A stretch of DNA of 64,000 bases, from positions 62,001 through 126,000 of the forward strand of contig DASXVS010000046.1 of NCBI GenBank assembly GCA_036504095.1. The letters are read 5' to 3'. The notes under the pieces are model-generated. The model had not been told where the DNA came from. It made no database searches and saw nothing but the letters and a program-made list of their open reading frames with translations. The position numbers and the translations under genes are program-made. Source of the stretch: Armatimonadota bacterium. Its GTDB lineage: Bacteria; Armatimonadota; DTGP01; JAKQQT01. Below are positions 1 to 64,000 of this stretch, piece after piece. How positions within the stretch are numbered: the first letter of the stretch is position 1; each line of letters begins with the position of its first letter.

Positions 1-1165
1 ACCCGTTCGAGCCAGGATACAGGATGCCCATCGCGTGCCCACCCGAGTGGAACGTACGGTCGGGTGAATCGAACACGGCGCAGAACTCGGGCGAGGGCTT
101 CCAGATGAGGCCCACGTAGCGCCCATCGTGCTGGACGACCATCAGCGGCTGTGTGATCTTCGCGGTATCCGGCACTCGGCGATTCGCGCCTGGCCCGATG
201 ATGTCCTTCTGGGAAGAGCTGGGCTCGTCCTTGTCCAGGTACTCGAGGCCGGAAAAGAGCGCCTGTGTCTTGTGCGTGCCGAAGGAGCCGGCGCCGGGGA
301 GCAGCGTCAGCATCGGCACGTAGAGTACATCACGGTCCCGCGTGCAGGATACAGTCGTTGAGACGTCCACGTAGCCGTTGAACGGATTGAACGATTGCGT
401 AATCGTCCAGACACCGCCGTCGGGGTCTTTGACAACTCTGAGTGCTACCGTGAATCCCCCTGAACGTTTGGGCCACATCGGTCCGGCCCGATTGACGTCC
501 AGCCAGCGCTGCTTGCCGCCAACGACATACCCGATCAAAGGGCGCGAGTGGCCAATCGCCATCGGTTTTCCATCCACGCTAACGGTGAAAGCGCCCACCG
601 TTTCGCCAACGCGAACATCTACGGTGGCGCCGGGTCTGCGTTGGTTGTCCTCGGTTCGGAATGCGGTCGGCGGCCTGGGCCAGGCCGGCTGTTTCCACGT
701 GGGGCGCGGAGTCACCTCGATCAACGCGAGTGTGACTGTGCCATGATCGCCGGGCGGGTCGAAGCGGAGGCGCGTTGCCTTGCCGAGAGGCGGGATCGGG
801 ACGCGCACATCGGCCCAACCGCCGGCGCTCACTGGGAAGCGGACGGAATCGCCTTCGTTGGGGCCCTTCCGGGCCGAAAACCAGAAGACCTGCCCCATCC
901 CGCCGGACGGCGACTTGACGCGGAGGTGGAGCCATAGGGGCAGTCCAGGGAGATAGTCGCGCGCCGGCCCGGCGATATATGGATCGCTGCCGCCAATGCG
1001 GATGGCCATGCCTTCGGACGTTGCGCTCAGGGAGGTCACATCGTGCTGGGCCTGCCAGTCGCGTACCGATTGCGGGTGCCGGAAATCGAAGCGTACGACC
1101 GCTGCGTGTGCGGAAAGGGCGACGCACGCGAGGGTCAGTGAAGTGGCGAGTCGTGATGCTGACAT
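1..1165 (-). CDS. Secreted protein of unknown function, 3' end outside the window
   Basis: I translated this frame by hand: it is open from an ATG at 1165 to the window edge (388 codons, no stop). GGAGG stands six bases before the ATG. Residues 1-22 form a signal peptide (MSASRLATSLTLACVALSAHA), so the product is exported. Residues 23-150 look like an all-beta carbohydrate-binding or jelly-roll module (VRFDFRHPQSVRDWQ, then VPIPPLGKATRLRFDPPG). The rest, with a DGGVWTITQSFNPFNGYVD stretch, I do not recognise. The style suggests a large secreted glycan-active protein, but no catalytic motif is visible in the part seen. Open reading frames on the other strand here are shadows. Confidence 0.75.
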   Translation of the reverse strand, partial: MSASRLATSLTLACVALSAHAAVVRFDFRHPQSVRDWQAQHDVTSLSATSEGMAIRIGGSDPYIAGPARDYLPGLPLWLHLRVKSPSGGMGQVFWFSARKGPNEGDSVRFPVSAGGWADVRVPIPPLGKATRLRFDPPGDHGTVTLALIEVTPRPTWKQPAWPRPPTAFRTEDNQRRPGATVDVRVGETVGAFTVSVDGKPMAIGHSRPLIGYVVGGKQRWLDVNRAGPMWPKRSGGFTVALRVVKDPDGGVWTITQSFNPFNGYVDVSTTVSCTRDRDVLYVPMLTLLPGAGSFGTHKTQALFSGLEYLDKDEPSSSQKDIIGPGANRRVPDTAKITQPLMVVQHDGRYVGLIWKPSPEFCAVFDSPDRTFHSGGHAMGILYPGSNG

Positions 1166-1204
1166 GTTGTGCCTCCGACGCCGATTTGGCAACGACGCAC
1201 GGCG

Positions 1205-2377
1205 CTAAGCGTAATCGGCCAGGTATTTGTCGACCACGCCGACGAGGATGTTCACGCCAATCGGCATGCAGTCCTCGACGATGTTGAAGCGAGGGTTGTG
1301 ACCGGGGTAGGACGCGTCTTTATCGGCAGCCCGGCTCCCCAGCCAGAAAAAGCAACCGGGCCGTTCGCGGAGGTAATAGGCCATATCCTCGCCGCCCATC
1401 GTGGGATTCGGTTTCAGGACGTTTCCACTCCCGACGATATCGCCGGCGACGGAACGGACCAGGTCGCACATCGCCGGATCGTTGACGGTGGCCGGATAGC
1501 CCCGCGTATAGCTCCATTCGACCGTCGCGCCGAGGGAGCCGGCCACGCCGCGGACGATTTCCTCCACCCGCCGCTCCAGGAGCGTGTGGACCTCTTCGCG
1601 ATACGAGCGGATGGTGCCGGTTAGCACGGCGTTGGCCGGGATGATGTTCATAGCCTGGCCCGCATGGAACATGCCGACCGTTACCACCGCTGAATCGAGC
1701 GGATCGACGTTCCGCGCGACGACGCTCTGCAGCGCGGTTACGCAGTGGGCGGCCGCGACGATCGGATCCACCGTGGATTCCGGCGCGGCGCCGTGGCCGC
1801 CTTTGCCGACGATGTTGGCCTCCCACACACCGGTGTTGGCCATACACGGCCCGTCCACCACTCCCACCTGGCCGCACGGGAGGTCGTTCTCGACGTGGAG
1901 GCCGAAACACGCGTCCACATGCGGTTCTTCGAGGACCCCCTCTTCGATCATCGGGCGCGCGCCGCCCGGGTGTTCCTCCGCGGGCTGGAAGATGAACTTG
2001 ACGCTGCCCTTGAGCGTCTCGCGACGTTCGGCAAGGACCCGGGCGGTGGAAAGGAGGATCGCGGTGTGCGCGTCGTGGCCGCAGGCGTGCATGAGGCCGG
2101 GATTCTGAGACCTGTACGGCACGTCGTTCGCTTCCATGATGGGGAGGCAGTCCATGTCGGCGCGCAGCATCACGGTGCTGCCGGGAGATGCTCCGCGCAA
2201 GAGCCCCACGACGCCGGTCTTCGCCACGCCGGTTTTCACGTCGATGCCGAGCGCGCGCAGGCGGTCGGCCACAATTCCGGAGGTCCGCACTTCATTGAAG
2301 CCGATTTCCGGATGGGCGTGAAGATCGCGGCGTGTGTCGATAAGCTCGGACAGGGCATCAGGGGCGAGTGGTTTCAT
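1205..2377 (-). CDS. M20 family metallopeptidase / amidohydrolase (hippurate-hydrolase type)
   Basis: A 390-residue cytoplasmic amidohydrolase of the M20D group, which removes acyl groups from N-acyl amino acids (hippurate, acetyl-diaminopimelate, IAA-amino acid types). Family signatures are present: RRDLHAHPEIGFNE near residue 15, the metal-binding MHACGHDAHTA near residue 100, QPAEEHPGGA near 135, GKGGHGAAPES near 190 in the lid domain, and MGGEDMAYYL near 330. The start is the ATG at 2377, which lies inside the stop of the upstream DUF1802 gene (ATGA overlap); longer versions of the frame begin with sequence foreign to the family. The exact substrate cannot be read from sequence. Confidence 0.92.
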   Translation of the reverse strand: MKPLAPDALSELIDTRRDLHAHPEIGFNEVRTSGIVADRLRALGIDVKTGVAKTGVVGLLRGASPGSTVMLRADMDCLPIMEANDVPYRSQNPGLMHACGHDAHTAILLSTARVLAERRETLKGSVKFIFQPAEEHPGGARPMIEEGVLEEPHVDACFGLHVENDLPCGQVGVVDGPCMANTGVWEANIVGKGGHGAAPESTVDPIVAAAHCVTALQSVVARNVDPLDSAVVTVGMFHAGQAMNIIPANAVLTGTIRSYREEVHTLLERRVEEIVRGVAGSLGATVEWSYTRGYPATVNDPAMCDLVRSVAGDIVGSGNVLKPNPTMGGEDMAYYLRERPGCFFWLGSRAADKDASYPGHNPRFNIVEDCMPIGVNILVGVVDKYLADYA

Positions 2378-2949
2378 ATTTTGTCCAGGAGAGCGCTTAA
2401 AGCGGACAGGCGGGCCATGCAGGCGGCATCGTCGATCACCGGGATCGCGCCCTCGGTGGAAAGCGGCGCATCCAGCGTCACCCACGACGTACAACCGCGG
2501 TAGGCACTCAGGTATGGCAGCTGAACGGGCTCGGGAAGCCGGTACACGCGCAGGGCGATGGCGAAGAGTGGATCGGTTGGCTTGTACCGGAAGCGCTCCG
2601 TGACGCACTCGGTGGTCCAGACGTGTTCAGACTCCAGAGAGGCCAGGGTTGCCTCGTCCGTGACTATCCAAACGCGCAGGACTTCGGCAAAGGAGGAGAT
2701 CCGCACCGTGCCCTCTTCCGGGCGCTCGGCCTCACTCTCGGCGAGGAAGCCGTGCGCCCGAGGCTGCAACTGGTCCCCGCTCTGGTGGGTGTGGTTCGGG
2801 AAAAAGAAGAACTCGGGATCGCTCAGGCGCAGCGCGCCGCCTTCCTCCACCACGCCGCCCTTGCGGATGAGGAGCATGCTCTCACCCGCTTCCAGCGCGC
2901 GAACCACGACGGCCCACTCCTTGAACGCTTTGTCATTAGTTGGATTCAC
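2374..2949 (-). CDS. DUF1802 family protein
   Basis: About 191 residues from a GTG at 2949. The opening KEWAVVVRALEAGESMLLIRKGG and the later FFFFPNHTHQSGDQL fit the DUF1802 family, cytoplasmic proteins of unknown function. The frame stays open upstream to 3081, but that part reads through repeat-rich intergenic DNA, so the GTG just before NPTNDKAFKEW is preferred; an ATG at 3027 is an alternative and neither has a convincing ribosome site. It ends in a 4-base overlap with the M20 amidohydrolase gene, so the two are probably co-translated. What links the two functions is not known. Confidence 0.8.
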   Translation of the reverse strand: MNPTNDKAFKEWAVVVRALEAGESMLLIRKGGVVEEGGALRLSDPEFFFFPNHTHQSGDQLQPRAHGFLAESEAERPEEGTVRISSFAEVLRVWIVTDEATLASLESEHVWTTECVTERFRYKPTDPLFAIALRVYRLPEPVQLPYLSAYRGCTSWVTLDAPLSTEGAIPVIDDAACMARLSALSALLDKI

Positions 2950-3026
2950 GAAAGTATGGTAGCACGCGATGCGGCGACCTGGGGAACGCGGTTGAAGCCG
3001 CCGGATCGACGGCGACTCAAGGTACA

Positions 3027-3350
3027 TATTGACTGGTGGGTTGTCATCCTGAGCGCAGACTTCATTTGCTTCGCGCACCACACAGGATGAAAGTGCTGCG
3101 CTTTACCCCATTGGCTGAAGCCAACGGCTGCTATACGAAACCGGCTGAAGCCGGTTCATCCGCAGTCCGTAAGGACTTTGGGGGTTCAACAGACGCCGAC
3201 TTCAGTCGGTGGAGCGTAATCCGACGCTATTGTCAGATCAGCGAAGGATCTCTACGTTACGTCGAGATCCTTCGCTTCGCTCAGGATGACATCGCGGCGG
3301 TCATTCCCAACGATCAATCACTGTCTAACGCCCACAGTCTACGCCGGTCT
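3027..3350. repeat. Intergenic block with two dispersed hairpin-repeat families
   Basis: This 400-base gap between two minus-strand genes holds no gene. At about 3112-3215 lie hairpins of the type GGCTGAAGCCGG and GACTTCAGTCGG, seen again at 23.9 and 25.6 kb. At 3241-3275 GCGAAGGATCTC and GAGATCCTTCGC form a 12-base-pair stem with an 11-base loop, followed by GCTTCGCTCAGGATGACA. A relative of that unit lies at 22911-22961. A partial copy (GTCATCCTGAGCG) starts at 3043. Confidence 0.8.
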
Positions 3351-4796
3351 CTACGGCGTTTCGATTTCGCCGTAGGGTTTCAGCGCTTCGGAGACGGCCG
3401 CCTTTTCGCCGACCGCCACGATTTGCAGGTTGCGGATATACTTCGCCGCGACCCTCTGGACATCGCCCTTCGTTACCTTGTCTATCGCGGCCGGGTATTT
3501 GTCCCAGTAATCCGCCGGCAGGCCGAACTCGACCAGATCCAGCGCCCTGCCGAGGATCGTCTCGGGCGATTCCAGCGCCCGCGCGAAACTGCCGATCATG
3601 CCGCGCTTGGCGTTGGCCAGTTCCCGCGTGGAAACCGGCTGCTTGACGATCCTGTCGAACTCATACAGGAACTGCTTCACGGTATCCTGCGTGACGGCGT
3701 TGCGGACGTCGGTCTGAGCGCCCCAATAGCCCAGGTAGCGGGGCGCGTCCAGAGTGCTCCGGACGTCGTACGTATAGCCGTGCGCTTCGCGGATGTTCTG
3801 GCCGAGGCGCGAGGTGATGCTGCTGCCTCCGCCGAGGATGCGGTTCATCACGGCGAAAGGCACGTAATCCGGGCTCTTGCGCGTGATAGCGAGGTTGCCA
3901 AGCCGGATGGCGGTCTGAACGGAACCCGGTCGGTCCACGACGAAAATACGCTGCTTCGTCTGTGGAGCGTACGCGGGCAGGCCGGCCTTCAGGGGCTCAG
4001 TACCCTTCTTCCAGTCGCCGAACGCCTTCTTGATCTTCGCGGCCATGACGTCGGCCTTCACGTCGCCAACCACGGCCACGATGGTGCGGTCCGGGCGATA
4101 GTAGGCGGCGTGGAACGCGGTAAGGTCGGCGGTGGTGAGCGCCTTGACCTGGTCCACGGTCGGCAGAACGCGGGCCGGCGGCGTATCACCATAGACGGCC
4201 TTCATCATCTGGACATCGGCGAGCGTCCCCGGATCGGTCTGGGCCCGCTCGAGGCCGGCCACGGTGCGGCGCTGGATCTTGACGAACTGGCTCTGGGGGA
4301 AGGTCGGATTGCGCACGATGTCGCGCATGAGGGCCAGCAAGGCATCGGTGTCCCTGGAGAGGCCAGACGACGACACGCCTGCCCGCTCGCCGCCCTGATC
4401 CGCGGAAGCGCTCAGCGAGCCGCCGAGGCGGTCCACCGCCGCGGCGATCCCTTCCGAAGTCCGGGTCTTCGTGCCCTCATCCAGCATGTTGGCCGTCATC
4501 GAAGCGAGGCCGGTCTTCTCGGCGGGCTCGAAGAACGATCCCGCCAGTATGCTCATGCTTATCGAGATCGTCGGCAGTTTGTGGTTTTCCAGCACGAGCA
4601 GCCGGAGGCCGTTCGGCAGGATGTAATGCTTCGGACGCGGGAAGCGCACGCGCAGGGTGGTCTTGGCGACGGGCGCACGGTTCTTGTATTCGACCTTGGC
4701 GGCCGGCGCCGCGGCCGTATCGCCCTGGGCGAACGCAGCGCCAACCGGAACCAACAGAAAGGCGGCAAGCGCCGATTTCAGAATTGTGTGTTTCAT
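3351..4796 (-). CDS. M16 family peptidase-like protein, non-catalytic partner
   Basis: A 481-residue exported protein with a signal peptide (AAFLLVPVGAAFAQG) and an M16 (pitrilysin/mitochondrial processing peptidase) fold. The HxxEH zinc motif is absent: the aligned stretch reads EKTGLASMTANMLDEGT. Later family blocks are present (YYRPDRTIVAVVGDV near residue 230; GGGSSITSRLGQNIRE near 320). This is the usual arrangement of two-gene M16B systems, in which an inactive subunit pairs with a catalytic one. The ATG at 4796 overlaps the stop of the catalytic gene (ATGA), which supports equal production of both. Expected in the periplasm. Confidence 0.92.
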   Translation of the reverse strand: MKHTILKSALAAFLLVPVGAAFAQGDTAAAPAAKVEYKNRAPVAKTTLRVRFPRPKHYILPNGLRLLVLENHKLPTISISMSILAGSFFEPAEKTGLASMTANMLDEGTKTRTSEGIAAAVDRLGGSLSASADQGGERAGVSSSGLSRDTDALLALMRDIVRNPTFPQSQFVKIQRRTVAGLERAQTDPGTLADVQMMKAVYGDTPPARVLPTVDQVKALTTADLTAFHAAYYRPDRTIVAVVGDVKADVMAAKIKKAFGDWKKGTEPLKAGLPAYAPQTKQRIFVVDRPGSVQTAIRLGNLAITRKSPDYVPFAVMNRILGGGSSITSRLGQNIREAHGYTYDVRSTLDAPRYLGYWGAQTDVRNAVTQDTVKQFLYEFDRIVKQPVSTRELANAKRGMIGSFARALESPETILGRALDLVEFGLPADYWDKYPAAIDKVTKGDVQRVAAKYIRNLQIVAVGEKAAVSEALKPYGEIETP

Positions 4797-6151
4797 TGAG
4801 CACCCCCCCTGGCGGCGCCCGCCTCCGCGATGACCACGCTTCGGTTAGTACTGACGAGGTATTTGCGGGCCACTCGCTTCACATCCGCCGCGGTCACCGC
4901 GTAGAAGCGGGACAATTCGGTGTTGACGCGGTTCGGATCACCGTAGACAACGGCGCTTATCCCGATCGCCATCGCGCGGCCCAGAGACGTCCGGCGCCCT
5001 TCGATGGAGGACTGCAGGGCCTGGGTGCGCGCGGTCTGCATCTCTTCGTGGGTCACCCCGTCCTTCTGAATCTTCTGGATTTCGGCGTAGAGGGCTTTTT
5101 CGGCCTTCTCCACGCTCTGGCCGGGGCCGAAGGCCATGCGGAAAGAGAACAGGTCCGGGCCGCGCCCGGCGTTGGCGCCCGAGCTGACCGAAGTGCATAC
5201 CTGCTGCTTCTCGACGAGAGACTGCCACAGCCGCGCCGACTTGCCGCCGGAGAGTATGCTGGACAGCATATCCAGGGCGGGCGCGTCCTTGTCATTCCCG
5301 TTCGGGATATGGTAGCCAGCGACGTAGGTGGGGAGCGGCGCGAGCTTGTCCTTATACGCTACCCGCCGCTCCGCCTTCTGGGGCGGTTCGCTCAGTGAAG
5401 GCAGAACGGGCTTCGGGCCGCGCTTGATCCTGCCGTAGTACTTCGCGATAAGGGCTTTCGCGCGGGCGGGATCGAAGTCGCCGGCGACACACAACACAGC
5501 ATTGTTGGGCGCATAGAACGTGTGGAAGAACCGGCGCACGTAGGCCAGGTCGGCCCTGTTCAGATCGTCCATGGAGCCGATGGGGACGTGTTTGTACGGG
5601 GATTTTATGTACGCGAGATCCTGGAGGTGCTCGCCGATGGTGCCGTACGGTTGGTTCTCATAGCGCATGCGGCGTTCTTCCTTCACAACCGCGCGCTGGT
5701 TATCGAGGTTGACCTGGCTGACGTCCAGCGTGCCCATTCGGTCGGCTTCGAGGAACAGGGCGAGCTCCAACTGGTTGGCCGGGACGGTCTCATAGTAGAC
5801 GGTGAAGTCGAACGACGTTCCGCCGTTCATCGTTCCGCCGTTGTCGATGACGAGCTGCGTGTGTTCGCCTTTGCCAACGTTCTTCGACCCCTGGAACATC
5901 ATGTGCTCGAACAGATGGGCGAACCCGGTGCGGCCGGGCGGCTCGACGAACGAGCCAACGTTGTAAACGAGGTTCACCGACACGACCGGGGCGGTCGTGT
6001 CGCGGGAGAAAAACACGCGAAGGCCGTTGGGAAGCGTGTAGGAGGTATAGGCAACCTTCGGAACGTTCGGATCGGGTTTCGGAACCGAACGCGCGAACGC
6101 CGGTGTGAGGATCAGTACCGGCAGCACCCACAGTTGTGAGAAACGTCTCAT
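4793..6151 (-). CDS. M16 family zinc metalloprotease, catalytic subunit
   Basis: A 452-residue exported M16B protease. A signal peptide covers about residues 1-20. The inverted zinc motif HLFEH lies near residue 80 within GFAHLFEHMMFQGS, and the third ligand region follows about 75 residues later (VVKEERRMRYENQPYG). A C-terminal M16 domain follows (FYAPNNAVLCVAGDFDP onwards). It probably degrades peptides in the periplasm together with the downstream inactive partner, with which it overlaps by four bases. The ATG at 6151 is chosen because it begins the signal peptide; AAAGGGA lies upstream. Confidence 0.94.
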   Translation of the reverse strand: MRRFSQLWVLPVLILTPAFARSVPKPDPNVPKVAYTSYTLPNGLRVFFSRDTTAPVVSVNLVYNVGSFVEPPGRTGFAHLFEHMMFQGSKNVGKGEHTQLVIDNGGTMNGGTSFDFTVYYETVPANQLELALFLEADRMGTLDVSQVNLDNQRAVVKEERRMRYENQPYGTIGEHLQDLAYIKSPYKHVPIGSMDDLNRADLAYVRRFFHTFYAPNNAVLCVAGDFDPARAKALIAKYYGRIKRGPKPVLPSLSEPPQKAERRVAYKDKLAPLPTYVAGYHIPNGNDKDAPALDMLSSILSGGKSARLWQSLVEKQQVCTSVSSGANAGRGPDLFSFRMAFGPGQSVEKAEKALYAEIQKIQKDGVTHEEMQTARTQALQSSIEGRRTSLGRAMAIGISAVVYGDPNRVNTELSRFYAVTAADVKRVARKYLVSTNRSVVIAEAGAARGGAQ

Positions 6152-6274
6152 AGATGATGGTCCCTTTCGGACAGGACCCGGGGCATCGCACGGCGGCGCC
6201 CCGGCGTCTGGCGGATGGCGACGAGCCCTGGTTGAGGGGCTCGCGAGTCCAGTATTTCAAGTATATTGGCGTTT

Positions 6275-7270
6275 TCAGCGGCCGGCGATGCAATGCAGCG
6301 CCCAGGCGGCGTGTTCGCGGACCAGGGGCTCCGGGTCGCTCTTCGCGCGTTCCAGCGCGGGGACGGCCCGAACATCTCGCAGATTGCCAAGCGCCACGCA
6401 GACATTCCGGAGGAACCCCCGACGCTTCGCGCGAAGGATGGGTGTCCCCCGGAAACGCTCGCGGAAGGCTGCCTCATCCATGGACAGGAAATCGATGAGA
6501 TCCGGGGCATCGAGGTCGTGCCGCGCCTGGAGCGGCGATGCGGCAGGAGCCCATTTGTTGTGGGGGCAGACGTCCTGGCAGATATCGCACCCGAACACCA
6601 TATTGCCGATGAGCGGACGGAGTTCCTCGGGGATGGAGCCTTTCAACTCGATCGTCAGGTAGGAGATGCACCGGCGCGCATCGAGTACGTACGGCCCCAC
6701 GAACGCCCCTGTAGGGCACGCGTCCAGGCACCTCCGGCACGATCCGCAATGCTGCCCGATCGGCGGATCCGGCTCCAGCTCAACGTCCAGCAGCAGCTCG
6801 CCGAGGAAGTAGAACGAGCCCACGCCCGGGGTGATGAGGCACGTGTTCTTGCCGATCCAGCCCAGCCCGCCTGCCGCTGCGAGGTCGCGCTCCAGGATCG
6901 GCGCGGTATCCACATATCCGCGGCCGTTGGCGCCGGGATGCAGCGTCTTGACGAAGGCCAGAAGGGCGTTCAGGCGCGCCCACATCGCGTCGTGGTAGTC
7001 CTCGGACCGCGCGTAACGGCTGATCGGGCCGGGCGGCCCGACCGGTTGGGGCATGGCGACCACCACGGCAGACAACGCGCCGGGGAACAACCGTGACGGG
7101 TCCTCACGCCGTTCAGGGTCCTTCCCCATGTAGGCCATTTCGCCGTGGCGACCCTCTTCCAGCCAATCCGCGTACTCGCGCGCGTGGGCGGCCTCCTCTA
7201 CCCGAGCGATCCGTGCCGCGGAAAAGCCCAGTTCGAGGCATTTCGCCTTGATTCGCTGGTCCGTATTCAT
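6275..7270 (-). CDS. queG: Epoxyqueuosine reductase
   Basis: QueG reduces epoxyqueuosine to queuosine in tRNA, using cobalamin and two 4Fe-4S clusters in the cytoplasm. The 331-residue product carries both cluster motifs: CGSCRRCLDACPTGA near residue 175 and CDICQDVCPHN near 225. Family blocks YVDTAPILERDLA and GLGWIGKNTCLI precede them. The C-terminus (PALERAKSDPEPLVREHA) is the HEAT-like PBS repeat typical of the family. No other queuosine gene is near. The ATG at 7270 begins MNTDQRIKAKCLELGF, with AAGGT upstream. Confidence 0.95.
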   Translation of the reverse strand: MNTDQRIKAKCLELGFSAARIARVEEAAHAREYADWLEEGRHGEMAYMGKDPERREDPSRLFPGALSAVVVAMPQPVGPPGPISRYARSEDYHDAMWARLNALLAFVKTLHPGANGRGYVDTAPILERDLAAAGGLGWIGKNTCLITPGVGSFYFLGELLLDVELEPDPPIGQHCGSCRRCLDACPTGAFVGPYVLDARRCISYLTIELKGSIPEELRPLIGNMVFGCDICQDVCPHNKWAPAASPLQARHDLDAPDLIDFLSMDEAAFRERFRGTPILRAKRRGFLRNVCVALGNLRDVRAVPALERAKSDPEPLVREHAAWALHCIAGR

Positions 7271-7358
7271 CGAAGGTAACCTTATCAGGCAATCAGACGT
7301 AACGAAGGATGTCCGGCCGGATCCTCAGCCGGCCAGGCGCGCCGAAGGGACGGGTAAT

Positions 7359-7565
7359 ATGAGCGGTCCGCTACTGTTCTATATACCTCTGTTTGCCGTG
7401 GCGATGGTGGCCGCGGCCTTTAGGTCGGTCCTGTTCGGCAGGCATCGGTACGGCTACTCGACGCCCGCCTCCATGTGCTGTGGGTGCGTGATGGCAGCCA
7501 TATTGCTTCCCGCGGCCATCGCCGGGCTCATTATGCTGTCAAAGATGTACCGGGCGTTTGAATGA
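7359..7565 (+). CDS. Small membrane protein of unknown function
   Basis: A 68-residue protein from the ATG at 7359, behind GAAGGGACGGG. It has two predicted membrane spans (about residues 4-22, LLFYIPLFAVAMVAAAF, and 43-60, MAAILLPAAIAGLIML) around a loop with a CCGC cluster. The frame stays open upstream to 7248 but that part overlaps the queG start and lacks membrane character. I recognise no family. It stands alone on the plus strand. Confidence 0.5.
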   Translation: MSGPLLFYIPLFAVAMVAAAFRSVLFGRHRYGYSTPASMCCGCVMAAILLPAAIAGLIMLSKMYRAFE

Positions 7566-7589
7566 ACCGCGCAGGCGGAAACCGACGCG

Positions 7590-7642
7590 GCACTGAAGTA
7601 CCGGTCTGAAGGGCGTTCGGCCAATCGCCCCGCGGACGACGG
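7590..7642 (+). repeat. Dispersed repeat, copy 1 (GCACTGAAGTACC type)
   Basis: About 53 bases beginning GCACTGAAGTACCGG and continuing through TCTGAAGGGCGTTCGG to CGGACGACGG. A second copy at 22989-23040 matches at nearly every position, including the two internal small palindromes. It lies between the small membrane gene and the 3' end of the GH127 gene. Confidence 0.75.
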
Positions 7643-7721
7643 ACGCGGGCGGCCTTCCCGTTATTCCTGGTCGGTACGTATCTGGTTCTCGCTCGGGATA
7701 CCTCTGATTGAGCTTATATCG

Positions 7722-9593
7722 TCAGGCGCGCCTGAGCCAGACGGTCATCGGTCCGGCTTCGCGGTTGGCCCAGGCGTAGTATGGAATCGCGGTGACGCGG
7801 GCGGGTTTTGTTGGCAGCGGGCCACCCGCCGGGCGGTAGAGCGCACCTTCCCACGTGGAACGGTCGATGGCGGCGGCGTTGGCGCTGAGCGTTACGACGC
7901 TGTTCAGCAGGTCGGCGCGGAATGCCGTGTTCCATTCCGTCTCCGGCGATATGACCACGTCCCAGACATCGAAGCCGGGGTTGTCGACGGCTTCCAGGCA
8001 GTAGACCAGCGGCCCGCGCGTGATGGCCACGCGGTTGGTATCCGCCTCCACGTGCGGGTGGGCCTCCCAAACGCGCGCATCCATCGGCAGGTACAGGGCG
8101 ATCACGTCACCGTCCGACCACGTTCTGGCCACCTCGGCGTAGCCGCCGGGAATGAGGGCCGCATCCGTCGGTTGGCCGTTCACGACCAGGCTTGCTCCCT
8201 CGCACCAATCCGGGATACGCAGGAAAATGCTGAACGCGGCGGGCGCATCCAGCCCGAGTTTCATCTCCACGGCTCCGTCCCACGGGTAGCGCGTGCGCGT
8301 ATTCACTGTAACGGGAGCGCCATCGATCTCCGCATTCAGGCTGCCTTCCGCATAGAGGTTGACGTAGAGGCCGCCTGCGGACGTGCTGAAAAGGTAGCCG
8401 GGCAGTTCGGCGAGGAGGCGGGCCACGTTCGGCGGGCAGCACGCGCAGCCGAACCACTCGCTGCGGCGGTGCGTTCCACGGTCCGCGAGGGGGTTCTCGT
8501 AGAAATACGAATCGCCCGCGAGGCTCAGGCCGCTGAGGACGCCGTTGTACAGCGCGCGCTCCAGCACATCGGCGTATTTCGCGTCCGCTGTCAGCGCGAG
8601 GAACCTCGCGGCCCACATGACGAGCGCGATCGAGGCGCAGGTCTCGGCGTAGGCGCGGCTCGGCAATTCATAGGCGTCGCCGAACGCCTCACCGTCGTAG
8701 CGCGCTCCGGCGCCACCGGTGATGTACATCTTGCGCTGCGTCAGGTCGTCCCACAGCCGGTTCTGCGCTTCCAGGAGCGCGGGACTGCCGGTTTCCAGCA
8801 CGATGTCCGCCACGCCCGCGTTCATATAGAGCATCCGCACCGCGTGGCCCACGTTTTCGTCGAGCGAGGCGTACGGGGCGTGATCCTGAAGATACGGGCT
8901 CCCGCCCAGCACCGCCGGTTTGCGGCCGCGCACGCTGATGAAGAACTCGGCCTGTCGCAGGTACCGCTCGTCGCCGGTGACGCGGTACAACTCAACCATC
9001 GCCATTTCGATTTCCTGATGGCCGCACGCGCCGGCCCGCTTGTCCGGACCGAACGTGTCCAGGATGTGGTCTGCCAGGCGGATGACGACGTTCAGCAGGC
9101 GGTCGTCACCGGTCGCCCGTTTGTGCGCCACGGCGGCCTGGATGAAGTGGCCGGCGCAGTACATCTCGTGCAGATCCTTCAGGTTCGTCCAGCGCTCCGC
9201 CTCCCTCTCGAACATGAAGTAGGTATCCAGGTAGCCGTCCGGCTGCTGGGCGGCCTCGATCTCAGCGGCGGCGAGGTCCACGATGCGCTGAAGGTCGGGA
9301 TCCGGGTGGGTGCCGAGCGACCACGCGGCGGCTTCCAGCCATTTGTAGACGTCGGAGTCGTTGAAGTAGATGCCCTCGAAATCGATGCCCGTTTTCCGGC
9401 CGGAAGCGCGACGGAAGTTGTCGAGGCGCCCCGTTTTCTCGATCTGCTCGTACTGGCCGAACAAGGTCTTCGTGCGATTGAGCGCCATCCGGGGCTCCCA
9501 GAATGGGTCGCTCAGGCGTACGCAGGCCGGCGAGACCTGGGTCAGTTTCGCGTGGGGGCTCCGGGAGGTATCAACAACGGGGCGGGGGTTCAT
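7722..9593 (-). CDS. Glycoside hydrolase family 127 (beta-L-arabinofuranosidase type)
   Basis: A 623-residue (alpha/alpha)6-barrel hydrolase (formerly DUF1680). Characterised members remove beta-L-arabinofuranose from plant glycans with a cysteine nucleophile and a zinc site of one Glu and three Cys. The matching residues are visible: AETCASIA puts Glu and Cys near 317 and 319, and CACCPPNVARL places the adjacent Cys pair near 385-386. No signal peptide, so it probably acts in the cytoplasm on imported oligosaccharides. The ATG at 9593 overlaps the PP2C-like stop by four bases (ATGA), and upstream in-frame sequence is foreign to the family. The L-rhamnose isomerase gene nearby fits a pectin-sugar theme. 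Confidence 0.93.
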   Translation of the reverse strand: MNPRPVVDTSRSPHAKLTQVSPACVRLSDPFWEPRMALNRTKTLFGQYEQIEKTGRLDNFRRASGRKTGIDFEGIYFNDSDVYKWLEAAAWSLGTHPDPDLQRIVDLAAAEIEAAQQPDGYLDTYFMFEREAERWTNLKDLHEMYCAGHFIQAAVAHKRATGDDRLLNVVIRLADHILDTFGPDKRAGACGHQEIEMAMVELYRVTGDERYLRQAEFFISVRGRKPAVLGGSPYLQDHAPYASLDENVGHAVRMLYMNAGVADIVLETGSPALLEAQNRLWDDLTQRKMYITGGAGARYDGEAFGDAYELPSRAYAETCASIALVMWAARFLALTADAKYADVLERALYNGVLSGLSLAGDSYFYENPLADRGTHRRSEWFGCACCPPNVARLLAELPGYLFSTSAGGLYVNLYAEGSLNAEIDGAPVTVNTRTRYPWDGAVEMKLGLDAPAAFSIFLRIPDWCEGASLVVNGQPTDAALIPGGYAEVARTWSDGDVIALYLPMDARVWEAHPHVEADTNRVAITRGPLVYCLEAVDNPGFDVWDVVISPETEWNTAFRADLLNSVVTLSANAAAIDRSTWEGALYRPAGGPLPTKPARVTAIPYYAWANREAGPMTVWLRRA

Positions 9594-10423
9594 TTCTGTT
9601 TTCCTTTGTGCTGATATAGCAGTATCGAGCGCTCGCGGCCGCATCCGGCGTCGCGCGCGGCGAGTTCCATTGTGAATTGAGGCAGTTCGCGCTCCCATCG
9701 GTCCGAGCCGCCCGAGAGAAGGGCGAAGAACTCCGGCAGCGCGAAATACGGGCGGAAACCGTCCGTATGCGTGGCCACGATGTCGCCCGGCTCAAGGACG
9801 ATCGAAGCCGTTTCGATGTATGATATCGCTTCCGGCTCACCGGTGAGGACGCCGTAGGTCACATCCGCCCCACCCGGCCGGAAATCGGGCTTGTTTCGCA
9901 GGTCGCGCCTGACATATACGCGGCGCGCGTCATCGAACGGCGCGGGGTTCTTCGCGAGGAACGCGGTCAAGCCGTCCAACTGATCGCGCGTGAGGTACGC
10001 AAGGCGACCATCGCGGATCACCGCGACGCCGCAATCGCCGATCCAGGCGATATCCAGCGTATCGCCGTCCACGCGGGCCAAAGCGGCGACGGCGCCGGCA
10101 TAATCGTGCTTCAGGTAGTCGCACCGGCCGGTGATGCCGAGCGCATCATTCACGCGGGCGACGCCATCGTTGGCCTCGGCCAGAACGCGGTCCAGCGGAT
10201 CGCCGCACAGCGCCGCCTGCAGCGCCAATCGGGCGACCGCGTCCGCGGCCGATGTTGCCGGCGACGGGTCGGGGTAGGGCGCTTCTCCCTGCCGGATGGC
10301 CTCCCAATCGCGCGTCACCCCGTCGGCGGCCACAAAGATGCGGGCGTCATCGTCCCACGCCAGTGCGTCCTCGCGCGGGGCCAAGTGGCGTTCGTTCGCA
10401 AAGATGAATGCAGCAGAGCCCAT
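9590..10423 (-). CDS. PP2C-like serine/threonine phosphatase domain protein
   Basis: A 277-residue protein with a weak PP2C pattern. VAADGVTRD (near residue 32) matches the first metal-binding DG block, DIAWIGDCGVAVIRDGRL (near 125) matches the GD block, and THTDGF (near 228) matches the TDG block. The usual final DN motif is not obvious (GRERSILLY). It may be an active phosphatase or a degenerate sensor. The start at 10423 has no ribosome site, but TATCCT lies six bases upstream (see promoter entry), suggesting a leaderless message. The gene overlaps the following GH127 gene by four bases. Confidence 0.72.
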   Translation of the reverse strand: MGSAAFIFANERHLAPREDALAWDDDARIFVAADGVTRDWEAIRQGEAPYPDPSPATSAADAVARLALQAALCGDPLDRVLAEANDGVARVNDALGITGRCDYLKHDYAGAVAALARVDGDTLDIAWIGDCGVAVIRDGRLAYLTRDQLDGLTAFLAKNPAPFDDARRVYVRRDLRNKPDFRPGGADVTYGVLTGEPEAISYIETASIVLEPGDIVATHTDGFRPYFALPEFFALLSGGSDRWERELPQFTMELAARDAGCGRERSILLYQHKGKQK

Positions 10424-10429
10424 ACGGCT

Positions 10430-10457
10430 AGGATAGCGCCATCACGGGGCCATACAA
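10430..10457 (-). promoter_or_regulatory. Candidate promoter of the PP2C-like/GH127 pair
   Basis: On the minus strand TTGTAT (10457-10452), a 16-base spacer and TATCCT (10435-10430) lie with only six bases before the ATG at 10423. The transcript would begin at or next to the start codon. Confidence 0.4.
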
Positions 10458-10702
10458 TATCGACGGAGCGTGACACCATCCCTTCCCACCGACTGATGAC
10501 AGTTGAGAACCTCCACGGGAATCCGACGCCCCGAGGGATGAATCCCCCGGCAGAGGGCCTTCGGCCACAAAGCCCTTGAAAGGGCTGGAAGAAGGGCAGT
10601 GTTACCTTACCCCATCTGGAATTCAATATGGGCAGCAGCCAAATGGGTCGAATTGCTGCGCGGGCTGCCCGCGGCGGCTACACACTTGACAGGGAGACAG
10701 CA

Positions 10703-11986
10703 ATGGACTGGCACACAGCAATAGAAGCATCCAACCACAAGGCTCAGGCGCATCATAACACCGACTGGGAGGCCCTGGCGGAACGAATAGCACGCACAGG
10801 CCGCGACCCGGAAGCCATTGTGGCCCGCGTGGCCGCGTTCGGCGTGGCGGTCCCCTCGTGGGGCGTTTCGACCGGCGGAACCCGTTTCGGGCGGTTCCCG
10901 GGAGAGGGCGAACCGCGCAACCTCTCCGAAAAGCTCGAAGATGCCGCCTCTCTGCACGCCCTCACCGGCGCCGCACCCCGCGTTTCGCTTCACATCCCGT
11001 GGGATACGACGAACGATCCCGCCGCGGTGCGCCAACAGGCCGCGGAGTTGGGAATCGGCTTCGATGCGGTGAACTCCAACACTTTCGAGGACCAACCCGG
11101 CCAGCCGCTGTCCTACAAATTCGGCAGCCTCTGCCATACGGACCCGGCGGTCCGGGAGCAAGCCATCGCGCACAATATCGAGGTCATCAAGGTCGGCCAG
11201 TCGCTGGGGTCGAAGGCCCTGAGCGTCTGGATCGGCGACGGCGGCTCCTACCCCGGGCAGATGAGCCTGCGCAAATCGTTCGACCGCACGCTGGACTCGT
11301 TCCGTGCCATCTACGCCGCGCTGCCCGCCGACTGGAAACTGTGGAGCGAGCACAAACCGTTCGAGCCCGCCTTTTACAGCACCGTGGTCAGCGACTGGGG
11401 CACATCCTACCTCATCGCGACCGCGCTCGGCCCGCAGGCGTCGTGCCTCGTGGACCTCGGCCACCACGTGCCGAACACGAATATCGAGCAGGTGGTGGCG
11501 CGCCTCATCAGCGCCGGCAAGCTCGGCGGTTTCCACTTCAACGACAGCAAGTACGCCGACGACGACCTGACGACCGGCTCCATCAAGCCATACCAGTTGT
11601 TCCTCGTATTCAACGAACTGGTGGACGCCGAAGCCGAGAAGGTGCCCGGCTTCGATCCGGGTTACATGATCGACCAAAGCCACAACCTCAAGGACCCGCT
11701 GGAGGACCTGCTGCAGAGCATCGTGAACATCCAGTCGTCGTTCGCGAAGGCCCTGCTGATCGACCGCGCGGCACTGAACGGATACCAGGACGCCAACGAC
11801 GTGGTGATGGCGGAAAATACGCTCAAGGACGCGTTCGAGACCGACGTACGCGCCCTTTGCGCCGAGGCCAGGCTCCGAAGCGGCGGCGCCATCGAGCCGA
11901 TTGCGGCGTTCCGGGCCTCCGGCTACCGCGCGCTGAAGGCTCGGGAACGGCCGCAGAAAAGGGCGACCGCGGGAGCGTTTGGGTAG
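10703..11986 (+). CDS. rhaI: L-rhamnose isomerase (Pseudomonas stutzeri type)
   Basis: Interconverts L-rhamnose and L-rhamnulose in the cytoplasm; the metal-dependent xylose-isomerase-like barrel of this group also acts on several rare sugars. Length is 427 residues against about 430 for the P. stutzeri enzyme. Visible blocks include GVAVPSWGVSTGGTRFGRFP, VSLHIPWD, LWSEHKPFEPAFYST, CLVDLGHHVPNTN and GGFHFNDSKYADDDL, which supply the metal-binding Glu, Asp and His residues. The ATG at 10703 follows AGGGAGACAGC; the frame extends upstream without family similarity. No rhamnulokinase or aldolase gene is in the window. Confidence 0.94.
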   Translation: MDWHTAIEASNHKAQAHHNTDWEALAERIARTGRDPEAIVARVAAFGVAVPSWGVSTGGTRFGRFPGEGEPRNLSEKLEDAASLHALTGAAPRVSLHIPWDTTNDPAAVRQQAAELGIGFDAVNSNTFEDQPGQPLSYKFGSLCHTDPAVREQAIAHNIEVIKVGQSLGSKALSVWIGDGGSYPGQMSLRKSFDRTLDSFRAIYAALPADWKLWSEHKPFEPAFYSTVVSDWGTSYLIATALGPQASCLVDLGHHVPNTNIEQVVARLISAGKLGGFHFNDSKYADDDLTTGSIKPYQLFLVFNELVDAEAEKVPGFDPGYMIDQSHNLKDPLEDLLQSIVNIQSSFAKALLIDRAALNGYQDANDVVMAENTLKDAFETDVRALCAEARLRSGGAIEPIAAFRASGYRALKARERPQKRATAGAFG

Positions 11987-12040
11987 AAGGCAGGAGGCGG
12001 CGGGCTGCGAACCGCACGAAGGCCGCCTTCGCGCCCCGGA

Positions 12041-14737
12041 TCAGAGCGGGTTGAGGCCGTTGACGGACTGGCAGATGCGCACGGCGTCGGCCACGTCGAT
12101 CGATCCGTTCCCGTCGATGTCGCCGTTGAGCCCCTGATCCACCGAAGCGCGTGACATCCCCGCGATGAAACGCATGGCCCGGACCACGTCTGCCATGTTG
12201 ACGAGCCCGTCTCCCGTTACATCGCCCTTGTGCGGGAGGCGGATGGTCACGGCCATGTCGAGGGCGATCGTCGGCAGGGTGATGGAGACGGCGCCATTCA
12301 CAACGGGAGGCGCGGCCTGTTTCAGCAGGCCCCCGGTGTTGGGATTCCAGCAGGAGACACAGTAGCGGCCGGGAGCGAGCCCCGTGAAGGTGAGGGTGGC
12401 GCCGGATATGGAATACGCCGCCGCCTGCCGTACGTCTTCGGTCAGCCAGATCACCGCGTGTTGAGTGTCGCCGCAGGCCATGAGGATCAGTTCCGGGTGG
12501 TTGCTGCTCACGCGGTTGTCCGCGTTCGCGGTGTTGATCGTGGTCCAGTCGATGTCCGCGGCGACGATCGAGACGGCTTTCTGCGTGGCGTGCATGCCGG
12601 GCGTGAGGTAGTGCGGGTTGCGATAGGGCCAGCGCTGTCCGATGCCGGTTCCACCGCTGGCGAAGTGCGCCCAGGCCATGTGGTGGTAATACTGGTTGTC
12701 GAAGGTCTGGTCCAGGGGCCAGTTGGCGATCGGCCCGCTCTCCGAATCGAAATAGGGCCGCCCGTCCTGGATATACTCCAGGCTGTACTTCACCCCACCG
12801 TTGACGCTGATGATGGGGTCGATGATGTTTTGAGGGTTGTTGACGGTGCCGTCGTAATACTGGTGCGTGTTCGAGAACTCGAAGCGCGGGTGCCGGTACT
12901 GGACGTCGCCGATGATGCCTCCGGGCTGTGCGGCGGCGGTCGAAACCGTCACCATGTGGCGGTGGCCCCACTTCTGGAACTCGTAGTCCTGAACGTACTG
13001 GGCCATATCGTCAACCCACGCCTTGCGTTCCGCGTCGGACGCGTCCCACCAGATATCGAACTCGTTCAAGAGATCGTAAGCGAAGATCGCGCTGCTGTTG
13101 CCCCAGCGGTCGATCAGATATTTGAACCGCGCTTTTTGGGCGGCACGGGCGACCGGACTGACAATGAAATCGCGCCGGGCTACGCACGGTCCGCCGTTCG
13201 CCGAGTTGTAGGGGTTGGTGCTCCAGTTCCGGTTCATCCAGAACGTATCCCACGGCGTAAGCAGGACGGTCATATTGTGCGCGGAACACATCGGCAGGAA
13301 CTGGTCCCAGAAGTTGATGTCCCGGGCGTTGTTGAAGCTTCCCAGCGGGTTTTCGATATAGCCGGCCGGGCCGCCGCCGTCCTCCAGCATAATGCGCATG
13401 CAGTTCACGCCGCTGGCGGCGAGTCCCGCGACGTAGGACTCGGTGGCCGCCAGGTTGTTGTTCTGCCAGAGGTCCCAGCAACCGGGCCACATCGTGCCGT
13501 CGTTTTCGCCGATGAGCACGGTTGTCTGGCCGTTCGGCATCACGAAGGCGGGGCCATCGTCGGCCACGCGGGCGTTTGAGCCGTAAAGGTCGCGCTGAAC
13601 GGTGACGTTGACGGGCGTGGACGGAACCGTGGCGCCGGTGGTTGTCATCACCAACGCGCTGATGACGTGCGGGCCATCCGACCCGGGCGCTGGAACGCAG
13701 CGGGCGTTGAGGCGTCCGCTCACCGTTGCGAAGGTGACCCCGTTATCCTGAAAAGCGATCGACTGCACCCCCGTGCCGTCTCCCGCGAGCAGTACCGGGA
13801 ATGACGGACCCACGCGCTGACCCTCGAAGGGCTCCGCGAGAGCGAAGCGAAGCATCGTGACAGGATTCCAGGCTGAACGGGTCATGCCGGCTGCATCGGT
13901 GGCGCTCAGGCGGAAAACGAGCGTTCCCGGCGGGGTACCGGAATCCGGCGTCCAATGGGCAAGCGTGCCGGATGCCGGCCCGCTGCCCGTGGCGAGCGGA
14001 ATCCACGTCTGCGGCGAGGCGCCGTAGCCGACCTCAAGCTTCCAGGAGGCCGTTGTGGGACCGGTGGAGCCGACGACGTCCGTGCCGCCGCCGACGAGGC
14101 CGTTCTGCGAGGGGGTTGTCAGAGCAGCGGCCGGGCCGCTCATCGCGAAATCGTCCCAATGGCCAACACTCGTTTGCCAGCCGTACAACATCACCCGCGG
14201 ATCGTTGTCCAGCGCATCGGTCGCGGCCGTGTAGATAAGGGTGGAATTCGCGAAGAACCGATAGGTCGTCCCGTCGCGTTCGATACGCATCAGCGTGGGG
14301 TTCGAGGGCGTCGACGGCCCGGTGACCGGTGAACGCACGCTAAACGTGTTTTGTCCGCCGATCCAGACGTGCAGGAAAGGCGTGCCGTCGGTATCCTTCT
14401 GTTCGGCGCCGTATTCGATGAAGTGGCTGAAGCCGGAAGGCGCGGAGCAAAGCTGCAGTATCTGGTTGGTGCCGGACCAGCCCATCGCCTTCACCTGTAC
14501 CGCGCCCTTCAGACCGATGCGGCTGGTTGCGTACGCGCCGGATCGGTTGTTGACGCTGTTAACCGTCAGCGTGGCGTCCGCGGTCGAGGCCGTCGCGAGG
14601 GCTGTTCCGTCTTCATTGGCGAACTGCCACTTGGCCGAATCGAGGGCTGGGGCGGAGAAATCATCGAAGAGGGAAACCGATTGGGCGCGGGCCGCGAAGG
14701 GCGCCAGCGCGATGAGGGCTAACAGAAGGGCTTTCAC
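12041..14737 (-). CDS. Secreted multidomain glycosidase-like protein with C-terminal dockerin
   Basis: About 898 residues. A signal peptide (KALLLALIALAPFAARAQS) is followed by a concanavalin-like domain (about 20-200, DDFSAPALDSAKWQFANEDG) and an Ig-like stretch (200-370). A TIM-barrel region (about 375-720) resembles GH5/GH39 enzymes: YDLLNEFD would hold the acid/base Glu and FDSESGP the nucleophile. A beta domain follows, then two dockerin-type calcium loops (GDVTGDGLVNMADVVRAM and GDIDGNGSIDVADAV) at the C-terminus. No cohesin is in the window. A GTG at 14737 starts the signal peptide; a TTG at 14755 is possible and neither has a clear ribosome site. Confidence 0.85.
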   Translation of the reverse strand: MKALLLALIALAPFAARAQSVSLFDDFSAPALDSAKWQFANEDGTALATASTADATLTVNSVNNRSGAYATSRIGLKGAVQVKAMGWSGTNQILQLCSAPSGFSHFIEYGAEQKDTDGTPFLHVWIGGQNTFSVRSPVTGPSTPSNPTLMRIERDGTTYRFFANSTLIYTAATDALDNDPRVMLYGWQTSVGHWDDFAMSGPAAALTTPSQNGLVGGGTDVVGSTGPTTASWKLEVGYGASPQTWIPLATGSGPASGTLAHWTPDSGTPPGTLVFRLSATDAAGMTRSAWNPVTMLRFALAEPFEGQRVGPSFPVLLAGDGTGVQSIAFQDNGVTFATVSGRLNARCVPAPGSDGPHVISALVMTTTGATVPSTPVNVTVQRDLYGSNARVADDGPAFVMPNGQTTVLIGENDGTMWPGCWDLWQNNNLAATESYVAGLAASGVNCMRIMLEDGGGPAGYIENPLGSFNNARDINFWDQFLPMCSAHNMTVLLTPWDTFWMNRNWSTNPYNSANGGPCVARRDFIVSPVARAAQKARFKYLIDRWGNSSAIFAYDLLNEFDIWWDASDAERKAWVDDMAQYVQDYEFQKWGHRHMVTVSTAAAQPGGIIGDVQYRHPRFEFSNTHQYYDGTVNNPQNIIDPIISVNGGVKYSLEYIQDGRPYFDSESGPIANWPLDQTFDNQYYHHMAWAHFASGGTGIGQRWPYRNPHYLTPGMHATQKAVSIVAADIDWTTINTANADNRVSSNHPELILMACGDTQHAVIWLTEDVRQAAAYSISGATLTFTGLAPGRYCVSCWNPNTGGLLKQAAPPVVNGAVSITLPTIALDMAVTIRLPHKGDVTGDGLVNMADVVRAMRFIAGMSRASVDQGLNGDIDGNGSIDVADAVRICQSVNGLNPL

Positions 14738-14758
14738 TCTCTCATAATACCACAACCG

Positions 14759-14800
14759 AGGGGATGGGGGATGGAGGACGGGGGACGGGGGACGGGAGAT
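14759..14800. repeat. Heptamer array, unit GGGGACG / GGGGATG
   Basis: Six or so imperfect copies of a 7-base unit directly upstream of the dockerin glycosidase gene. One of a series of arrays in this window that share a 7- or 8-base period but differ in unit sequence. Confidence 0.75.
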
Positions 14801-14801
14801 G

Positions 14802-14898
14802 CTAGTGAAGCATCAAGCCAATGGGTGAATGAGTCAACGGATGCACAGACGTGCTTCGAACGGTGACTCAATTACCCGTTCACTGGAGGACGCACTAG
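14802..14898. repeat. CTAGTG...CACTAG element, copy A
   Basis: A 97-base segment bounded by CTAGTGAAGCATCAA at one end and GCACTAG at the other, so its termini are inverted repeats (CTAGTG/CACTAG). The stop codon TAG of the glycosyltransferase gene (14895-14897) lies in the terminal CACTAG. A 39-base relative with the same ends is at 61833-61871. Confidence 0.55.
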
Positions 14899-16772
14899 TG
14901 TTGCGGGGGCATGGTTGCGCGGCGGAAGACGATGATGGTGGGGTAGGAGTAGAAGGAGTCGTGGGGGGGAAGGGTCCTTTTCGGCCACGAAATGCCCAAG
15001 GCGGTCTGCCGCGGGCTCCAGACGCCTACCAGTTCATAGTCGGTCACGAGCGTGTTCCAGAGACGCGTAATACGCGCTGCCTCCTCCGGGACGCCTTCTT
15101 TCAGCGGCACGCGCCGGAAATGCGCGGCGCGCTCCGGCACGGGAACGCCCTGAAGCCGGAGGGCATCGCCGTATTCGTAGTCGCTGATGACCACAAAGTC
15201 CGGACGCGGGCTGAAATCCGAGTCGTTGGGCCCCAGAATCTGAAGGTTGAACCTTCGGCCCGTCTCACGGCGGAACATTCCCACCGTCTGCGGACCGCCG
15301 TTCGCGGCGCTGAACGGCGGCGAGAAAAACCACGGCTCGCGCGTGAGCCCTATGGTGGCGCCCGGAGGCGCCATTCGGACGAACCAGTCATTGACGGCGT
15401 CGCGCGGATCGCCCCGGAAGGGCTGGCCGGTTTCCAGCAGGTCGCCGCCCGGCGAAGACATCGTGGAAACGGCGCCCTGGGCCAGCACGAAGGTCGCGAC
15501 GATCGCGGCGGCGGGCAGAGCGAGCCAACGTCCCCTCAAACGGGCGAACAAACACCCGGCGGCGACCGCCAGGACCGGCAGGAGCGGCATATCGTAGCGC
15601 TGGAATCGGACGGCGGCGAGGCTGATGAGTGCGAAATAGGGGAGAGCGAAGGCGGCGAGCGGACCGAAACGATGAACGATGAACGATGAACGATGAACGT
15701 ATGAGGGGAAGAGGGGGCGACGCGGCGACGCGGCGTAGACCCCGAAAGCTATCACGACGGCCAGGAGCAGGAATGCGCCGATGCCCTGCCAGAGGTTGGT
15801 TGACAGGTGATACCACCAGCCGGGGCCTGTGTTTACGAAAACCAGGCCGTGCCCGGTGCGGACGTGATTGGCCTCGTAGCCGAAATCGCGGAGAAACGCA
15901 GATTGCGCGATGAGGATGCCCGGCGTGGTGATGAGGAAGGCGGTCACAGTGGCGGCCGTCATGATGACCCAATCCGCAATTCGCCTGCCCTTTCCGGCGA
16001 CGAACGCTTCGCTGGCACGGAGGCCGGCGCCACGTCGATCGGCGCCACGGCTAAGGGCTATTGCGGCCCAACCCGCAAGGAGGACGAGGGCGGCGTTGTA
16101 TTTCGTACCGGCGGCGATGCCGGCGGCGATTCCGCACCAGAGTGCCGCCCGCCGGCCTTCGGGATAACGAAGGGCGTTGTAGAGCGCGACGGCCACCCAG
16201 AACGTGGCGGGGACGTCCACCGTGACGAAGTGGCTGTGCACGGCGTGCATCGGCAGGACGGCCATGATCGTCGCGGCCAGGAATCCGGCCCGGCGCCCGG
16301 CAATGCGATTGCCGATCAGGTAGACGACATAGACGGTCGCGATCCCGAAGAACGCTACCTCCCAGCGGCCAACCAGGGTCATCCGCGCCATTTCGCTGGG
16401 CAGGGTTTTCAGGGGCGACCATGAATCCAGGATCTGCGTGACCACGCTCACGCAGTAGATAAGGAAGCTGCCGTAGTTGTAGAAGCCGGGGTCCAGGTGG
16501 CCGGCGAAGAGGTTCACGTTCGCGGCGGCGCGGAGGACGAGCGATTCATCCGGGTGATAGGAGAACCAGTGCCGCGCACACGGAAGGCCCCACGAGAGGC
16601 CCTGCAGGCGGAGGAAGGCGGCGACGAGAAGAGGAAACGAGGAAATGAGGAAATGAGGAAATGGGGAAATGGGGAAACGAGGAAATAGGGAAACGGGTAA
16701 ATGGGGAAACGAAGAAATGGCGCCGCTTTCGGGCGTTTCCTCGTTTCCCCGTTTCCCCATTTCCTTCTTCAT
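14895..16772 (-). CDS. Membrane glycosyltransferase of the GT39/ArnT-like superfamily
   Basis: About 625 residues with many membrane spans and the early acidic loop YHPDES near residue 73, typical of enzymes that use polyprenyl-phosphate sugars (PMT/ArnT/DUF2723 group). The donor and acceptor are unknown. The N-terminal 47 residues are not family sequence: they are the translation of a mirrored octamer array (FPHLPVSLFPRFPISPFPHF), after which the first real span begins (LLVAAFLRLQGLSW). A second array, four GATGAAC units at 15671-15698, is read in frame as VHRSSFIVHRF. The ATG at 16772 shares a base with the pheT stop (TGATG). The true start may lie inside the array. Confidence 0.8.
   Translation of the reverse strand: MKKEMGKRGNEETPESGAISSFPHLPVSLFPRFPISPFPHFLISSFPLLVAAFLRLQGLSWGLPCARHWFSYHPDESLVLRAAANVNLFAGHLDPGFYNYGSFLIYCVSVVTQILDSWSPLKTLPSEMARMTLVGRWEVAFFGIATVYVVYLIGNRIAGRRAGFLAATIMAVLPMHAVHSHFVTVDVPATFWVAVALYNALRYPEGRRAALWCGIAAGIAAGTKYNAALVLLAGWAAIALSRGADRRGAGLRASEAFVAGKGRRIADWVIMTAATVTAFLITTPGILIAQSAFLRDFGYEANHVRTGHGLVFVNTGPGWWYHLSTNLWQGIGAFLLLAVVIAFGVYAASPRRPLFPSYVHRSSFIVHRFGPLAAFALPYFALISLAAVRFQRYDMPLLPVLAVAAGCLFARLRGRWLALPAAAIVATFVLAQGAVSTMSSPGGDLLETGQPFRGDPRDAVNDWFVRMAPPGATIGLTREPWFFSPPFSAANGGPQTVGMFRRETGRRFNLQILGPNDSDFSPRPDFVVISDYEYGDALRLQGVPVPERAAHFRRVPLKEGVPEEAARITRLWNTLVTDYELVGVWSPRQTALGISWPKRTLPPHDSFYSYPTIIVFRRATMPPQH
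15671..15698. repeat. Heptamer array GATGAAC x4 inside the glycosyltransferase gene
   Basis: Four exact 7-base units. Read on the minus strand they encode a periodic peptide in a loop between membrane spans, without breaking the frame. A related array (TTCATCG) is at 47362-47396. Confidence 0.9.
16631..16767. repeat. Mirrored octamer array, unit RGGAAAYG, at the pheT/glycosyltransferase junction
   Basis: Roughly ten copies of an 8-base unit (AGGAAATG, GGGAAACG) run to 16719. A short GC-rich spacer follows, then the reverse-complement arm (GTTTCCCC, ATTTCC) at about 16735-16767. The two arms could pair into a long hairpin. The whole array is translated as the N-terminus of the glycosyltransferase. 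Confidence 0.9.
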
Positions 16773-18790
16773 CAGCGGAAGCTGGCGGCGATGTCGGCGG
16801 CGAGGGCGGCGCGGACGTTATCCATCGTTTCGACGGCTTCGGCGTCGGACAGCGTGCGGTCGTCGGCGCGCAGTGTGAGGCGGTAGGCCATACTCTGAAC
16901 GTCCGGGCCGAGGCGCTCGCCGCGGAAGACGTCGAAGAGCGTCAGGTCCTTCAGCAGCGCTCCGGCGCCACGGGTAATGGCGGCGGCGATCCGCTCCTGC
17001 GGAACGTCGCGGTTGACGACGAAAGAAATATCGCGTGCCACCGTTGGGAAGCGTGGCAGCGCCTCGAAACGGCGGGCGGAAGCCGCATGATGGAGGGCTG
17101 CTACGTCCACCTCGAACAAGATGAGCCTGCCGGTAATGTCCCACTTACCGGCGGCGTCCGGGTGCACTTCGCCGATGATGCCGAACGGACGGCCGTTCAG
17201 CGAAATGGCGGCGCAACGGCCGGGGTGGAATCCGATCTGCTCGCAGGGCTCGTAGACCGCCGCAGGCGCGCCGAGGCGGGCCAGGGCGGCGTCCAGAGCG
17301 CCCTTGAGGGTATAGAAATCGGCGGGAGCGGCGGTCCCGGTCCACGACGCTGTCACGGGCGGGCCTAGAACGGCGGCGGCCCATTTCCAGTCCTCTCCGG
17401 GAGCGTTGTCCTTCACGTAGTACGTGCGGCCGACCTCGAAGAAACCAAGGTCTCCCCTCCCCTGCCGCAGATTGCGGCGGACGGTGTCCACCAGTCCGGG
17501 CAAGAGGCTGGGGCGGACGACGTTCACCTCACGCGAAAGCGGATTGCTCAGGCGGGCAGTGGCGGTGAACCCGAGCGCGTTCACCGTCGCCTCGTCCACG
17601 AGGGTGGATGTGACGGCTTCCTGCCAGTCGCAGGCCAATGCAGTTTCGTGGACGCTGCGTCGGAATCGCTCCCAGGCGCTGATGCCGCCGTTGAGATGCT
17701 CGCCGCGCACGGCCGTCGCCGGGATGAAGTCGTACCCCACCATACGGCAGACTTCCTCGGCCAGATCGTCTTCGCGGTGGATGTCCGGGCGGTATGTGGG
17801 AACGGTGACCGAGATTGGGTCGGCGCCAGCCGGCGCCATGTTGAGCGCGGCGAGGGCGTCGACCATCTGGCCGGTGGTGAATTCCGTGCCGAGCAGGGCG
17901 TTACAGCGCGCCGGGCGCAGGGTAAGCGTCCAGGGCTCAACCGGAACGGGATAGACGTCCACCACCCCTTTGGCCACTTCACCGCCGGCGAGTTCGGCCA
18001 GCAGCATCGCGGCGCGGTCGATCGCCCTGGCAACGCCATTCGGATCCACTCCCCGCTCGAAACGGTAGCTGGCGTCGGTGCTCATGCCGAGGCCCTTGGC
18101 GGTCCGTCGCACGGAGAGGGCATCGAAGCAGGCGGACTCCAGGAGCACGTCGGTGGTGGTGTCTGAAATCTCGGAGTCGGAGCCGCCCATCACGCCGGCG
18201 ACGGCGACGGCGTGTTTCGCATCCGCGATGACCAGCATGTCCGGTCCCAGCGCCCGCTCCACGCCATCGATCGTGGTGATCGTTTCGCCCGGCAGCGCGC
18301 GGCGGACGATGATGCGATGGTCCTGGAGGAGGGCATAATCGAAGGCGTGAAGCGGCTGTCCGAACTCGAGCATCACGTAGTTGGTGACATCGACGACGTT
18401 GCTGATGCTGCGCAAGCCGGCTGCTTCGATGCGGTTCGCCAGCCACTCGGGCGACGGGCCGATCTTCACGTTGCGCACCACACGGGCGGCGTAACGCGGG
18501 CAAAGGTCCGGCGCTTCGATGTCCACCCGGGCCAGCGTGTTCACATCCGGTCCCCATTCGGGCACAGATAGATCCGGATACTGCATGGCGACGCCGGAGA
18601 GCGCGCTAACCTCGCGCGCGAGGCCGATCATACTGAGCGTGTCGCCGCGGTTGGGGGTGACCTTCACCTCCATCACGCCGTCGCGCATGTGCTCAACTTC
18701 CGACCCGCTCATTGTGAGGCGTTCCGCCAATTCCTCGGCGGACCACGGTGCGGGCGCATATTCAAGAACCCAATGGGTAGGATATTTCAT
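16772..18790 (-). CDS. pheT: Phenylalanine--tRNA ligase beta subunit, lacking the EMAP-like domain
   Basis: Beta chain of the alpha2-beta2 PheRS that charges tRNA-Phe in the cytoplasm. Length is 672 residues against about 800 for most bacterial PheT. The N-terminal SGSEVEHMRDGVMEV passes straight into KVTPNRGDTLSMIGLAREV, so the EMAP/OB tRNA-binding module usually inserted around residues 40-150 is missing. The B3/B4 editing region (SNVVDVTNYVMLEFGQPLHAFD), B5 domain and the C-terminal FDX-ACB domain (ALPRFPTVARDISFVV) are present. The ATG at 18790 follows repeat DNA without a ribosome site; a TTG at 18796 is possible. It ends one base into the glycosyltransferase start. Confidence 0.96.
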   Translation of the reverse strand: MKYPTHWVLEYAPAPWSAEELAERLTMSGSEVEHMRDGVMEVKVTPNRGDTLSMIGLAREVSALSGVAMQYPDLSVPEWGPDVNTLARVDIEAPDLCPRYAARVVRNVKIGPSPEWLANRIEAAGLRSISNVVDVTNYVMLEFGQPLHAFDYALLQDHRIIVRRALPGETITTIDGVERALGPDMLVIADAKHAVAVAGVMGGSDSEISDTTTDVLLESACFDALSVRRTAKGLGMSTDASYRFERGVDPNGVARAIDRAAMLLAELAGGEVAKGVVDVYPVPVEPWTLTLRPARCNALLGTEFTTGQMVDALAALNMAPAGADPISVTVPTYRPDIHREDDLAEEVCRMVGYDFIPATAVRGEHLNGGISAWERFRRSVHETALACDWQEAVTSTLVDEATVNALGFTATARLSNPLSREVNVVRPSLLPGLVDTVRRNLRQGRGDLGFFEVGRTYYVKDNAPGEDWKWAAAVLGPPVTASWTGTAAPADFYTLKGALDAALARLGAPAAVYEPCEQIGFHPGRCAAISLNGRPFGIIGEVHPDAAGKWDITGRLILFEVDVAALHHAASARRFEALPRFPTVARDISFVVNRDVPQERIAAAITRGAGALLKDLTLFDVFRGERLGPDVQSMAYRLTLRADDRTLSDAEAVETMDNVRAALAADIAASFR

Positions 18791-18800
18791 AGTCAAGGTC

Positions 18801-18868
18801 TAGGGTGTTGGGTCCAGGGTGCAGGGTTCGAGTGCCTTTGCTAGACCCGAGACCCTATACCCGCAACC
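18801..18868. repeat. Mirrored short-period array between pheS and pheT
   Basis: One arm carries GGGTGTTGGGTCCAGGGT-type 7-8-base units, the other the complementary ACCCGAGACCCTATACCC type. It fills the pheS/pheT gap and comes within about 10 bases of the pheT start. Confidence 0.75.
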
Positions 18869-19867
18869 CTAAAATTGTTCCAGGAAGCGCAGGTCGTTCT
18901 CCCAGAAGAGGCGCAGGTCCGGGATGTTGTACTGAATCATCGGCATGCGCTCGATGCCGAGGCCAAATGCGAATCCGGTGTACTTCTCGCTGTCGATGCT
19001 GAAGCTCTCCAGGATGTTCGGGTGCACGAGTCCGGCGCCACCGAGTTCCAGGTAGCGGGTTTCACCCTCCGACTCCCATGAGATGGCGATTTCGGCGCCG
19101 GGTTCGACGAACGGGAAGAAGTCCGGGCGGAAGCGCACGGTGACTCCTTCGCCGAACATCCGGTTCACGAACGCCTGCAGTGTGCCGCGGAGATCGGCCA
19201 TATTGATCCCCTCGCCCACGGCGAAGCAGTCCACCTGATGGAACGTGTGCCCGTGCGTGGCATCAACGGCTTCGTATCGGTAGCACCGGCCGATGGTGGC
19301 CAGGCGGAACGGCGGCTTTCGCCTCTCGAGTATCCGGCCCTGGAATGCCGTGGTCTGGGTGCGCAGCATGTATTTGCCGTTGAAGCCCTCCAGGAAGAAC
19401 GACATCTGCTCGTCCATGGCCGGGTGGTCTTCCGGGTAGTTCAGCGCGCCGAAATTGTATTTCACGTCTTCGAGGTCCGGGTTGTCGAGGAACTCGAAGC
19501 CGAGGCCGGCGAATATGTCCTGCACGCGGTTGAGGGTTGCGGTGAGCGGGTGTGTGCGCCCCAGGCGGGCGGGCGCGCCGGGCATGGTGACGTCCAGCCG
19601 TTCCGCTTCCAGGCGCCTGGCGCTCTCGCCGGAAACCAGTTCGGCGCGGCGGGTGGCGATGAGGGCTTCCACGGCTTCGGCGGCGTCATTGATCGCCTGG
19701 CCGAGACGCGGGCGGTCTTCCGGGGCGGCCTGCCCGAGGGTGCGGCGCAGAGCGGTGATGGAGCCCTTGCGGCCCAGGAGTTCCGTGTCCAGCGCGTCGA
19801 GTTCGGCGCTGACGCCCGCGGCGGAGACTCTGGTCCGCGCATCTTGTAAGAGTTGATCGATATTCAT
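18869..19867 (-). CDS. pheS: Phenylalanine--tRNA ligase alpha subunit
   Basis: Catalytic alpha chain of PheRS, 332 residues. An N-terminal coiled coil (about 1-85) is followed by the class II core. Motif 2 appears as FRLATIGRCYRYEAVDATH near 190, and motif 3 as GFAFGLGIERMPMIQYNI near the C-terminus. The ligand region HQVDCFAVGEGI is also visible. The ATG at 19867 gives the normal family N-terminus; upstream in-frame sequence is a translated repeat. A heptamer array lies immediately before the start and no ribosome site is visible. It is separated from rplT by a hairpin with a T-run, so pheST may be expressed only in part from the upstream promoters. Confidence 0.97.
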   Translation of the reverse strand: MNIDQLLQDARTRVSAAGVSAELDALDTELLGRKGSITALRRTLGQAAPEDRPRLGQAINDAAEAVEALIATRRAELVSGESARRLEAERLDVTMPGAPARLGRTHPLTATLNRVQDIFAGLGFEFLDNPDLEDVKYNFGALNYPEDHPAMDEQMSFFLEGFNGKYMLRTQTTAFQGRILERRKPPFRLATIGRCYRYEAVDATHGHTFHQVDCFAVGEGINMADLRGTLQAFVNRMFGEGVTVRFRPDFFPFVEPGAEIAISWESEGETRYLELGGAGLVHPNILESFSIDSEKYTGFAFGLGIERMPMIQYNIPDLRLFWENDLRFLEQF

Positions 19868-19874
19868 GTTCGGG

Positions 19875-19941
19875 AGTTGAGTTTCGAGTTCCGAGTTTCG
19901 AGTTCCGAGTCCATCTCGGAACTCGGAACCAGGAACTCGCA
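19875..19941. repeat. Mirrored heptamer array, unit GAGTTCC/GAGTTTC, upstream of pheS
   Basis: Several 7-base units (GAGTTTC, GAGTTCC) lie on one side of CCATC and the complementary arm (GGAACTCGGAAC) on the other. It occupies the leader of pheS. Confidence 0.85.
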
Positions 19942-19956
19942 GCCCCAAAAAGGAGT

Positions 19957-19986
19957 CGCCTTCTGTGTCATTGTCCACAGAAGGCG
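19957..19986 (-). terminator. Terminator or attenuator after rplT
   Basis: CGCCTTCTGTG and CACAGAAGGCG form an 11-base-pair stem with an 8-base loop. On the minus strand it is followed, five bases later, by TTTTT. It stands between rplT and pheS and could set the amount of pheST message. Confidence 0.7.
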
Positions 19987-20015
19987 GCTACGGAATCAAA
20001 CAGGTTGTGCGCGTC

Positions 20016-20366
20016 TTACTGCGGGCGAACGGATTGGACGAGTGCCGTAAAGCCGGCGGCGTCCCTCACGGCCATATCGGCCAGGACCTTGCGGTCCAGT
20101 TCGATGCCGCTGTTGGAGAGCTGGGCCATAAACACGCTGTACGTAACGCCGTTCAGGCGGCAGGCGGCGTTGATTCGCGCGATCCAGAGGGCGCGGAACT
20201 CGCGCTTGCGGACGCGGCGGTCACGGTAAGCGTACTGCAACGCGTGCTGTACGGCTTCCTTCGCCTGCTTGAACTGCGAATGATGCGACATCCTGTAGCC
20301 CTTGGCTTGCTCAAGGACGTTATTGTGCCGCTTGCGGGTCATCTGCCCGCGCTTAACTCTTGCCAT
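20016..20366 (-). CDS. rplT: Large ribosomal subunit protein bL20
   Basis: 116 residues, normal length for L20, an early assembly protein of the 50S subunit that binds 23S rRNA. The opening [20 protein letters not shown] and the core [20 protein letters not shown] match the family throughout. GAGG lies ten bases before the ATG. L20 is a known feedback regulator of its own operon in other bacteria. It sits in the standard order after rpmI and before pheS. Confidence 0.98.
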
Positions 20367-20429
20367 GTGTCATTTTCCTCTTGAATCCACGGAGACCAAC
20401 CCTTTCGGGCGTATGTCCGGGGGGAAGGT

Positions 20430-20504
20430 CAGCATTCAGCATTCGGCATCCAGCATTCAGGTCCTGAGGACCGCCTGAATGCCGGATGCTGAATGCTGGA
20501 TGCC
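20430..20504. repeat. Mirrored heptamer array, unit CATTCAG, between rpmI and rplT
   Basis: Units CATTCAG, CATTCGG and CATCCAG form the left arm. A central GTCCTGAGGAC palindrome follows, then the reverse complement (CTGAATGCCGGATGCTGAAT) on the right. The array could fold into a long hairpin in the rpmI-rplT message. Confidence 0.9.
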
Positions 20505-20506
20505 GA

Positions 20507-20713
20507 CTAAAACTTGCCGGGCAGCAGCAGCGCGATGCGCTTGGCTGTCTTGCCTGTCACAACCGCTTCAATCTCAAGCCGGCGATTGCGGCTCTGGCGG
20601 CGCTTAACGGCCTTATGGGCGTTATTGCTGGACAGGTGGGTGAGTTTGCCGGTGCCGGTGATCTTGAAAGTCTTTGCGGCGCGCCGGTTCGATTTCATCT
20701 TGTTCTTGGGCAT
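20507..20713 (-). CDS. rpmI: Large ribosomal subunit protein bL35
   Basis: 68 residues beginning MPKNKMKSNRRAAKTFKITG, the typical start of L35, and ending LLLPGKF. The ATG at 20713 has AGGAG upstream at normal spacing; the open frame continues upstream only because it reads through an octamer array. It has its own candidate promoter and a leader hairpin (separate entries). rplT follows after an array-filled gap of 140 bases. Confidence 0.97.
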   Translation of the reverse strand: MPKNKMKSNRRAAKTFKITGTGKLTHLSSNNAHKAVKRRQSRNRRLEIEAVVTGKTAKRIALLLPGKF

Positions 20714-20735
20714 TACGCTCTCCTGTAAATGCGTC

Positions 20736-20749
20736 GGCCCATAAGGGCC
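20736..20749 (-). promoter_or_regulatory. Leader hairpin of rpmI (GGCCC-TTAT-GGGCC)
   Basis: A five-base-pair GC stem with a TTAT loop lies between the predicted start of transcription (about 20753) and the ribosome site. The infC leader has a longer hairpin with the same core. It is a possible site for autogenous control; that role is inferred. Confidence 0.5.
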
Positions 20750-20759
20750 AGCGCGCTTC

Positions 20760-20789
20760 AGTATAAACGGCATAAGGGGCGGATGGCAA
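20760..20789 (-). promoter_or_regulatory. Candidate sigma70 promoter of rpmI-rplT
   Basis: Minus strand: TTGCCA (20789-20784), 18-base spacer, TATACT (20765-20760). The match is good and transcription would begin about 40 bases before the rpmI start. Confidence 0.65.
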
Positions 20790-20797
20790 ACCGGCGC

Positions 20798-20904
20798 GAT
20801 GGGGTGACGGGGAAATGGGGAAATGGGGTGACGGGGTAATGAGGAAATGGGGTAATGAGGAAATGGGCCGGAGCATTTTCTCATTTCCCCATTACCCAAT
20901 TTCG
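20798..20904. repeat. Mirrored octamer array, unit GGGAAATG/GGGTAATG, between the KaiC-like gene and rpmI
   Basis: Repeated 8-base units (GGGGAAAT, GGGGTGAC, GAGGAAAT) run from about 20798. A short GC spacer follows, then the complementary arm (CATTTCCCCATTACCC) to about 20904. The unit resembles that at 16.6 kb and at 22.9-23.2 kb. Confidence 0.88.
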
Positions 20905-20910
20905 CTGGGG

Positions 20911-22383
20911 CTACGTTCGCTCCGGGACGCCGGTTATCAGGCCTCGATAGCCCGCCAGGCGCTTGCCGATGACGATCCCTTCCGACGTGATTTCGTACTC
21001 GCGGATTTCCTTGCTGTGGTTTCCGCCTCGCATCTTCACGACCACGAGCATCCTCCGGAGTTCGCCGTCGATTTCCACGTATCGGAGGCGGATGATGTCG
21101 TCGGTCAGGAAGGATATTGCGTAGGAGCTGAACTGGAACTCGGTGAAGACTTCGGGGACCTCCACCGTGCTCAGGATCGTGACGCCGATGCCCGCCATCG
21201 CCGTGATCATGCGGTAGAGCGACTCCCGGAAATCCTGCCGGAATCCGGGGGCCAGCGCCATCTCGAACCCGGCAAGCGAATCGATGACAACGCGCTTCGC
21301 GTCGATCCTCTTCACGGCCGCGAAGATCTCCTGCATGGTTTCATCGACCGACAGGTCCAGGGGGCGCAGGTACAGGATATCCAGTTTGCCATCCGCGACC
21401 GCCGCCTCCAGAGGCAGCCCAAAGGTCTCGGCCCTGCCAGCGTAATCCGAAGGGCGTTCCTCAAAGACCAGCACGAGCCCGGCTTCGCCCTGGCGCAGGC
21501 CCTCCGCGATGAACTGGGTGGCCACCAGCGATTTTCCCGTGCCCGATGCGCCCGCAATGAGGATACTATCCCCTCTGGGGATACCTCCCGCGGTCATCTT
21601 ATCCAGCTCCGCGTTGCCCGTGGAAAGGCGCCGTGAGGGATTGTTCTTGGCCCTTCCTTCCGAGAGACCGAAGTTGCGGGGGAAGACCTGCAGCCCGTCC
21701 GCGGTTATCCGGTACGTGTGCAGGCCGGGCACCGTATACTGGCCTCTCATCTTCATGATCTGAAGCTTTCGCACGATGGAGTTTCGTTCCACGTTCTGCG
21801 AAAGCCAGAAGAGGCCGTCCGCCACAGTGAATACGGGGTTGTCGCGCATCTCGCCCTCACCGTACTCGCCGATCAGGAAAGTGGTGGCCTGCCAACTGGT
21901 CAGATGGAGCGCGAGGCGCTGGACGAAGCCCTGCAGTTCGAGTTCGCTGTTGACGCCGACAGCCTTCCGTATGACGGTTCGGAAGGAATCCACAACGACG
22001 ATGGCCGGGTTGGCGGCTTCGACCTCACTGAGAATCGTTTCCAGCACGGCCCCGAGGTCATGTTCGAGGACCACCTCGCTGAGATTGATGAAGCGGATGC
22101 AGTTGTCTACCTTGGTTAGGTCAAAGAAGGAGAATTGCTGCTGACAGCGCAGCATCTTGATGGCGGACTCGCCGAGGACGGAGAAGTAGAGAGCGGGCCG
22201 CTCCGGGGTAGCGTTGGCGAAAACCAACTGATGCCCCAGCGTTGTCTTGCCGCTCCCGGGAGCGCCTGCGATGATGTTGAAAGAGTATTCCGGCAGCCCT
22301 CCCCCCAGCACGTCATCCAGGCCCGGAACCCCGGTGGGCATTCTTCGGATGGTTACCGTCGGTTGTCCCTCGTGTGCCGTCAT
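20911..22383 (-). CDS. KaiC-like double RecA-domain ATPase
   Basis: 490 residues with two KaiC/RecA-type domains. Domain 1 has Walker A GAPGSGKTT (residues 40-48) and a Walker B strand AIVVVDSF near 127-134. Domain 2 has GASGTGKS (278-285), the paired acidic residues of LVFEE near 305-309 and Walker B KRVVIDSLAGFE. Domain 1 lacks the EE pair (SVLGES). Such proteins outside cyanobacteria act as ATP-driven switches in signalling or motility; no kaiA or kaiB gene is present. The ATG at 22383 overlaps the stop of the upstream partner gene (ATGA). The placement between infC and rpmI is unusual. Confidence 0.9.
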   Translation of the reverse strand: MTAHEGQPTVTIRRMPTGVPGLDDVLGGGLPEYSFNIIAGAPGSGKTTLGHQLVFANATPERPALYFSVLGESAIKMLRCQQQFSFFDLTKVDNCIRFINLSEVVLEHDLGAVLETILSEVEAANPAIVVVDSFRTVIRKAVGVNSELELQGFVQRLALHLTSWQATTFLIGEYGEGEMRDNPVFTVADGLFWLSQNVERNSIVRKLQIMKMRGQYTVPGLHTYRITADGLQVFPRNFGLSEGRAKNNPSRRLSTGNAELDKMTAGGIPRGDSILIAGASGTGKSLVATQFIAEGLRQGEAGLVLVFEERPSDYAGRAETFGLPLEAAVADGKLDILYLRPLDLSVDETMQEIFAAVKRIDAKRVVIDSLAGFEMALAPGFRQDFRESLYRMITAMAGIGVTILSTVEVPEVFTEFQFSSYAISFLTDDIIRLRYVEIDGELRRMLVVVKMRGGNHSKEIREYEITSEGIVIGKRLAGYRGLITGVPERT

Positions 22384-22820
22384 CGCGGAGCCTCCTTCTC
22401 TTCGAAACCAGTGATACCCGGACTTGCGTCCGGCCACGCAGATCGCACCAACTGGAGGGTAATCCCTTCCCCGATAAAGGTGATGAGGAGGGCAACCAGC
22501 TCCGAAACGAGCGCGAGTCCACCCTCCTCGGCCCCGTCCGATGTGTCGGAATAGAGGGCTTCGCCAGCCCACTGAATGGAGCCGTCGGGCTCGATTCGCA
22601 GAGGTGTGAGCCAAGGCGTGTACGCGCTTGACAGTGCCAGAGCGCGCATTACGAGGGACCGGTAGCCCGCGGTTCCAGAGAGCCGCGTCAGAGGTCGGCG
22701 CAGCTTTTCGACCGCGCGCAGGGCTGGGCCGAACGCTGGTTCAGAGCCATCCTCCGAGGGGGATTCGAGCGTGATGAGGCGCCGCGCCAGGCTACGGGCC
22801 GAAGCAGTAATGTCATTCAT
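22380..22820 (-). CDS. Unknown protein coupled to the KaiC-like ATPase
   Basis: 146 residues from the ATG at 22820; a TTG three bases upstream is less likely. It is mainly helical, with an arginine-rich first half (ARSLARRLITLE, AVEKLRRPLTRL) and a hydrophobic C-terminal helix (LALVSELVALLITFIGEGITLQLV) before AWPDASPG. From memory, small proteins with a similar FIGE-type helix accompany KaiC-like genes in other bacteria, but I cannot name a family. The four-base overlap with the KaiC-like gene suggests that the two products work together. Confidence 0.7.
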   Translation of the reverse strand: MNDITASARSLARRLITLESPSEDGSEPAFGPALRAVEKLRRPLTRLSGTAGYRSLVMRALALSSAYTPWLTPLRIEPDGSIQWAGEALYSDTSDGAEEGGLALVSELVALLITFIGEGITLQLVRSAWPDASPGITGFEEKEAPR

Positions 22821-23175
22821 CAATTCACCGTATCGAGCCAGGGCACGTTAGCGACGGCCAACCCCGAGAAGGGAGATGGGGATAGGAGGAAATGGAGAAA
22901 TGGATCAGGCTGTCATCCTAAGCGAAGCGGAGGATCTCAAGGTCGCGTTGAGATCCTTCGCAGTTGTGAAAACAGCGCTACCGACCGGGCACTGAAGTAC
23001 CCGTCTGAAGGGCCTTCGGCCAATCGTCCTTCGGACGACAGAGACGGCCACCGTCGCCATTTTCATCTTTTGTGGTGCGGCTTGCCGCAAGGAGTTTTCG
23101 CTCAGGATGTCACGCAGACCGTCTGCGTTCCCGATTACCTCATTTCCGAATCACCCGGTTTCCCCGTTTCCCAAA
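22821..23175. repeat. Composite of four repeat families between infC and the KaiC pair
   Basis: No gene. In order: an octamer arm (GGAGGAAATGGAGAAATGG, about 22881-22902); a TGTCATCCTAAGCGAAG unit with the hairpin GGATCTCAA/TTGAGATCC (22911-22961); the second GCACTGAAGTACC repeat (22989-23040); a fragment GCTCAGGATGTCAC; and a complementary octamer arm (CATTTCCG, GGTTTCCCCGTTTCCC, to about 23175). The outer arms look like one mirrored octamer array split by the inner repeats. Confidence 0.75.
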
Positions 23176-23727
23176 TCACGCGGCCGGTTTGGGCGCCAGG
23201 ATCATGGTCATCTGGCGTCCTTCGAGTATGGGGGGGCGCTCCACGATGCCGACTTCCTTGATTTCGTCGGCCATGCGGTCCATGGATTTGCGGGCGAATT
23301 CGGGGTGGGTGGCTTCGCGGCTTCGGAAGAGCATGGTGACCTTCACCTTATCGCCGGCGGCCAGGAATTTACGGGCGTTGTTGGCCTTGGTGACCAGATC
23401 GTGCTCGTCAATGCGGGGGCGCATGCGGATGCCCTTGAGGTCGGAAGTCTTCTGCTTCTTGCGGGCCTCGCCTTCGCGCTTGCTCTGTTCGTACTTGTAC
23501 TTCCCGTAATCAATGATGCGGCAGACGGGCGGCTTCGCCTGGGGGGCAACCTCGACCAGGTCCAGGTTACGCGAACGGGCGAGGTCGTTGGCCTCACGGC
23601 TGGACATAATGCCCAATTGGCCACCGTCTTCGTCCACCACGCGAATCTCCATTGCGCGGATTCGCTCATTGAGCCGGGGCATATCCCGGAAGTCGCGGGG
23701 GTCACGCCCCCTATAGCGGTCGTTGAT
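23176..23727 (-). CDS. infC: Translation initiation factor IF-3, probable AUC start
   Basis: IF-3 binds the 30S subunit and checks the start codon. The N domain (PRLNERIRAMEIRVVDEDGGQLGIM) and the C domain (PRIDEHDLVTKANNARKFL, then KVKVTMLFRSRE) are complete. No ATG is well placed: the internal one at 23682 has no spaced ribosome site and would leave no residues before PRLNER. GGAGG at 23739-23735 stands seven bases before an in-frame ATC at 23727, giving 183 residues beginning INDRYRGRDPRDF. Rare AUU/AUC/AUA starts are known for infC in other bacteria, where IF-3 represses its own synthesis. The promoter and leader hairpin are listed separately. Confidence 0.95.
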   Translation of the reverse strand: MNDRYRGRDPRDFRDMPRLNERIRAMEIRVVDEDGGQLGIMSSREANDLARSRNLDLVEVAPQAKPPVCRIIDYGKYKYEQSKREGEARKKQKTSDLKGIRMRPRIDEHDLVTKANNARKFLAAGDKVKVTMLFRSREATHPEFARKSMDRMADEIKEVGIVERPPILEGRQMTMILAPKPAA

Positions 23728-23750
23728 GTAGATACCTCCGATACGAATTG

Positions 23751-23768
23751 GCGGCCCATGTGGGCCGC
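23751..23768 (-). promoter_or_regulatory. Leader hairpin of infC
   Basis: GCGGCCCA and TGGGCCGC are separated by two bases, a perfect 8-base inverted repeat. It lies just after the predicted transcription start and 12 bases before the ribosome site. Its core GGCCC-NNAT-GGGCC recurs before rpmI. Confidence 0.6.
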
Positions 23769-23780
23769 TGAGACAGAGAA

Positions 23781-23810
23781 ATGATACCAGAGAACGGAGC
23801 GCCGTGTCAA
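23781..23810 (-). promoter_or_regulatory. Sigma70 promoter of infC
   Basis: Minus strand: TTGACA (23810-23805), 18-base spacer, TATCAT (23786-23781). A perfect -35 box and a near-perfect -10 box. The start would fall near 23774, leaving a leader of about 47 bases. Confidence 0.8.
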
Positions 23811-23883
23811 ACAGCGGCTGGGGGTCTTGGGTCGTGCAATGGAGAATGTAAAGTGCAAGGTGGGGGGAGGGGGCCCGCATTTG

Positions 23884-24016
23884 CCCCATCGGCTGAAGCC
23901 GACGTCTGCTATACGAAACCGGCTCAACCCGGTTGGCTTCCGTCGGTGTGCGCGTTCATCAGTCGGCTTCAGACGACTCTGTGCGACCAGCCGTCGGCTT
24001 CAGCCGATGGGGACTA
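23884..24016. repeat. Dispersed GGCTGAAGCC-type hairpin repeats
   Basis: Several inverted units (GGCTGAAGCCGAC, CCGGCTCAACCCGG, GTCGGCTTCAGACGAC, CGGCTTCAGCCG) lie between the infC promoter and the prepilin-like gene, related to those at 3.1 and 25.6 kb. No coding potential is seen here. Confidence 0.75.
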
Positions 24017-24077
24017 ACGGGATCGGACACGCACCACATTCCTGACACGCACCCCTGGGCCCGGAGGGGCTGACGAA

Positions 24078-24112
24078 GGAGGGGCCTCCACCGTGAAGGT
24101 GGAGGCCCCTCC
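24078..24112 (-). terminator. Strong hairpin terminator after the prepilin-like gene
   Basis: A perfect 15-base-pair stem (GGAGGGGCCTCCACC with its complement) and a 5-base loop, 23 bases after the stop codon. The T-run that follows on the minus strand is short (TTCGTC). Confidence 0.8.
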
Positions 24113-24134
24113 CTTTAGACAGTCATGCGGCAGC

Positions 24135-25001
24135 CTATTGCGGGTTCCACATGTTGTTGGTATTGCCGGCAGCCCAGCAGTTGGTGTTGGTGATGACGGT
24201 GCCGCCGACGGAAGTTCCGAGGCCGACGCTCTTGCCGATCTTCATGAACTGCGCGTGGCCGTCGCAGAAGGCGTAGACTCCGCCTCCGCCGTACAGGTCG
24301 CGGGCAACGCCCTTGTCCGCCACGCCGGCGGCCCAGGGCTCGTTGTAGGAGGTGACGTTGGTGCCGGTTTCAACGAATGCGCGCGGGCTGATGTCAATGG
24401 GGCTGGACAGAGCACCCTGCCACTGGGTGGAGCCGGTGCCGGAGGGCGGGGTTCCAACGATCGGTGCGGGGGTGAGCGGCGCGTAGGTTCCGGTCATGGC
24501 CGTGTTGGTGGCCAGTTCCGCGAAGAGGATCGTCTGGGCCGGGCTGCCGATGGCGCCGGGGCTGGACGGGGCGGGCGGGTTGTTGTTGGCCGCGCTGAAG
24601 TCGGCGTTGCCGGTGAAGGTGGCCAGCGGAGGCGTGATCAGCAGGGCGTTGATGCCGTAGGTGAGGACGCGGCTGCGAACGGGATCGGCGAGCGATTTGA
24701 TGCCGGTGTCGCCGTTATTGAAGGCGTCTTTGGCCTTGACCTGCGCGTTGATCTGCTCATCCCAGCAGTTGTGCGCGTAAGCGGTCGCACTGATCTGGGT
24801 CCAGCCCGGGAAGGTTTCCTGGTAGTCCTGGGAGTACATGGTGACGGCGGTGGCGAGCTGTTTGATGTTGTTCAGGGATTTCGTCTTCCGGGCGGACTCA
24901 CGCGCTTTGGCGAAGACCGGGAAGAGGATGGCCGCCAGGATCGCGATGATGGCGATAACCACCAATAGTTCAATGAGCGTAAACGCTCTTTTCCGTTGCA
25001 T
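24135..25001 (-). CDS. Prepilin-type N-terminal cleavage/methylation protein (DUF1559-like, type II pseudopilin)
   Basis: 288 residues. A short basic leader (MQRKRA) precedes [20 protein letters not shown], the signal cut by prepilin peptidase, and then [21 protein letters not shown] conserved [11 protein letters not shown] block near the C-terminus matches the H-x9-DG type motif of these proteins. The product is anchored in the inner membrane and may form a pseudopilus of a type II secretion or type IV pilus system; many copies are common in Armatimonadota and Planctomycetes. The ATG at 25001 has GGAG seven bases upstream. No pilus assembly gene is near. Confidence 0.95.
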
Positions 25002-25950
25002 TGTTTTCTCCATTCGAATCAATTATCTGTGTGAACCTGCTATGCAACCCCGGGGTATGCGCCCACGTCAAAGGCTTCAAGAGTCAGCCAGGACGTTGAC
25101 ACTGCCGGGTTTTCAGTTTGCCGTTGCCGAACCCTTGGGTCCGCCGCCGAAGCGGGAAGACATTGGGCGACGAAGGCCGCGTGCTGTCGGGCGGCCGCGT
25201 CGCAAGCGCCGGTGATGGACCGGACTTACCGACGCCACTCCCTGTGATTGGGGAGCGGTTATGATGGTATAAATGGATGGCGGTGTATTCGGTTGTAGTT
25301 TAGTCACCCCCTTTCGGAAGGTTTTGTCACGGTAATCGACGCCGTGGGGCACCCGCCTGGGGCGGGTTGACCGCCGCAGAGGCGCGGCGGCATCGATGCC
25401 GGATGAGGGCCATTGGTATAACCAACGATTAGTGCTCTCCCTATTAAGTATACCCCCAACCCCCTGAAAATGCTACATCCGTATTGACGCCCGCGGCCCT
25501 TGGGGTGTTCCTCTTTTCGGACGAACTGCGTAGGCCGCCGGATCCACGTTTTGTGGAAGTGCCACGCCGACTGAAGTCGGCGTCTGTTGTCCCCCAAAGT
25601 CGGCTGAAGCCGGTTGCGGAGGAATAGCTGGCGTTCCGCCGGTCGTACCGTGTTCGCGGCAAGCGGCGGGAGCGTGTCCCACCGACTGAAGTCGGTGTCT
25701 GGCGCCCCCCAAAGTCGGCTGAAGCCGACTGCGGAGGGATAGCAGGCGTTCCGCCGGTCGTACCGTGTTCGCCTCCGGGGGATCCGGCGGGAGCGTGCCA
25801 CACCGACTGAAGTCGGCGTCTGGCGCCCCCCAAAGTCGGCTGAAGCCGACTGCGGAGGAATAACAGGCGTTTCGCCGGCCTTCCCGAACGCTTATCGCAG
25901 GCCCGGAGATCGGCGGGACGCCGGTCGTACCGTTTTCGCGGCGGGGCGCC
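25002..25950. other. Gene-free tract upstream of the prepilin-like gene
   Basis: About 950 bases without a credible gene. Reading frames here are translations of repeats. The first 500 bases contain no feature I recognise apart from AT-richer stretches near 25250-25300 and 25440-25490. The remainder carries the tandem repeat listed separately. Confidence 0.7.
25562..25898. repeat. Three tandem copies of a roughly 115-base hairpin repeat
   Basis: Copies begin near 25564, 25680 and 25801. Each contains CCGACTGAAGTCGG, then CCCCCAAAGTCGGCTGAAG, then GCGGAGGAATA or a close variant and GGCGTTCCGCCGG. The first two continue into GTCGTACCGTGTTCGC. Every copy has at least two perfect small hairpins. 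A loose GCCGGTCGTACCG fragment recurs at about 25920. Similar hairpins occur at 3.1 and 23.9 kb. Confidence 0.85.
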
Positions 25951-26790
25951 TTATCCTGGAGGCAGGCTCTCCCGCCGCAGCACGGCGCCCGTGTCGGCGT
26001 CCTCGATGATCACTTCCACCCCGGTTTCGCTCACCTCGAACCGGTACACCGCGATGGGCTCCGTCTGTACGAAGTCGCGCCCCGTATAGTACGGCGATGA
26101 GAGGTTCACCGTGTGAATCGGCGTATCGCCGGCGTATTCCGTGCCGATCAGGCCATCCGTGGCAAGCGGGGAATGGGTGTGGCCGCAGATCCAGACGACC
26201 GGCTTTCCGGCGGACCGGACCAGCGCGCGCACCCGGGCGCTGCAGCCGACGCTGAAAAAGGGATCGCTGGACAGGAAGCAGTTGCGCCCTTCCGCGGCGC
26301 CGACGGTTCCCGAAAGCGGCGCGTGGCAGAAGGCGATAACCGGGCCCTTGGCGCGCTCGAGCGCGCTCTCCAGAATCGGCAGCGAGTCGCGTATATCCAC
26401 CGAACAGCCGTCGATATCGCGGTCGGTGGAAAGGAAGGCCATCGTCACGGGCCCGGCAGTCCGGATGTACGACGGCGCCTTCAGGCCGAGCGCCATGCAA
26501 AATCGTTTCCTGGCGTCATCGTCGGGGCCGGTGTGGTATTCGTGATTGCCCATTATTGCCACCAGGGGCATGGGCAGGCGCTCCGCATAGGCGCGGAGTT
26601 CCGCATACTGCTCGGGAAGGCCCGCGTTAGTGAGGTCGCCCGGCGCCGCGAGGAATGCGGCGTCTTTGTGCCGGGCGGCGCCCCGGAACGCCGTCTCCAG
26701 GCGCGCGCGGTCATTCGCGCCAATGTGCAGATCGCCCAGGGCGACGAATGTGAGTGCAGGGGCCGAATCGGTGGAGGGGCGAGCGTTCAT
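25951..26790 (-). CDS. Calcineurin-like metallophosphoesterase
   Basis: 279 residues with the complete two-metal phosphoesterase set: GDLHIG near residue 20, GDLTNAG near 51, GNHEY near 81 and CGHTH near 202. No signal peptide is obvious, so it is probably cytoplasmic. The substrate is unknown (class III cyclic nucleotide phosphodiesterase-like enzymes share this layout). The C-terminal part (YRFEVSETGVEVIIEDADTG) is a small beta domain. It is followed by repeat DNA; the dienelactone hydrolase gene lies upstream on the same strand, 22 bases away. Confidence 0.92.
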   Translation of the reverse strand: MNARPSTDSAPALTFVALGDLHIGANDRARLETAFRGAARHKDAAFLAAPGDLTNAGLPEQYAELRAYAERLPMPLVAIMGNHEYHTGPDDDARKRFCMALGLKAPSYIRTAGPVTMAFLSTDRDIDGCSVDIRDSLPILESALERAKGPVIAFCHAPLSGTVGAAEGRNCFLSSDPFFSVGCSARVRALVRSAGKPVVWICGHTHSPLATDGLIGTEYAGDTPIHTVNLSSPYYTGRDFVQTEPIAVYRFEVSETGVEVIIEDADTGAVLRRESLPPG

Positions 26791-26812
26791 TCTCCTTTCA
26801 ATATGCGACGGA

Positions 26813-27604
26813 TCACCCCTCCTTTTTGAATATCTCGGCGAAAAAGGCCTTCATCGCCTCCCAAGAGCGGCGGTCGGCCTCCGCGTTATAGGCAGCGCCC
26901 TTGGAGTTATCCGAACCGGCTTCGGGGTTGGTGAACGAGTGGACGGCGTGGCTGTACAGGACGATCTGGTAGTCGACGCCGGCGTCTTTCATCTCCTGGT
27001 TCAGGGCCATGACCTGCGTGAGGGGCGAAAACGGGTCGTCGGCGCCGTGGAGGATGAGCACCTTGCCCTTGATGTTCTTCGCGTCCTGCGGCGTGGGGGT
27101 GTCCAGCCCGCCATGGAAGGTGACTACTCCGGCCACGTCCGCCCCGCTCCGGGCCAGTTCCAGCGCGGCCGAACCACCGAAGCAGTACCCGATGGCGGCG
27201 ACGCGCCTGGGATCCACCATCTTGTTGGCAAGCAAGGCATCCATCGCGGCCCTCATCCTCGCGCGAAGCAGCGGGCGATCGGCCTTCAGCGCGCCGGCGA
27301 GCTTGCCGGCGTCGTCGGCGTTTGCCGCCCGAACCCCCTTGCCATAAAGGTCCACCGCGAGGGCCACGTAGCCGAGTTTGGCCAGCGCCTCCGCCTTAGA
27401 GCGCGAGAACGGCCCTTCGCCCAGCCAGTCGTGGGCTACGAGGATACCGGGGCGCCTGGCCGATGTGGCGTCGTCCCAGGAGATCGTGCCCCGCATCGTG
27501 AGCCCCGCTGATGAGTATTCGATCGGCTTCGAGACTATCTTCGCGTGGGCCATGGTCCCTCCCAGCGCCAGCGCCAGAACATACGCAACACTCCGCAATC
27601 GCAT
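26813..27604 (-). CDS. Exported dienelactone hydrolase family protein
   Basis: 263 residues: signal peptide (LALALGGTMAHA), then an alpha/beta hydrolase of the dienelactone hydrolase group. The Cys nucleophile is in GYCFGGSAA, the acid in LHGADDPFSP and the base His in SHAVHSFTNP, the expected Cys-Asp-His triad. It probably acts in the periplasm on an ester or lactone; the substrate is unknown. GGGGA stands before the ATG. It is upstream of the phosphoesterase gene with a 22-base gap. Confidence 0.92.
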   Translation of the reverse strand: MRLRSVAYVLALALGGTMAHAKIVSKPIEYSSAGLTMRGTISWDDATSARRPGILVAHDWLGEGPFSRSKAEALAKLGYVALAVDLYGKGVRAANADDAGKLAGALKADRPLLRARMRAAMDALLANKMVDPRRVAAIGYCFGGSAALELARSGADVAGVVTFHGGLDTPTPQDAKNIKGKVLILHGADDPFSPLTQVMALNQEMKDAGVDYQIVLYSHAVHSFTNPEAGSDNSKGAAYNAEADRRSWEAMKAFFAEIFKKEG

Positions 27605-27624
27605 TCTTGTTCCCCGAAGACCGT

Positions 27625-27655
27625 GGGGGCCGGCGAACGTTACATGCCGGCCCCC
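27625..27655 (-). terminator. Hairpin between the ScyD-like and dienelactone hydrolase genes
   Basis: GGGGGCCGGC and GCCGGCCCCC form a perfect 10-base-pair stem with an 11-base loop. There is no T-run, so it is a terminator only in shape. Confidence 0.5.
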
Positions 27656-27667
27656 AACCGCTTCAAC

Positions 27668-28765
27668 TTACAGTCCGACTACCTTGAGCAACTCGCCTGA
27701 GACCGTGCCGGCTCCCGGCAGGATCCCGTTATTCGTTACGTAGGCGGTCCCGTCCGGCGCGAAGCAAAGCCCGGTCGGGAAATTGAGCCCGTCCAGCACC
27801 TTGGTGGCGGCGCCGTTTTTAGCGATCGACCAGATGGCGCCGCTCCCCGGTACGAACGGCGGGCCAGGATTGGGGTTGGGAGTGGCGAACTGAAGGATGT
27901 ACAACTGGCCGGAAGGCGAATAGGCCGGCGAGATGGGCATCGTGATCGTGCCGGTCGGAACGAGGGTATGGTGCCCCTCACCATCGACCATTTCCACTCT
28001 GCCATTCGCAAAGCCGGATCTGCCGTTCCCGAAGAGGCATACTACCAGGCCGCCGAAACTGCGCCCTCTCTGGTATCTGCCTTCGTCGCGAGGTGATCTT
28101 CTTACGGCGATTCCGGTAACCGTGGGATCGCCCGGGAACTGGACGAAGAGGGATGCGTCACCGTTCGGTGCGACGCGCCACACTCCGTTGGCGCCGCCGT
28201 CCGCAACATACAGTTGCCCATCCGCGCCCACCGTCATTGCGAACGGGTTGGTATCCGGCGCCGATCCGACGGATAGATCGTTGGACTCCGCCAGCAAGGA
28301 AGTGAACGTTCGCGTCCGGCTTCCGACCACTTTCAGGATCGGGGACGAAATGAGGTCGCCTGCAACGCCGTTGAGGGGATCGTAGATCGCCTGTGCGATG
28401 TAAAGGCTGCCGTGCCAGAACGCGAGGCCGGATGGGCCGACGGAGGCGCCTTCATCGAAACGGGAGAGGAGCCCGGTCGCGACCGGGGAGACAGTTCCGT
28501 CCGGGGATACCTTGACAACACCGCCGGACTTGTTGAACGGAGCCCCGTCCAGGAGAGGATCGGTGGGGGCGGCGTGCCCGGAGAGGGCAACGTACACCCA
28601 GCCATCGGGGCCAACGACTGCCTGTTTGGGTGCATCGAGCCCGGTAGCGACAACAGTAGCCGTTGGGGCAGCCCACGCGTGGGTCACTGCCGTTGCGAGG
28701 GTTGCTGCGCACACGAAGGGTATCAAGGCGGCGTAACGCGCGGTGCGCAAAGCCATTTGGTTCAT
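27668..28765 (-). CDS. ScyD/ScyE family secreted beta-propeller protein
   Basis: 365 residues with a signal peptide (to about HAWAAP, residue 33) and NHL/SMP30-like propeller blades: GLDAPKQAVVGPDGWVYVAL, GPSGLAFWHGSLYIAQ, PFAMTVGADGQLYVADGGAN, and FPTGLCFAPDGTAYVTNNG. This is the pattern of ScyD/ScyE-family proteins, named for the cyanobacterial scytonemin cluster but widespread. The blade near residues 215-240 (RRSPRDEGRYQRGRSFGG) is atypical and may be a local frameshift pair or simply divergent. GGAGG lies eight bases before the ATG. The function here is unknown. Confidence 0.88.
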   Translation of the reverse strand: MNQMALRTARYAALIPFVCAATLATAVTHAWAAPTATVVATGLDAPKQAVVGPDGWVYVALSGHAAPTDPLLDGAPFNKSGGVVKVSPDGTVSPVATGLLSRFDEGASVGPSGLAFWHGSLYIAQAIYDPLNGVAGDLISSPILKVVGSRTRTFTSLLAESNDLSVGSAPDTNPFAMTVGADGQLYVADGGANGVWRVAPNGDASLFVQFPGDPTVTGIAVRRSPRDEGRYQRGRSFGGLVVCLFGNGRSGFANGRVEMVDGEGHHTLVPTGTITMPISPAYSPSGQLYILQFATPNPNPGPPFVPGSGAIWSIAKNGAATKVLDGLNFPTGLCFAPDGTAYVTNNGILPGAGTVSGELLKVVGL

Positions 28766-28928
28766 CTAACGTACCTCCTGATCAACAGCCGCCCGGGATT
28801 GGGCCGGCTGGAACGGAAGTATCACACCTCTCAGGGGCATGAAGTTCCGGCTGGGGGCGTCCATCGTTCAATCACGGTCCGGCGCACCGCCGTGCCGCCG
28901 AGAACGAACGTGCGCAATTCCCCGCTCA

Positions 28929-28958
28929 TTGACCCCCACCGCCCGTGGGGCGTAGGAT
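28929..28958 (+). promoter_or_regulatory. Candidate promoter of glcF, leaderless
   Basis: TTGACC (28929-28934), 18-base spacer, TAGGAT (28953-28958). The ATG follows after seven bases, so the message would start at the start codon. A weak AGGA overlaps the -10 box. Confidence 0.45.
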
Positions 28959-28965
28959 GCACGTA

Positions 28966-30252
28966 ATGGAGCAAACAGCCACCAATTCACCCGCGCCGGT
29001 CCGGTCGTTCTACGACGGCCTGCTGGACTGCGTTCACTGCGGTTTCTGCCTCGATGTGTGCCCAACGTATGCCGAGACGGGCAACGAGGCGGAGAGCCCG
29101 CGCGGACGCATCTACCTGATGCGCGCCGTCGAGGAGGGCGTTCGGGAGCTGGACGCGTCGGCGGTGGAGCACCTATCGCGCTGCGTCGGGTGCCGCGCCT
29201 GCGAGACCGCCTGCCCGAGCGGCGTCGCGTATGGCGGGCTGATCGAGATTCAGAGGCAGCGCATTCGCCTGGCCGGTATGGACCCGAAACCGATTTCGCG
29301 AGCGAAACGCCTGCTGCTCTGGACGCTGACGGACGAGCGCCGCGCGGCCCTCGCGATGGGGCCGGCGGCCTGGGCCGGGCGCATTCTGGGCGCGGGCCGA
29401 AACGTGATACCGGCGCTGTTCACCCGCCTGCTGGGCGGTACCGAGCCGATGAACCTGCACCACCCGGTAGCTCCCCTGGCGCACGGCGTCCCCCGGCGCA
29501 CACCGCCCGCCGGCAGGAAGCGGGCGACCGTGGCGATGCTGTCCGGCTGCGTGATGAACGTCCTGTATCACGATGTGAATATGGCGACGATCCGCGTGCT
29601 GGCCGCGAACGGTTGCGAGGTGCTGATTCCCAAAGGCCACCAATGCTGCGGCGCCTTGCACGCTCACAACGGCGAACTGGACCGGGCGAAGGAGATGGCG
29701 AAGAAGACGATCGCCGCGTTTGAGAGGGTGGACGTCGAGGCGATCGTGGTGAACAGCGCGGGCTGCGGGTCCACGATGAAGGAGTACGGCCACCTGCTGG
29801 GCGACGATCCGGCCTGGGCCGCCCGCGCGGCGGCGTTCAGCGCCAAGGTGAAGGACGTCAACGAGTTCCTGGACGCGCTCGGCCTCACCCAGCCCCTCAA
29901 CCCGGTCCGCGCCGTAGCGACCTACCACGATGCGTGCCACCTCGGCCACGCGCAGGGCATACGGATGGCCCCTCGCCGCCTGATGGCGCAGGTTCCCGGC
30001 CTCACGCTGCTGCCGCTCGAGGAATCCGAGCTCTGCTGCGGAAGCGCGGGCATCTACAATTTCCTGGAGCCCGATATGGCCGGCCGTTTGCAACGCCGCA
30101 AGGTGGACAACATCCTGGCGACCGGCGCGCAGATGGTCATCACGGCCAACCCGGGCTGCCTGAGCTGGATCAACGACGGCCTGCTGAAGCACGGCGAGAA
30201 CCTGGAAGTGCTTCACCCGGTGGAGATACTGGACCGGGCGCTGGGGGTGTAG
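28966..30252 (+). CDS. glcF: Glycolate oxidase iron-sulfur subunit
   Basis: 428 residues. GlcF passes electrons from glycolate (or lactate-type substrates) oxidation with the FAD subunits GlcD/GlcE. Two 4Fe-4S motifs lie at the N-terminus: CVHCGFCLDVCPTY near residue 24 and CVGCRACETACPSGV near 75. Two CCG domains follow with GHQCCGALHAHNG and SELCCGSAGIYN, plus HDACHLGHAQG. No glcD or glcE gene is in the window, so the partner must be elsewhere. The chosen ATG at 28966 begins MEQTATNSPAP. Confidence 0.93.
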   Translation: MEQTATNSPAPVRSFYDGLLDCVHCGFCLDVCPTYAETGNEAESPRGRIYLMRAVEEGVRELDASAVEHLSRCVGCRACETACPSGVAYGGLIEIQRQRIRLAGMDPKPISRAKRLLLWTLTDERRAALAMGPAAWAGRILGAGRNVIPALFTRLLGGTEPMNLHHPVAPLAHGVPRRTPPAGRKRATVAMLSGCVMNVLYHDVNMATIRVLAANGCEVLIPKGHQCCGALHAHNGELDRAKEMAKKTIAAFERVDVEAIVVNSAGCGSTMKEYGHLLGDDPAWAARAAAFSAKVKDVNEFLDALGLTQPLNPVRAVATYHDACHLGHAQGIRMAPRRLMAQVPGLTLLPLEESELCCGSAGIYNFLEPDMAGRLQRRKVDNILATGAQMVITANPGCLSWINDGLLKHGENLEVLHPVEILDRALGV

Positions 30253-30255
30253 GGG

Positions 30256-30305
30256 TGCCCCCTCCCCCAGCCCCTCCCCCGCGCTGCGGGGGCGGGGAGC
30301 CGGAA
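30256..30305 (+). repeat. GC-rich palindromic repeat, copy 1
   Basis: Begins CCCCCTCCCCCAGCCCC and folds as CCCCCGC-GCT-GCGGGGG, ending GGGGAGCCGGAA. It starts four bases after the glcF stop. Copies flank the DUF559 gene on both sides (see 30686 and 30809). Confidence 0.85.
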
Positions 30306-30408
30306 TCACGGCGTAGATCGCAAGGACAGACCTACCGATAGGCTCATTCAGCAGGCTCGTTGCTTCCGCAAGGAGCCGACGCCCGCCGAGCACGATCTCT
30401 GGAATCGA

Positions 30409-30759
30409 TTGCGGCGGCGCCAGGTATGCGGCGCGCATTTCCGGCGGCAGCACCCCATGGGCCGCTTCATTACCGACTTCTACTGCGACGACGCACGCCT
30501 CGTGATTGAAGTGGACGGCGCCGTTCACTTGGAAGCCTCCCAGCGGGAGCGTGACGACGCCCGGGACGCCGCGATGCGGAAGTTCGAGTTGGAGGTCTTA
30601 CGCTTCACGAACACCGACGTGCTATCGGATATCGAAGCCGTGGTTGAGACGATTGCCAGGTATGTCGAAGCGCACCGGTACGGAGCCCCCTCCCCCAGCC
30701 CCTCCCCCAGCCCCTCCCCCGCGCTGCGGAGGAGGGGAGCCGAAACGGGCAACCAGTAG
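30409..30759 (+). CDS. DUF559 nuclease-like protein, start unresolved
   Basis: A Vsr/PD-(D/E)XK-type fold of the DUF559 family (putative endonucleases). Visible: HFRRQHPMGRFITDFYCDDA, then LVIEVDGAVHLE with the EVDG acidic core, and FELEVLRFTNTDVLSD. Family similarity runs upstream to about 30343 (CFRKEPTPAEHDLWNRLRRR), yet no ATG, GTG or TTG lies in that part; the first is a TTG at 30409, in the middle of the conserved helix. The reading frame is the same as glcF with no further stop. The C-terminus (GAPSPSPSPSPSPALRRRG) is the translated downstream repeat. It may be a decayed gene or use a rare start such as ATT at 30346. Confidence 0.75.
   Translation: MRRRQVCGAHFRRQHPMGRFITDFYCDDARLVIEVDGAVHLEASQRERDDARDAAMRKFELEVLRFTNTDVLSDIEAVVETIARYVEAHRYGAPSPSPSPSPSPALRRRGAETGNQ
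30686..30746 (+). repeat. GC-rich palindromic repeat, copy 2
   Basis: Same orientation as copy 1, with an extra CCCCAGCCCCTC unit. It codes for the C-terminal SPSPSP stretch of the DUF559 gene and ends GGGGAGCCGAAA. Confidence 0.85.
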
Positions 30760-30808
30760 GTCTGCGACAGAACGCGGTGTGGGTGGCTGCAGGAGGAGTT
30801 CATTCCGG

Positions 30809-30856
30809 GTTCCCCCGCTCCCGCAGCGCGGGGGAGGGGGTTAGGGGGAGGGGGCA
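30809..30856 (-). repeat. GC-rich palindromic repeat, copy 3, inverted
   Basis: GGTTCCCCCGCTCCCGCAG followed by CGCGGGGGAGGGGGTTAGGG is the reverse complement of copies 1 and 2. It lies between the DUF559 gene and mnmG. Confidence 0.85.
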
Positions 30857-30865
30857 ACTCCCGTC

Positions 30866-30871
30866 TATCAT
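30866..30871 (+). promoter_or_regulatory. Candidate -10 box of mnmG, leaderless
   Basis: TATCAT ends six bases before the mnmG ATG. There is no -35 match in the GC-rich repeat upstream and no ribosome site. Confidence 0.35.
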
Positions 30872-30877
30872 GCCCGT

Positions 30878-32866
30878 ATGAGTTCGGACCGGGAATACGA
30901 CGTCATCGTGATCGGCGGGGGGCACGCGGGGTGCGAGGCCGCGCTCGCGTCCGCGCGCATGGGGCGCAGCACGCTGCTCGTGACGCTTTCGAGGGCAAGC
31001 ATCGCCACGATGCCGTGCAACTGCTCCATCGGCGGGCCTGCCAAGGGCATCGTCGTGCGCGAGATCGACGCGCTGGGCGGGCAGATGGGCATTACGTCGG
31101 ACGCCACGACGACGCACATCCGGATGCTCAACACCGCCAAAGGGCCGGCCGTCCAATGCCTCCGCGCCCAGTGCGACAAGTCGCTCTATCACCGGCACAT
31201 GCTGGACGCCATCGAGAACCAGCCAAACCTGGAGGTGTTGGAGGACGAGGTCGTCGGATTGCTGACTGAGGAGGCAGGAGGCAGGAGACAGGAGACAGGA
31301 TCCAAGGGCCAGGAGTCAGGATTCAGGATTCAGGATTCAGCGGGGCCAATCCGGATTCTGGGGATTATCACCCGACTCAACGGCGAAGTTGCGGCGAAGG
31401 CGGTTGTACTGACGACTGGTACGTTTTTACGGGGTCTGATGCACTCCGGCGATGTGAAGACGGTCGGAGGCCGGGTTGACGAGGACGCATCATATCCGCT
31501 CTCCGAAGCCCTGAAAGCGCTGGGGTTCGACCTGGGCCGGTTCAAGACCGGGACGCCGCCGCGCGTGGCGAAGGAGTCAGTCGACTACTCGAAGGCCGAG
31601 GAACAGCAGTCGGATCCCCAACCGCTCTGGTTTTCGTTCACCGCCGAGCCTCTGGAGCGTCCCGGCCTGCTGAGCAACTGGCTCACGTTCACGAACGAGG
31701 CGACGCACGAGGTCATACGCCGCAATCTTCACCTCAGCGCGATGTACGGAGGTCACATCGAGGGTATCGGCCCGCGCTATTGCCCCAGCATCGAGGACAA
31801 GGTCGTCCGCTTCCCGCACCACGACCGCCACAACGTCTTCCTGGAGCAGGAGGGCTGGGACACCAACAGCATCTACGTACAGGGAATGAGCACAAGCCTG
31901 CCCGCCGAAGTGCAGGTGGAATATCTCCACACGATGCCGGGGCTGGAGGAAGCGGTGATGCTCCGGCCCGGTTACGCGGTCGAGTATGACGTGGTGTTCC
32001 CCCAGCAGTTGTACCCCACGCTGGAGACCAAGCGCGTCGGGGGGCTGTTCACGGCGGGGCAGATCAACGGCACCAGCGGTTACGAGGAAGCGGCGGGCCA
32101 GGGGCTCGTCGCCGGGATCAACGCGGCACGCCTGGCCTGGGGCGAGCCGCCCATGGTGCTGCGTCGCGATGAATCGTACATCGGGGTGATGATCGACGAT
32201 CTCGTGACGAAGGGCGTCAATGAGCCGTACCGCCTGCTCACAAGCCGGGCGGAACGCCGGATGCTGTTGCGCCACGACAACGCCGACCTCCGCCTCACCG
32301 CGATCGGTCGCGAGGTCGGTCTTGTCGATGATACGCGCTGGGGGTTGTTCGAAGCGCGGCGGGACTGGATCGCAGGCGAGGAGCGGCACCTTTTCAGCAC
32401 GGTGGTGACGCCTACCGCCGCGGTGCTCGCATGGCTGGCGGAGCGCGGACAGCCGCCGATGGCGCAGCCGACCACTCTGGGCGACCTGCTGAAACGGAAC
32501 GGCCTTTCGTACCACGATATATGCGACCTTGAGCGCGTGGTACCAGGCAATGCGCGGGAATTGCCGGCGTTCAGGCCTCAGTCCTCCGATGTCGAGACAT
32601 TGAGCGTCAGCATCAAGTATTCCGGCTATATCGAGCGGGAAAGGCTGGAAGCGTCACGGCAGAAGGGCATGGAGGACCGCGCCATCCCGCCGGATATCGA
32701 CTACACGGCGATTCGCGGCCTCAGCAACGAAGGCATTCATAACCTCGGCGCGGTCCGCCCGCTGACAGTGGGGCAGGCGTCCAGAATACCGGGGCTCACC
32801 CCCGCCGATATATCGGTGCTCCTGGTTGTGCTGGATGCGAGAGGGCGCGCCGCCGCGCAAGCGTGA
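30878..32866 (+). CDS. mnmG: tRNA uridine-5-carboxymethylaminomethyl modification enzyme MnmG with a repeat-derived insertion
   Basis: FAD protein that, with MnmE, modifies U34 of several tRNAs. The FAD site [15 protein letters not shown], the [10 protein letters not shown] block, [10 protein letters not shown] and [21 protein letters not shown] are all intact, and the C-terminal helical domain is complete. The length of 662 residues exceeds the usual 610-630. Residues about 131-155 ([20 protein letters not shown]) are the in-frame translation of a heptamer array (31268-31343) in the surface region after VVGLL. No ribosome site; see the -10 entry. No mnmE gene in the window. Confidence 0.96.
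31268..31343. repeat. Heptamer array inside mnmG
   Basis: Units CAGGAGG, CAGGAGA and then ATTCAGG, several copies each, with a short spacer. The total length is compatible with the reading frame on both sides. Confidence 0.88.
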
Positions 32867-32875
32867 GCCGCCGGC

Positions 32876-33811
32876 CTACGGGTACAGCACTCCGTGGACG
32901 TTCGCTGAAACGAGCTTGACGTCCGGATTGATGGTCTTGGTCGTCGTCAGGAGGGTGGTGAGCGTGTAGCCGTGCTGCACCGGGCCGAGGAATGGGACGT
33001 ACCAGTAGTAGTCCTTGCCGCTCAGCAACGGGAAGCTGCTGTAATTCAGCGTCACCTTGTAGGCGTTATCGAAGATGTGTACACCATCGGCGATGGTGAC
33101 CGATACGGGTCCGGAGACGCTGGCATTGTACGAAACCGTCACCGGCGAGGGCGCGGCGGGGCTGGTCGCCGTCGTCGTTCCGCTCCACGTCGTTCCATTC
33201 TGCAGAGGGTATTTGGCAACGATGAGCGGCGGAGAGAACGAGGTTACGTTGCCGCCGAGCACGAGCTGGGTTGCCTGAACGGACGCCGGCGTGTCCGTCG
33301 CGTCCGTGACCTGAAGCAGATGCTGCACGGCGCCGTCGGACGCGGTCACCTCGTAAACGTTGTTGTAGGTGACTCCGCCCACTGTCTCGGAGATCGGCCC
33401 TGTAATGACGTTCGATTCGTCGGGGAGGCCGGTTCCGGGCCCCGTCGTGGCGGCGCCGGTGGCGTCATACTTCCGGACGGTGTACGAATTGCCGTTCTCC
33501 AGGAGCATCCCCGTGGATTTCGCCGGCCACGCGGCGGTCGAGAGGCCTCCGGCCCGGCGCGCGACCCGCAACGCGTCCAGAATTGTGATTCTACCGTCGC
33601 CGAAACTGCCGCCGTTGTAGTCGTTCACCGGGGCGACGTCACCGTTTCGCCGCATCGTATCATCGACGGGCGTGAACCCGGCCGCCGCCTGCAGCAGGAC
33701 AACCGCGTCCCGGTAGTCCACCGCGCCATCGCCGTTCGCATCGCCATAGACCGGCGCCGCGTGTGCGCACGCTGCCCCGAGGATAACCGCCGCCGCCGCA
33801 ATGATTCTCAA
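32876..33811 (-). CDS. Secreted dockerin-first protein A
   Basis: 311 residues: signal peptide (IIAAAAVILGAACAHA), two dockerin-type calcium loops at the N-terminus (GDANGDGAVDYRDAVVLL and GGSFGDGRITILDAL), then about 240 residues of beta-rich sequence that I do not recognise, ending with VKLVSANVHGVLYP. The neighbour at 33846 is a clear paralog over its full length, with conserved YYWFVPFLGPVQHGY-type and GVLYP blocks. The dockerin domain at the front of the mature protein is uncommon. Probably exported and calcium-bound; function unknown. Confidence 0.85.
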   Translation of the reverse strand: MRIIAAAAVILGAACAHAAPVYGDANGDGAVDYRDAVVLLQAAAGFTPVDDTMRRNGDVAPVNDYNGGSFGDGRITILDALRVARRAGGLSTAAWPAKSTGMLLENGNSYTVRKYDATGAATTGPGTGLPDESNVITGPISETVGGVTYNNVYEVTASDGAVQHLLQVTDATDTPASVQATQLVLGGNVTSFSPPLIVAKYPLQNGTTWSGTTTATSPAAPSPVTVSYNASVSGPVSVTIADGVHIFDNAYKVTLNYSSFPLLSGKDYYWYVPFLGPVQHGYTLTTLLTTTKTINPDVKLVSANVHGVLYP

Positions 33812-33845
33812 TATCGCCCCCTGCCCTCGCCTGACCGGCGCTCGC

Positions 33846-34787
33846 CTACGGATACAACACGCCGTGGATGTTCGCGTTCACCAATTTGTAGTCGGGGTTG
33901 ATCGTCGTCGTCTGCAGGAAGATCGTGCGGCTGTACCCGTGCTGAACCGGACCGAGGAACGGGACGAACCAGTAATACTCCGTGCCGCTCGGGCCGGGGA
34001 ACGCGGTGCTGTAGGTGATAGTGACGCGCCACGCGTTGTCGAAAGCGTGCGTCTGGTCGGCCGTTGTGACCACCACCGGCCCCTGAACCGTTCCGGCGTA
34101 TGTGGCCGGGAACTGCAAGCCAGACACCACGTCGGTCACCGTAGTCTGTCCGAACCAGGTGACGCCGTCCTGGAAGGGATACTGGGCAACAATCAGCGGC
34201 GGATTGAACGTTGTGGCGTTCCCTCCGAACACGAGTTGGGTGGCCTGGAGCGAGGCCGGCGTGTTCGTGCCGTCCAGCACCTGAAGCATGTGCTCTTCGA
34301 TGCCATTGACCGGCTTGATCACGTAGACACCGGGCACGGCCGTTCCGCCGACCAGATCGGTGATGGGGCCCGAGATGGTTTCGGCCACGTCCGGAACATC
34401 CTGGTCCGGCCCGGTGACGGCGGCGCCGTTGACTCCGTATTTTCGGAGCACGAAGGTGTTGTCCTGTTCGAGCACGAAAGCGGTGAACTTGGCGGGCCAT
34501 TCGGCGGTAGACAAACCCCCGGCCTTGCGGAAAACGCGCAGCGCGTCCAGTATGTCGATCTTGCCATCCCCGAAACTGCCACCGTTATAGTCTCGTAGTG
34601 GAGCCACGTCGCCCGTTCGCCGGACGGAATCTGTGTCGGGGCGCAGGCCACCGGCCACTCGCAGCAATACGACGGCGTCCTTGAAGTCAATGACACCGTT
34701 TCCGTTCACATCACCGTACAAGGGTGCTGACCACGCGGCGGGAACCAGCATCAGAGCGCCGGCCAGCAGCCAATATCGGGAGTTCAT
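33846..34787 (-). CDS. Secreted dockerin-first protein B
   Basis: 313 residues from the ATG at 34787 (GAGGT nine bases upstream). Signal peptide WLLAGALMLVPAAWSAP, then dockerin loops GDVNGNGVIDFKDAVVLL and GGSFGDGKIDILDAL, then the same unknown beta domain as protein A (ATQLVFGGNATTFNPPLIV; EYYWFVPFLGPVQHGY; NANIHGVLYP). By eye close to half of the residues match protein A. The pair is separated by 34 bases and transcribed in one direction, which points to a recent tandem duplication. Confidence 0.85.
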   Translation of the reverse strand: MNSRYWLLAGALMLVPAAWSAPLYGDVNGNGVIDFKDAVVLLRVAGGLRPDTDSVRRTGDVAPLRDYNGGSFGDGKIDILDALRVFRKAGGLSTAEWPAKFTAFVLEQDNTFVLRKYGVNGAAVTGPDQDVPDVAETISGPITDLVGGTAVPGVYVIKPVNGIEEHMLQVLDGTNTPASLQATQLVFGGNATTFNPPLIVAQYPFQDGVTWFGQTTVTDVVSGLQFPATYAGTVQGPVVVTTADQTHAFDNAWRVTITYSTAFPGPSGTEYYWFVPFLGPVQHGYSRTIFLQTTTINPDYKLVNANIHGVLYP

Positions 34788-34905
34788 CGCGCTTACCTCT
34801 TTGACTTCCGTGCGAGGCGCCAGGGAACACTCAGTCTGTAAGGCCGCCCGCAAACCGCTATGTTCAGTGGCAAGAAATGTGCCGCATAAAGGAGTTCATC
34901 GGCCC

Positions 34906-35982
34906 ATGGCAACCGTGAGTCGAATTATGGCGCTGCGAACGCTGGTGTTCGCCGGCCTGCTTCTCCAGGCCGGCAGGTCGTTCGCGGATGCCGTGGACAA
35001 TGAAATCCGCAGCGAGATGCACAAGCGCCACATTCCCGGTCTCGCCCTGGCGATCGTCCGCAACGGCAAGGTGATTCGGTCCAAAGGCTACGGATTCGCG
35101 AATCTTGAACTGGGCATCCGTGCGACGCCCGACACCGTGTTCAGCCTGCATTCCGTGAGCAAGCAGTTCTGCGCGGCCGGGATCATGCTGCTCATCCGCG
35201 ACGGGAAGATCAAACTGGACGACCCCGTGACCAGGTATTTCCCGGAGTGCTCGCCCGCCTGGGATGCGATACAGGTCAGGCATCTGCTTAATCATACATC
35301 CGGAATCCCCGACTATCTCAATGAAGACCTGAAACTGCCGGACGCCGCATCGGATTCGGCCATCCCCGGCGCGGTCTCCAAACTGCCCCTCAAGTTCGCG
35401 CCGGGCAGCAAGTTCGCGTACAGCAATACCGGGTACCTGATGCTGGCACTGATGATCCATCAACTGACCGGCCGCCCGGACCCGGAATTCCTCCGCGAAC
35501 GGATCTTCAAACCGCTGGGGATGGCCTCTTCGAGGACGTCCAGCCAGGCGGATATCATCCCGCGCCGCGCCGCGCGGTACGATTGGCAGAACGGCCATTT
35601 CGTGAATGGAAGGCCGCCGTCGACCGTGCCTGAGATTGGGGACGGCGGGATGCTGTCCACGGTCCTCGACCTCGCCAGATGGGATGCCGCGCTTTATACC
35701 GACAGGATCCTAACGGCGGGAGAGATACGCCTGATGTGGACGCCGGGCCCGTACGACGAAGAAGAAAAGGCACACTACGGCTTCGGATTCTACCTCGACT
35801 CTTTCAACGGCCATCGCAGAGTGTGGCACTACGGCGCGGGGTTCAGCGGCGAGAGGAGCGTTATCGCGCGCTACGTGGACGACAAGGTCACCGTCATCAT
35901 CCTGGTGAACGGCGGCGAGCCCAAACTGCCGGCGCTGGTCAACCGGATCGCCGCGCAATTTCTGAACGACAGGAAGCGGTAA
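34906..35982 (+). CDS. Exported serine beta-lactamase-like hydrolase, copy 1
   Basis: 358 residues with a signal peptide (RTLVFAGLLLQAGRSFAD) and the class C beta-lactamase/DD-peptidase fold. The catalytic SxxK is SVSK in FSLHSVSKQFC, the Tyr motif is YSNTGY, and the third block is WHYGAGF. Such proteins act on D-amino-acid peptides or esters in the periplasm; true beta-lactamase activity cannot be assumed. AGGAG stands 11 bases before the ATG. A paralog follows 41 bases downstream. Confidence 0.92.
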   Translation: MATVSRIMALRTLVFAGLLLQAGRSFADAVDNEIRSEMHKRHIPGLALAIVRNGKVIRSKGYGFANLELGIRATPDTVFSLHSVSKQFCAAGIMLLIRDGKIKLDDPVTRYFPECSPAWDAIQVRHLLNHTSGIPDYLNEDLKLPDAASDSAIPGAVSKLPLKFAPGSKFAYSNTGYLMLALMIHQLTGRPDPEFLRERIFKPLGMASSRTSSQADIIPRRAARYDWQNGHFVNGRPPSTVPEIGDGGMLSTVLDLARWDAALYTDRILTAGEIRLMWTPGPYDEEEKAHYGFGFYLDSFNGHRRVWHYGAGFSGERSVIARYVDDKVTVIILVNGGEPKLPALVNRIAAQFLNDRKR

Positions 35983-36023
35983 CTGATCGCGTCGCGGGCG
36001 CCATGCCCCGGAGTTCAAGACAT

Positions 36024-37088
36024 ATGCAAAACACCATTTCCAGCCTCTTTGCCGCGGCCGTTCTGGCGGGTGCGCTCTCCGCCCCCGGGCACGCCGACAG
36101 GGTGGACGACCTGATACGCAACGTGATGCATAAGACGCACGTGCCAGGGCTTTCAATGGCGATCGTGCAAAACGGGAAGGTCATCCGGGCACAGGGTTAC
36201 GGGTTCGCCAACCTGGAGTTGAAGGCGCCCGCTACGCCGGAAACGGTGTACAGCCTGCACTCCGTGAGCAAGCAATTCTGCGCGACCGGCATCATGCTTC
36301 TCGTGCGCGACGGCAAGGTGGGGCTGGATGACCCAGTCACAGAGTACTTCCCGGGCACGTCTCCCGCATGGGATGGCATCACGGTCCGTCATCTGCTGCA
36401 CCATACTTCCGGCATCCCGGACTACCTGAACGACAACCTCAACCTGAACCTGGAGCCGAACGCGCCGGACTCAGCGATTCCACCCGCGGTGGCGCGATTC
36501 CCGCTGAAATTCAAACCGGGCGAGAAGTACGCGTACAGCAACACCGGTTACGTGATGCTGGCGCTGATCATCCACCAGGTGAGCGGGGCGCCCGACCCCG
36601 TCCTGCTGGCCGACCGCGTGTTCAAACCGCTCGGCATGACGGCAACGCGCAACGCGAATTCCATGGCCGTAATTCCGCACCGCGCCGCGAGATATGTGTG
36701 GAACGCGGGTGTATTTGTGAACGGCGCCCCGCCGGGGGATTCCGCGGAGATCTCCGACGGCGGAGTGCTTTCGACCGTGCTGGACCTCGCCAAATGGGAC
36801 ATCTCGCTCGACACGGACAAGGTCCTTACCGCGGCGGAACGCCGGCAAATGTGGACGCCCGGAACGGTGACGGATCCGTCGGGGTGCAAATACGGATTCG
36901 GGTTCTTCGTGGACACTTACAGGGGCCGCCCGCGCATCTGGCACTACGGTTCGAGCGGCGTCGGGCAGAGAGCGGTGATTGCGCAATTCCCGAAGGACAG
37001 ACTGAGCGTTATTCTGCTGGTCAACGGCGGCGAACCCGTGTTGACGCGGCTGGCAAATCAGGTGGCGGACCACTATCTGAAGGGGTGA
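36024..37088 (+). CDS. Exported serine beta-lactamase-like hydrolase, copy 2
   Basis: 354 residues, paralog of the preceding gene; roughly two thirds of residues agree by eye. Signal peptide AAAVLAGALSAPGHAD, SxxK as SVSK in YSLHSVSKQFC, Tyr motif YSNTGY and WHYGSSG. The ATG at 36024 has GGAG ten bases upstream, while the earlier ATG at 36003 has none. It differs in a longer loop after DYLNDNLNLNLEPN and in the C-terminal block. Two hairpins follow the gene. Confidence 0.92.
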   Translation: MQNTISSLFAAAVLAGALSAPGHADRVDDLIRNVMHKTHVPGLSMAIVQNGKVIRAQGYGFANLELKAPATPETVYSLHSVSKQFCATGIMLLVRDGKVGLDDPVTEYFPGTSPAWDGITVRHLLHHTSGIPDYLNDNLNLNLEPNAPDSAIPPAVARFPLKFKPGEKYAYSNTGYVMLALIIHQVSGAPDPVLLADRVFKPLGMTATRNANSMAVIPHRAARYVWNAGVFVNGAPPGDSAEISDGGVLSTVLDLAKWDISLDTDKVLTAAERRQMWTPGTVTDPSGCKYGFGFFVDTYRGRPRIWHYGSSGVGQRAVIAQFPKDRLSVILLVNGGEPVLTRLANQVADHYLKG

Positions 37089-37266
37089 CGGAGCACGACC
37101 GCGGCGCCCGCGTGCATTTCCCCGAATATCCACTGCGTCCGGATGTGACAAATTCAGATGGAAGTGGTAAAACGTATTTGGAATCGGCTCCGTTCAGTAT
37201 CCCGGACAATCCGGGTCGCAACCGGCCTGAGAGGGTTGGAGGCACAATATGGAGCGACGAGCCTAT

Positions 37267-37299
37267 GGACGGCGGATGCGATAGATGCGTCCGCCGTCC
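37267..37299 (+). terminator. Hairpin terminator after the second serine hydrolase
   Basis: GGACGGCGGA and TCCGCCGTCC form a 10-base-pair stem with a 13-base loop, followed by CTGGTTTTGG on the plus strand. Confidence 0.55.
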
Positions 37300-37355
37300 C
37301 TGGTTTTGGGGCCACCTCCGGCGCCGGCAATCGGACGGGGACGCTGCCGAAAAAG

Positions 37356-37383
37356 GAAATGCGGCCCGAGAAGGCCGCATTTC
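37356..37383. terminator. Bidirectional hairpin terminator
   Basis: GAAATGCGGCC and GGCCGCATTTC form an 11-base-pair stem with a 6-base loop between convergent genes. The A-rich left and T-rich right flanks suit termination in either direction. Confidence 0.7.
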
Positions 37384-37418
37384 GAAATCCCAGCTCTGTC
37401 CAAACGCGCGGCGCGGGG

Positions 37419-38564
37419 TCAGTGATGGTGCACCAGGGTGATCGCGATGCCGAGGATCACGAAGAGCGCGCTGAGAACTCCGATGGCAAGGGGCGCCCAG
37501 GACTTACCGGGCTGATCGCCGACGTTCCATTCGAAAACTGAGCCGCCGGACGCCTTCTGCGACGCCGGCATAGCCGGCTCGACGATTACCACGGCCTCTG
37601 CAACCACGGGCGCGGCGGGCGCCGGAGCCTGCCGGGCCGGTTGTGGCGGCGCGGCGGTCGGTTGCGGCGGCGCAGGGGCAGCCTCCACCGGCGCCGGAAC
37701 GGCGTCCCGCTGGGCGATCGTTTCCGCCAACAGATCGGTGGCCCAATCGGGAACGTCGCCGCCGGTCGGAACGGCGTGGGTCTCGGCCTGGTCGGTCATC
37801 GAGATGGCCTGCTCGACCGTCACATCGACGGTCATCTCCTTCACCCCTCCGTACCGCTTGCCGGGGTCGCTGGACATGCCTGTTCGGAGGGCATTCTCCC
37901 ATGCCGGCGGCAGCCCGGTGACCGCTCCCGCGCCGGCGGGCGCCTTACCCGAGCACGCGAAGGCCGCCATCGCCGCCGCGGAGAAGACTTCCGATGCGGC
38001 GGTCGGCTGGCCCCCCTGCTTTGACTCAGGCGCCACGTAGGCCTCTTCAGGCCAGGATTCGAGACCGCCGACGTCGGCCAGTCGCGCCATAGGGTACGCC
38101 CAAACCCAACCGCCGACGCGAACGGCTGCGCCTTCCGGGAACACGTTGGCGGGGCACAGCCAACCATGGTAAATGCCCGCCGAGTGCATCGGTTCGAGCG
38201 CGGCCGCAACTGAATGCATGAAAGCCAGCACGTGATCGGCGGCCATGGGACCGGATCCAGCGATGACGTCCGCGAGGGACGACCCGCCGGGAGCCTCCTC
38301 CGCCAACCACAGCACTCCGCTCTCCACCCCTCCGCCGAGCACGGACAGGACGGAGGCCGGGCTTGGGGTAGCCACCGCCGCGGCCACGATGCGCTGGTAG
38401 ACGGCGGTCACGGCGGCAAGGTCGGCCTCGTACAGGGCATCGGGAATCGCCAGCTGCGTCAGGCGCACAGGACGAGCGTCTGGGCCCGCCGCCAAAGCGA
38501 CTGACCACGGACCGAAAACAACAGGAGTTTTAGTAATGGCGTATCCGCCGCACACATCGCGCAT
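37419..38564 (-). CDS. Membrane-anchored pseudokinase-like protein
   Basis: 381 residues. The middle (about 60-260) follows the eukaryote-like kinase plan but with altered catalytic sites. The HRDLKxxN loop reads YHGWLCPANVF, DFG is replaced by RVGGWVWAY, and VAPES matches the APE motif; no convincing ATP lysine is seen. A Pro/Ala-rich linker (about 300-340) leads to one C-terminal membrane span (LAIGVLSALFVILGIAITLV) ending in HHH. It is likely a non-catalytic regulator or scaffold on the inner face of the membrane. The ATG at 38564 has AGGA upstream. It stands alone. Confidence 0.78.
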   Translation of the reverse strand: MRDVCGGYAITKTPVVFGPWSVALAAGPDARPVRLTQLAIPDALYEADLAAVTAVYQRIVAAAVATPSPASVLSVLGGGVESGVLWLAEEAPGGSSLADVIAGSGPMAADHVLAFMHSVAAALEPMHSAGIYHGWLCPANVFPEGAAVRVGGWVWAYPMARLADVGGLESWPEEAYVAPESKQGGQPTAASEVFSAAAMAAFACSGKAPAGAGAVTGLPPAWENALRTGMSSDPGKRYGGVKEMTVDVTVEQAISMTDQAETHAVPTGGDVPDWATDLLAETIAQRDAVPAPVEAAPAPPQPTAAPPQPARQAPAPAAPVVAEAVVIVEPAMPASQKASGGSVFEWNVGDQPGKSWAPLAIGVLSALFVILGIAITLVHHH

Positions 38565-38657
38565 GGCAGGTGTCCTTTCAGGCGCCCCGGCAATGCTCTC
38601 AGCCGCAGGTCCCGCAAGCTTATGCCATGATTCGGCGGGTCTATCACCCAAACAACG

Positions 38658-38689
38658 TTTGTGCCCCGCCCGGTGGGGCGGGGCACAAA
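38658..38689 (-). terminator. Hairpin terminator after the lipoprotein gene
   Basis: TTTGTGCCCCGCC with its complement gives a 13-base-pair stem and a 6-base loop, directly after the stop codon on the minus strand. Confidence 0.7.
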
Positions 38690-38692
38690 TGG

Positions 38693-39202
38693 CTATCGAG
38701 GTTTGGCGGGTGCTTCGCGGAGGCGCTGGCCGCTGTAGCGGAGCGCTCTCTTCGCGGCGGGCGCCGCCGATTGCTGGTTGCCGTAAAGGTACCAGTCTCC
38801 GTTTTCCCAGTGAAGGACATCGTCGTAGGTCTGCACGGACTGGCTCACCTGGCCGGTATTGGCATCTGTGGCGGTCAGCGTCTCGGTCCAGTTAACGTAG
38901 GCCATGTTGCCAGCCACGCGGATGTCGTGGAACACCTGGTCTTCCTGGATGTTGTTCCAGTCGATGAACAGGTTGGCGAAGCCGTTCTTAACGTCGTCAT
39001 AGGTGTACCCGTAGTCCAGGTAGGAGTAGGAATACACGGACATCGCGCGCTGGATATCCTTGTTCTCAATGCCTTTCTGCAGCTCGCGATAGCGGCCCTT
39101 GATCCGGGAGACGTCAGTATCTCCGCCGCCGCCGCCGCCGCAGCCGGCCACCAAGACCGCCATCACCCCCATCGCCGCCAGCAGCAGTAACTTCGATTTC
39201 AT
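38693..39202 (-). CDS. Putative lipoprotein with NTF2/SnoaL-like domain
   Basis: 169 residues from the ATG at 39202, with GGAGG eight bases upstream. The signal ends in a lipobox (LVAGC) followed by six glycines, so the protein is lipid-anchored. The mature part (RIKGRYRELQKGIENKDIQR, then MSVYSYSYLDYGYTYDD and YVNWTETLTATDANTG) looks like an NTF2-like ketosteroid-isomerase fold of the kind often found in secreted proteins. No active-site claim can be made. Upstream, the next gene is the TonB receptor on the same strand, beyond a terminator. Confidence 0.8.
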   Translation of the reverse strand: MKSKLLLLAAMGVMAVLVAGCGGGGGGDTDVSRIKGRYRELQKGIENKDIQRAMSVYSYSYLDYGYTYDDVKNGFANLFIDWNNIQEDQVFHDIRVAGNMAYVNWTETLTATDANTGQVSQSVQTYDDVLHWENGDWYLYGNQQSAAPAAKRALRYSGQRLREAPAKPR

Positions 39203-39355
39203 GTCGCTCACCTCCACAAAAATGACTGGTTCCACCGTTTCCGGTTCTTCCATCCGTATGATGCCACAACAGACGGCCATTTGGCCCGATAGCGGGGCGG
39301 AAGTGGAATCGCCACTTCAACTACCTTCCCCCACCCGCCATTCACCATCCACCAA

Positions 39356-39397
39356 AAAGGAACGTGGCCCGAACCGAAGTCCGGGCCACGCTCCTTT
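39356..39397 (-). terminator. Rho-independent terminator of the TonB-dependent receptor gene
   Basis: A 16-base-pair stem with one mismatch (core CGTGGCCCG/CGGGCCACG) and a 10-base loop, followed on the minus strand by TTTTT. Confidence 0.85.
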
Positions 39398-39426
39398 AAC
39401 GTGGAGGCGATTGCCTCTTTGTGGGT

Positions 39427-42060
39427 TTAGAAGGTCTGGTGGACACCGATGAGGACGAAGATCGGCGGGACGGTGGTCCACGTCTTGTACTCGAAGTGCG
39501 CCGGGTACGTTGTACCGTCCACCGTTACCGGGGTGGGAACGTATCCGTAGGTGTTCGTGCCCGTCAGCGGGTTCTGCCAGAACTTGGCTGTTACGTCTTT
39601 GCTGTTCGTCAGGTTCTGAACCTGCATGAAGTAGTAAGACGACTTCTGCTTGTTGTTGTAGAGGCGGAAGGTGACGGACAGGTTCTTGTGCCAGCCCGTG
39701 TTGAACGGGTTCACTTCGCCGGTGTTGAGCTTGCCGTTCACGATGATGGGAAGTTCGTCGGTGGTTTGGTTGCCGTTCGGGTCCAGGCCGTAGCCGGCCC
39801 CGGTAGGACCGTCGCCGGGCTGTCCATACGGGTAGCCGGAGCCGAGTTCGAGCATCGGGTTGATCTCGAAGGCGCCCTTATTGTATTTGCCCACGACGTA
39901 GATCGTGTGCTTCTGGTCGAAGTTCAGGCGATGCTCCGCGTTCGGATCGGTAGCCGAGCCAATAGAATCGGTAACGAGAGAACCGACGACGTTGCTCTTG
40001 GCGGTCTGATACGTGTAGGTGATCCAGCCGCTGAGGCCGTTCACTTCGCGCATCTCGAGTTTGGTCTCAACGCCCCTGGTCTTGCCATGGCCGCTGTTAT
40101 TGTAAACGAAGCCCTGTTTGTCTGTCGGATCGTACTGACCGAAGTTCGTGTAGTTGAACGCGTCTTTGGTCTTGCGATAGTAAGGCGTGATAGCGAGGCC
40201 GACGACCTTGGACAGCTGGGTTTCGATGCCCACGTCATAGCCATCCACGATCTCCGGCTTCACGTCAAAGAGGCGGCGGTTGCCCATGCTGAGCGGGCGC
40301 GTGTTCCCGCCCGGGCCGGTTGTGGCAACGTAGTAGCGGGATTCCAGGTTGGCCGGCGCGAACTGAATGAAACGTCCGGCGGACGCCTTCAAGAGCGTCT
40401 TGGGAGACAGGGTCAGCGTGGCGCCGATACGCGGCGTGGTCTTGGAGTAGGTGTTCTTGGCGCCCATGGTAGCGAGCAGAGCCTCGTCCGCGGCCTTGCG
40501 GTCCGCGTTTGTCATCGTGCTCAGGGTGGCGGCGGCTGCCGACCGGTCATACCGGCGGGAGTCGTAGCGAAGACCGGCGTCGATCACGAGGCTGCCGGTG
40601 GGCTTCCAGGTGGTTGACAGATAGCCGTTGCGGTCCAGCGTGGGGTTATGGCGAACGCGATGGGAAACGCGGAGCGACGCTGGGTCGTTGAAATCGCCGG
40701 ACAGCTGGACGAGCGCGTTCCTGTTAGCGGCGTCGACCATCTCACCGCCGATACGAACCGTAAACGCCGGGCCCATCTGGGTGGTGAAGTCGAGTTTGCC
40801 GGCATTCAGTTTGTCGCGGTTGGTGACGTCCGCGATGTCCCACGAAGACAGCTGGTTGGCGTCCACGCGGCGGTCCCACGAATAGAACTGGCCGGTGAGT
40901 CCGCTGGTATTGGTGAACTGGTGGTTCCATGTGAGGGAACCGATGTTGTGCTGCTGGACCTGGTAGTCCTGAGTGAGCGGAGTGCTCACAAAGGCGTTGT
41001 TCTGGTAGTTGAACTCGTAGATGTGGGCGCCGGTATAGGTGTCGGCCCAAGGCTTGCCGGTGTACGGGTCGTTGACGGGCAGGTTGTAATGCTCGGCGCC
41101 GTTTGTGTACATCAGGGTGAAGCGGTCCTTCTTGCCGAAGGGCTGGATGAGCTTGATGATTTCGTCGTTGGATGCGGGGAGCGATTCCAGCTGGTGGTTC
41201 TTCTCGAAGCGTGTGCGGAAGAAGTTCCCGGAGACGTACCAGTTGAACCCGTTCTTTTCAACGTTGCCCTGTTCGTAAACGAGGCCGCTGTAATCCCACG
41301 AACCGGTGCTGGCTTCCACGGCGGCCTGGCCGCGCATGGAGGCGCCCGTCTTGACGACGGAATTGATGATGCCGCCGATGGCGGAGCCGAGTTCAGCGCG
41401 GTAGCCGCCTGTGTAGACGTTCATCCGGTCGAGGCCGACGGTGACGAGGTTGGTGGCGAATCCACCGGATGACGGCTCAACGATGAGGATGCCGTCCAGC
41501 ATGTAGCCGACTTCCTGAATGCGCGATCCGCGCACGGACGGGTAGCCGTCCGCGTCCGGGATAATACCAGGCTGGGAAATGAGGGCACCAGGATACTGGT
41601 ACAGGTTGTTCGGCTGAGAGCGAACGAGCTGCTCCTCTTTACTGGTCACGGTGTACAGCGTCGGGGTGACGTTCTTGTGAATGAGCGGTGCAATGACAGT
41701 CTGCACGCCCGTGAATACGGTTTCGCGCTTGGAAAGGACAAGGTCAACAGTACTCGTCAGTTCCTGGGTCACGTTCACGCTGGCACTGACCGTCTGGAAG
41801 CCAACGAGGGCTGCCTGAACGGTGTGGGTGCCGGGAAGGATGTCCGAGATCACGAACTTGCCGGAGGCGTTCGTGACGTCCATCTGGCCGGTGTCAACGG
41901 AGATCTGAACACCGGGCAGGGAGTTGCCGTTGGCATCACTGACGGTTCCCGCGATGGTGCCGGTGGTCAAAGATTGGGCGTGTGTCCGTGTTGCCACACC
42001 CAGACCAACGGTCATAGCGAGCGCCATCATGGCCGCAAGCGAGCGAACAGTAAGTCTCAC
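39427..42060 (-). CDS. TonB-dependent receptor with N-terminal carboxypeptidase-like regulatory domain
   Basis: 877 residues. Signal peptide (to THAQS), then a carboxypeptidase-regulatory-like beta-sandwich (about 30-115, TGTIAGTVSDANGNSLPGV), a plug domain (about 150-260; QPGIIPDADGYPSVRGSRI, GGYRAELGSAIGGIIN) and a 22-strand outer-membrane barrel to the C-terminal MVP-type end (VPPIFVLIGVHQTF). It resembles the Oar/SusC-like receptors that import large substrates using TonB energy. The start is the GTG at 42060 behind GGAGGAGGGAG. It is divergent from the porin gene, so the two may share regulation. Substrate unknown. Confidence 0.93.
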   Translation of the reverse strand: MRLTVRSLAAMMALAMTVGLGVATRTHAQSLTTGTIAGTVSDANGNSLPGVQISVDTGQMDVTNASGKFVISDILPGTHTVQAALVGFQTVSASVNVTQELTSTVDLVLSKRETVFTGVQTVIAPLIHKNVTPTLYTVTSKEEQLVRSQPNNLYQYPGALISQPGIIPDADGYPSVRGSRIQEVGYMLDGILIVEPSSGGFATNLVTVGLDRMNVYTGGYRAELGSAIGGIINSVVKTGASMRGQAAVEASTGSWDYSGLVYEQGNVEKNGFNWYVSGNFFRTRFEKNHQLESLPASNDEIIKLIQPFGKKDRFTLMYTNGAEHYNLPVNDPYTGKPWADTYTGAHIYEFNYQNNAFVSTPLTQDYQVQQHNIGSLTWNHQFTNTSGLTGQFYSWDRRVDANQLSSWDIADVTNRDKLNAGKLDFTTQMGPAFTVRIGGEMVDAANRNALVQLSGDFNDPASLRVSHRVRHNPTLDRNGYLSTTWKPTGSLVIDAGLRYDSRRYDRSAAAATLSTMTNADRKAADEALLATMGAKNTYSKTTPRIGATLTLSPKTLLKASAGRFIQFAPANLESRYYVATTGPGGNTRPLSMGNRRLFDVKPEIVDGYDVGIETQLSKVVGLAITPYYRKTKDAFNYTNFGQYDPTDKQGFVYNNSGHGKTRGVETKLEMREVNGLSGWITYTYQTAKSNVVGSLVTDSIGSATDPNAEHRLNFDQKHTIYVVGKYNKGAFEINPMLELGSGYPYGQPGDGPTGAGYGLDPNGNQTTDELPIIVNGKLNTGEVNPFNTGWHKNLSVTFRLYNNKQKSSYYFMQVQNLTNSKDVTAKFWQNPLTGTNTYGYVPTPVTVDGTTYPAHFEYKTWTTVPPIFVLIGVHQTF

Positions 42061-42432
42061 AGTTGTCTCCCTCCTCCAAAAAGGGGATGACGCGTGTTCC
42101 TCTTCGTCCGGGCGGACGGGTCGAGGGATTGCGCGGAGAGCGTGATTGCTCTGCCATGATGATAGCATCGGTATATGGAGGCAGGATGCTTAGACCGAAT
42201 GGACGGTTGAATATAAGTTCCAAAAGAATTTCACATTGGTCATCCTCTCTTCATTCGGGCTCTCGAAACAAGCCGGCAACACCGGCCTAATGCAATCTTA
42301 ATGGTTTCGCCACGGGTGTGAAACGGCCTGAATGGTATTGTTTGAACATCGACTTGCGACAGCCGAGAGGATCGGACGGAACGAGGGAATTGTCCCTGCT
42401 CTCGCGTCGCGGATGTTCAATGGAGGTTGCCC
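42061..42432. other. Divergent regulatory region between receptor and porin genes
   Basis: A 370-base gap, AT-richer than the surroundings (for example around 42170-42240, TTGAATATAAGTTCC). It must hold both promoters, but I cannot choose boxes with confidence. A small hairpin GCCGG-CAACA-CCGGC is at 42271-42285. Confidence 0.5.
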
Positions 42433-43554
42433 GTGCACAAGATACGCCCATTCTTCGCGGCTTTGCCGCTGCTTGCCGCCGTCGCTCACGCCCAGGATGC
42501 CCCGGTCGTCCAGGCTCCGGCGCCGCCCGCCATCCAGGTGAGCGGCTTCGTGGACTGGTACTACGAGTACAATTTCAACCGTCCGCAGCGGTACATTTCC
42601 GACGGCGCAGGCGGAACCACTCTCAATCCCATCCAGAACAACCTGCGGAATTTTGATTTCAAGGACAATCAGTTCGCTCTCAACATGGCGGAAGTGGTTA
42701 TCCAGAAGGCGCCGGCCCCGGTTGGGTTCCATGTGAACCTGGCGTTCGGGAAGGCCACGGACTATATCCACGCCGGCGAACCGGGTGGCGCCGACACGTA
42801 CAAGCATATCCTACAGGCCTACCTGACCGCCCCGGTGAAGGCGTTCGGCAAAGGGGACACGATCGATGTCGGCAAATTCGTGACTTCCCACGGCGCCGAG
42901 GTGATCGAAACCAAGGACAACTGGAACTACACGCGCAGCCTGCTCTTCGCGTGGGCCATCCCCTATTACCACGCCGGACTGCGATACAACCACCCAATCG
43001 ACGCGACATCCAGCCTCACCCTGCATCTGGTCAACGGCTGGAATAATGTTGAAGACAATAACACCTCGCCCAGCGTCGGCTTTATGTACACCAAGGCGTT
43101 CACGCCGAAGTTCACCTGGGTGCAGAACTACATGGGAGGGCCCGAGCAGAACAAGGACAACAAGGATATCCGGCACCTGATTGACACGGTGCTGACCTAC
43201 AACGCAACGGACAAGACGTCGCTGATGCTGAACACGGACTTCGGGTTCGACAAGGTTGCGGGGCAGAACGTGAAATGGAGCGGGGTGGCCGGCTACGTCC
43301 GCCAGGCGCTCACGCCATCCACAGCCGTGGTGGCCCGCGCGGAGTATTACGATGATAAGGATGGCTTCACCACAGGCACGGTTCAGAAGGTGAAGGAAGC
43401 GACGCTTACCTATGAGTGGAAATCCACGACCGGCCTCCTCACCCGCGCGGAATTCCGATACGACAAGTCCAACGCGGATTCATTTCAGAATCACGATGGC
43501 ACCGGAAAGGACTCCCAGGCGACGGTGCTTCTGGGAACCGTCTACGCTTTCTAG
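42433..43554 (+). CDS. Outer-membrane porin, BBP2-like beta-barrel
   Basis: 373 residues: signal peptide (FFAALPLLAAVAHAQD), a short proline-rich stretch and a barrel of alternating strands (IQVSGFVDWYYEYNFNRP onward) ending in aromatic LLGTVYAF. Blocks AEVVIQKAPAPVGFHVNLAFG and YLTAPVKAFGKGDTIDVGKF fit the outer-membrane porin group called BBP2/OmpL-like. It probably forms a passive channel. The GTG at 42433 is six bases after GGAGG. Two hairpins follow. Confidence 0.9.
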   Translation: MHKIRPFFAALPLLAAVAHAQDAPVVQAPAPPAIQVSGFVDWYYEYNFNRPQRYISDGAGGTTLNPIQNNLRNFDFKDNQFALNMAEVVIQKAPAPVGFHVNLAFGKATDYIHAGEPGGADTYKHILQAYLTAPVKAFGKGDTIDVGKFVTSHGAEVIETKDNWNYTRSLLFAWAIPYYHAGLRYNHPIDATSSLTLHLVNGWNNVEDNNTSPSVGFMYTKAFTPKFTWVQNYMGGPEQNKDNKDIRHLIDTVLTYNATDKTSLMLNTDFGFDKVAGQNVKWSGVAGYVRQALTPSTAVVARAEYYDDKDGFTTGTVQKVKEATLTYEWKSTTGLLTRAEFRYDKSNADSFQNHDGTGKDSQATVLLGTVYAF

Positions 43555-43570
43555 CACAGACGGCGGTCCA

Positions 43571-43590
43571 CGGTACGGCCCGCCGTACCG
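43571..43590 (+). terminator. Short hairpin after the porin gene
   Basis: CGGTACGG-CCCG-CCGTACCG, an 8-base-pair stem, 16 bases after the stop codon; no T-run. Confidence 0.5.
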
Positions 43591-43609
43591 AATACCGGGA
43601 GGGTTAACC

Positions 43610-43660
43610 GAATCGGGACGCAGGGTGGGCGCATTCAGCCCTTACCCTGCGTCCCGATTC
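43610..43660. terminator. Long hairpin between convergent genes
   Basis: A perfect 17-base-pair stem (GAATCGGGACGCAGGGT and complement) and a 17-base loop. The right arm covers the last codons of the flippase-like gene. Confidence 0.7.
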
Positions 43661-44664
43661 GCCTTTGGCCGAGCCAGTTCGCCCGACGCGAACACCCCGA
43701 GAGCCGCGGGGAGCCAGGTGGCGATGATGCGGTAAGCAAGCGTCCCGGCCAGGGCGACCGGTCTGGGCACGCCCAGACTCCCGAACCCGGCGACCATGGC
43801 GATTTCAAAGGTGCCCAGACCGCCCGGGAGAAACGAAATGATGGCGCCAACGGTGGCGAGGCAGAACCCCAGGAGCGCAGTGGACACGGAGGGAGAGTAG
43901 CCAAACGCGCTGAGGCACAGAGCCATCGTCACCACGTCGGACAGAAGCATCGCGACGCCGGCGAACCCCATCTTCCAGCCTATGCCGGGATGGCGGTCCA
44001 AACGGTCTCGCATGCCGGCGACGGTTTCCGCCACGTGGTCCGGACCGTTCGCGGGCAGCCGGGCTTTCAACCGCAATCCGGCGAGCGTTGCGTTCAGGGC
44101 GTCGCGCCATCTGGTCAGGAAGCGGCGAACGCGTTCGGGACGCCGCCACATCCGCAGAGCCGCCCACGCGACCACGACGGCGACGCCCACGATGGGAATC
44201 GCCGCGACAGCCGAGCGCACATCCTGCCGGTTCAGAATCGCGCTGAGGACCCCCAGCAGCAGAAGGAGGAAGAACGCCGCGTAATCCACGGCATAGAACA
44301 TCGGCCCGACGAATGCGGCGCGCGTTTTGTCCAGTCCGCGCCGGCCGAGGATGAGGTACATGGCCGCGGGGCCGGTGGCCGCCGGGCCGGGCACGATTCG
44401 GTTGACAAATATGAGCAGAAACGTGGCCCGCAGCGATTGGGCGAACGGGATGTCAAAATCGACGAGGCGCAGACACTGCCGAACGGTGAGCGTCGCGAAG
44501 GCATAATAGAGGATCTGGGCGGCGAGCGCCCACATCAGGGGCCCGGAACGGGCGTGTTGGAGGATGCGGACGGCTTCGCGAAGCTCGTGGTTATTCCGGA
44601 AGGCGAACAGCGCAACGAGGGCGAGGACAACGATGAGGGGGAGTAGGCGTCTGGGGCCTGTCAC
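43642..44664 (-). CDS. Flippase-like membrane protein (lysylphosphatidylglycerol synthase TM region, UPF0104)
   Basis: 340 residues with about eight membrane spans. Signature blocks for the AglD/MprF-type integral domain: FLLIFVNRIVPGPAATGPAAMYLIL near residue 85 and ATVGAIISFLPGGLGTFEIAMVAGFGSLGV near 270. Members flip or transfer lipid-linked groups; the soluble synthase domain of MprF is absent. The start codon is GTG at 44664. It is 48 bases downstream of the ATPase gene on the same strand. Confidence 0.9.
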   Translation of the reverse strand: MTGPRRLLPLIVVLALVALFAFRNNHELREAVRILQHARSGPLMWALAAQILYYAFATLTVRQCLRLVDFDIPFAQSLRATFLLIFVNRIVPGPAATGPAAMYLILGRRGLDKTRAAFVGPMFYAVDYAAFFLLLLLGVLSAILNRQDVRSAVAAIPIVGVAVVVAWAALRMWRRPERVRRFLTRWRDALNATLAGLRLKARLPANGPDHVAETVAGMRDRLDRHPGIGWKMGFAGVAMLLSDVVTMALCLSAFGYSPSVSTALLGFCLATVGAIISFLPGGLGTFEIAMVAGFGSLGVPRPVALAGTLAYRIIATWLPAALGVFASGELARPKANRDAG

Positions 44665-44712
44665 TGAGTTGTCACTTCATTAACGTTATGCGCCGGAACC
44701 GGCGCCGCGCGC

Positions 44713-45147
44713 TCAGCGGTTGAAATATTTGACCATTCGGACCTTGGTGCCGCGCCGGGTGCTGGTGATGTCCACGTCGTCCATCAGGGCGTGGATCAAT
44801 GCGATGCCGCGTCCGGACTCCGCCGAATTCTCCGCCATGTGCGGTTCTTCAAACGTGAAGCCATCCCCAAAATCGCGGACTTCGATGGCGAGATGGTCGT
44901 CCGCTGGAAGAGCGGCGACCGTGACCACCGGCGCATCTTCGGGGACACTGGGGGCGGCGCCGTAGCGGACGCCGTTGACACAGGCTTCGGCAACCGCGAG
45001 CGTGATGTCCGCCACCTGACGATTGTCGAACGGGAAATGCTGCACAATCTGCTTAACCGCGCGCCGGGCGGGACGCAGGTCGTTCTCGCTGAAAAGCGTC
45101 AGCAATGCGGGATGCTTACAGTGTTCGTCAGTACTTGCAATAGTCAT
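44713..45147 (-). CDS. RsbW-like ATP-binding protein (anti-sigma/serine kinase type HATPase)
   Basis: About 144 residues comprising one GHKL ATPase domain. N box AVAEACVNGVRYG, G1 box VRDFGDGFTFEE and G2 box ESGRGIALIHALMDDV are in order. Such single-domain proteins bind sigma factors or anti-anti-sigma partners in partner-switching stress control; no partner gene is adjacent. The ATG at 45147 has no clear ribosome site; an ATG at 45213 would add 22 basic residues. Confidence 0.85.
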   Translation of the reverse strand: MTIASTDEHCKHPALLTLFSENDLRPARRAVKQIVQHFPFDNRQVADITLAVAEACVNGVRYGAAPSVPEDAPVVTVAALPADDHLAIEVRDFGDGFTFEEPHMAENSAESGRGIALIHALMDDVDITSTRRGTKVRMVKYFNR

Positions 45148-45368
45148 CTTATTAAGGGGTTCCGGGCCCTCTCGAAATGGAAACCTGGGATTTCTCCCAC
45201 GCCGGACAAGCATATTCACTTCGGTTTTCGGTGCATATACTATGCCATAGCTCGTACGCTGAGCGTCGGACGTTTGGCCGCTCGCCCTTCCCATTATTGG
45301 CGCTCCAACAGAGCATGTAAAGCCAATTCACCGATTATCTTAAACGATTCTCACCGGCTACACCTCCG

Positions 45369-46310
45369 CTATGCGGATGGTTCCGCAACAGGCAGAGCTT
45401 CGACCGCGCCTCCGCCGGTGAGCCAAACGCCGAGGACCACCAACAGCGTTCCGGCCAGCAGGAGGAGCGTCGCGCGCTCCGCGCGGAAGAGCATGCCCAA
45501 CCCAATGCCCACAACCGGCTGGAGGAAGACGAACACTCCAACCTTGCCCGCCGGCATATGCTCGAGAACCAGGTACCAGAGCGTATAGCCCACAACCGAG
45601 CACGGTATCGCGAGGAACAGCACGGCGAGCCACGTTGTGAGTGTGTGCGGCGGGGCCGGAAGCCCGCCTTTGAACGCTGCCGTGAGGAAGAGGATGATCG
45701 TGGCGAACAACATCGCCCACACCGTGAGCACGAGGGGACGGTAGCGGCCCAGCAGTGGCTTGCCCAGGATGGAATACAGCCCCTCGGTAAAGAAGCTGAG
45801 CAGCATCAGACCCTGCCCCAGCATCACGCGCTCGCTCGCCCGGCCGAATCCGTGCCGCGACACGAGGAGGTATGCCCCAATACACGCCACAGCGATTCCG
45901 GCCCATTGCCGGCCGGCCAGCCGCTCGCGGAGAAAGATAGCGCCCATGATCGCCAGCGCGACCGGCTCCAACGGGCTCACAACGGCCCGGTCTGTCGATG
46001 AGGCCAGGAGAATGCCCTGATACGTCAGCAGGTAACTGCCTGCGACGGTGATGCCGCCGATGGCGACGATCCGGACGATATCGGCGCGCCGGATGCTGAT
46101 CCTCGAGCGGCGCACCACCAGAATCGGGAAGAAGACGAGCGTGGCGATGAGGAAACGCCACGCAGCCAGGCCGGCGGGCGTCATCTCGCGCAAACCGATG
46201 TCCGCCACGAGGTAGGAGGCGCCCCACACGAGGTTCATGGCCACCATCATCGGCGCGCCGTATCGGGCGAACACGGAACGGTCGGCCCGGCTATTTGCGG
46301 TCAGGCTCAC
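45369..46310 (-). CDS. EamA/DMT family transporter
   Basis: About 313 residues with ten predicted spans in two EamA repeats (MVAMNLVWGASYLVADIGLR; GIAVACIGAYLLVSRHG; then LVLTVWAMLFATIILFLTA onward). Family members export amino acids, sugars or metabolites from the cytoplasm; the substrate cannot be assigned. The start is uncertain: a GTG at 46310 gives a natural cytoplasmic N-terminus, while the two ATGs at 46250 and 46247 would begin right before the first span. Sequence upstream of 46316 is not membrane-like. Confidence 0.87.
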   Translation of the reverse strand: MSLTANSRADRSVFARYGAPMMVAMNLVWGASYLVADIGLREMTPAGLAAWRFLIATLVFFPILVVRRSRISIRRADIVRIVAIGGITVAGSYLLTYQGILLASSTDRAVVSPLEPVALAIMGAIFLRERLAGRQWAGIAVACIGAYLLVSRHGFGRASERVMLGQGLMLLSFFTEGLYSILGKPLLGRYRPLVLTVWAMLFATIILFLTAAFKGGLPAPPHTLTTWLAVLFLAIPCSVVGYTLWYLVLEHMPAGKVGVFVFLQPVVGIGLGMLFRAERATLLLLAGTLLVVLGVWLTGGGAVEALPVAEPSA

Positions 46311-46453
46311 CCGCACAGGATAGTAAGCCGGTGGGAGGCGCGGCGAGTGAGCGGCGTACACAAACTGGGCGGAGAAGGATTGCCCCCGCTCCGCCCCGCC
46401 GTCCGACCGAAGCCGCCAACAATGCGCGGTTCCCAGAACAGGGTACAGTACCC

Positions 46454-47176
46454 CTATTCGATGAGCTTCCACTTCAGTTTGGTGGAAGGATCGGACTTTG
46501 CGGTGTAAACCTTGGTTGGATCCGCCGATCTGAACTGAATCGTGAATATCCCGTCTGCGGACTCGGCCAACGAGAGCACATCGATCACCGCATTGTGATC
46601 CACCATTCCCGAAGCGGGGAGCGACGCATACCCCACCAACTCAGCTACCGGTACGAAGAACTGCCTGGTCGTCGGCTTCTTCATCACGACCCAATCGGAG
46701 AAGCTCGCGGCTTTGTCTTGCGTCTTGCCGACCTCATCACCCAAGATCACAAAGCCGCTGATGGAAGTTAGGTAGGATCGACCGGTCTCGGTGGTCCACA
46801 TGTGAAACCGCCCTAAGGCGAAATCCGACCACAAGTACCAATGAAACGATTTGTTGGTATCCGTCGACCTCACCTCATAGCAGTATCGGTCGAAAGCCCT
46901 GTCCTTTCGTCCCAGGCCGCTCACCTCCCGGTATTCGCAACGATGATACGTGCCGCACACCTCTACCGGTACGAGAACCGATCTGCCGTCCGGTTGGGTA
47001 ATTGGAAGTATGGCACTGGGCAGCACTCGCTTTTCGGAGCCTTTCGGTTCGAGTTTCCTGATAATGCACTGGGTCGGGATACCGGGTGGCCTTGGCACCT
47101 CGGCGTTCGCATTTCCCGCGCAGGCGAGCAGAAGGGGAAGGGATAATGCCGTCAACAGGCCCAGGCGAACTCGCAT
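46454..47176 (-). CDS. Exported protein of unknown function, probable lipoprotein
   Basis: 240 residues from the ATG at 47176 with GGAGG six bases upstream. The signal contains LLLAC at residues 15-19, a plausible lipobox; cleavage after NANA is the alternative. The mature part is globular and Cys-containing (CIIRKLEPKGSEKRVLP, VCGTYHRCEYREVSGLG, CYEVRSTDTNKSFHWYLW) with a likely beta fold. I recognise no family. Confidence 0.7.
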   Translation of the reverse strand: MRVRLGLLTALSLPLLLACAGNANAEVPRPPGIPTQCIIRKLEPKGSEKRVLPSAILPITQPDGRSVLVPVEVCGTYHRCEYREVSGLGRKDRAFDRYCYEVRSTDTNKSFHWYLWSDFALGRFHMWTTETGRSYLTSISGFVILGDEVGKTQDKAASFSDWVVMKKPTTRQFFVPVAELVGYASLPASGMVDHNAVIDVLSLAESADGIFTIQFRSADPTKVYTAKSDPSTKLKWKLIE

Positions 47177-47442
47177 GACGCACCTCCTCGCGAACAACAG
47201 TGCGCTTGGTGGCATGTCTTGATGGTCACTTCGCGCGAGAAGAGTTTTGGCTCACAGGGATTGTCCCCCCCCGGCTTACTTGTCAAGGATTCGATATATA
47301 AGAGTTGCGTATGCCGTTTATCCACTGTGTTACCGGCGACCGCTTCTACTGAACGGTGACGGTACTCATCGCTCATCGTTCATCCTTCATCGTTTAGCCC
47401 AATCTCTCGCTATCCAGCGAAGAACGTGGTAACATAGAGACA
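47177..47442. other. Gap with a heptamer array, upstream of the 6S RNA
   Basis: No protein gene. Contains an array of TTCATCG-type units (about 47362-47396) and, near 47430, TAACAT, a possible -10 box for the 6S RNA. Confidence 0.6.
47362..47396. repeat. Heptamer array, unit TTCATCG/CTCATCG
   Basis: Four to five 7-base units. The complement of this unit is close to the GATGAAC array in the glycosyltransferase gene. Confidence 0.8.
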
Positions 47443-47632
47443 GCAAGGGGCTCCCTGCGGTATTGGTGCTGGGTACGTTCGTGTTGAGCCGACAATCACT
47501 CTAAGGGCTGCGAGCGTGCGTACCGGGTGGTACCCGGCCTGGATCCGGGGGCATTACGTACGTGCCGAGCGGCCCACCCTTCTACCAGAAGGGTTCAAAC
47601 ACGACTCCTCACGGTACTCGCGGGTCCCTTGC
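47443..47632 (+). ncRNA. ssrS: 6S RNA
   Basis: About 190 bases that fold with the architecture of 6S RNA, which binds and inhibits the sigma70 RNA polymerase. The closing stem pairs GCAAGGG (47443-47449) and CCCTGCGG with CTCGCGGG and CCCTTGC (47626-47632). After a central bubble, CGTGTTGAGCC (47480-47490) pairs with GGGTTCAAACACG (47591-47603). A small hairpin CCCTTCT-ACC-AGAAGGG lies on the 3' side, and the terminal stem pairs GTGCGTAC with GTACGTGC. GAGCCGA and AAGGGTTCAA also match E. coli 6S RNA at the same places. It lies 24 bases beyond the 3' end of the yihY-like gene, on the opposite strand. Confidence 0.82.
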
Positions 47633-47656
47633 AACCCTTTCCCCCACGGCCCTCCG

Positions 47657-48562
47657 TCACGGCATCGGCGCGGGACTCGAGAGCTTTTCGGCCGGGCTGA
47701 GCGCCTCATTCCCCTCCTGGTGACGCAGCCTCTGGTCGGCCTGCCACGCCAGTTCGGCGCCCAGCAGGAGCACGATCATCGAGTAGTAGATCCACATGAC
47801 GAGGATGATGACGCCGCCCAGCGAGCCGTAGACCACGTCGAAGTGCCCGTAGTGTTTCAGGTACCAGCGGAAACCCAGCAGCGCGAGGTGCCACAGCAGG
47901 CCGCCGACGACGCCGCCGAGCAGAGCCGCCCGGAAATGCACGCGCGTGTTGGGCAGGATGTAGTAGGTCGCGGTGAACATGGCCACGCCGAGCAGGATGG
48001 GGACGAGGTATCCCATAGCGTGCCAGAACACCGGCAGGTCCGGAGTCTGGTGGCCGAAGACGCGCCAATGCAGGCCCTCGATCCGCAGCGTGATGGCGGT
48101 GAACGCGAGCGACACGAGCAGCCCGGCGCCGACAAGCAACAGCATGGCGGTCGCCAGCAATCGCGATTTCAGGAATTTTCGCTTCTCGACATCCCACGTC
48201 ATGCAGAGCGCGGTTTCCATGTTCACGAAAGCGCCCGTGGCGGTCCACAACAGGACGAGCACACCGACCGCCAGCACCTTGCCGCGCGTGGCCACGATGT
48301 TGCCCAGCGTGGTGCGCACTATATCGGCCACCGGGCCGGGCGCGTAGGACTGGAAGAAATCCATCACCTGATGGAAAGCCTTCTGTGATCCCACCACGTA
48401 GCCCAGGGCGGACACGCCGAACAGCAGCAGGGGGAAGAGGGAGAGGGTCGCGAAGAAGCTCATCGCGGCGGCCATGATCGGGCCGTGGTCATGAAGGAAC
48501 TCGCGCACCACCGTCCTGACGAATCGCCACACGCGGATCATTGGCTTGATTGTGTGGGACAT
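47657..48562 (-). CDS. YihY/BrkB family inner-membrane protein
   Basis: 301 residues with six predicted membrane spans, of the family once called ribonuclease BN or virulence factor BrkB. Visible signatures: AAAMSFFATLSLFPLLLFGVS near residue 31, GVLVLLWTATGAFVNMETAL near 100, and YGSLGGVIILVMWIYYSM near 245. Its role in membrane biology is unclear in all species. It lies 18 bases downstream of lepB on the same strand, so the two are probably co-transcribed. Confidence 0.92.
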   Translation of the reverse strand: MSHTIKPMIRVWRFVRTVVREFLHDHGPIMAAAMSFFATLSLFPLLLFGVSALGYVVGSQKAFHQVMDFFQSYAPGPVADIVRTTLGNIVATRGKVLAVGVLVLLWTATGAFVNMETALCMTWDVEKRKFLKSRLLATAMLLLVGAGLLVSLAFTAITLRIEGLHWRVFGHQTPDLPVFWHAMGYLVPILLGVAMFTATYYILPNTRVHFRAALLGGVVGGLLWHLALLGFRWYLKHYGHFDVVYGSLGGVIILVMWIYYSMIVLLLGAELAWQADQRLRHQEGNEALSPAEKLSSPAPMP

Positions 48563-48580
48563 AGCGGTATTCCGGCGGGT

Positions 48581-49234
48581 TCAGCGGCAGGCGTTCATCG
48601 GCAGTTGGGTGGCCGGCCCGGCGATGGGCATTCCGCGGATGGCGCCCATGCGCTGCGGCGGCCAGAGCACGATGCTGGCGCGGCCGCGAACCAGGGCCAT
48701 TGGAAGGAACGGGATCGGCCAAAGATGGCTGTCGAAACTCCGGTTCCGGTTATCGCCCAGGACGAAGAGACTGCCCGGCGGCACCCTCGCTTCAGCGTAG
48801 TTGTAGTCCGGCATCGTCTCTTCGTACGACTCCTTCAGCGGATTTCCGTTCACGAAGACGATGCCGTCCTTCACCTCCACCGTCTCACCGGGAACGGCGA
48901 TGACGCGCTTGATGTAGTCTGCCTGGGGATCCGTCGGTGAGCGGAACACGATGACGTCGCCGCGCTCCGGCACGCGCCACCGGTAGGTGAGCTTGTTGAT
49001 GAGCGTGTACTCGCCGCCGTGCAGGGTGGGCGCCATGGAGATGCCCTCGACACGGGATATCTGCAGGAGGAAAGTCACCACGAAGATAGCGACCACGCTG
49101 GCGATGATCCCGCTGTCCGTGTATTCGGCGATCGCGGACCGCACCCTCGCCGGCACGAAGCGCGCGAAAGTGGCCAGCCGGAAACCGGCCAGCACAGCGA
49201 ACACCACGAACAATTTGAGGTAAACGGATTCCAT
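48581..49234 (-). CDS. lepB: Signal peptidase I
   Basis: 217 residues; removes signal peptides of exported proteins at the outer face of the inner membrane. Two N-terminal membrane segments (about 5-22 and 43-60) precede the catalytic domain. The Ser is in GISMAPTL, the Lys in [12 protein letters not shown], and box E reads [11 protein letters not shown]. The ATG at 49234 abuts a heptamer array, with no ribosome site; the first membrane segment begins right after it. yihY follows. Confidence 0.95.
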
Positions 49235-49369
<135 letters not shown>

Positions 49370-49389
49370 GCCGGCGCGGCAGGGCTTGC

Positions 49390-50835
49390 TCAAGACGCGA
49401 GTTTCTTCTTTACGACTTGATTTGCCAGACCGGGGTTCGCTTTTCCTTTGCTGGCGCGCATCACCTGGCCCACAAAAAAGCCGAGGAGTTTATCCTCGCC
49501 CGCGCGGTAACGACCGGCCTCGCCCGGGTTGGCCGCGATGACCTCGTCCACGATGCCTTCGATGGCGGACGCATCGCTCACCTGGACCAGGCCCTTTTCG
49601 TCAATGATGGCGTGAGCGCTCTTTCCCGTTGCGAACATCTCCTCGAAAACAGCCTTGGCGATGGTGCCGCTGATCGTGCCGTCCCGGATGAGTCCGATAA
49701 GGGCGGCCAGTTCCGCCGGCGTCACCCGCGTCTCGCGGATGTCCAGATTGTCGGCATTCAAGAGTCGTGCCAATTCGCCTGTGACCCAGTTCGCCGCGGC
49801 TTTCGGATCGCCCGCCGCGTTGGCGACCGACTCAAAGTAGTCCGCGATCGGCCGTTCGACGGTGAGGACCGCAGCGTCGTACGCGCTGAGGCCGTAATCG
49901 GCAACGAATCTGGCCGCCTTCGCCGTCGGGAGTTCGGGCAGAGACGAGCGGATTCCCTCCAGCAACGCGTCGCTGAATTCAAGCGGGACCAGGTCCGGAT
50001 CCGGGAAGTAACGGTAGTCCGCCTCGGACTCCTTGTAGCGCATCGGCACGGTCACGCCGTTTGCCTCGTCCCAGCGCAGGGTCGCCTGCATCACCTTTTC
50101 GCCCCGGCGGAGCAGGCGTTCCTGCCGTTTGATCTCGGCCTCGCTGCTTTTGAAGAGCACCCTGAAGGAGTTGAGGTTCTTCAGTTCGGTGCGGGTGCCC
50201 AGTTCCGTGGTCCCGACGGGCTTGATCGAGATGTTGGGTTCGCAGCGGAAGGAGCCTTCCTCCATTTTGCCGTCGGACACGCCGAGGTACACGAGGATAT
50301 TGCGCAATGTGGTGGCGTACTCGCGGGCCTGTTCCGCGCTTTCCACATCCGGTTCGCTCACGATCTCCATCAGCGGAACCCCACAGCGGTTGTAATCCAC
50401 CAGGCTGCTCACATCGCCCGCGTTATGGAAAAGCTTGCCCGTATCTTCCTCGAGGTGGACGCGCCGGATGCGGACACGCTTCACGGCCCCGTTGACCGTG
50501 ATATCGAGATGCCCGTTCGTTCCGATCGGTTCGTCGCCGTACTGCGTAATCTGATACGCCTTGGGGAGGTCCGGGTAAAAATAGTTCTTGCGATGGAAAA
50601 TCGTCGGCGTGTTGATCTTGCAGCCAAGCGCCATGGCCGTCTTGATCACAAACTCGATGGCCTTCTGGTTCGGCACCGGAAGGCTGCCGGGCAGCCCCAT
50701 ACATACCGGGCAGACGTGTGAGTTTGGCGAGCCGCCAAACTCGGCGCTGCACCCGCAGAACATCTTGCTCCGGGTCTTCAGCTCGGCGTGAGTTTCCATG
50801 CCGATTGTCGGTTCATACAGGACTGTGTCAGACAT
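49390..50835 (-). CDS. gatB: Aspartyl/glutamyl-tRNA amidotransferase subunit B
   Basis: 481 residues, normal length. GatB binds misacylated Glu-tRNA-Gln or Asp-tRNA-Asn and phosphorylates it for amidation. Start MSDTVLYEPTIGMETHAELK, zinc site Cys residues in MFCGCS and HVCPVCMGLPG, then DYNRCGVPLMEIVSEPD and SEADYRYFPDPDL; the C-terminal YqeY-like domain is complete. The ATG at 50835 gives the family N-terminus. gatA precedes it by 29 bases in the transcription order gatC-gatA-gatB. Confidence 0.97.
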   Translation of the reverse strand: MSDTVLYEPTIGMETHAELKTRSKMFCGCSAEFGGSPNSHVCPVCMGLPGSLPVPNQKAIEFVIKTAMALGCKINTPTIFHRKNYFYPDLPKAYQITQYGDEPIGTNGHLDITVNGAVKRVRIRRVHLEEDTGKLFHNAGDVSSLVDYNRCGVPLMEIVSEPDVESAEQAREYATTLRNILVYLGVSDGKMEEGSFRCEPNISIKPVGTTELGTRTELKNLNSFRVLFKSSEAEIKRQERLLRRGEKVMQATLRWDEANGVTVPMRYKESEADYRYFPDPDLVPLEFSDALLEGIRSSLPELPTAKAARFVADYGLSAYDAAVLTVERPIADYFESVANAAGDPKAAANWVTGELARLLNADNLDIRETRVTPAELAALIGLIRDGTISGTIAKAVFEEMFATGKSAHAIIDEKGLVQVSDASAIEGIVDEVIAANPGEAGRYRAGEDKLLGFFVGQVMRASKGKANPGLANQVVKKKLAS

Positions 50836-50864
50836 ATCTCGTTCTTTGGTCGGCTCTGTCACCA

Positions 50865-52334
50865 TTACGCCCGGGCTGCCGGTGAAAGTTTCGTGTGCCA
50901 GTCCGTGGACTGCTCGTACGCGTACGCGGCCCTGAGCATGGCGCATTCGTCCAGCGGTTTCCCGATGATCTGGAGTCCCACCGGCAGACCGTTGGAGAAG
51001 CCCGCCGGAATGGACATCGCCGGAACCCCGGCGAGATTGATCGGAAGCGTGCAGATATCGGACAGCCACATCTGATACGGATCGTCGGCCATCTCGCCGA
51101 TTCGAAACGCCGGGATGGGCGACACGGGCGCCATCAGCATATCGCACTGGGCGTACGCGGCATCGAAATCGCGGCGGATGAGGGTCCGAACCTGCTGCGC
51201 CTTCTTATACCAGGCGTCGTAATAACCGGATGACAGGGCGTATGTGCCGATCATGATCCGACGCTTGACCTCCGCGCCGAACCCTTCCTCGCGGGTGAGG
51301 AGATACATCTCGATCATATCGGCGTCCTTGTCGGTCCGATGCCCGTAGCGGACGCCGTCGTAGCGGGCCAGGTTGCTGCTGGCTTCGCACGGCGCGATGA
51401 TGTAGTACACCGGCAGCGTATATCGGAGGTATGGCAGTGAGACGTCCACCACTCTGGCGCCAAGTTCCTCAAATCTCGCGAGCGCGGCGGCGACGGCGGC
51501 GCGGGTCCCTTCCTCGAGGCCTTCGCCGAACAGCTCGATCGGCCGGCCGATGGTCAGGCCCTTCACCCCACCTTCCAGGGCCGCGGCGAAATCCGGCGCC
51601 GGCTGGTCGATGGACGTCGAATCGCACGCGTCGTGTCCGGCCATCACATTCAACAACAGCGCCGCGTCGCGCACATCGCGGGTCAGCGGGCCGATCTGGT
51701 CGAGCGACGAGGCGAACGCGACGAGCCCGTACCTTGAGACTCTGCCGTACGTCGGCTTCACGCCGACGACTCCGCAGAACGAGGCGGGCTGCCGGATGCT
51801 GCCGCCGGTATCCGAGCCGATGGCGACGGGCGTCTCGCCGGCCGCAACGGCCGCGGCCGATCCGCCGCTGGAGCCGCCGGGAACCCGATCGGTATCCCAT
51901 GGGTTGTGCGTGACCTGGTACGCCGAGTTCTCGGTGGATGAACCCATCGCGAACTCGTCCATGTTTGCCTTGCCCACGATGATCGCGCCGGCCGCCTCCA
52001 GGCGTTCCACAACGGTGGCGTTGTACGGCGGTTTCCAGCCTTTCAGGATGCGGGATGCGCAGGTGGTTTCGACCCCTCGCATCGCCATATTGTCTTTCAG
52101 CGCCACGGGCACGCCCGCCAGGGGCGGCAGCGGCTTGCCGGCGGCGCGCAAGGCATCGATGCCATCCGCGCGCTCCAGGGCAGAATCGCCCATCACGCGC
52201 AGAAACGCTTTCACGTCCGGTTCGACGCGCGCGATCTTCGCCAGGCTGTCTTGCATCACCGCCCGCGCCGTGGTTTCACCGCTAGTTATCGCCGCCACGA
52301 TCTCGTGCGCGGGCTTTGTGTTCCAATTCGACAT
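50865..52334 (-). CDS. gatA: Aspartyl/glutamyl-tRNA amidotransferase subunit A
   Basis: 489 residues; the glutaminase subunit that supplies ammonia to GatB. Amidase-signature catalytic Lys in [10 protein letters not shown] near residue 78, the Gly/Ser block [14 protein letters not shown] near 150 and the nucleophile Ser in [13 protein letters not shown] near 176. The adjacent gatC ends 18 bases upstream. The complete gatCAB set implies that this organism makes Gln-tRNA or Asn-tRNA by the indirect route. Confidence 0.98.
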
Positions 52335-52351
52335 GGTGGGGGAACGGGGCC

Positions 52352-52645
52352 TCAGGTCTCGACAATCTGCGGAACGACGAACATATTCAACTCGGCGCGC
52401 GGGGCGTTGGCCACCACTTCCTCGGGGGTCAGGCTCGGGCGCACTTCGTCCGCACGCGTCACGTTCTTAGCGCCCACGCTGTGGGCGGTTGGTTCCACCC
52501 CGGTTGTGTCCACGGCCTGAAGCTCCGCGAAATGGTCGAGGATGCCGTCCAGTTGCCGGGCGAATGTGTCCACTTCGTCTTCGCTCAATTGCAGGCGGCC
52601 GAGTATGGCGATTTTGCGGACATCTTCGGGTGTGAGGATGGGCAT
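52352..52645 (-). CDS. gatC: Aspartyl/glutamyl-tRNA amidotransferase subunit C
   Basis: 97 residues, beginning [20 protein letters not shown] and containing the usual [10 protein letters not shown] and R-x-D-EV stretch ([20 protein letters not shown]). GatC clasps GatA and GatB together. GGAGG stands five bases before the ATG at 52645. First gene of the gatCAB operon. Confidence 0.97.
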
Positions 52646-52728
52646 GCGTTCCTCCGGGAGGCACCGCCGGGGCAGGTCCCGACGCTGATTTGAACATAGC
52701 ATAACGCCCGAAGAGGGTCAAACGCGCG

Positions 52729-52758
52729 CGGGGGGCAGCCCGTATGGACCGCCCCCCG
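52729..52758 (-). terminator. GC-rich hairpin after the small outer-membrane gene
   Basis: CGGGGGGC and GCCCCCCG form an 8-base-pair stem with a 14-base loop between gene 52783-53334 and gatC; no T-run. Confidence 0.5.
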
Positions 52759-52782
52759 CCCTAAGCCGTCACGAAGCCGATG

Positions 52783-53334
52783 TTAGCGCAGATAGGTGTT
52801 CAGGCCGATCAGAAGCAGCGTCTGATTGCCGTTGCCCTTGTTGTACTTGCGGTAGTTGATTTCGGCGAAGAGCGAGACGTCGTTGCTGATGAACTGCTTG
52901 ACGCCGCCCTGCAGGCCCCAGTGCGAAACGTTGTCCGAGTTTCCACCGGTCTTCACGTGGGAGGTGCCGATAGCGGCGCCGGCGTAAGGAACCGTGCGGC
53001 TGACTGCCGTGGATTCCTGGGGCATGAAGTTGTAGTTGGCGACGGCCTCAATGGACGTAAACGTATCGCCACCGGAAACGTGCGAATAAGCCAACCCGCC
53101 GCCGACCTGGACGTTGCGGTTCAGATAGGGGAGATATCGCAGGTTCAGAGACTGCGAAGTTCCGCCGCCGGACTGATGCAGAACGGCGTTGAAAGCGATT
53201 CCAACTTCCGCGGTGCCCTTGTCCGGTGGGACCATTTCACTGTACACCTGCGGCGTCGAACCGATCTGCGCGAATGAGGCGCCTGCCACCAGAACAGTGG
53301 CGCTGGCGGCTGCCAGCCAATGGGTCATCTTCAT
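52783..53334 (-). CDS. Small outer-membrane beta-barrel protein
   Basis: 183 residues. Signal peptide (THWLAAASATVLVAGASFAQ), then alternating beta strands of an 8-strand barrel (AEVGIAFNAVLHQSGGG, SLNLRYLPYLNRNVQVGGGL, AGAAIGTSHVKTGG, QFISNDVSLFAEINYRKY), ending in ...LIGLNTYLR. It resembles OmpA/OmpW-type small barrels; no ligand is known. GGAG lies upstream of the ATG at 53334. Confidence 0.8.
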   Translation of the reverse strand: MKMTHWLAAASATVLVAGASFAQIGSTPQVYSEMVPPDKGTAEVGIAFNAVLHQSGGGTSQSLNLRYLPYLNRNVQVGGGLAYSHVSGGDTFTSIEAVANYNFMPQESTAVSRTVPYAGAAIGTSHVKTGGNSDNVSHWGLQGGVKQFISNDVSLFAEINYRKYNKGNGNQTLLLIGLNTYLR

Positions 53335-53541
53335 AGTGTCTCCTCGCTCCGATTGGAGCTGTTGGCCGCCGGCCGGCACAAGCCCGCGACCCAGTGTTTC
53401 CGGACCCATGAGTCAGTCGCTGTGTCCAGTGTTTCCAACGACACACTCCGGGTACCGCGTGCCATGAACTGCGGAATCATCGCTCCGCATGCCGATTGTC
53501 GGACGGGACAAAATGCCTGTTTAGGGTACAGCCTAAAAGAT

Positions 53542-53751
53542 CTACACACCGCGGAGTGAAGACAGGCGTCCACTCGTGCCGTCCAAGCGATTATACACCG
53601 CCGCGCGTAGATGGTTCCGTTCGGGGCGGCTATTCGACGGCTTGTACCAGAGGAAATAGCCTGCCGCCACGATGACCACAACGAGCAAGACGATGCTCCA
53701 GAGCACCCCCCAGGCGAACGCTTCCCGGACCTCTTCGTCATTTCGCGTCAT
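53542..53751 (-). CDS. Small single-span membrane protein
   Basis: 69 residues from the ATG at 53751 (AAGG seven bases upstream). An acidic N-terminus (TRNDEEVREAF), one span (VLWSIVLLVVVIVAAGYFLW) and a basic C-terminal tail (RPERNHLRAAVYNRLDG). It starts 18 bases after the ZIP gene ends, so it may be the last gene of the metal-transport operon. No family recognised. Confidence 0.6.
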   Translation of the reverse strand: MTRNDEEVREAFAWGVLWSIVLLVVVIVAAGYFLWYKPSNSRPERNHLRAAVYNRLDGTSGRLSSLRGV

Positions 53752-53769
53752 CGGAAGACCTTTCAACAC

Positions 53770-54558
53770 TCAGGAGATGTGCAATCCGGCCAATGCGAAT
53801 TGTACCACCACGATACTGCCCGCGCCCAACAAGGCGTAGACCACGATACTGCTGCGCTCGTGTTCCAGCATTTCCTTGAGCGTGGCAAAGCCCACGGTGT
53901 AGAGAAAGCTCCCGGCGATGAAGCCCAGGGTCAGTCCCAGCACAAGGGGCGGCGCGCCGTTGAGGGCGCGCATACCGACGAAGGCGCCCAGAGCCGTGGA
54001 CAATTCGACGGCCAGCGTGGTGAGCACGGATCGCGTGCGGCTCCAGCCGGCGAGCCGGCAGACGGAGACCAACGCGAGACCTTCGGGCACCTTATGGTAA
54101 GAGACCGCGATCAGAATCAGCGCGCCCAGCACTGCGTCGTGCTGCTGGTAGCCGGCGGCGATCGCGAGCCCGTCCATAGTGGCGTGAAGCGCGAGGGTCA
54201 CGATCATCAGCACGCCCAGGCGGAGATAGCCCTCCTGGCGTTCCGAAGCTGTGGCGGCGCAGGCCGGGCACATATAGTAGACGTACTTCCCGACGAGGAA
54301 AAAAGCGGCCAGGCCGGCGCCCGTGCTGAGCGCGGTCAGGAGCCACCCGGCCAGCGGGGTCGCGGCCATCGAGGCGGCCGCTTCGGGCAGGACGTGGATC
54401 GCCGTCACCGCCAGCAGCGCTCCGGCGGCCAGGCTCACCATCCCGCAGAGGGTGCTGTGCGCTATGTTCTTCACCGAGGCGCCAACGCCCGCCCCGAGCA
54501 TCGCCGCCCCCGTCGCAACGCCGGATCGAAGGAGTATCATCTCCGTCGGTGTGTACAT
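53770..54558 (-). CDS. ZIP family metal transporter
   Basis: 262 residues with eight predicted spans. The metal-site helices are clear: ALHATMDGLAIAAGY (span 4) and VSYHKVPEGLAL (span 5, HxxPEG). ZIP proteins carry Zn2+ or other divalent ions into the cytoplasm. A CPAC stretch in the loop before span 4 may bind metal. The ATG at 54558 shares a base with the stop of the P-type ATPase gene. Import and export proteins in one transcript suggest metal balance or exchange. Confidence 0.92.
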   Translation of the reverse strand: MYTPTEMILLRSGVATGAAMLGAGVGASVKNIAHSTLCGMVSLAAGALLAVTAIHVLPEAAASMAATPLAGWLLTALSTGAGLAAFFLVGKYVYYMCPACAATASERQEGYLRLGVLMIVTLALHATMDGLAIAAGYQQHDAVLGALILIAVSYHKVPEGLALVSVCRLAGWSRTRSVLTTLAVELSTALGAFVGMRALNGAPPLVLGLTLGFIAGSFLYTVGFATLKEMLEHERSSIVVYALLGAGSIVVVQFALAGLHIS

Positions 54559-56723
54559 CAAGCCGTCTCCTTCGTCGATCTTCCGTTCATCAACCGCATC
54601 GCATTGAGCGTGACCAGGACGGAAGCGCCCGTGTCCGCCGCGACAGCCATCCACAGTGTGGCGACGCCCGCAATGACCGCAATCAGGAACACCAGTTTGA
54701 TCGCCAGGGCGACGAAGACATTTTGCCGGATGACCGCCAGGGTCCGCCGGCTCAACGCGATTGCCTCGGCTACGTGGTTCAGGTCGTCGCCCATCAGCGC
54801 AATATCGGCCGCCTCAATGGCGATGTCCGATCCTATGGCGCCCATCGCGATGCCGATTGTCGCCGCGGCCAGCGCCGGGGCATCGTTGACGCCGTCGCCA
54901 ACCATGGCGACTCGGCTGTCGCGTTCCATTCCTGCCACCGCGTCGTGCTTTTCGGCCGGAAGCAGGCCGGCGCGGATATCGTCGATGCCCGCGACGCGCG
55001 CCACCGCCTCGGCCGCGCGATGGGAGTCCCCGGTGAGCAGCGCGATCTTCGAAATGCCCTGCCGGCGGATCATGGCCAGCGCCTGCGCGACTTCCGGCCG
55101 GGGCCGGTCGGCGATGCCGAGGAGGCCCAGAGGGCCCGCGGCGGAGGATACCGAAAGCACGGTCTGCCCGGAAGCTTCCATCGCGGACGCGGCGGCATTC
55201 AGCGCTTCGGGAAGCGGCTGCGCCTGCGTCACGGAGGCCAGGCTCCCGATCCAGAACGATTCGCCGGCCACATCACCGGAGATACCTTTGCCGGGGGCTG
55301 AGTGCGAATCGGTAGCGGCCACGGGCTCGAGTCCCCGCTCCATGGCGTATCGGCGGACAGCATCCGCCAACGGGTGAGTGCTGTGCGCCTCAAGGCCGGC
55401 CGCCAGCGCCACCAGGGCATCGAGATCTACTCCTCCTGCCGGAACCACGGTCGTGACAACGGGCAGGCCTTCCGTGAGAGTGCCAGTTTTGTCGAACGCC
55501 ACGCGCGTTACGCCACCGGCGGCCTCCAGCGCGGCGCCCCCCTTGATAAGGATGCCCTTGCGCGCGGCGTTTCCAAGCGCGGACACCACAGCCACCGGCG
55601 TGCTGATGACGAGCGCGCACGGACACGCGGCTACCAGCATGACCAGCGCGCGGTAGATCCAGGTGTGGAACGACTGGTGGAGGGCCAGGGGGAACAGAAG
55701 CGCCATGGCGAACGCCAGCGCGATCACCGCCGGGGTGTATATCCGGCTGAACCGGTCCACAAAGCGCTCGTGCGGCGCCTTGCGATCCTGGGCGTCCTGA
55801 ACCATCTCCACGATGCGCGCGATGGTAGAGTCGCCCTCAACGCACGTCGTCCTGACCTCCAGCACGCCGTTGCCGTTCATCGTGCCGGCATAGACCGTAT
55901 TCCCAACGCTCTTTTCAACCGGCATGCTCTCACCGGTTATCGACGCTTCATTCACCGCGCTGTGACCGGCCGCGACGAGGCCGTCCAGCGGAACACGCTC
56001 ACCGGCGCGGATGCGGATCAGCGAGCCAACGTCGACAATCGCCGAAGGCACCTCCAGTTCCCCCTCGTCACCGATCAGACGGGCGACGGGCGGCGCCAGC
56101 GCCATCAACGTGCGGAGGCTCCGGCGCGTACGTTCCATCGTCAGCATTTCCAGCCATCGCCCGACCGCATAAAGGAAGAATACGACAGCGCCCTCGTCCC
56201 ACTTGCCAAGCGCCAGGGCCCCTATCACCGCGATGGACATCAGAAGGTTGATGTCCCCGAGGAGGCCGGCCTTCACAGAACCGTAGGCCGCCCGGAATAC
56301 CGGCCCTCCGCCCACGATGATCGAGACGGCGAATAGCGCCTTCGCCATACCCGGCAGCCGATGCTCGAGAGCGGCGCCCAGGAACAGGAATGCGCCGGAC
56401 ACGGCGACTCCCAGCGTCCTCGCGGGGGTGGAAACCTCCTCCAGACTCTGTACCGCCCCGTGCGAATCATGGATGCCGTAACCCAGGCTGCGCACCTGCT
56501 CCTGGATAGTCTCGGCAGACACCGCCAAAGGGTTGTACGCCACCGACATGCGCGACGATGCGAATGCGGTGGAGACGCGCTCCACCCCGTGCAGCCTGGC
56601 GACGGCGCGGTTCACCTTGATGGCACATTCGGAACAGTCCATTCCGGTGACGACATAGGTCTCGTGCCTGGCGCCGCTTTCGCCCGGCAGGGCCGCGGGT
56701 ATGTCGGTGGTTTCAGGCTTCAT
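54558..56723 (-). CDS. Heavy-metal P-type ATPase (Zn/Cd/Pb exporter group)
   Basis: 721 residues. An N-terminal HMA domain has the metal site GMDCSEC near residue 27. P1B hallmarks: CPC in AACPCALVISTPV, the phosphorylated Asp in FDKTGTLTEG, the HP locus in AHSTHPLA and the hinge GDGVNDAPAL. The last span contains AADTGAS, whose Asp is characteristic of the ZntA/CadA group. It exports Zn2+, Cd2+ or Pb2+ at the cost of ATP. The ATG at 56723 lies 11 bases inside the translin-like gene, and the stop overlaps the ZIP start. No ArsR/MerR-type regulator is adjacent. Confidence 0.94.
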   Translation of the reverse strand: MKPETTDIPAALPGESGARHETYVVTGMDCSECAIKVNRAVARLHGVERVSTAFASSRMSVAYNPLAVSAETIQEQVRSLGYGIHDSHGAVQSLEEVSTPARTLGVAVSGAFLFLGAALEHRLPGMAKALFAVSIIVGGGPVFRAAYGSVKAGLLGDINLLMSIAVIGALALGKWDEGAVVFFLYAVGRWLEMLTMERTRRSLRTLMALAPPVARLIGDEGELEVPSAIVDVGSLIRIRAGERVPLDGLVAAGHSAVNEASITGESMPVEKSVGNTVYAGTMNGNGVLEVRTTCVEGDSTIARIVEMVQDAQDRKAPHERFVDRFSRIYTPAVIALAFAMALLFPLALHQSFHTWIYRALVMLVAACPCALVISTPVAVVSALGNAARKGILIKGGAALEAAGGVTRVAFDKTGTLTEGLPVVTTVVPAGGVDLDALVALAAGLEAHSTHPLADAVRRYAMERGLEPVAATDSHSAPGKGISGDVAGESFWIGSLASVTQAQPLPEALNAAASAMEASGQTVLSVSSAAGPLGLLGIADRPRPEVAQALAMIRRQGISKIALLTGDSHRAAEAVARVAGIDDIRAGLLPAEKHDAVAGMERDSRVAMVGDGVNDAPALAAATIGIAMGAIGSDIAIEAADIALMGDDLNHVAEAIALSRRTLAVIRQNVFVALAIKLVFLIAVIAGVATLWMAVAADTGASVLVTLNAMRLMNGRSTKETA

Positions 56724-57342
56724 GGCGCCCCGTATCGCGCTCACGGGCGGACAGGCGTTCCTCAAGGCGGGCCTGCCTCACGGCGGTGATGACATCGCCG
56801 CGCGTCCGTTCCAGAAGGCCCCGCATCGCGTCCGTGGTCCGGCGGAGGCCTCCCGTGAGGGCTTCCGGGTAATCGAACGTCATCAGTGCCGCGTGAACAT
56901 CCTCGGCCAGCAACAGAAGGCTTTCGGCACGTTCCGTGTTCGCGTCCCGGATCGCATCGAGGATCGCCCGGCGCAGTTCACCGATGGCTTCGCCGACGCC
57001 GTTCAGGTAGGCGCCCGGTTCCACGCACAACTCCTCGATGGGCGGGAGCGGCCGCCCTGCCACAAGGGCGACGGTTGCATGCGCCTCCGCGTATTCCTTC
57101 ATCGCATCCTGCGTATACCCAGCGTGGTAGATATCGGGATGGCCCGCGGTGGCCGCATGTATCTCACAAACCAGCGCCGCGCCCTCGGCGAGGCCCGCCT
57201 GCGCTTCCTCGTGCTGGCCACGGTGTGTCGCGCGGATGGTGTTGGCGGACACGCGCACGAGCCTTCGCGAGATGGCCAGCGCCGACTCCCTGGCCGCGTT
57301 CTTAGCGGCTACCTGTTCATGTAGTGATTCGAGCATTATCAT
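56713..57342 (-). CDS. Translin family protein
   Basis: 209 residues, entirely helical. The blocks TQDAMKEYAEAHATVALV, PIEELCVEPGAYLNGVGEAIGELRR, and LMTFDYPEALTGGLRRTTD match the translin/TRAX superfamily (archaeal and bacterial COG2178 type), nucleic-acid-binding proteins that form ring octamers; eukaryotic C3PO is an RNase. The acidic residues needed for RNase activity in TRAX cannot be judged by eye. It precedes and overlaps the metal ATPase gene by 11 bases. An ATG at 57336 is an equal start choice. Confidence 0.8.
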   Translation of the reverse strand: MIMLESLHEQVAAKNAARESALAISRRLVRVSANTIRATHRGQHEEAQAGLAEGAALVCEIHAATAGHPDIYHAGYTQDAMKEYAEAHATVALVAGRPLPPIEELCVEPGAYLNGVGEAIGELRRAILDAIRDANTERAESLLLLAEDVHAALMTFDYPEALTGGLRRTTDAMRGLLERTRGDVITAVRQARLEERLSARERDTGRHEA

Positions 57343-57403
57343 CCGTCAGGTATACGCGGCGAAGACACGAGGCCGCATCTCCATCCGCCGTCCCGCTCCT
57401 TGT

Positions 57404-58099
57404 CTAGACGCTGTTGGGATCCACGGGCGATACCGGCCCCGACGGCACGGTGGGCGCGGCGTTCACCGGAGGCGCCGGGCGCTTGGGCGCTTCAACGCCA
57501 ACAACCGGGTTCAAATGGATCCGGCCTTCCAGCAGGCGCTTGAGGTTCGCAGGCGCCGGCGCGTCATTCGGGAATCGCCGGATGATCGTCCGCCACATCG
57601 CCTTGGCCTTGTCGATTTCGCCGGCGTATTCGAGGCAGTGAGCGCGGAAGTGCCATACCATCTGCGGCGCATTCCGGTCCGTCGCTTTCGCGAGCCACTG
57701 CGCGGCGCTCAGGAAATGCCTGCGATGATATTCCAGGTTCCCGATCTCGAAATAGAGGTCGTACTCATTCGGGTTGTACGCCAATCCTCTAAGGAACACG
57801 CGCATGGCCGCGTCATCGCGGCTGAGGGTAGACCACAGCACCCAGCCATAGTTCTGCCAGCCCTCCACATATGTAGGATCGAGGTCCGTGATCATGGCAT
57901 AGCAGGCGCGAACCGAGTCATAGTCGCCGCGATGCCAGAAGACGTCGGTCTGCGTGAGCAGTTGGTCCACCGCGCGGTCGATGCGCTGGTGCGAGGGCAG
58001 GACGCGCGCGGGCTTTTCCCTTCGCGCAGCCTCCGCGGGCCCGGCAAGCAGCACCGCGCCGACCAGGCCGAGCCCCAGACAAAATCGGATCGAGTTCAC
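57404..58099 (-). CDS. Exported TPR-like protein
   Basis: 231 residues from a GTG at 58099 behind GGGAGGGGAAGA. Signal peptide (FCLGLGLVGAVLLAGPAEA), then TPR-like helices (about 40-185; YVEGWQNYGWVLWSTLSRDD, NEYDLYFEIGNLEYHRRHFL) and a Pro-rich tail. A periplasmic scaffold is likely. The GTG overlaps the stop of the phosphotransferase-like gene (GTGA), making it the third gene of a coupled run with the MraY-like gene. Confidence 0.82.
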   Translation of the reverse strand: MNSIRFCLGLGLVGAVLLAGPAEAARREKPARVLPSHQRIDRAVDQLLTQTDVFWHRGDYDSVRACYAMITDLDPTYVEGWQNYGWVLWSTLSRDDAAMRVFLRGLAYNPNEYDLYFEIGNLEYHRRHFLSAAQWLAKATDRNAPQMVWHFRAHCLEYAGEIDKAKAMWRTIIRRFPNDAPAPANLKRLLEGRIHLNPVVGVEAPKRPAPPVNAAPTVPSGPVSPVDPNSV

Positions 58100-59091
58100 T
58101 CTTCCCCTCCCGTCAGCTTCTCCAGCCAATCAGCGAGCGCGCCGGAAACCCCGAGGCGTACCGCCGCGCAACGCACGTCACCGGCATAACACGCGGCGCG
58201 ACGAGCGTATTCCGTCGCTCTTTCCTCACGGCCCTCGTCCCGAAAATGGCGCAAGCGCAGCATGACGGTCGCGAGACCGTCCAGGCACCGGCTGAGCACC
58301 GCCCGATGAAAGAGCCCCGCGGCGCTGCGCGTGGCACGCATCGCGATGGCCTCACAGTCGTCAAACGGCAGGGGGTTGTACGGCGCGCGCAGCAGGTCCA
58401 CCCAGTCCCACAGGGGCGATGCGACCGCGATCGTTTCCCAGTCCACGGCGCGCCACCCCCCCGGGCCAGGAACGATGTTCAGTGGAGACATGGAATTGTG
58501 TATCATCGCCTTGGGCGCGGCCAGGGCCGGCGTCATCAAGGCCCTGTATTCCCTGAGAGCGCCTGCGGGCGCCTCCATGCCCGCCAATCGCTCCCCGGCG
58601 ATCCGGAACCTGGAGACAAGCACGGGGCCGGTGATCCTGTCCAGCGAAATCGCCATCGTCGTGCGGTACAACGGCTGGCGTCGGCGCTCCATCTCTGAAT
58701 GGAGACGATAGAGGAAATCGATGGATTCCGCCCACCTGGCGGCCGCCGCCGCGGGCGACGCCGAACCCAGATCGTCCGCCAACGACCGCTCTCCTACGTC
58801 CTCCATCAGGAGCATCGGGGGGGTCGACGCGCCGATAAACCCCGCGATGACGCGCGGCGCGACGGGCGGACGCGTCGAACCGAGCAGCGTAAGGACCTTC
58901 TCCTCACGGCGGAACCGATTAGCCGCGTGCGGATCGCTTGCCGGGTCGTATACCTTCAGAACGGCCCGCTCACCGGCATCGAGCGTTACACGCCACAGGG
59001 TATTTCGCGATTCGGTGGTAAGGGGCCGCACGTCCAACACGGTACGGCCGGCCATTGCGGCGAGAGACCGCAGATCGTCCTCTATCCTCAC
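58096..59091 (-). CDS. Aminoglycoside-phosphotransferase-like protein with altered catalytic loop
   Basis: 331 residues of the APH/choline kinase fold: N-lobe LWRVTLDAGERAVLKVYDP with the ATP lysine, MLLMEDVG hinge, catalytic loop, and metal-site Asp in WRAVDWETI. The catalytic loop, normally HxDxxxxN, reads HNSMSPLN, so the base Asp is replaced by Ser. It may be inactive or act through another residue. The position directly after the MraY-like gene (four-base overlap) suggests a cell-envelope or lipid-linked sugar role rather than drug resistance. Confidence 0.8.
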   Translation of the reverse strand: MRIEDDLRSLAAMAGRTVLDVRPLTTESRNTLWRVTLDAGERAVLKVYDPASDPHAANRFRREEKVLTLLGSTRPPVAPRVIAGFIGASTPPMLLMEDVGERSLADDLGSASPAAAAARWAESIDFLYRLHSEMERRRQPLYRTTMAISLDRITGPVLVSRFRIAGERLAGMEAPAGALREYRALMTPALAAPKAMIHNSMSPLNIVPGPGGWRAVDWETIAVASPLWDWVDLLRAPYNPLPFDDCEAIAMRATRSAAGLFHRAVLSRCLDGLATVMLRLRHFRDEGREERATEYARRAACYAGDVRCAAVRLGVSGALADWLEKLTGGEE

Positions 59092-60503
59092 TGGGCCGGC
59101 TCCTCAAGCACAACGTCGGCGAGGCGCATCGCGCGCATCGCGGGCGGAAGTGTGGCCGCCAATTCCCGCGCTTCATCGGCGCACCCCGCGCCCGCGAGCA
59201 AGCGCACCAACATTTCCATAGCGTCCGGCCTCGGCATCGGGCGGTAGAGCCACATGCGCTGATCCGCAGTCAGCCCGGCGGCGTCAAGTTCCGTTATCCG
59301 CACCACTTTGTGGAATCTGCGCCCGCGCAGCCGGAACGGCAGGCCGCTGGACAAGACGAGGCGCCCCCCGTCGCCGACGCTCAGGTAGAACGTCCTGTAA
59401 ATGCCTGCCAGCGCCCACAGCGCAACACATGCTGCGCCGGCAATGCCGTAGCCGACGAGCATCCGGACGCCGAACAGCGCGGTGACCGCCGCCCCGCACG
59501 CACAGACGACCGCCGTCGCCATCAGCAGTTTCCACACCTGCATCCGGTCCCAGCCGGCTACCTCAAAATGATGGTGGATCGGCGCCGCCAGCAGCGGAAG
59601 CGGAAACTCCGTATGCGGCGCCGGCGTCTTTCCGTACCGTTCTACGCGCCCGAAACGGCGGTAAACGAGTTTGACGAGGAACTCCGCCTGCCACGCGGAG
59701 GAGAAGCCTTCGAGCGCCCAGACCGCCGCGGCCGGAATGAACACCCACCCGAGGTGCATCCAGAGCGCCGCCGCCGCCAGCCCGCCGCCCATGGCCAGCG
59801 CCCCGCTGTCTCCCAGATAAACGCGCGCCCGGCGCCGCGCGGTGCCCCTCGATGTCCACGCGGACGGGAGGTTGAACACCAGGAACGCAAGGATCACGGA
59901 AACCCCGATGGCCCAAACGGAAGCGCCGGCGCGGTGGCCCAGGATCGCAGCGGCGCCCATCGCGCAACATACGGCGAGGCCAAGGCCGCCCGCAAGTCCA
60001 TCGACGCCGTCACTGAAATCCGCGGCGACCGCGAAGCAGAACAGGAATGCCGTCTCAACCGCCCACCGCGCCACGGTGGCCACCGAAAACGCTTCGGCGA
60101 ACTCGACGCGGCACAAACTCGCCGCCACGCCGCCCGAAACCAACAGGCATCCGAGCGTCTTCAGCCGTTGGGACAAACCGCGCCCGCGATGCTTGCCGAA
60201 ATCATCCAGGAAGCCGACAACGCCGTAGCCGGCCAGGGCAACGGCGATTTCCCATGGACCCCTTGGCCAGGACCAGTAGACGCGCGACGCCACAAGGCCG
60301 GCCGCCAGCGCCATAACGATCATCACCGGGCCGCCGGTCATCGGCAGTTTGGACGACTGGCCCTGCCCCCCGCCCGCCCGGTACGTGCCCGCCTTGCGTT
60401 CGGCAGACCGGAAACCCCGGCCGAAACGCATACAGACAGCCTGCGCCGCTACCGCGGCGCAGAAGGTGAGCAGGATAAAGATCTGGAATGAAATGTGTTG
60501 CAT
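59088..60503 (-). CDS. mraY: MraY-like phospho-N-acetylmuramoyl-pentapeptide transferase with C-terminal extension
   Basis: 471 residues. About ten membrane spans with the MraY motifs in order: KLPMTGGPVM near residue 65, the DD pair in GFLDDFGKHRG near 110, DFSDGVDGLAGG near 170, GDSGALAMGG and the HHH of APIHHHFEVAGW. MraY loads MurNAc-pentapeptide onto undecaprenyl phosphate. About 130 extra residues follow the enzyme core (RTFYLSVGDGGRLVLSS onward), first more membrane, then a soluble helical tail. It is not in a dcw cluster; related WecA/TagO enzymes are the alternative, but HHH favours MraY. The ATG at 60503 is preferred to a GTG at 60542. Confidence 0.83.
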   Translation of the reverse strand: MQHISFQIFILLTFCAAVAAQAVCMRFGRGFRSAERKAGTYRAGGGQGQSSKLPMTGGPVMIVMALAAGLVASRVYWSWPRGPWEIAVALAGYGVVGFLDDFGKHRGRGLSQRLKTLGCLLVSGGVAASLCRVEFAEAFSVATVARWAVETAFLFCFAVAADFSDGVDGLAGGLGLAVCCAMGAAAILGHRAGASVWAIGVSVILAFLVFNLPSAWTSRGTARRRARVYLGDSGALAMGGGLAAAALWMHLGWVFIPAAAVWALEGFSSAWQAEFLVKLVYRRFGRVERYGKTPAPHTEFPLPLLAAPIHHHFEVAGWDRMQVWKLLMATAVVCACGAAVTALFGVRMLVGYGIAGAACVALWALAGIYRTFYLSVGDGGRLVLSSGLPFRLRGRRFHKVVRITELDAAGLTADQRMWLYRPMPRPDAMEMLVRLLAGAGCADEARELAATLPPAMRAMRLADVVLEEPAQ

Positions 60504-60672
60504 CGCCGCCGGATGAAACCAGTAACTGTTTCGCCAGACCACCCGTCACATGGAAGGAGTAACCTGTAAGAGGAGTATAGCAACCGCGCCCCGCCGGGAT
60601 GCGTTCGGCCAAGCGCCGCCGTTCCGACCCCGCCAGGACGAAGCCTCTTGCACGATTTTACACCAGCAGAAT

Positions 60673-60701
60673 TTGACACGAAGTGACGACCATGGTACCA
60701 T
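60673..60701 (+). promoter_or_regulatory. Sigma70 promoter of the lytic transglycosylase gene
   Basis: TTGACA (60673-60678), exactly 17 bases, TACCAT (60696-60701). The start would be near 60708, about 40 bases before the start codon. Confidence 0.7.
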
Positions 60702-60748
60702 ACCGGGGTAGGGTCAACTCCCTCGGACCCGCCTGACAGGAGAACGTT

Positions 60749-61747
60749 TTGCGTCTTCGACAATGCATCGCCACCGTTGCCGCCATCGCCATTCCCCACG
60801 CCGTCCATGCGAATCTGGCCGATTATCTCTCAGCGCGTAAGAGCTGCCCGCCAAAAGCAGGGCTGACGCTTACGGCCGTGCACGCGAACCCCGCGAAGTA
60901 CCGGAACGCCGTTCTGGAACTGCGCGGAGTCATTGCCGGCGTCTCGCGCTCGGACACCGCCAGCACGGTGTTGTTGCGCGTATCTGACGCGGATACGGTG
61001 TTCATCCAGGGTTCCCTGGACGCGCAGCTGCCCGGTAGCGGCGAATCGGCCCGCGCCCTCGTCTCCGTACAGGAAAACGGCAATATGTCGCTCGTGTCTC
61101 TGGTCACCGAGACCGAGATCGGCGACCGGCAGATCGATCCACCCAGTCCAAAGCCCGCGGTCAAGGCACCGTCTACGGGCAAACCCTCGAAGCTCCCTGT
61201 CCGGTGGCCCGTTCCCATGCGCAATCGCCAAACACTGGCATCCCGGACCGGTTTGAGCCCTGACGGCCTCGCACTTTATACGCAAGTCGTCATGCAGTTC
61301 AACCCGCGGCTGACCCTAGCCCAGGCGGATGTCATCAGCCGAAGCATCGTCGAATCGTCCTATGCGCGGGGAGTCGATGCCAGATTGATCATGGCGATTT
61401 TCGCGACAGAGAGCGGATTCAAGCCGAATGCCCGGTCCCGCACGGGGGCAATGGGGCTTGGCCAGTTGATGCCCGGCACGGCGCGTTCGCTGGGAGTTGG
61501 TAACGCCTGGGATCCGGTACAGAACATCCAGGGCGCCGTCCGGCTGATCCAGCAGCACTGGGTGTCATACGCGGCGAAGACGAACGATTTCCGCAAGGTG
61601 TTCCAGCTCGTTTGCGCGGCCTACAACGCCGGCCCCAACGCTGTGAAGAGGTACGGCGGTGTTCCTCCGTACCGGGAGACGCGCAACTACGTGAAGAAAG
61701 TGGCCGCCTGGTATTCACGATTCGCTCCGGATCTTTTCCAGGGCTGA
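60749..61747 (+). CDS. Exported lytic transglycosylase (SLT domain)
   Basis: 332 residues from a TTG at 60749, with AGGAG six bases upstream. Signal peptide (CIATVAAIAIPHAVHA), an OB-like N-terminal domain (about 35-125; LELRGVIAGVSRSD), a linker rich in Pro and Lys, and a C-terminal SLT domain (about 195-330). The catalytic Glu is in FATESGFKPNARS, followed by GAMGLGQLMPGTARSLGV and AAYNAGPNAVKRYGG. It cleaves peptidoglycan glycan strands with release of anhydromuropeptides. It is divergent from the MraY-like gene. Confidence 0.93.
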   Translation: MRLRQCIATVAAIAIPHAVHANLADYLSARKSCPPKAGLTLTAVHANPAKYRNAVLELRGVIAGVSRSDTASTVLLRVSDADTVFIQGSLDAQLPGSGESARALVSVQENGNMSLVSLVTETEIGDRQIDPPSPKPAVKAPSTGKPSKLPVRWPVPMRNRQTLASRTGLSPDGLALYTQVVMQFNPRLTLAQADVISRSIVESSYARGVDARLIMAIFATESGFKPNARSRTGAMGLGQLMPGTARSLGVGNAWDPVQNIQGAVRLIQQHWVSYAAKTNDFRKVFQLVCAAYNAGPNAVKRYGGVPPYRETRNYVKKVAAWYSRFAPDLFQG

Positions 61748-61832
61748 GGTCAGAACCTCGGCTGCCTCAAAGCACAGGGGGCGCTCAACCGGCATCGGTT
61801 GATCGCCCCCATTGTTCGAGGTAATCGTCCGG

Positions 61833-61871
61833 CTAGTGAAGCACCAACTGAACGGGTGGATGATGCACTAG
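61833..61871. repeat. CTAGTG...CACTAG element, copy B
   Basis: 39 bases with ends CTAGTGAAGCACCAA and GATGCACTAG, matching copy A at 14.8 kb. The stop codon of the Uma2 gene lies in the terminal CTAG. Confidence 0.55.
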
Positions 61872-62407
61872 GCGGGAAGCACTTCACCCACGCGGAAGGA
61901 CACACCGGGGAGCAGCTCGCCGCCGTCCACCGTTTCGTCCGCAAGGTAAGTGTGCACATCGTCCAAGGACTTGTACACGACGACGCGGCGGGCTTCCGGA
62001 AAGACATGCCATATCTGGCTTGCGCCGGACTCGAAGTACTCGCCGATCTTGGCCCAGGAGTCAAGCGCTTCCTCGCTCGGGGAGATGATCTCCACACACA
62101 GATCGGGAGCGCCATCTATAAAGCCGCGAGGAGGCACGCCGTCCGGAAGCCTCTCCCGACGCATGAACGACACGTCCGGACAGCGGATATTCCCCGACTG
62201 CATGTAGAATCCCGTACTGGAATCAAAGACACGGCCATACTTCCATGCAGTGGGCGCAAGCAAGACCGCGATAACAATCGCAATATCCCCGTGCAATCCT
62301 CCCGTTGGCACTTCCTTTGCCTCCCCGTTCACCAGTTCGTATTTGTGCCCATCCTTCGGCATCTGCAAAAACTGCTCCGCCGTGAGGTGGCGCTCAGTGA
62401 CGGCCAT
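61868..62407 (-). CDS. Uma2 family endonuclease-like protein (DUF820)
   Basis: 179 residues of the PD-(D/E)XK-like Uma2 family. Visible: MPKDGHKYELVNGEAKEVPTG (Glu of the first motif), IRCPDVSFM with the catalytic Asp, and PDLCVEIISPSE with the E-x-I pair. These proteins are numerous in cyanobacteria and other large genomes; the biological role is unknown. AGGAGG precedes the ATG. It stands alone on the minus strand. Confidence 0.92.
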   Translation of the reverse strand: MAVTERHLTAEQFLQMPKDGHKYELVNGEAKEVPTGGLHGDIAIVIAVLLAPTAWKYGRVFDSSTGFYMQSGNIRCPDVSFMRRERLPDGVPPRGFIDGAPDLCVEIISPSEEALDSWAKIGEYFESGASQIWHVFPEARRVVVYKSLDDVHTYLADETVDGGELLPGVSFRVGEVLPA

Positions 62408-62442
62408 GTGCGTGTCCTCCTGATGCCATTATACCAGAGCGG

Positions 62443-63903
62443 CTACCTGCCCGGCCCCTCGTCCGGGAACGGCCCTTCGAACTTCAGGCAATCGGCGACA
62501 ATCGTCCCCTTCGTGCTATCTGTTGTCAGCGAGACGGAGAGTGCCTTGGCATCGTCGATCGTGTAGCGGCCCAGTTTCACCCAGGCACCCCTGCCCTTCC
62601 GCTGGTCTACCGTTGCGGCGCCGGGCTCCTTCTGCCCGCCGATCGTGAAGACCGCGCTGCTCACACGCCCCGCGGCCTGCGGCCAGCGGGCATACACATC
62701 CCACTTTCCGCTGATCGGGAGCAACGGCTTCCATTCGAACGGATCGCCCGCAGCCGCCGTACGCCACCGAACCATTCCCTTGACGTTCCATCCCTTTCCG
62801 GTGAACGCGGCATCAGCGGCGGGAAACTCCATGCTCCACGGCTTGACGATCACGCTGACCTTCAACACCTCCCCGAACGCGGTGGGCGTTTTCGGCGCCG
62901 CCGGGTAATGCGTTACGCGATATTCCTCGGCCACAGGTCCCAGCGTCCGGGGACCGAGGATGGAAAACGAGAACTTCCCCTGTGACCCCGGCGCGGTGTC
63001 TCCGCTTGTCACGCTGGAGAGCATTGTGGGGCTGGTGGTGAACTTGTAGTTGAAGAACGGGCTGACGTGCATAAACGGGGCCCAGGTTCCCAGGTAAGTG
63101 CCGCCAACCGCCGCGACGTTCGGATCCTCCGTTCCCTTGTTGTTCGCCACCCACGCGTCGTCACCCGTGTTGGTGAAAGTCGCGGTCACCGGTACCAACT
63201 CACCGGGGCGAATGGCCGCCGGGTAATTGCTGGATACGAGCCTGGAATCCTCCTTCACGAGGGTCATGAAGGCATCCCAGTCCCAGTACGGCCCCGGGTC
63301 CGTATGCCCGCTGCCGCCGCCAAATGAGCCCGGCCTGTCCGGGTTCGGGACTTCATAGTGCCCGATAATATGCTGCCGATCGCGGGGCACCCGGTGTCGG
63401 ACGGTGATATCGCGGACCAGTTTCGCCAGGCCTTCGTACTCGGCCGGGTTGTAGAAACCGGGGCGATAGGCGTAACCGCTGTTCTCGATGCCCACCGAGC
63501 GCTTGTTGATGTCCAGGTTTCCGGCGTGCCACGCCACGTCTTTCTCCTGTACCATCTGGTAGACCTGGCCGGACGCGCTTACCACGTAGTGGGAGGTGGC
63601 GCGGGCCCGCACATCCTGGAACCACGATAGACAGCCCTCGGCCGAGCCTTCGATGTCGTGGATGACGACCATGTCGATATTGAAATCGTTCGGCCGGTCC
63701 GCGCGCTGGAAATTCCGCCGGTTCGCGGGGATCCAGGTGGCCAGGGGATAGTCCGGGGTCACCGGAGTCACGGGCTGGGTGAGGTTCTTGTCTTCGTTGG
63801 GCGCCGGTGTGGTTCTCGTATCCGGCTGTTTGGGCAGGTTCTGTGCCGCCAGCGGGGCGGCGAGGCACAGGGCGGCTACCAGCCCGATGATTCGAAACAG
63901 CAT
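62443..63903 (-). CDS. Exported N-acetylmuramoyl-L-alanine amidase with golvesin-like C-terminal domain
   Basis: 486 residues. Signal peptide (IIGLVAALCLAAPLAAQ), then an amidase_2 (PGRP-type) domain at about 65-215. Zinc ligands would be His in MVVIHDIEGS, His in QHIIGHYEVPNP-type block and the HTDPGPYWDW motif. A middle Ig-like domain (about 225-350, PVTATFTNTGDDAWV) follows. The last 120 residues (GKWDVYARWPQAAGRVSS, GRGAWVKLGRYTI, IVADCLKFEG) match the golvesin/Xly carbohydrate-binding domain. It probably trims peptidoglycan stems outside the cell. GGAG stands before the ATG. Confidence 0.92.
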   Translation of the reverse strand: MLFRIIGLVAALCLAAPLAAQNLPKQPDTRTTPAPNEDKNLTQPVTPVTPDYPLATWIPANRRNFQRADRPNDFNIDMVVIHDIEGSAEGCLSWFQDVRARATSHYVVSASGQVYQMVQEKDVAWHAGNLDINKRSVGIENSGYAYRPGFYNPAEYEGLAKLVRDITVRHRVPRDRQHIIGHYEVPNPDRPGSFGGGSGHTDPGPYWDWDAFMTLVKEDSRLVSSNYPAAIRPGELVPVTATFTNTGDDAWVANNKGTEDPNVAAVGGTYLGTWAPFMHVSPFFNYKFTTSPTMLSSVTSGDTAPGSQGKFSFSILGPRTLGPVAEEYRVTHYPAAPKTPTAFGEVLKVSVIVKPWSMEFPAADAAFTGKGWNVKGMVRWRTAAAGDPFEWKPLLPISGKWDVYARWPQAAGRVSSAVFTIGGQKEPGAATVDQRKGRGAWVKLGRYTIDDAKALSVSLTTDSTKGTIVADCLKFEGPFPDEGPGR

Positions 63904-64000
63904 CCTTGTCTCCTTCGTCGATGAGTGCTGCGGCAGATTCTCCGCGGGGAAATCGCCGACCGCCGCAAAATGGCGGCTCGGAGTTCTCCAATCGGCGGCC

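What the first reader, a model, noticed from the sequence alone, without database searches (positions are those of the whole stretch)
47443..47632. Unannotated 6S RNA between the unknown lipoprotein and yihY
Closing stem, central bubble, 3'-side small hairpin and terminal stem all appear in order over 190 bases, and short conserved strings (GAGCCGA, AAGGGTTCAA) match E. coli 6S RNA at equivalent places. It adds a global transcription regulator to this genome.
Basis: partly seen in the sequence, partly recalled or inferred. Interest (0 to 1): 0.6.

Follow-up and report, generated by a model that had tools for sequence, protein, structure and literature searches.

The report
Ordinary 6S RNA in an Armatimonadota genome
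The 190 bases are a genuine, single-copy gene for 6S RNA, the well-known small RNA that imitates an open promoter and holds RNA polymerase in resting bacteria; it is a routine new member of a known family, in a little-studied bacterial phylum (Armatimonadota).

Summary
Rfam's 6S model (RF00013) matches window 47449-47630, + strand, over its full length at 57.8 bits (cut-off 46.4, E 7e-9). It is the only Rfam hit over threshold in the window and the only 6S found in the 4.68-Mb genome. A terminal stem GCAAGGG/CCCTTGC extends the element to exactly 47443-47632. By its PheS protein the genome belongs to Armatimonadota. 6S genes were found in 97 of 255 genomes of the phylum with Rfam's model and 120 with a phylum model. 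A model built without the window's own family finds only this place in the window (66.9 bits, E 1e-15). The Rfam structure shows strong covariation across 44 relatives. The predicted pRNA start template (C47493) is invariant in all 44, and the predicted pRNA (5'-GUCGGCUCAACACGAA) resembles those of E. coli and B. subtilis. An extended -10-like element (TGGTAACAT) ends 7 bases upstream. Expression and polymerase binding are inferred, not shown. This is an ordinary new member of a known kind. One side lead: 6S was undetectable in Fimbriimonas-like and several other Armatimonadota lineages whose SRP RNA was found.

The parts
47443..47632 (+). 6S RNA gene (whole structured element, 190 nt)
   Evidence: RF00013 47449-47630, 57.8 bits; leave-out model 47443-47636, 66.9 bits; terminal stem
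47427..47435 (+). extended -10-like promoter element TGGTAACAT, ending 7 bases before 47443
   Evidence: sequence; similar elements upstream of most relatives, the same TGTGGTAACAT in L042 and L050; no matching -35 by simple scan
47443..47467 (+). 5' strand of the closing stem
   Evidence: pairs with 47611-47632
47611..47632 (+). 3' strand of the closing stem
   Evidence: helix 1 paired in 90.8% of cells in 44 relatives
47481..47490 (+). helix P2, 5' strand (GUGUUGAGCC), template of the pRNA
   Evidence: helix 2 paired in 93.8% of cells
47491..47504 (+). 5' side of the central bubble, with the predicted pRNA start template C47493
   Evidence: C invariant in 44 of 44
47505..47575 (+). terminal arm (apical irregular hairpin)
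   Evidence: helices 3-5; fold
47576..47594 (+). 3'-bubble hairpin ACCCUUCU-ACC-AGAAGGGU; overlaps the 3' strand of P2 at 47592-47594
   Evidence: comparable hairpin better than shuffles (p < 0.1) in 36 of 44 relatives; probability 0.80 in the free RNA
47592..47602 (+). helix P2, 3' strand (GGUUCAAACAC)

Best explanation
A 6S RNA gene, transcribed on the plus strand from a sigma-70-type promoter into an RNA of about 190 nt. The RNA folds into one long irregular hairpin with a central bubble that looks to the RNA polymerase holoenzyme like a melted promoter. It occupies the enzyme and so sequesters the housekeeping holoenzyme when growth slows. When nucleotides return, the polymerase uses the RNA as template, starting opposite C47493, and makes a short pRNA (about 13-14 nt, 5'-GUCGGCUCAACACG). 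This opens helix P2, the 3'-bubble hairpin (47576-47594) takes the freed strand, and the polymerase is released. Shown here: sequence and structure homology, covariation, invariant start template, promoter-like element. Inferred from E. coli and B. subtilis 6S: expression, polymerase binding, pRNA synthesis, release.
For: RF00013 full-length match above the curated cut-off, single copy in the genome. Leave-family-out model, 66.9 bits, E 1.4e-15, only hit in the window. Covariation on 44 relatives: 83.2% of cells paired against 72.5% in shuffles and at most 46.2% when slid; 264 two-sided changes against 106. Invariant C47493; predicted pRNA GUCGGCUCAACACGAA against E. coli AUCGGCUCAGGGGACU and B. 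subtilis GUUCGGUCAAAACUA (PMC12005410). Conserved kind of extended -10 upstream. Hairpin and P2 anatomy as in PMC8876501.
Against: No transcript data. The folding z-score is modest. The outermost Rfam pairs are replaced by a different stem. No -35 or terminator was found by simple scans. Gene order around 6S is not conserved.
Confidence: 0.96

Rival explanations
1. A decayed or silent 6S gene: the homology is real, but the RNA is no longer made or no longer binds polymerase.
For: The score is among the lower ones in the phylum (57.8 bits; best 107), and no expression data exist.
Against: The terminal stem is intact with its own complementary replacement, the start template and P2 are kept, and a -10-like element stands at the right distance. 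The family relative has its own diverged but foldable copy at 62.3 bits in the leave-out model.
Confidence: 0.03
2. A chance G+C-rich inverted repeat (for instance a terminator between convergent genes, or part of a coding frame) that only resembles 6S.
For: The region is 63% G+C and folds well; a plus-strand ORF (47516-48388) overlaps it; folding energy alone is not decisive.
Against: E-values of 7e-9 and 1e-15 from two separately built models; covariation; no T-run terminator; the ORF lies mostly antisense to yihY and matches no Pfam family.
Confidence: 0.01

Closest known systems
6S / SsrS RNA, Rfam RF00013 (family level)
   Same: Full-length match above the gathering score; closing stem, P2, bubble and terminal arm in order; about 190 nt
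   Different: Outer closing stem uses a different set of pairs (GCAAGGG/CCCUUGC) than Rfam's consensus
Bacillus subtilis 6S-1 RNA
   Same: Predicted pRNA starts with G opposite a C; phylum form GUUGGCUCAAAACU is close to GUUCGGUCAAAACU; a 3'-bubble hairpin is predicted already in the free RNA
   Different: A central-bubble collapse helix was not tested here; the hairpin is longer (8 pairs against 5-7)
Escherichia coli 6S RNA (ssrS)
   Same: GAGCCGA in the template strand; predicted pRNA GUCGGCUCA against AUCGGCUCA; 3'-bubble hairpin shares bases with the 3' strand of P2 (PMC8876501)
   Different: pRNA predicted to start with G rather than A; overlap of hairpin and P2 is only three bases
Ms1 RNA of Actinobacteria
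   Same: Bubble-containing small RNA that binds RNA polymerase (PMC9130861)
   Different: Ms1 is about 300 nt with extra hairpins at both ends and binds core polymerase; this element is about 190 nt and matches RF00013

Membership tests
6S RNA (RF00013) | Covariance-model score above the curated gathering score | tested here: met
   57.8 against 46.4 bits, full model
6S RNA (RF00013) | Conserved rod-like structure with closing stem, P2, central bubble and terminal arm, supported by covariation | tested here: met
   44 relatives, 34 of 51 pairs with two-sided changes, no shuffle of 500 as high
6S RNA (RF00013) | Conserved pRNA start template in the 5' side of the bubble | tested here: met
   C47493 invariant in 44 of 44; the start point itself is inferred by analogy with PMC12005410
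6S RNA (RF00013) | Length of about 180-200 nt | tested here: met
   190 nt between the ends of the closing stem; transcript ends not measured
6S RNA (RF00013) | Abundant transcript, binding to housekeeping RNA polymerase holoenzyme | not testable with these tools
   needs northern blot or sequencing and a binding assay
6S RNA (RF00013) | Template for pRNA synthesis and release | not testable with these tools
   needs in vitro transcription or small-RNA sequencing
Ms1 RNA | About 300 nt, with extra hairpins at both ends (PMC9130861) | tested here: not met
   the element is closed by its terminal stem at 190 nt

The most novel reading that the evidence does not exclude
Armatimonadota 6S RNAs, this one included, combine a B. 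subtilis-like G-initiated pRNA with an E. coli-like 3'-bubble hairpin that competes with helix P2, and so release polymerase by an arrangement intermediate between the two studied types.
Probability: 0.2. Interest if true: 0.3.

Novelty: new member of a known kind. Interest (0 to 1): 0.15.

Why it matters
For this genome it is a routine annotation: one global regulator of transcription, as in most bacteria. It comes from a phylum for which the open-licence literature held here returned no 6S study (one paper with an incidental mention), and the alignment made here predicts the pRNA of each member. The patchy distribution in the phylum is the more useful by-product: lineages with SRP RNA but no detectable 6S could be used to ask what replaces it.

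Tried and rejected
Conserved gene order was looked for and not found: no flanking window protein matched any other 6S locus (up to about 1.5 kb on each side). Folding energy alone was rejected as proof (z = -2.9). RNAalifold's own consensus (model R1, 34 pairs) kept fewer pairs than the Rfam structure and was not used further. Model R2 has the window in its training set, so only the leave-out model R3 is quoted as evidence for the window. The simple promoter and terminator scan found nothing. A central-bubble collapse helix was not tested.

Full report
Observation. A scan of the whole 64-kb window against all 4227 Rfam families gives one hit over a curated cut-off: RF00013 (6S), 47449-47630, + strand, full model, 57.8 bits, gathering score 46.4, E 7.4e-9. 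Some outer pairs of the Rfam model do not fit this sequence (47451-47453), but the sequence makes its own: GCAAGGG at 47443-47449 faces CCCUUGC at 47626-47632 (pair 47446-47629 has probability 0.998).

More than chance? Folding is only moderately better than in shuffled sequence (z = -2.9). The homology is decisive. I collected 6S candidates from the phylum with RF00013 and aligned 44 with MAFFT, which ignores structure. The Rfam structure, carried over through the window's row, was counted on this alignment: 83.2% of cells paired (shuffles 72.5%, slid versions at most 46.2%), 34 of 51 pairs with two-sided changes, 264 such cells (shuffles 106), covariation 0.336 (shuffles 0.165, slid at most 0.120); none of 500 shuffles reached any observed value. 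Caveats: the shuffles do not allow for relatedness, the candidates were found with the Rfam model, and a structure taken from the sequences tends to beat its slid versions. A model built from 37 sequences without the window and its family relative scores the window at 66.9 bits, E 1.4e-15, as the only match in 64 kb at E <= 10, and the family relative L027 at 62.3 bits.

Genome and distribution. The window lies in a 4.68-Mb assembly of 80 contigs, 98.6% complete, with one 6S gene. The PheS relatives are almost all labelled Armatimonadota or groups within it, 50-61% identical (one record labelled as an archaeon is probably mislabelled). RF00013 finds 6S in 97 of 255 genomes of the phylum, among them the one other genome of the same family (46.2 bits, just under the cut-off) and one of the same class (70.1 bits). 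The phylum model R2 raises this to 120.

Surroundings. The gene lies between a lipoprotein-like protein without a Pfam family (46454-47215, -) and YihY/BrkB (47657-48562, -, PF03631), which is followed by a signal peptidase (48581-49234, -, PF10502). A plus-strand ORF (47516-48388) overlaps it, but it lies mostly antisense to yihY and has no Pfam match. No window neighbour is found beside 6S in the other loci. An extended -10-like TGGTAACAT (47427-47435) ends 7 bases before 47443. Similar elements stand upstream of most relatives, and L042 and L050 have the same TGTGGTAACAT. The simple scan, which also asks for a -35, found no promoter and no terminator.

How it works. In E. coli and B. subtilis, 6S RNA binds the housekeeping holoenzyme through its bubble and is copied into short pRNAs on nutrient return; helix P2 then opens and the polymerase is released (PMC8876501; PMC12005410). 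The parts are in place here: P2 (47481-47490 with 47592-47602), the bubble, and a C at 47493 that is invariant in all 44 sequences. Read from there, the predicted pRNA is 5'-GUCGGCUCAACACGAA; the common form in the phylum is GUUGGCUCAAAACU, against AUCGGCUCAGGGGACU in E. coli and GUUCGGUCAAAACUA in B. subtilis. A hairpin on the 3' side of the bubble (47576-47594) shares three bases with the 3' strand of P2. It is predicted in the free RNA (probability 0.80) and is kept when the template strand is blocked as by a bound pRNA. A comparable segment folds better than its shuffles (p < 0.1) in 36 of 44 sequences. All functional steps are inferred; none was measured.

Verdict. The by-product worth keeping is that 24 Armatimonadota genomes gave no 6S with RF00013 at E <= 0.1 nor with R2, while SRP RNA was found in all 24 and in the window's own genome. 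This is absence of detection, not proof of loss.

Noticed in passing
genomes behind L060, L062, L063, L066, L071, L073, L076, L079, L080, L082, L083, L086, L088, L091, L094, L095, L099, and genomes G014, G022, G025, G028, G029, G043, G060: No 6S RNA was detected in these 24 Armatimonadota genomes (many labelled Fimbriimonas or Fimbriimonadaceae, two of them single-contig) with RF00013 or the phylum model R2, although SRP RNA was found in all of them. 6S is lost or has diverged beyond recognition there.
   Followed up: partly
L022 and L029 (genome G003); L019 and L028 (genome G017): Two 6S copies in two genomes of one family; the second copy has a diverged P2 and bubble (AGTTATTACCCAGCACC, predicted pRNA GCUGGGUAAUAACU), like a 6S-2 paralogue.
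   Followed up: no
L027:1501-1682 (genome G001): The same-family relative scores 46.2 bits with RF00013, 0.2 under the cut-off, so a default annotation would miss it; the leave-out phylum model finds it at 62.3 bits. With R2, 120 instead of 97 genomes of the phylum have a match: Rfam's model under-calls 6S in this phylum.
   Followed up: yes
window 46454-47215 (-): Lipoprotein-like protein (signal peptide ending LLLAC in its translation) with no Pfam family.
   Followed up: no
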